Below, in pieces: positions 1 through 10,231 of a DNA stretch of 10,231 bases (the first letter of the stretch is position 1; each line of letters starts with the position of its first letter). Where the stretch lies: NCBI GenBank assembly GCA_001717015.1, contig MAGV01000028.1, forward strand, positions 1 to 10,231, written 5' to 3'. The translations under genes were made by a program, and so were the position numbers. The notes beneath the pieces are model-generated. The model saw nothing but the letters and a program-made list of their open reading frames with translations, was not told the DNA's origin and did no database searches. This DNA comes from Candidatus Methanosuratincola petrocarbonis (ex Vanwonterghem et al. 2016) (GTDB lineage: Archaea; Thermoproteota; Methanomethylicia; Methanomethylicales; Methanomethylicaceae).

Positions 1-909
1 TGGAGCGGGCTTCAACAAGGCCTCCACGCCGCATCAGTGAAGCAAGGCTACGACTTGATGCATCCAACAGGGGGAGTCACTGGGGCTGAGCTTGGTCAAT
101 TCATCAGGGTGACGCTCATGTCTGTGATCTTTCTATGCGGCTGGATGGCGTTTGCGCAGCCTCACCTTGGCGTCAGGATGATGTCCATCCGCTCGATCAA
201 GGAGATGCGCGTAAGCGGCCTGGTCGGTGTGATCTGGGTGGCCATGGCTCACACCGGGGCCTTTTCCGTCGGCCTGATCGCCAGGGCAATGGTGGAAACC
301 ATGAATCTCACCCCACCGGCAACGCGTGAAAAAGCCCTCTACTTCATGGTGGGTAACCTCTTCCACCCCGTCATAGTGGGTATTGTGGCCGCCGGTAGCA
401 TGGCTGCTATGATGTCAAGCGCTGACTCCCAGATGCTGGTGGCTTCAACGAGCGTCGTGAGAGACTTCTATCATAAACTGCTCAAGAAGCCGTTGCCCAA
501 AGAGCGCGAGGTGAGCCTTACCCGGCTGGTGACGATCTTTGTGATCATCGCAGGCATCGTTATCGCGAGAGTGCCTGGAATGATCCATTTCCTTGTACAT
601 CTTGCCTGGAGCGGCATGGGATCGATGTTTGCCCCCTCAATGGTGGCGGCACTGTGGTGGAAGAGAGCCACCGTTCCCGGTGTCCTGTCTTCCATGATGG
701 GGAGTTTCATCACAACGGTAATCTGGTACTTTGTCCCCGCCCTCAAGAACTACATCTTCTTCATGTGGCCGTCTCTCATCGTCGGGATAATACTTTTGAT
801 TGGCGTAAGTCTGGCTACCCAGCCTCCCAAGGACATGGAGAAAGTGGAAGAGCACTTCGCTCGCCTGAACGATCCCAATTACACAACGCACGACGGAGTG
901 GCGTTGTAA
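1..909 (+). CDS. Sodium:solute symporter family protein, C-terminal part (5' end outside window)
   Basis: This is an integral membrane transporter of the SSS (PutP/SglT-like) family, which couples uptake of a small solute to sodium. The frame is open from base 1, so 302 residues remain of a protein usually near 480-500 residues; the N-terminal third or more is missing. Visible family signs are the segment with GVRMMSIRSIKEMR after a membrane helix, which matches the PutP-type loop, and AAMMSSADSQMLVAS, the conserved helix that contributes small and hydroxyl residues to the sodium site. This is followed by DFYHKLLKK at the start of the next loop. Several further hydrophobic helices follow, and the protein ends in a charged cytoplasmic tail. 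The substrate cannot be read from the sequence. A large gap and a hairpin separate it from the downstream operon, so it is probably a separate transcript, although it could import the substrate of that pathway. The family call is firm; the role is not. Confidence 0.88.
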   Translation, partial: WSGLQQGLHAASVKQGYDLMHPTGGVTGAELGQFIRVTLMSVIFLCGWMAFAQPHLGVRMMSIRSIKEMRVSGLVGVIWVAMAHTGAFSVGLIARAMVETMNLTPPATREKALYFMVGNLFHPVIVGIVAAGSMAAMMSSADSQMLVASTSVVRDFYHKLLKKPLPKEREVSLTRLVTIFVIIAGIVIARVPGMIHFLVHLAWSGMGSMFAPSMVAALWWKRATVPGVLSSMMGSFITTVIWYFVPALKNYIFFMWPSLIVGIILLIGVSLATQPPKDMEKVEEHFARLNDPNYTTHDGVAL

Positions 910-923
910 CGCCAAGGAAAGGA

Positions 924-968
924 CGGTCCCGGGGCGCCGTAACGCAGCACGGCCGGCGCCCGGGGCCG
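924..968 (+). terminator. GC-rich hairpin just after the symporter gene, possible terminator
   Basis: The left arm at 924-939 pairs with the right arm at 954-968 with one G-U pair and one bulged G, leaving a loop of about 14 bases. The stem is roughly 15 pairs and almost entirely G-C. It begins 15 bases after the symporter stop codon, where a terminator would be expected. There is no T-run on the 3' side (the following bases are ATCCCCC), so it is not a classical intrinsic terminator. It may instead stabilise the 3' end of the transcript or act with a termination factor. Confidence 0.45.
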
Positions 969-1127
969 ATCCCCCAATTGACCATTGGCTGACGACCCTT
1001 GCCCAGTGTGCCACAAGTTCTAGGGGCACGTACAGGGGCCGAGAGTGTACGAAGAGGCGTGACCTAGAAGGCTGTGACTCTTTGCATAAAGACCCGAACG
1101 ACTCCGTTTGAGCATGCGAGTGCCGTG

Positions 1128-1262
1128 GCTGGGGTCCCAGCGGGTTCGGCGATTTTCGCTGTCTTTCGAAGGAATGCGGAAGATGTCTACAAAGGGGAGG
1201 TGCTTCGAAAGAGGCTCGGGCTGCTCCTTTACAAAGATGTGGAGCATAAGGAAGAATCGTGA
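1128..1262 (+). pseudogene. Possible decayed fragment of an isocitrate dehydrogenase-like gene
   Basis: A short frame in the otherwise gene-free region carries three blocks that line up in order with the intact isocitrate dehydrogenase at 3155-4387. GVPA (from 1131) matches residues 129-132. FRRNAEDVYKG (1164-1196) matches [11 protein letters not shown] at residues 145-155. LRKRLG followed by L and D (1203-1238) matches the LRIRLG block at residues 172-183. About 6 residues between the first two blocks and about 16 between the last two are missing, and nothing recognisable lies before or after. Codons differ from the intact gene, so this would be an old or divergent copy, not a recent duplication. 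The frame stops at 1262, and no good ribosome binding site precedes it. The similarity could be chance because the blocks are short; collinearity is the main argument. Confidence 0.3.
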
Positions 1263-1286
1263 GTATCGAAATACCCATAGTGTCGT

Positions 1287-1299
1287 TGTATACAGTACA
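1287..1299. promoter_or_regulatory. Small palindrome upstream of the operon, candidate operator
   Basis: The sequence TGTATACAGTACA has TGTA and TACA arms around a 5-base centre and includes the GTATAC core seen in operators of several GntR-family (FCD subgroup) regulators. It lies in an AT-richer pocket about 85 bases before the start of the first operon gene. I found no convincing -35/-10 pair around it, so the promoter itself is not called. The operator reading is an inference from position and shape only. Confidence 0.22.
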
Positions 1300-1370
1300 T
1301 TATCTACTCGCTAAGGAACCCCAGGAACCCATAGGACTCGACACTGATAGACCTCAGAACATGCTTCAGC

Positions 1371-1376
1371 AGGAGG
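1371..1376 (+). promoter_or_regulatory. Ribosome binding site that fixes the first operon gene's start
   Basis: AGGAGG lies 7 bases before the ATG at 1384 but only 1 base before the in-frame TTG at 1378. The ATG is therefore the better start. Confidence 0.75.
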
Positions 1377-1383
1377 ATTGGGA

Positions 1384-2634
1384 ATGGCGGAGACTCTCGT
1401 CAAAGGGATCATCGAAAAAAAGGCTGGCCGCACCGTGGAGGCGGGAGAGATCGTTGTTGTAGATGTTGACCTTTGCTACCTCCAGGATGGCACCGGCCCT
1501 CTCACTGTCAGGCAGGTGGAGAAGCTGGGCGCAGATAGGCTCGTTGATCCTGAAAGAGTTGCGGTATTCATCGACCATGCGTCTCCCAGCTGCCACAAGA
1601 GCCTCTCGAACGACCATGTAACGTTGAGGGACTTCACGCGGAAGACCGGCGCACGCCTCTACGATGTGGGCGACGGTGTTTGCCACCAGGTTGCGTGCGA
1701 AGAGCTTGTAAAGCCCGGGCAGATAGTCATCGGGGCTGACTCCCATACCTGCATGGGGGGCGCCCTTGGCGCCCTTGCCACCGGAATGGGCTCCACCGAC
1801 GTGGCGGTGATCATGGCCCACGGCAAGACGTGGCTGAGGGTCCCGGAGACCCTCCGCATACACCTGTCCGGGTCGTTCAAGGATTGGGTCGGTGCCAAAG
1901 ACCTGATACTCCACCTCATAGGCCAGATTGGGGCTGACGGTGCCACCTATAGGGCACTGGAGTTCTGCGGGACCGGGGTGACGAACCTTACGATGGAAGA
2001 CAGGTTGACGATCGCGAACATGGCTGTGGAGTGTGGGGCCAAGGCGGGCCTTTTCCCTTCGGACGACACGACCCGGGAGTACCTCAAGTCTCTCGGACGC
2101 GAAGGGGACTACTCCCCCGTTCCTTCCGGGGACGGGCCTGCTGACGAAGAGATGGAGATAGACCTGGGTTCTCTCGAGCCCACTGTGTCACTCCCCCACA
2201 CTGTTGACAATACCAAACCGGTCGGCGAAGTCCTGGGCCTCCCGATACAGCAGGTAGTCGTGGGGACCTGCACCAACGGACGTGAGGGAGACCTCGCGCT
2301 CCTGGCGAAGTTTCTTCGTGGAAAGAAGGTCCACCCGAATACGAGGCTCCTCATCATCCCGGCGTCGAGGCGAGTCTACCTGAACGCCCTCAAGGAGGGT
2401 ACAATGGAGGTCCTCATTCGTGCAGGTGCGGCCATCATATCCCCGACTTGCGGGCCATGCATGGGGGTGCATGCTGGCATCCTAGGTGATGGTGAAAGGT
2501 GCCTGAGCACCCAGAACAGGAATTTCAAGGGCAGGATGGGCAACCCGGAGTCCGAGATATACCTGGCTTCGCCGGCAGTGGCTGCTGCGACCGCGCTTCG
2601 CGGGTGCATAGCTGATCCAAGGGAGGTGCTGTGA
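1384..2634 (+). CDS. Aconitase/3-isopropylmalate dehydratase family, large subunit (LeuC-like; possibly acts as aconitase)
   Basis: This is the iron-sulfur subunit of a two-subunit hydro-lyase that moves a hydroxyl group between adjacent carbons of a di- or tricarboxylate via a dehydrated intermediate. At 416 residues it has the length of the short LeuC/homoaconitase/dimethylmalate dehydratase group. Motifs run in order: GVCHQV (98-103), GADSHTCMGG (117-126) followed by ATGMGSTD (132-139), GTCTNGR (294-300), and SPTCGPCMG (353-361). Cys296, Cys356 and Cys359 are the expected 4Fe-4S ligands. The start is ATG 1384 because of the AGGAGG spacing. The stop overlaps the small-subunit start by 4 bases (GTGA), implying coupled translation. 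Automatic annotation would say isopropylmalate dehydratase, but no leuA or leuB is nearby and the next enzyme is an isocitrate dehydrogenase, so cis-aconitate/isocitrate is the more likely substrate pair. 2,3-Dimethylmalate dehydratase is another possibility. Family certain, substrate inferred. Confidence 0.93.
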   Translation: MAETLVKGIIEKKAGRTVEAGEIVVVDVDLCYLQDGTGPLTVRQVEKLGADRLVDPERVAVFIDHASPSCHKSLSNDHVTLRDFTRKTGARLYDVGDGVCHQVACEELVKPGQIVIGADSHTCMGGALGALATGMGSTDVAVIMAHGKTWLRVPETLRIHLSGSFKDWVGAKDLILHLIGQIGADGATYRALEFCGTGVTNLTMEDRLTIANMAVECGAKAGLFPSDDTTREYLKSLGREGDYSPVPSGDGPADEEMEIDLGSLEPTVSLPHTVDNTKPVGEVLGLPIQQVVVGTCTNGREGDLALLAKFLRGKKVHPNTRLLIIPASRRVYLNALKEGTMEVLIRAGAAIISPTCGPCMGVHAGILGDGERCLSTQNRNFKGRMGNPESEIYLASPAVAAATALRGCIADPREVL

Positions 2635-3158
2635 ATTTGATTCTCAAGGGCAGGGTCTGGAAGTTCGGCGATGACATCAGCACCGACCTCATAGCGCCGG
2701 GAAGGTACTTCCACTTGAGGTCAAACCTCGACGAGTTCGTAAAGCACGTGCTGGAAGACGCCAATCCCGATTTCGCTGGCCGAGTCAAACCGGGCGATTT
2801 CGTGGTCGGAGGGAAGAACTTCGGCCTGGGATCGAGCCGGGAACATGCACCACTGCTAATCAAGATGGCCGGGGTGAGCGCCGTTGTTGCGAAGTCCGTG
2901 GCGCGCATCTTCTTCAGGAACGCCATCAACATTGGTCTTCCAGTGTTGATTTGCGATACCGACCCCCTCCCAGACGGCGCCCTCCTCGAGGCGGATCTTG
3001 CTAACGGACAGCTGCAGGTTCTCCCTAAAGGGCGCCGCATAGAATTCTCACCGCTGCCTGACGTCATGCTCCGGATACTGCAAGACGGCGGGCTTGTGGA
3101 CCACATAAAGAAGAATAAAGGTTTTGGGCTGGCCGACCAAGGAGGGGATGTTAGGTGA
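2631..3158 (+). CDS. Aconitase/3-isopropylmalate dehydratase family, small subunit (LeuD-like)
   Basis: This is the swivel-domain subunit that completes the hydro-lyase active site with the large subunit encoded just upstream. It has 175 residues, typical for the short archaeal/clostridial LeuD type. [16 protein letters not shown] (11-26) is the family's N-terminal signature. [10 protein letters not shown] (65-74) supplies the substrate-binding serine and arginine, and [14 protein letters not shown] (91-104) is also conserved. The loop after GRY, which helps set substrate choice in this family, reads FHLRSNL (27-33), unlike the usual YLRT-type loop of leucine-pathway enzymes. The start is GTG 2631, preceded by GGAGG (2622-2626) with a short 4-base gap. 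It overlaps the upstream stop as GTGA, and its own stop overlaps the next gene the same way. The two subunits are very likely made in fixed ratio. Confidence 0.92.
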
Positions 3159-4387
3159 CGAGTTCCGTGGGGGACCGGATAAGGGCCCAAGATGGCCACC
3201 TGCACGTGCCGGAGCATGTGATCATTCCCTTCATAGAAGGCGATGGTGTGGGACCGGATATATGGGCTGCATCGCAGAGGGTGTTTGACGCAGCCGTTCA
3301 AAGGTGCCATGGTACGTCCAGGAGTGTTGTGTGGAAGGAGATCCTGGCGGGAGAGAAGGCTTTCAAAGAAACCGGGGAGTGGCTTCCCCAGGAAACCCTC
3401 GATGCCATCAAGGAACATGTTGTTGCCATAAAGGGTCCTCTCACGACCCCGGTTGGGAAGGGCTTCAGGAGCCTTAACGTATCCATACGGCAGATCCTCG
3501 ATCTTTACGCTTGCATAAGGCCTGTGCGCTGGCTCAAGGGGGTGCCTGCTCCCGTAAAGCACCCGGAGAGAATGAACGTTGTCATTTTCCGGGAGAACAC
3601 TGAGGACGTCTACGCCGGGTACGAGTGGCCTTCGGGGAGCGAAGAGGCCCGGGATCTGATGGAATTCCTTAGAATCCGGCTTGGAGTGGGGCTGAGAGAG
3701 GATACGGCGCTGGGGTTGAAGCCGATGAGCAAGTGGGGCAGCAAGCGCCTGATCAGGAAGGCGATACGCTACTCGCTAGAGCGGAAGAGACGGAGCGTCA
3801 CGCTGGTTCACAAGGGCAACATCATGAAGTACACGGAAGGCGCGTTCCGTGACTGGGGGTACGAACTCGCCCGGGAGGAGTTCGCATCCGGGACGGTTTC
3901 CGAAGACGACCTCTACAGTGAGTACGAGGGAAAGGTCCCGCCGGGCAAGGTCGTCGTGAAGGACAGGATAGCCGACAACATGCTCCAGCAGCTCCTGACA
4001 AGGACGGAGGAGTACGATGTCCTCGCGATGCCCAATTTGAATGGCGACTACTTCTCCGATGCCGCCGCAGCACAGGTGGGCGGTCTCGGAATGGCGCCCG
4101 GCGCTAACATAGGTGACACAACGGCCGTTTTCGAGGCAACCCACGGTACAGCCCCCAAGTACACCGGAATGGACAAGGTGAACCCTTGCTCCCTGATACT
4201 CTCGGGAGTCATGATGTTCGAGTACCTGGGGTGGCAGGAGGTGGCGGATACCGTCGTATCCGCCGTCGAGGAGACGATCTCGCAGGGAATCGTCACATAT
4301 GACCTCGCCCGGATGCTTGAGGGGGCGAAGGAAGTCAAGACATCGGCCTTCGCGGATGCCGTGATCGGCAACATGGATAAAGCATAG
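3155..4387 (+). CDS. icd: Isocitrate dehydrogenase, NADP-type
   Basis: This enzyme oxidises and decarboxylates isocitrate to 2-oxoglutarate with reduction of NADP. It has 410 residues, close to E. coli Icd (416). Residues matching the E. coli isocitrate site are present: Ser106, Asn108 and Arg112 in the [11 protein letters not shown] segment, then Arg122, Arg146, Tyr153 and Lys220. Metal-binding aspartates are at 274, 298 and 302. The NADP-selecting set is also kept: Lys335 and Tyr336 in HGTAPKY, Val342, and Tyr382 and Arg386 in TYDLARM. Homologues acting on isopropylmalate lack this serine/asparagine pair. The start is GTG 3155 with GGAGG 9 bases upstream (3141-3145), overlapping the small-subunit stop by GTGA. 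Its direct coupling to the aconitase-like pair suggests the two enzymes work in sequence. The PrpF-family gene follows 12 bases after its stop. Confidence 0.95.
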
Positions 4388-4399
4388 AGGTGAATCCCG

Positions 4400-5548
4400 A
4401 TGCAGAGGAAGATCCCCTGCTGTATATACCGTGGAGGGACAAGTAAGGGAGTGTTCTTCCACGACCGGAACCTCCCCGCCCGTAAGAATACGAGGGACAG
4501 GGTCATACTGGCCGTGTTCGGAAGCCCGGATGTAAGGCAGATAGACGGGCTAGGGGGCGCTGACTCGCTCACCTCCAAGACTGCGATCATCGGCCCACCG
4601 ACCATTGAAGGGGCCGACGTGGATTACACATTCGGCCAGGTGAGCATCACGGCGCCCCTCGTGGACTACGGGAGTAACTGCGGAAACATTTCTTCCGCCG
4701 TGGGGCCTTTCGCCATAGAGGAGGGGCTTGTCAAGGCTACGGATCCCCTAACGCGCGTCCGCATCTACAATACCAACAGCAGGAAGATAATCGTTGCTGA
4801 GGTTCCTACAGATGGCGGGTGCCCCGTCATGGAAGGCGAGTACGCGATTTCGGGCGTGCCGGGTACAGGGGCCAAGATAACACTGGATTTCGTAGATTCC
4901 GGTGGCGCGGTCACGGGGAGGCTCCTCCCCACCGGGAACCGGAGGGACACGATAGACCTTGGGCCACTGGGCACATTTGAGGTTTCCCTGGTGGACGCGG
5001 CCACCGCGGTCGTGTTCGTAAAGGCCCAAGACCTCGGGCTGGAGGGCACCGAGGGGCCCTCCAGGATCAACTCGGATGACCATCTCCTGAGAGTCCTCGA
5101 GGCAATCAGGGGGGCTGCAGCGGTCATGACGGGCAAGGTCAAAGAGGCGAGCGATGCGGTTTCCAAAAGCCCGTCGGTTCCCAAGGTGGCATTTGTGGCG
5201 CCTCCCGCCTCATACGAGACGGTCGCTGGCGAGGCGGTCAATGAGAGCGAAATAGACCTGGTATCTAGGATCATGTCCATGCAGAAAGCCCACAAGGCTT
5301 ACGCGGTCACGGGGGCCATATGTACTGCTGCGGCTGCCGCCATCGAAGGGACCGTCGTAAACGAGGTCCTCCGGCTCACACCTGGCAAAGAGGTGAGGAT
5401 AGGCCACGCAGGAGGGACGATTGCGGTGGAGACCCAGGTGGAGGTCAGGGGCAGTGAGATAGTCTTGATGCGTTCCGCCCTGGGACGGACCGCACGGCGC
5501 ATAATGGAAGGTTTCGTCTATGTTCCGGAAAAGGTTTTTGCCGACTAG
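4400..5548 (+). CDS. PrpF-family isomerase (aconitate/methylaconitate/methylitaconate isomerase type)
   Basis: PrpF-family proteins have the diaminopimelate epimerase fold and shift double bonds or cis/trans geometry in unsaturated tricarboxylates and related acids. The protein has 382 residues. Recognisable segments are RGGTSKG (11-17), GGADSLTSKTAI (52-63) with the likely catalytic Lys60, and DYGSNCGNISSAVGPFA (89-105) with the likely catalytic Cys94. HAGGTI, with the family's C-terminal glycines, lies near residue 335. Known members include 2-methylaconitate isomerase (PrpF), 3-methylitaconate isomerase (Mii) and fungal aconitate isomerase (Adi1). Because an isocitrate dehydrogenase and an aconitase-like pair sit upstream, interconversion of trans- and cis-aconitate fits best here. 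Methylcitrate-cycle PrpF is less likely, since no prpB or prpC is seen. The ATG at 4400 is preceded by an AGAGGTGA site about 7 bases away. Family firm, substrate inferred. Confidence 0.9.
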   Translation: MQRKIPCCIYRGGTSKGVFFHDRNLPARKNTRDRVILAVFGSPDVRQIDGLGGADSLTSKTAIIGPPTIEGADVDYTFGQVSITAPLVDYGSNCGNISSAVGPFAIEEGLVKATDPLTRVRIYNTNSRKIIVAEVPTDGGCPVMEGEYAISGVPGTGAKITLDFVDSGGAVTGRLLPTGNRRDTIDLGPLGTFEVSLVDAATAVVFVKAQDLGLEGTEGPSRINSDDHLLRVLEAIRGAAAVMTGKVKEASDAVSKSPSVPKVAFVAPPASYETVAGEAVNESEIDLVSRIMSMQKAHKAYAVTGAICTAAAAAIEGTVVNEVLRLTPGKEVRIGHAGGTIAVETQVEVRGSEIVLMRSALGRTARRIMEGFVYVPEKVFAD

Positions 5549-5563
5549 AAGCGGTCCAACGGT

Positions 5564-5568
5564 GGAGG
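5564..5568 (+). promoter_or_regulatory. Ribosome binding site supporting a TTG start
   Basis: GGAGG lies 9 bases before TTG 5578 and 24 bases before the next in-frame candidate, GTG 5593. It favours the TTG as the start of the flavoprotein. Confidence 0.6.
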
Positions 5569-5577
5569 TGTCGTCGC

Positions 5578-7236
5578 TTGCCATATCCGTCAGTGCTTCA
5601 ACCCAGCATTAGGTTGCTAGAACAAACAAGGCAGGCCCGGCTCAAGCAGGTTATACCCAGGCTCAGCCCCGAGGGGAAGCAGGACCTGCTGCGCAAGTTT
5701 CACCCTGATTTCGATCCCAGGTACATGAGGGAGATTCAGGTGGGTCCGAACGCCGGCCTGAAGGTACCCGTGGAGATAGCCGATATCCTTGAGGCTTACA
5801 GCAGGGTCGATCCAGACACGTACCCGGTTGAACGCGTGGACGTCTCGTGTGATGTGCTGGTGATCGGAGGGGGAGGGGGAGGCGCCACCGCAGCCCTGGT
5901 GGCCCGGGCCGAAGGCGCGAGCGTTGCGCTGGCAACGAAGCTCAGGCTGGGGGATTCTAACACCATCATGGCTGAAGGCGGCATAGCTGCGGCCACGAAA
6001 CCCACTGATACGCCCGTGCACCACTTCTTAGATACGATGGGCGGGGGCCGATACGCCAATTCACCCGAGCTGGTGAAGACCCTGGTTCACGACGCGCCCC
6101 TTATCGTCAAGTGGCTGAAGGACCTTGGCGTAATGTTTGACCAGGAAGAGGACGGTACTATCGTGACGTCCTTCGCGGGGGGGCACTCAAGGAGAAGGGT
6201 CCACTCGTGCAAGGATTTCAGCGGTATGGAGATGATGCGTGTCCTGCGAGACGAGATACTGAACAAGTGCATACCGGTTATCGAGTTCTCGCCGGCGGTA
6301 GAGCTTCTCCTCGACGGGGCGGGTCGGTGCGCCGGAGCCATACTCGAGAACATCGAGACCGGGGAGTGCCTCACGGTCAGGGCAAAGGCCGTGGTTCTCG
6401 CCAGCGGGGGGCTTGGGCGCCTTCACATACGCTCCTTCCCAACCACGAACCACTACGGCGCAACCGCCGACGGTCTTGCGATAGCATACAGGGCGGGGGC
6501 CCGCCTATTGGATATCGACTCCGTGCAGTACCATCCCACGGGCATCGCTTGGCCCGAGCAGATGCTCGGCCACCTGGTAACCGAGGCGCTGAGGGGTAAC
6601 GGTGCTCACCTGGTGAACGCAAAGGGAGAAAGGTTCATCAACGAGCTCGAGACGCGCGATACCACATCCTCGGCCATCATCAGGGAGTGCATCGACAGGA
6701 ACCTGGGCGCGGTAACCCCAACCGGCATGAAAGGGGTCTGGCTGGATGTCCCAGTCATTGACATGGTATGCCCGGAGGGTACCATCCAGCGCCTCTTCGC
6801 GGGCATAGTGGGGAGGTTCGAGAGGTACGGGATCAATGTCAAGACAGAGCCCATACTGGTATTCCCCACCCAGCACTACCAGAACGGGGGCATCAGGATC
6901 GATGGGGATTCCCGCACCGACATCCCCGGGCTCTTCGCTGCAGGTGAGGTGTCGGGCGGGGTCCACGGCCGGAACAGGCTTGGTGGCAACTCTCTCGTTG
7001 ATATATTCGTGTTCGGCAGGAGGGCGGGGATGCAAGCAGCTTCGTGGGCCAGGGAGAATCCCCCGGAGGAGCCCACGCTTGACCACGTAAGGAGGCACAA
7101 CAAGACCCTTGAGGCCCTTGGAGTCGATAAGGAGAGGAGATCCCCGAAGATTCTTCCGGATTACACCCGGGAGGGGATTAAGAGAGTCGAAACGGCTGTA
7201 TCAGGTTTGCACCTACTAAGGAGGGAATGCCGGTGA
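5578..7236 (+). CDS. FAD-dependent fumarate reductase/succinate dehydrogenase-like flavoprotein
   Basis: This is a soluble FAD oxidoreductase of the SdhA/FrdA/L-aspartate oxidase superfamily, which adds or removes hydrogen across a C-C bond next to carboxylates. It has 552 residues. A conserved extension of about 90 residues comes first, then the FAD Rossmann motif VIGGGGGGAT (95-104). MAEGGIAAAT (131-140) follows, then QYHPTG with His319, the EALRGNGAHL segment around Arg339, TQHYQNGGI with His433, and NRLGGNSLVD (466-475). These histidines and arginines are the usual carboxylate-binding and proton-transfer residues. Where E. coli SdhA has the histidine that bonds FAD covalently (SHT), this protein has SNT with Asn128, so FAD is probably not covalently bound. 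There is no signal peptide, and no iron-sulfur or membrane subunit follows. In this operon, aconitate/tricarballylate interconversion, like TcuA, is plausible; fumarate reductase is the alternative. It overlaps the cupin gene by GTGA. Confidence 0.9.
   Translation: MPYPSVLQPSIRLLEQTRQARLKQVIPRLSPEGKQDLLRKFHPDFDPRYMREIQVGPNAGLKVPVEIADILEAYSRVDPDTYPVERVDVSCDVLVIGGGGGGATAALVARAEGASVALATKLRLGDSNTIMAEGGIAAATKPTDTPVHHFLDTMGGGRYANSPELVKTLVHDAPLIVKWLKDLGVMFDQEEDGTIVTSFAGGHSRRRVHSCKDFSGMEMMRVLRDEILNKCIPVIEFSPAVELLLDGAGRCAGAILENIETGECLTVRAKAVVLASGGLGRLHIRSFPTTNHYGATADGLAIAYRAGARLLDIDSVQYHPTGIAWPEQMLGHLVTEALRGNGAHLVNAKGERFINELETRDTTSSAIIRECIDRNLGAVTPTGMKGVWLDVPVIDMVCPEGTIQRLFAGIVGRFERYGINVKTEPILVFPTQHYQNGGIRIDGDSRTDIPGLFAAGEVSGGVHGRNRLGGNSLVDIFVFGRRAGMQAASWARENPPEEPTLDHVRRHNKTLEALGVDKERRSPKILPDYTREGIKRVETAVSGLHLLRRECR
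7218..7224 (+). promoter_or_regulatory. Ribosome binding site that decides the cupin start
   Basis: AAGGAGG lies 8 bases before GTG 7233 but only 2 bases before the in-frame ATG 7227. The GTG also gives the same GTGA overlap seen at two other junctions in this operon, so GTG 7233 is preferred. Confidence 0.6.
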
Positions 7237-7586
7237 AGACCAGGGTTTTCAGGATCGAGGAAGTAGTGTGGGAGGAGCCGCCAGAGCACTATGATGCCTT
7301 TTCAAAGCTCCTAGTTAACCCCGCGACCGTTGGATCTAAGCACTTTGATTTCCGGATCTCAAGCTACCAGCCTAGAGGTTACTGCGCGTGTCACACCCAC
7401 AAGGTCCAGGAGCAGATCTACTACGTGCTACAGGGAAAGGGCCTCATGGAGCTGGACGGGGAAAAGTGCGTAGTCGACCCTCACACAGTCATACACATAC
7501 CCCCGGGGGTGGAGCATGCCATAAGCAACACAGGCCTTGAGGACCTCGTGTTTTTCGTGATCACCTCTCCACCTGAAGACAAGTAG
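7233..7586 (+). CDS. Single-domain cupin protein
   Basis: This small cytoplasmic cupin barrel has 117 residues from GTG 7233 (119 if ATG 7227 is used). Cupin motif 1 is visible as RGYCACHTHKVQEQIYYVLQG (48-68), with His54, His56 and Glu60 as probable metal ligands. Motif 2 is IPPGVEHAISN (89-99), with His95 as the fourth ligand, so a bound divalent metal is likely. No second domain and no DNA-binding region are present. Proteins of this kind can be isomerases, dioxygenases, decarboxylases or ligand sensors, and the sequence does not decide among them. It overlaps the flavoprotein gene by 4 bases and is therefore probably co-translated with it, so a small-molecule role in the same pathway is likely. 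The metal-site reading is good; the function is unknown. Confidence 0.88.
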   Translation: MKTRVFRIEEVVWEEPPEHYDAFSKLLVNPATVGSKHFDFRISSYQPRGYCACHTHKVQEQIYYVLQGKGLMELDGEKCVVDPHTVIHIPPGVEHAISNTGLEDLVFFVITSPPEDK

Positions 7587-7600
7587 CCGGGAGGAAAGAG

Positions 7601-8669
7601 ATGAAGGCAAGGGCTCAGATTGCCACCGGGTTATCTAAGCCCCTCGAGGAACGGGAATGCCCGCTCGGGTGCCCGGGTCCCGGAGAGATAGTGATCAAGA
7701 TGGAAATGGCCGGGGTGTGTAGTTCAGACCCCCACATAACGCGGGAGCATCACCCCATGTCGTGGAACGCCCTATCCTTCACACTGGGCTACGAGAACGT
7801 GGGAAGGGTTCAGGTCACACGCCGCGCGGGTCATGACGCACCGCGCGAAGGCGGTGTGATTACGAGGCAAAGGAGCCTGACGTGCGGTACATGCTACTGC
7901 CGCACCGATCGGAAGCCCTGGCTCTGCGGTGACAGGGTAGCGTACAGTGTCAACCGCTCCGATGCTGGCCCACCCCATCTTGGTAGGGGGTACGCGGAGT
8001 ACGTTCGCCTGGACGCTGGCAAGCCCGTTGTGAAGATCCCGGATGGCAGCCCTCCGGAACAGTTCGTGGCCGCGGGATGCACCGCTGACACTGCGATGCA
8101 CGCGACGGAGGTGGCCCGGATGGGGCTGGGCGAGGATGTGGTCATCCTGGGGTGCGGTTACGTCGGCCTCTGTGCGATAGCGTGCGCGTCTGCCTCGGGA
8201 ACCCGGTCCGTGACTGCCCCTGATCTCGTCGCGACAAGACCGGAACTCACCCGGGACTTCAGCGCAACGGCGACCCTCGATGTGTCGCGGATGACCCCTA
8301 AAGAGCGCCTGGATGTGGCCCGTTCCCTGACAGGGGGTTTCGGGGCCTCGAAGGGTGTTCGAGTGCCTCCAGAAAAGCCGCAGGAGGGTTTGTGCTCACC
8401 AGGAGTGACGCCCGGTACATCGCCAGGCTTCGGCCATGACGGGGGAACGGAATTCGAGACCAGTGGCTGGTGCGATATTGCGTCCAACGAAATAGAGCTG
8501 GTGGGGTGCTTCGCAAGGGCTACCGCCACCTGCCCATCGATTTCACAGCGCGGTCTGAACGCCCGCTCGAGAGACTCGTGACCTGCAGATTTGAGCTTGG
8601 ACGAGGCCAACGAGGTCCCTCGCCTGGGCTGAGGAGCGAAAGGGCTTTAGGGGCGTAATAGACTACTGA
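7601..8669 (+). pseudogene. Decayed zinc-dependent alcohol/polyol dehydrogenase (MDR family)
   Basis: The reading frame from ATG 7601 stops at 8581, but the family sequence continues in other frames to a TGA at 8667-8669, giving the normal MDR length of about 356 residues. The first part reads well: AGVCSSD with catalytic-zinc Cys40, the GYAEYV segment, and the NAD-binding GCGYVG. After about 8350 the expected protein jumps frames: VFEC at 8355 in one frame, GGFVLTRSDARYIA from 8383 in another, SNEIELVGCFA back in the first frame, and KGYRHLPIDFTA from 8515. DEANEV follows from 8600, and AEERKGFRGVIDY ends at 8669. The zinc-ligand His of the usual GHE is Tyr64 (codon 7790-7792). The structural-zinc loop CGTCYC lacks one residue between its second and third cysteines. 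GGGAGG 6 bases before the ATG is intact. The parent enzyme probably oxidised or reduced a small alcohol or polyol; no activity is expected now. Confidence 0.82.
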
Positions 8670-8679
8670 AAGCTTGTTT

Positions 8680-8685
8680 AGGAGG
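8680..8685 (+). promoter_or_regulatory. Ribosome binding site supporting a TTG start
   Basis: AGGAGG lies 7 bases before TTG 8693. The later in-frame GTG 8705 and ATG 8708 are too far away, so the TTG is chosen. Confidence 0.65.
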
Positions 8686-8692
8686 GATCGTA

Positions 8693-10231
8693 TTGACAAG
8701 AAAGGTGATGAAGGGTGCGGACATAATCGTTGAGTACCTGATAGGCGAGAAGGTGCCTTATGTCGTGGTGCTGAGCGGGCATGGCAACGTGGGGCTCCTT
8801 GATGCACTTGCCCAGAACAAGGACAGGATCAAGACCATCGGCGTCCACCACGAGCAGGCCGCGGGCCATGTGGCAGATGCCTACTTCCGTGTTGCCCACA
8901 GGCCGCTTGCAACGGTTACCTCGTGCGGTCCCGGCTCCGCTAACTTGCCGATTTCCCTTGCATGTGCCTTCTACGATTCCTCGGCTTTTCTGGCGATAAC
9001 GGGCAACGTGCCCACGAGCCAGTTCAACAGGGGGCCCTTCCAGGAGACGGGCAGGCACTACCAGGGGGATTTCCCGTCTGTTGTGAAGCCGTATGTGAAA
9101 CGTGCCTACCAGCCCACTCGTGTGGACATGGTGCCCACCGCGGTGAGGCAGGCATTCAAGACGATGCTTTCAGGCAGGCCAGGCCCCGTCAACCTGGACG
9201 TGCCGTTCAACGTGTTCCAGGAAGAGGACGAGGTGGAGTTCCCGGAGCCCGCCGACTGGAGGTGGGGGATCAGCACCAGGGCAGGTGGGGATGTGGATAG
9301 CATTAGCAACGCTTTCAACATGCTCCTTAACGCGAAAAAGCCACTAATCCTTGCGGGCCACGGCGTGGTCCTCTCCGAGGCGGCCAAAGAGCTCAAGACC
9401 CTCGTGGAGCATCTAGGGATCCCCGTTGTCACTACCCCTAACGGGGCTGGCTCCATCGATGCCAGGAGCCCGCTTTGCCTCGGCCCGACAGGCCGCAATG
9501 GGACGTACCAGGCCAACCAGGCGTGCAGGAACGCAGATGTGCTCCTTGCGCTCGGCACGCGCTTCTGTGACAGGGTTTCCAGCGCCTGGATCCCAGGGTT
9601 CACCTTCAACATCCCGCCCACCAGGCTCATTCAGGTGGACATAGACCCTGACGAGATCGGGAGGAATTTCGCTCCTACCGTTGGGATAATGGGGGATATC
9701 CGGAGCGTTCTCCGGCAGGTGCTTGCGGTCATAAAGGAAAAAGGCGCTTCCCGTACTGAGCGCTCCGAATGGCACCGCGAAATAGCCGGCTGGACGAAGA
9801 CCTGGGAGGATGCGTGCAAGCCCAACAGGGCCTCCGACGCGGTTCCTATTCGCCCGGAGCGCCTCATTTCGGACCTGAGGACGCTCTTCCCCGAGGACGG
9901 CATACTCCTTTCGGACGCAGGCGTGCATCACAACTGGCTGGTACAGCACTGGCCGACATACGAGCCGCAGACGCTCATCCAGTCATGGGGGTTCTCCGCC
10001 ATGGGTTTTGGCATGTGCGGTGTGGTGGGAGCCAAGCTCGCAAGGCCGGACAAGGAGTGCCTGGCGGTTGTCGGGGACTACGGGTTCATGATGGCCCCGC
10101 ACATAATCTGCACAGCTGTGGAGCAGAACCTCCCGGTCAGGTGGATAGTTTGGAACAACGGGGCCCAGGCCGCCATAAGGGACATCCAGCTCTTCCAGTT
10201 CGAGGGGCGGGAGATCGTTACTGAATACTGT
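8693..10231 (+). CDS. Thiamine-diphosphate-dependent enzyme of the acetolactate synthase family (3' end outside window)
   Basis: The frame is open from TTG 8693 to the window end with no stop: 513 residues of an enzyme usually about 550-600 long. It has the three-domain plan of acetolactate synthase, glyoxylate carboligase and related 2-oxoacid enzymes. The N-terminal pyrimidine-binding domain carries HHEQAAGHVADAY (52-64) with catalytic Glu54. Its SCGPGSAN segment lies near residues 80-90, and RPGPVNLDVP closes the domain. The central domain includes LALGTRFCDRVS. The C-terminal pyrophosphate domain has GDYGFMM (461-467) and WNN near 487-489, the magnesium/ThDP motif. Bases after the motif (NGAQAAIRDIQLFQFEG) differ from the usual acetolactate synthase sequence, so the substrate is probably different. 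Given the upstream 2-oxoglutarate-forming enzyme, a 2-oxoglutarate decarboxylase-like role is possible, but biosynthetic acetolactate synthase cannot be excluded. It starts 23 bases after the dead dehydrogenase. Confidence 0.9.
   Translation, partial: MTRKVMKGADIIVEYLIGEKVPYVVVLSGHGNVGLLDALAQNKDRIKTIGVHHEQAAGHVADAYFRVAHRPLATVTSCGPGSANLPISLACAFYDSSAFLAITGNVPTSQFNRGPFQETGRHYQGDFPSVVKPYVKRAYQPTRVDMVPTAVRQAFKTMLSGRPGPVNLDVPFNVFQEEDEVEFPEPADWRWGISTRAGGDVDSISNAFNMLLNAKKPLILAGHGVVLSEAAKELKTLVEHLGIPVVTTPNGAGSIDARSPLCLGPTGRNGTYQANQACRNADVLLALGTRFCDRVSSAWIPGFTFNIPPTRLIQVDIDPDEIGRNFAPTVGIMGDIRSVLRQVLAVIKEKGASRTERSEWHREIAGWTKTWEDACKPNRASDAVPIRPERLISDLRTLFPEDGILLSDAGVHHNWLVQHWPTYEPQTLIQSWGFSAMGFGMCGVVGAKLARPDKECLAVVGDYGFMMAPHIICTAVEQNLPVRWIVWNNGAQAAIRDIQLFQFEGREIVTEYC

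Follow-up and report, generated by a model that had tools for sequence, protein, structure and literature searches.

The window analysed here, the whole of contig C21 (10,231 bp, both ends cut inside a gene), carries a packed run of six genes that may well be a catabolic cassette feeding an aconitate pool into 2-oxoglutarate, with an SDH/FRD-type flavoprotein acting on tricarballylate or trans-aconitate. Judging from sequence comparisons, we give this reading a probability of about 0.6. The run had been predicted to join tricarballylate or trans-aconitate to 2-oxoglutarate by consecutive enzymatic steps; that pathway is still the best reading of the genes, and the cassette appears to be of a recurring kind. 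The features are as follows.

1..909, + strand: partial sodium:solute symporter (SSF family, 99.2 bits), its 5' part lying off the contig
1384..2634, + strand: HacA, the large subunit of an aconitase-family hydro-lyase, with ATG at 1384 (PRK00402, TIGR01343)
2631..3158, + strand: HacB/LeuD-type small subunit (TIGR02087) with an aconitase-like LRSN loop
3155..4387, + strand: NADP-type isocitrate dehydrogenase, ICD (TIGR00183; PDB 2iv0)
4400..5548, + strand: PrpF-family isomerase (PF04303), proposed to be an aconitate isomerase
5578..7236, + strand: SDH/FRD-type flavoprotein with a TTG start (FAD_binding_2), proposed to act on tricarballylate/trans-aconitate
7227..7586, + strand: small cupin protein (Cupin_2), overlapping the flavoprotein gene

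The predicted run of hydro-lyase, ICD, PrpF, flavoprotein and cupin was recovered in full: all six genes lie on the + strand within 1384-7586, with overlaps of 4, 4 and 10 bp and gaps of 12 and 29 bp, and the family scans agree with their assignments. ICD passes the NADP isocitrate dehydrogenase equivalog TIGR00183 with 630.9 bits (cut-off 567.3), and its best PDB match is the isocitrate dehydrogenase 2iv0 (E 9.3e-170). The symporter gene, separated from HacA by 474 bp, is by its position a possible importer; for an importer or regulator of the TarB/TarR kind near PrpF, just this truncated SSS symporter was found, upstream, where the contig ends. The other flank genes are an alcohol dehydrogenase ORF, with a Pfam match in the N-terminal domain only, and an acetolactate-synthase-type TPP enzyme that is cut by the contig end. 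None of the nine proteins predicted on the contig was recognised as a TcuB-type membrane electron carrier.

In the proposed pathway, the flavoprotein would interconvert tricarballylate and trans-aconitate, PrpF would turn trans-aconitate into cis-aconitate, HacAB would hydrate cis-aconitate to isocitrate, and ICD would convert isocitrate to 2-oxoglutarate with NADP. The reaction of SDH-type enzymes runs between succinate and fumarate, which is the trans isomer. Given that the SDH/FRD family uses or makes the trans isomer, a member acting on tricarballylate should yield trans- and not cis-aconitate; the extension of this stereochemistry to tricarballylate is a new proposal of our own. A trans-aconitate product would in turn give a reason for the PrpF isomerase, which would close the gap to aconitase. 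According to the available part of one report, aconitase uses cis-aconitate and is inhibited by trans-aconitate (PMC11495376), and because of this inhibition the clearing of trans-aconitate should itself be of help.

The flavoprotein passes the Pfam FAD_binding_2 model, and its best 25 of 52 NCBIfam matches all fall below their cut-offs (top TfrA, NadB and SdhA/FrdA), with no TcuA model among these 25. It has an N-terminal extension of about 85 residues and gave no Pfam match to the SDH C-terminal domain. A scan for the flavoprotein in GTDB species genomes yielded 16 loci in relatives (L003-L018), and the set was later widened to 40 aligned flavoproteins. A catalytic set of His, Thr-Glu, Arg, His and Arg, whose roles we take to be those of FrdA, is kept in 40/40, and all 40 have Asn (Asn128) where SDH carries the FAD-binding His of covalent FAD. 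The residue before the last catalytic Arg (HGxNR) was considered as a third-carboxylate site and rejected; both flavoprotein clades have Arg or Lys at this position, and L009 and L010 have Ile, so that it cannot separate substrates. In 15 of the 16 relatives' loci the flavoprotein gene is directly preceded by an Fe-S gene; the remaining locus, L013, is cut short by a contig end. A ferredoxin-cytochrome b protein is encoded near the flavoprotein gene in L007-L010. The window lacks the Fe-S gene, and a search of the bin, G000, which is 74.5% complete, did not find one (best E 0.004). The cupin matches the generic Cupin_2 model (57.4 bits), gives weak PDB matches (best E 2.4e-7) and has no BLAST match in the relatives' loci. 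At these two genes the original prediction fared less well: the flavoprotein is of the SDH/FRD type and lacks its Fe-S partner, and the cupin finds no counterpart in relatives.

The direction of the flavoprotein step divides the reading. With all other steps shared, part of the trans-aconitate could be isomerised and oxidised to 2-oxoglutarate while another part is reduced to tricarballylate as an electron sink. This variant is a serious but lesser contender: the same partners fit oxidation, the fold does not tell direction, and the window holds no electron-delivering subunit near the flavoprotein gene. We lean towards the oxidation of tricarballylate for carbon, at roughly even odds.

The prediction called for a search of genomes for conservation of the gene order; PrpF, aconitase and isocitrate dehydrogenase (IDH) were found together near the flavoprotein in 6/16 loci, all in Bacillota. 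PrpF is present at 6 loci, aconitase at 8 and IDH at 8, with all three together at L003, L004, L005 (aconitase cut), L006, L009 and L010; the hosts are Desulfovirgula thermocuniculi, Desulfofundulus, a Desulfovirgula MAG, Desulfotruncus, Clostridiaceae BRH_c20a and Formimonas. The three genes occur together again in L140, from a further genome beyond the 16 loci. Of the 10/16 loci without PrpF, five offer only short flanking sequence (L008, L013, L014, L015 and L016), and five (L007, L011, L012, L017 and L018) show no PrpF although 10 kb of upstream and 2 to 10 kb of downstream sequence are covered. Transporter genes lie near some loci (TRAP DctPQM in L003, TctA in L007 and DASS in L010).

The enzyme families at these loci differ from those of the window, which has HacAB and a prokaryotic NADP-ICD. 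The Desulfovirgula aconitase reaches 1027.8 bits on PRK07229 (cut-off 612), and the accompanying NAD-type IDH scores just below its cut-offs (487.4 of 510 and 425.7 of 432.4). The Formimonas aconitase is of the same family as that of Desulfovirgula (65% by BLAST), and its IDH is of the eukaryote-type NADP-IDH (671.6 bits, cut-off 335). Since the same places are filled by different enzyme families, what is kept appears to be the sequence from aconitate through isocitrate to 2-oxoglutarate, and we regard this as the strongest sign for the pathway. The predicted order trans-aconitate, cis-aconitate, isocitrate, 2-oxoglutarate is backed by the kept Bacillota neighbours, by the differing aconitase and IDH families and by the residue signs described below. 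In Formimonas the operon continues into 2-oxoacid:ferredoxin oxidoreductase subunits; the alpha subunit is above the cut-off of the general 2-oxoacid model, the beta subunit matches best, below cut-off, the 2-oxoglutarate model (320.6 of 364), and the gamma subunit is also below its cut-off.

The same genes might instead serve housekeeping, with HacAB and ICD making 2-oxoglutarate from internal citrate and PrpF rescuing stray trans-aconitate; the flavoprotein, placed downstream by chance, would then be an unconnected enzyme, either a fumarate reductase or one resembling aspartate oxidase. Aconitase and ICD are the usual route to glutamate, and the inhibition of aconitase by trans-aconitate, as described in the part of PMC11495376 available, would suit such a rescue. 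We nevertheless consider this unlikely, as the same flavoprotein clade adjoins PrpF, aconitase and IDH in Bacillota and as no PF00285 citrate synthase was found in the incomplete G000 or its 7 genus-mates. The absence of citrate synthase, another check proposed with the original prediction, was borne out within the search made: PF00285, which covers ordinary citrate synthase and PrpC and leaves the Re-type outside, was found in 0/11 genomes (the incomplete G000, 7 genus-mates and 3 bacterial hosts), with the control positive in 13/14.

As a control within the family, 20 stretches were taken from the order of Desulfovirgula, in which flavoprotein relatives at E 1e-120 occur in 17/113 genomes and fall into two identity sets, 60-72% and 53-58%; L141 and L142 represent the same genomes as L004 and L005, and L144 shares its contig with L013. 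A tree of 40 flavoproteins was used in place of an earlier 23-row tree, which had left the window unplaced. It divides into 19 and 21 rows with 100/100 support, the window being among the 19. On the 21-row side, which includes the five archaeal class-mates used and L016, HdrB- or HdrC-like genes adjoin 19/21 flavoproteins, the other two (L146 and L154) being cut by contig ends, and BLAST found PrpF, aconitase and IDH in 0/21 of the available stretches. The 19-row side, window counted, comprises 8 rows with PrpF, 3 with aconitase and/or IDH without PrpF, and 8 labelled Cit/Mmg. The grouping of the window with the PrpF/aconitase/IDH rows has a support of only 83/73, and the window branch is long.

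The flavoproteins of the 19-row side lie mostly beside tricarboxylate or branched-acid genes. L012 has CoA-transferase, CitE-like and MmgE/PrpD genes; L011 and L018 share this layout by size and kin, and the CoA-transferase of L018 was itself scanned. L015 has CitE and CitF, and L017 has CitF. Succinyl-CoA-ligase-like and fumarase-like genes are found in L143 and L144, with an aconitase gene 3.6 kb downstream in L143 and an MmgE/PrpD gene in L144. L014, a 3.1-kb contig, was put in the Cit/Mmg group by kinship alone. As other members of the 19 adjoin CitE/CitF, MmgE/PrpD, CoA-transferase and succinyl-CoA-ligase-like genes, the flavoprotein family is not tied to one substrate.

This diversity raises the question of whether the substrate of the window flavoprotein is a C5 branched acid, methylsuccinate or mesaconate, with neighbours that serve more than one acid. 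The gene set of L012, and by layout those of L011 and L018, resembles an itaconate/methylsuccinate cluster in which the MmgE/PrpD protein is active on methylsuccinate but on neither cis- nor trans-aconitate, as far as the available part of the report goes (PMC12290011). In the tree, however, the L011, L012 and L018 rows branch separately from the window, and the window's isocitrate dehydrogenase and aconitase-type enzyme point to C6 acids. We therefore judge a C5 substrate to be rather improbable, slightly more so than the housekeeping role.

PrpF is a clear member of Pfam PF04303 (432.6 bits, cut-off 27) and scores below both NCBIfam equivalogs (OMA tautomerase, 350 of 440; PrpF, 340 of 440.55). 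It is 52% identical to the 3-methylitaconate isomerase Mii of nicotinate fermentation (3g7k) and 42% to S. oneidensis PrpF, and the catalytic Lys and Cys are present. Mii 3g7k is also its best PDB match, at 375.8 bits against at most 272 for the others. HacA passes PRK00402 (553.1 bits, cut-off 385), TIGR01343 (551.9, cut-off 385.7), hacA_fam and IPMI_arch, and HacB passes TIGR02087 (LEUD_arch; 191.4 bits, cut-off 108.95), so the two are of the two-subunit HacAB/LeuCD kind. On the aconitase model PRK07229 HacA reaches 379.5 of 612, a score to be read against a one-chain model of 647 positions of which HacA is the large half only.

A nicotinate-type module, with PrpF as the 3-methylitaconate isomerase and HacAB as a dimethylmaleate hydratase, would agree with the closeness of PrpF to Mii and with the place of HacB in the LeuD/DmdB family. 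Against it, a true isocitrate dehydrogenase lies inside the run, and neither methyleneglutarate mutase nor dimethylmalate lyase was found among the nine window proteins and the scanned selection of relatives' neighbours. The HacB loop, in the swivel domain, is of the aconitase type: this LRSN loop of 11 protein letters is common to 8/8 aconitases in a motif scan of L003-L018 and occurs in 0/21 same-phylum small subunits and 0/3 PDB small subunits, an indirect sign that HacAB may be an aconitase rather than an IPM isomerase or homoaconitase. A weaker point is that three Gly positions (in RGGTSK, LGGAD and FGQVS), shared by the window, the PrpFs of 6 operons and S. oneidensis PrpF, are occupied by Ala in Mii, for which one protein was compared. 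In Bacillus, enzymes of the PrpF superfamily act as aconitate isomerases (PMC11495376), and PrpF has been crystallised with trans-aconitate (PMC5690661), according to the available parts of these sources. The nicotinate module is accordingly very improbable. A 2-methylcitrate cycle with AcnD and PrpF was rejected, as AcnD, PrpC and PrpB did not turn up as neighbours among the proteins scanned, HacA scoring 86.7 of 1419.85 on the AcnD model and PF00285, which includes PrpC, being found in none of the 11 genomes.

Both of these readings are set aside by the scanned neighbours, the identity of ICD and the HacB loop, and weakly by the Gly/Ala positions. The neighbours that had been named in advance as speaking for another acid (prpC, dimethylmalate or nicotinate genes) did not turn up among the proteins scanned. 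MmgE/PrpD-family genes do lie near some more distant flavoproteins (L008, L012 and L144), with PrpD scores, where taken, of 78.5 and 60 of 950.

The bin that contains the window comprises 1.27 Mb, and its rRNA is archaeal. Of the 84 contigs in the bin, 14 were sampled; the tetranucleotide profile of the window agrees with their mean at 0.78, within the contig range of 0.52-0.94, and its codon-use distance of 0.46 is within the 0.30-0.94 of the same contigs. Of eight relatives compared, 7/8 lie farther from the bin (0.12-0.42), with L017 as the exception (0.66). A single script found Shine-Dalgarno motifs at 4/8 window ORFs and at 65/146. Inspection by eye at annotated starts gave 8/8 window ORFs, a count not comparable with the script-based 65/146.

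Neither PrpF (at 1e-20) nor the flavoprotein (at 1e-60) had a match in 7 genus-mates or in 14 further members of the family. In the 7 genus-mates, ICD had matches of 39-44% only, to shorter or partial frames, HacA matches covering most of the protein did not exceed 49%, and the TPP enzyme reached 36%; none of the five contig proteins compared has a close counterpart among the genus-mates of the archaeal bin. PrpF is scarce in the phylum, above cut-off in 3/398 genomes with the window's own bin counted, and one of the other two (G100) has it in a gene run that also holds SdhA- and SdhB-like genes. From these comparisons the contig would be either an adapted import or a mis-binned piece, and its host is not certain; mis-binning has to be reckoned with because the genus-mate matches of the contig proteins are absent or only distant, though composition and codon use fit the bin. 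The cassette was probably acquired by transfer.

Compared with known systems, the cassette is a probable variant of those for tricarballylate and trans-aconitate. As in the Tcu system of Salmonella (TcuA, TcuB and TcuC), a flavoprotein dehydrogenase would feed aconitate into central metabolism, and the ferredoxin-cytochrome b neighbour in some relatives is presumably the kind of protein that TcuB is. Unlike Tcu, the window flavoprotein is of SDH/FRD type, its relatives have an Fe-S partner, and the run also includes an isomerase; for TcuA, cis-aconitate is the reported product (title cited in PMC10468695). The Tar system of Bacillus velezensis (TarA, TarB and TarR) likewise has a PrpF-superfamily isomerase that supplies cis-aconitate to central metabolism, but consists, in the available part of PMC11495376, of isomerase, transporter and regulator only, whereas the window run adds hydratase, IDH and flavoprotein. 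From the complex II family (SDH, FRD, TfrA and NadB) the window flavoprotein differs in the Asn in place of the FAD-binding His, the N-terminal extension and the lack of an Fe-S subunit gene. Acidaminococcus fermentans also uses trans-aconitate anaerobically, but by a route via citrate, oxaloacetate and pyruvate, with no mention of an isomerase in the part of PMC3035267 available. The original prediction knew of no described operon with this exact set, and none was found in the open-access literature searched, subscription papers lying mostly outside it.

Tricarballylate is formed in the rumen. Some plants contain abundant trans-aconitate, as stated in the available part of PMC11495376, and few routes for the use of either acid by anaerobes are described in the open-access literature searched. 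If the proposed pathway is true, the cultured Desulfovirgula, Desulfofundulus and Desulfotruncus would become test beds, a flavoprotein group without a fitting family model would gain a substrate, and the need for the isomerase would get a chemical reason. More tentatively, we suggest that a branch of the SDH/FRD family acting on tricarballylate or trans-aconitate might make PrpF obligatory and, together with aconitase and IDH, form a feed of 2-oxoglutarate that needs no citrate synthase, a route that may have been put together on more than one occasion, with enzymes of different families, and brought into an archaeon.

Two open reading frames lie downstream of the PrpF cassette in the window.
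7601-8581: alcohol dehydrogenase ORF, with a Pfam match confined to the N-terminal domain
8693-10231: thiamine pyrophosphate (TPP) enzyme of the acetolactate-synthase kind, truncated by the contig end

Given that the sequence of the alcohol dehydrogenase ORF beyond its N-terminal domain is dissimilar to the family, this gene may be decayed. The top matches of the TPP enzyme were at ≤38% among 60 relatives, and its top PDB match was BbmA.

The genome bin of the window, G000, may be mixed. Codon and tetranucleotide use in six contigs (L035, L037, L039, L040, L042, and L043) was found to deviate from that in the other sampled contigs of the bin, and L043 encodes subunit B of a V/A-type ATP synthase.

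Elsewhere, a DUF3870 gene was repeatedly observed upstream of the PrpF cassette, in the named locus L009 (7527-7865) and in the further stretches L140, L141, and L142. An archaeon that shares the phylum of G000 has a single run (L091, 8040-12081) that holds PrpF, SdhA-like, and SdhB-like genes and is adjoined by a convergent TAXI TRAP transporter.

The second flavoprotein clade is represented in the order of Desulfovirgula (L145-L159) by a recurring HdrC-HdrB-FeS-flavoprotein layout, from which tricarboxylate genes were absent; this flavoprotein may be an ordinary SDH/FRD of those organisms. In the archaeal class-mates (L049, L050, L051, L052, and L053), the gene for a related flavoprotein is accompanied by an Fe-S gene as well as HdrB/HdrC-like genes, and in L049 an HdrA2-like protein and a hydrogenase-4/antiporter-like protein are encoded nearby. 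It is possible that the flavoprotein of these class-mates is a fumarate reductase tied to Hdr.
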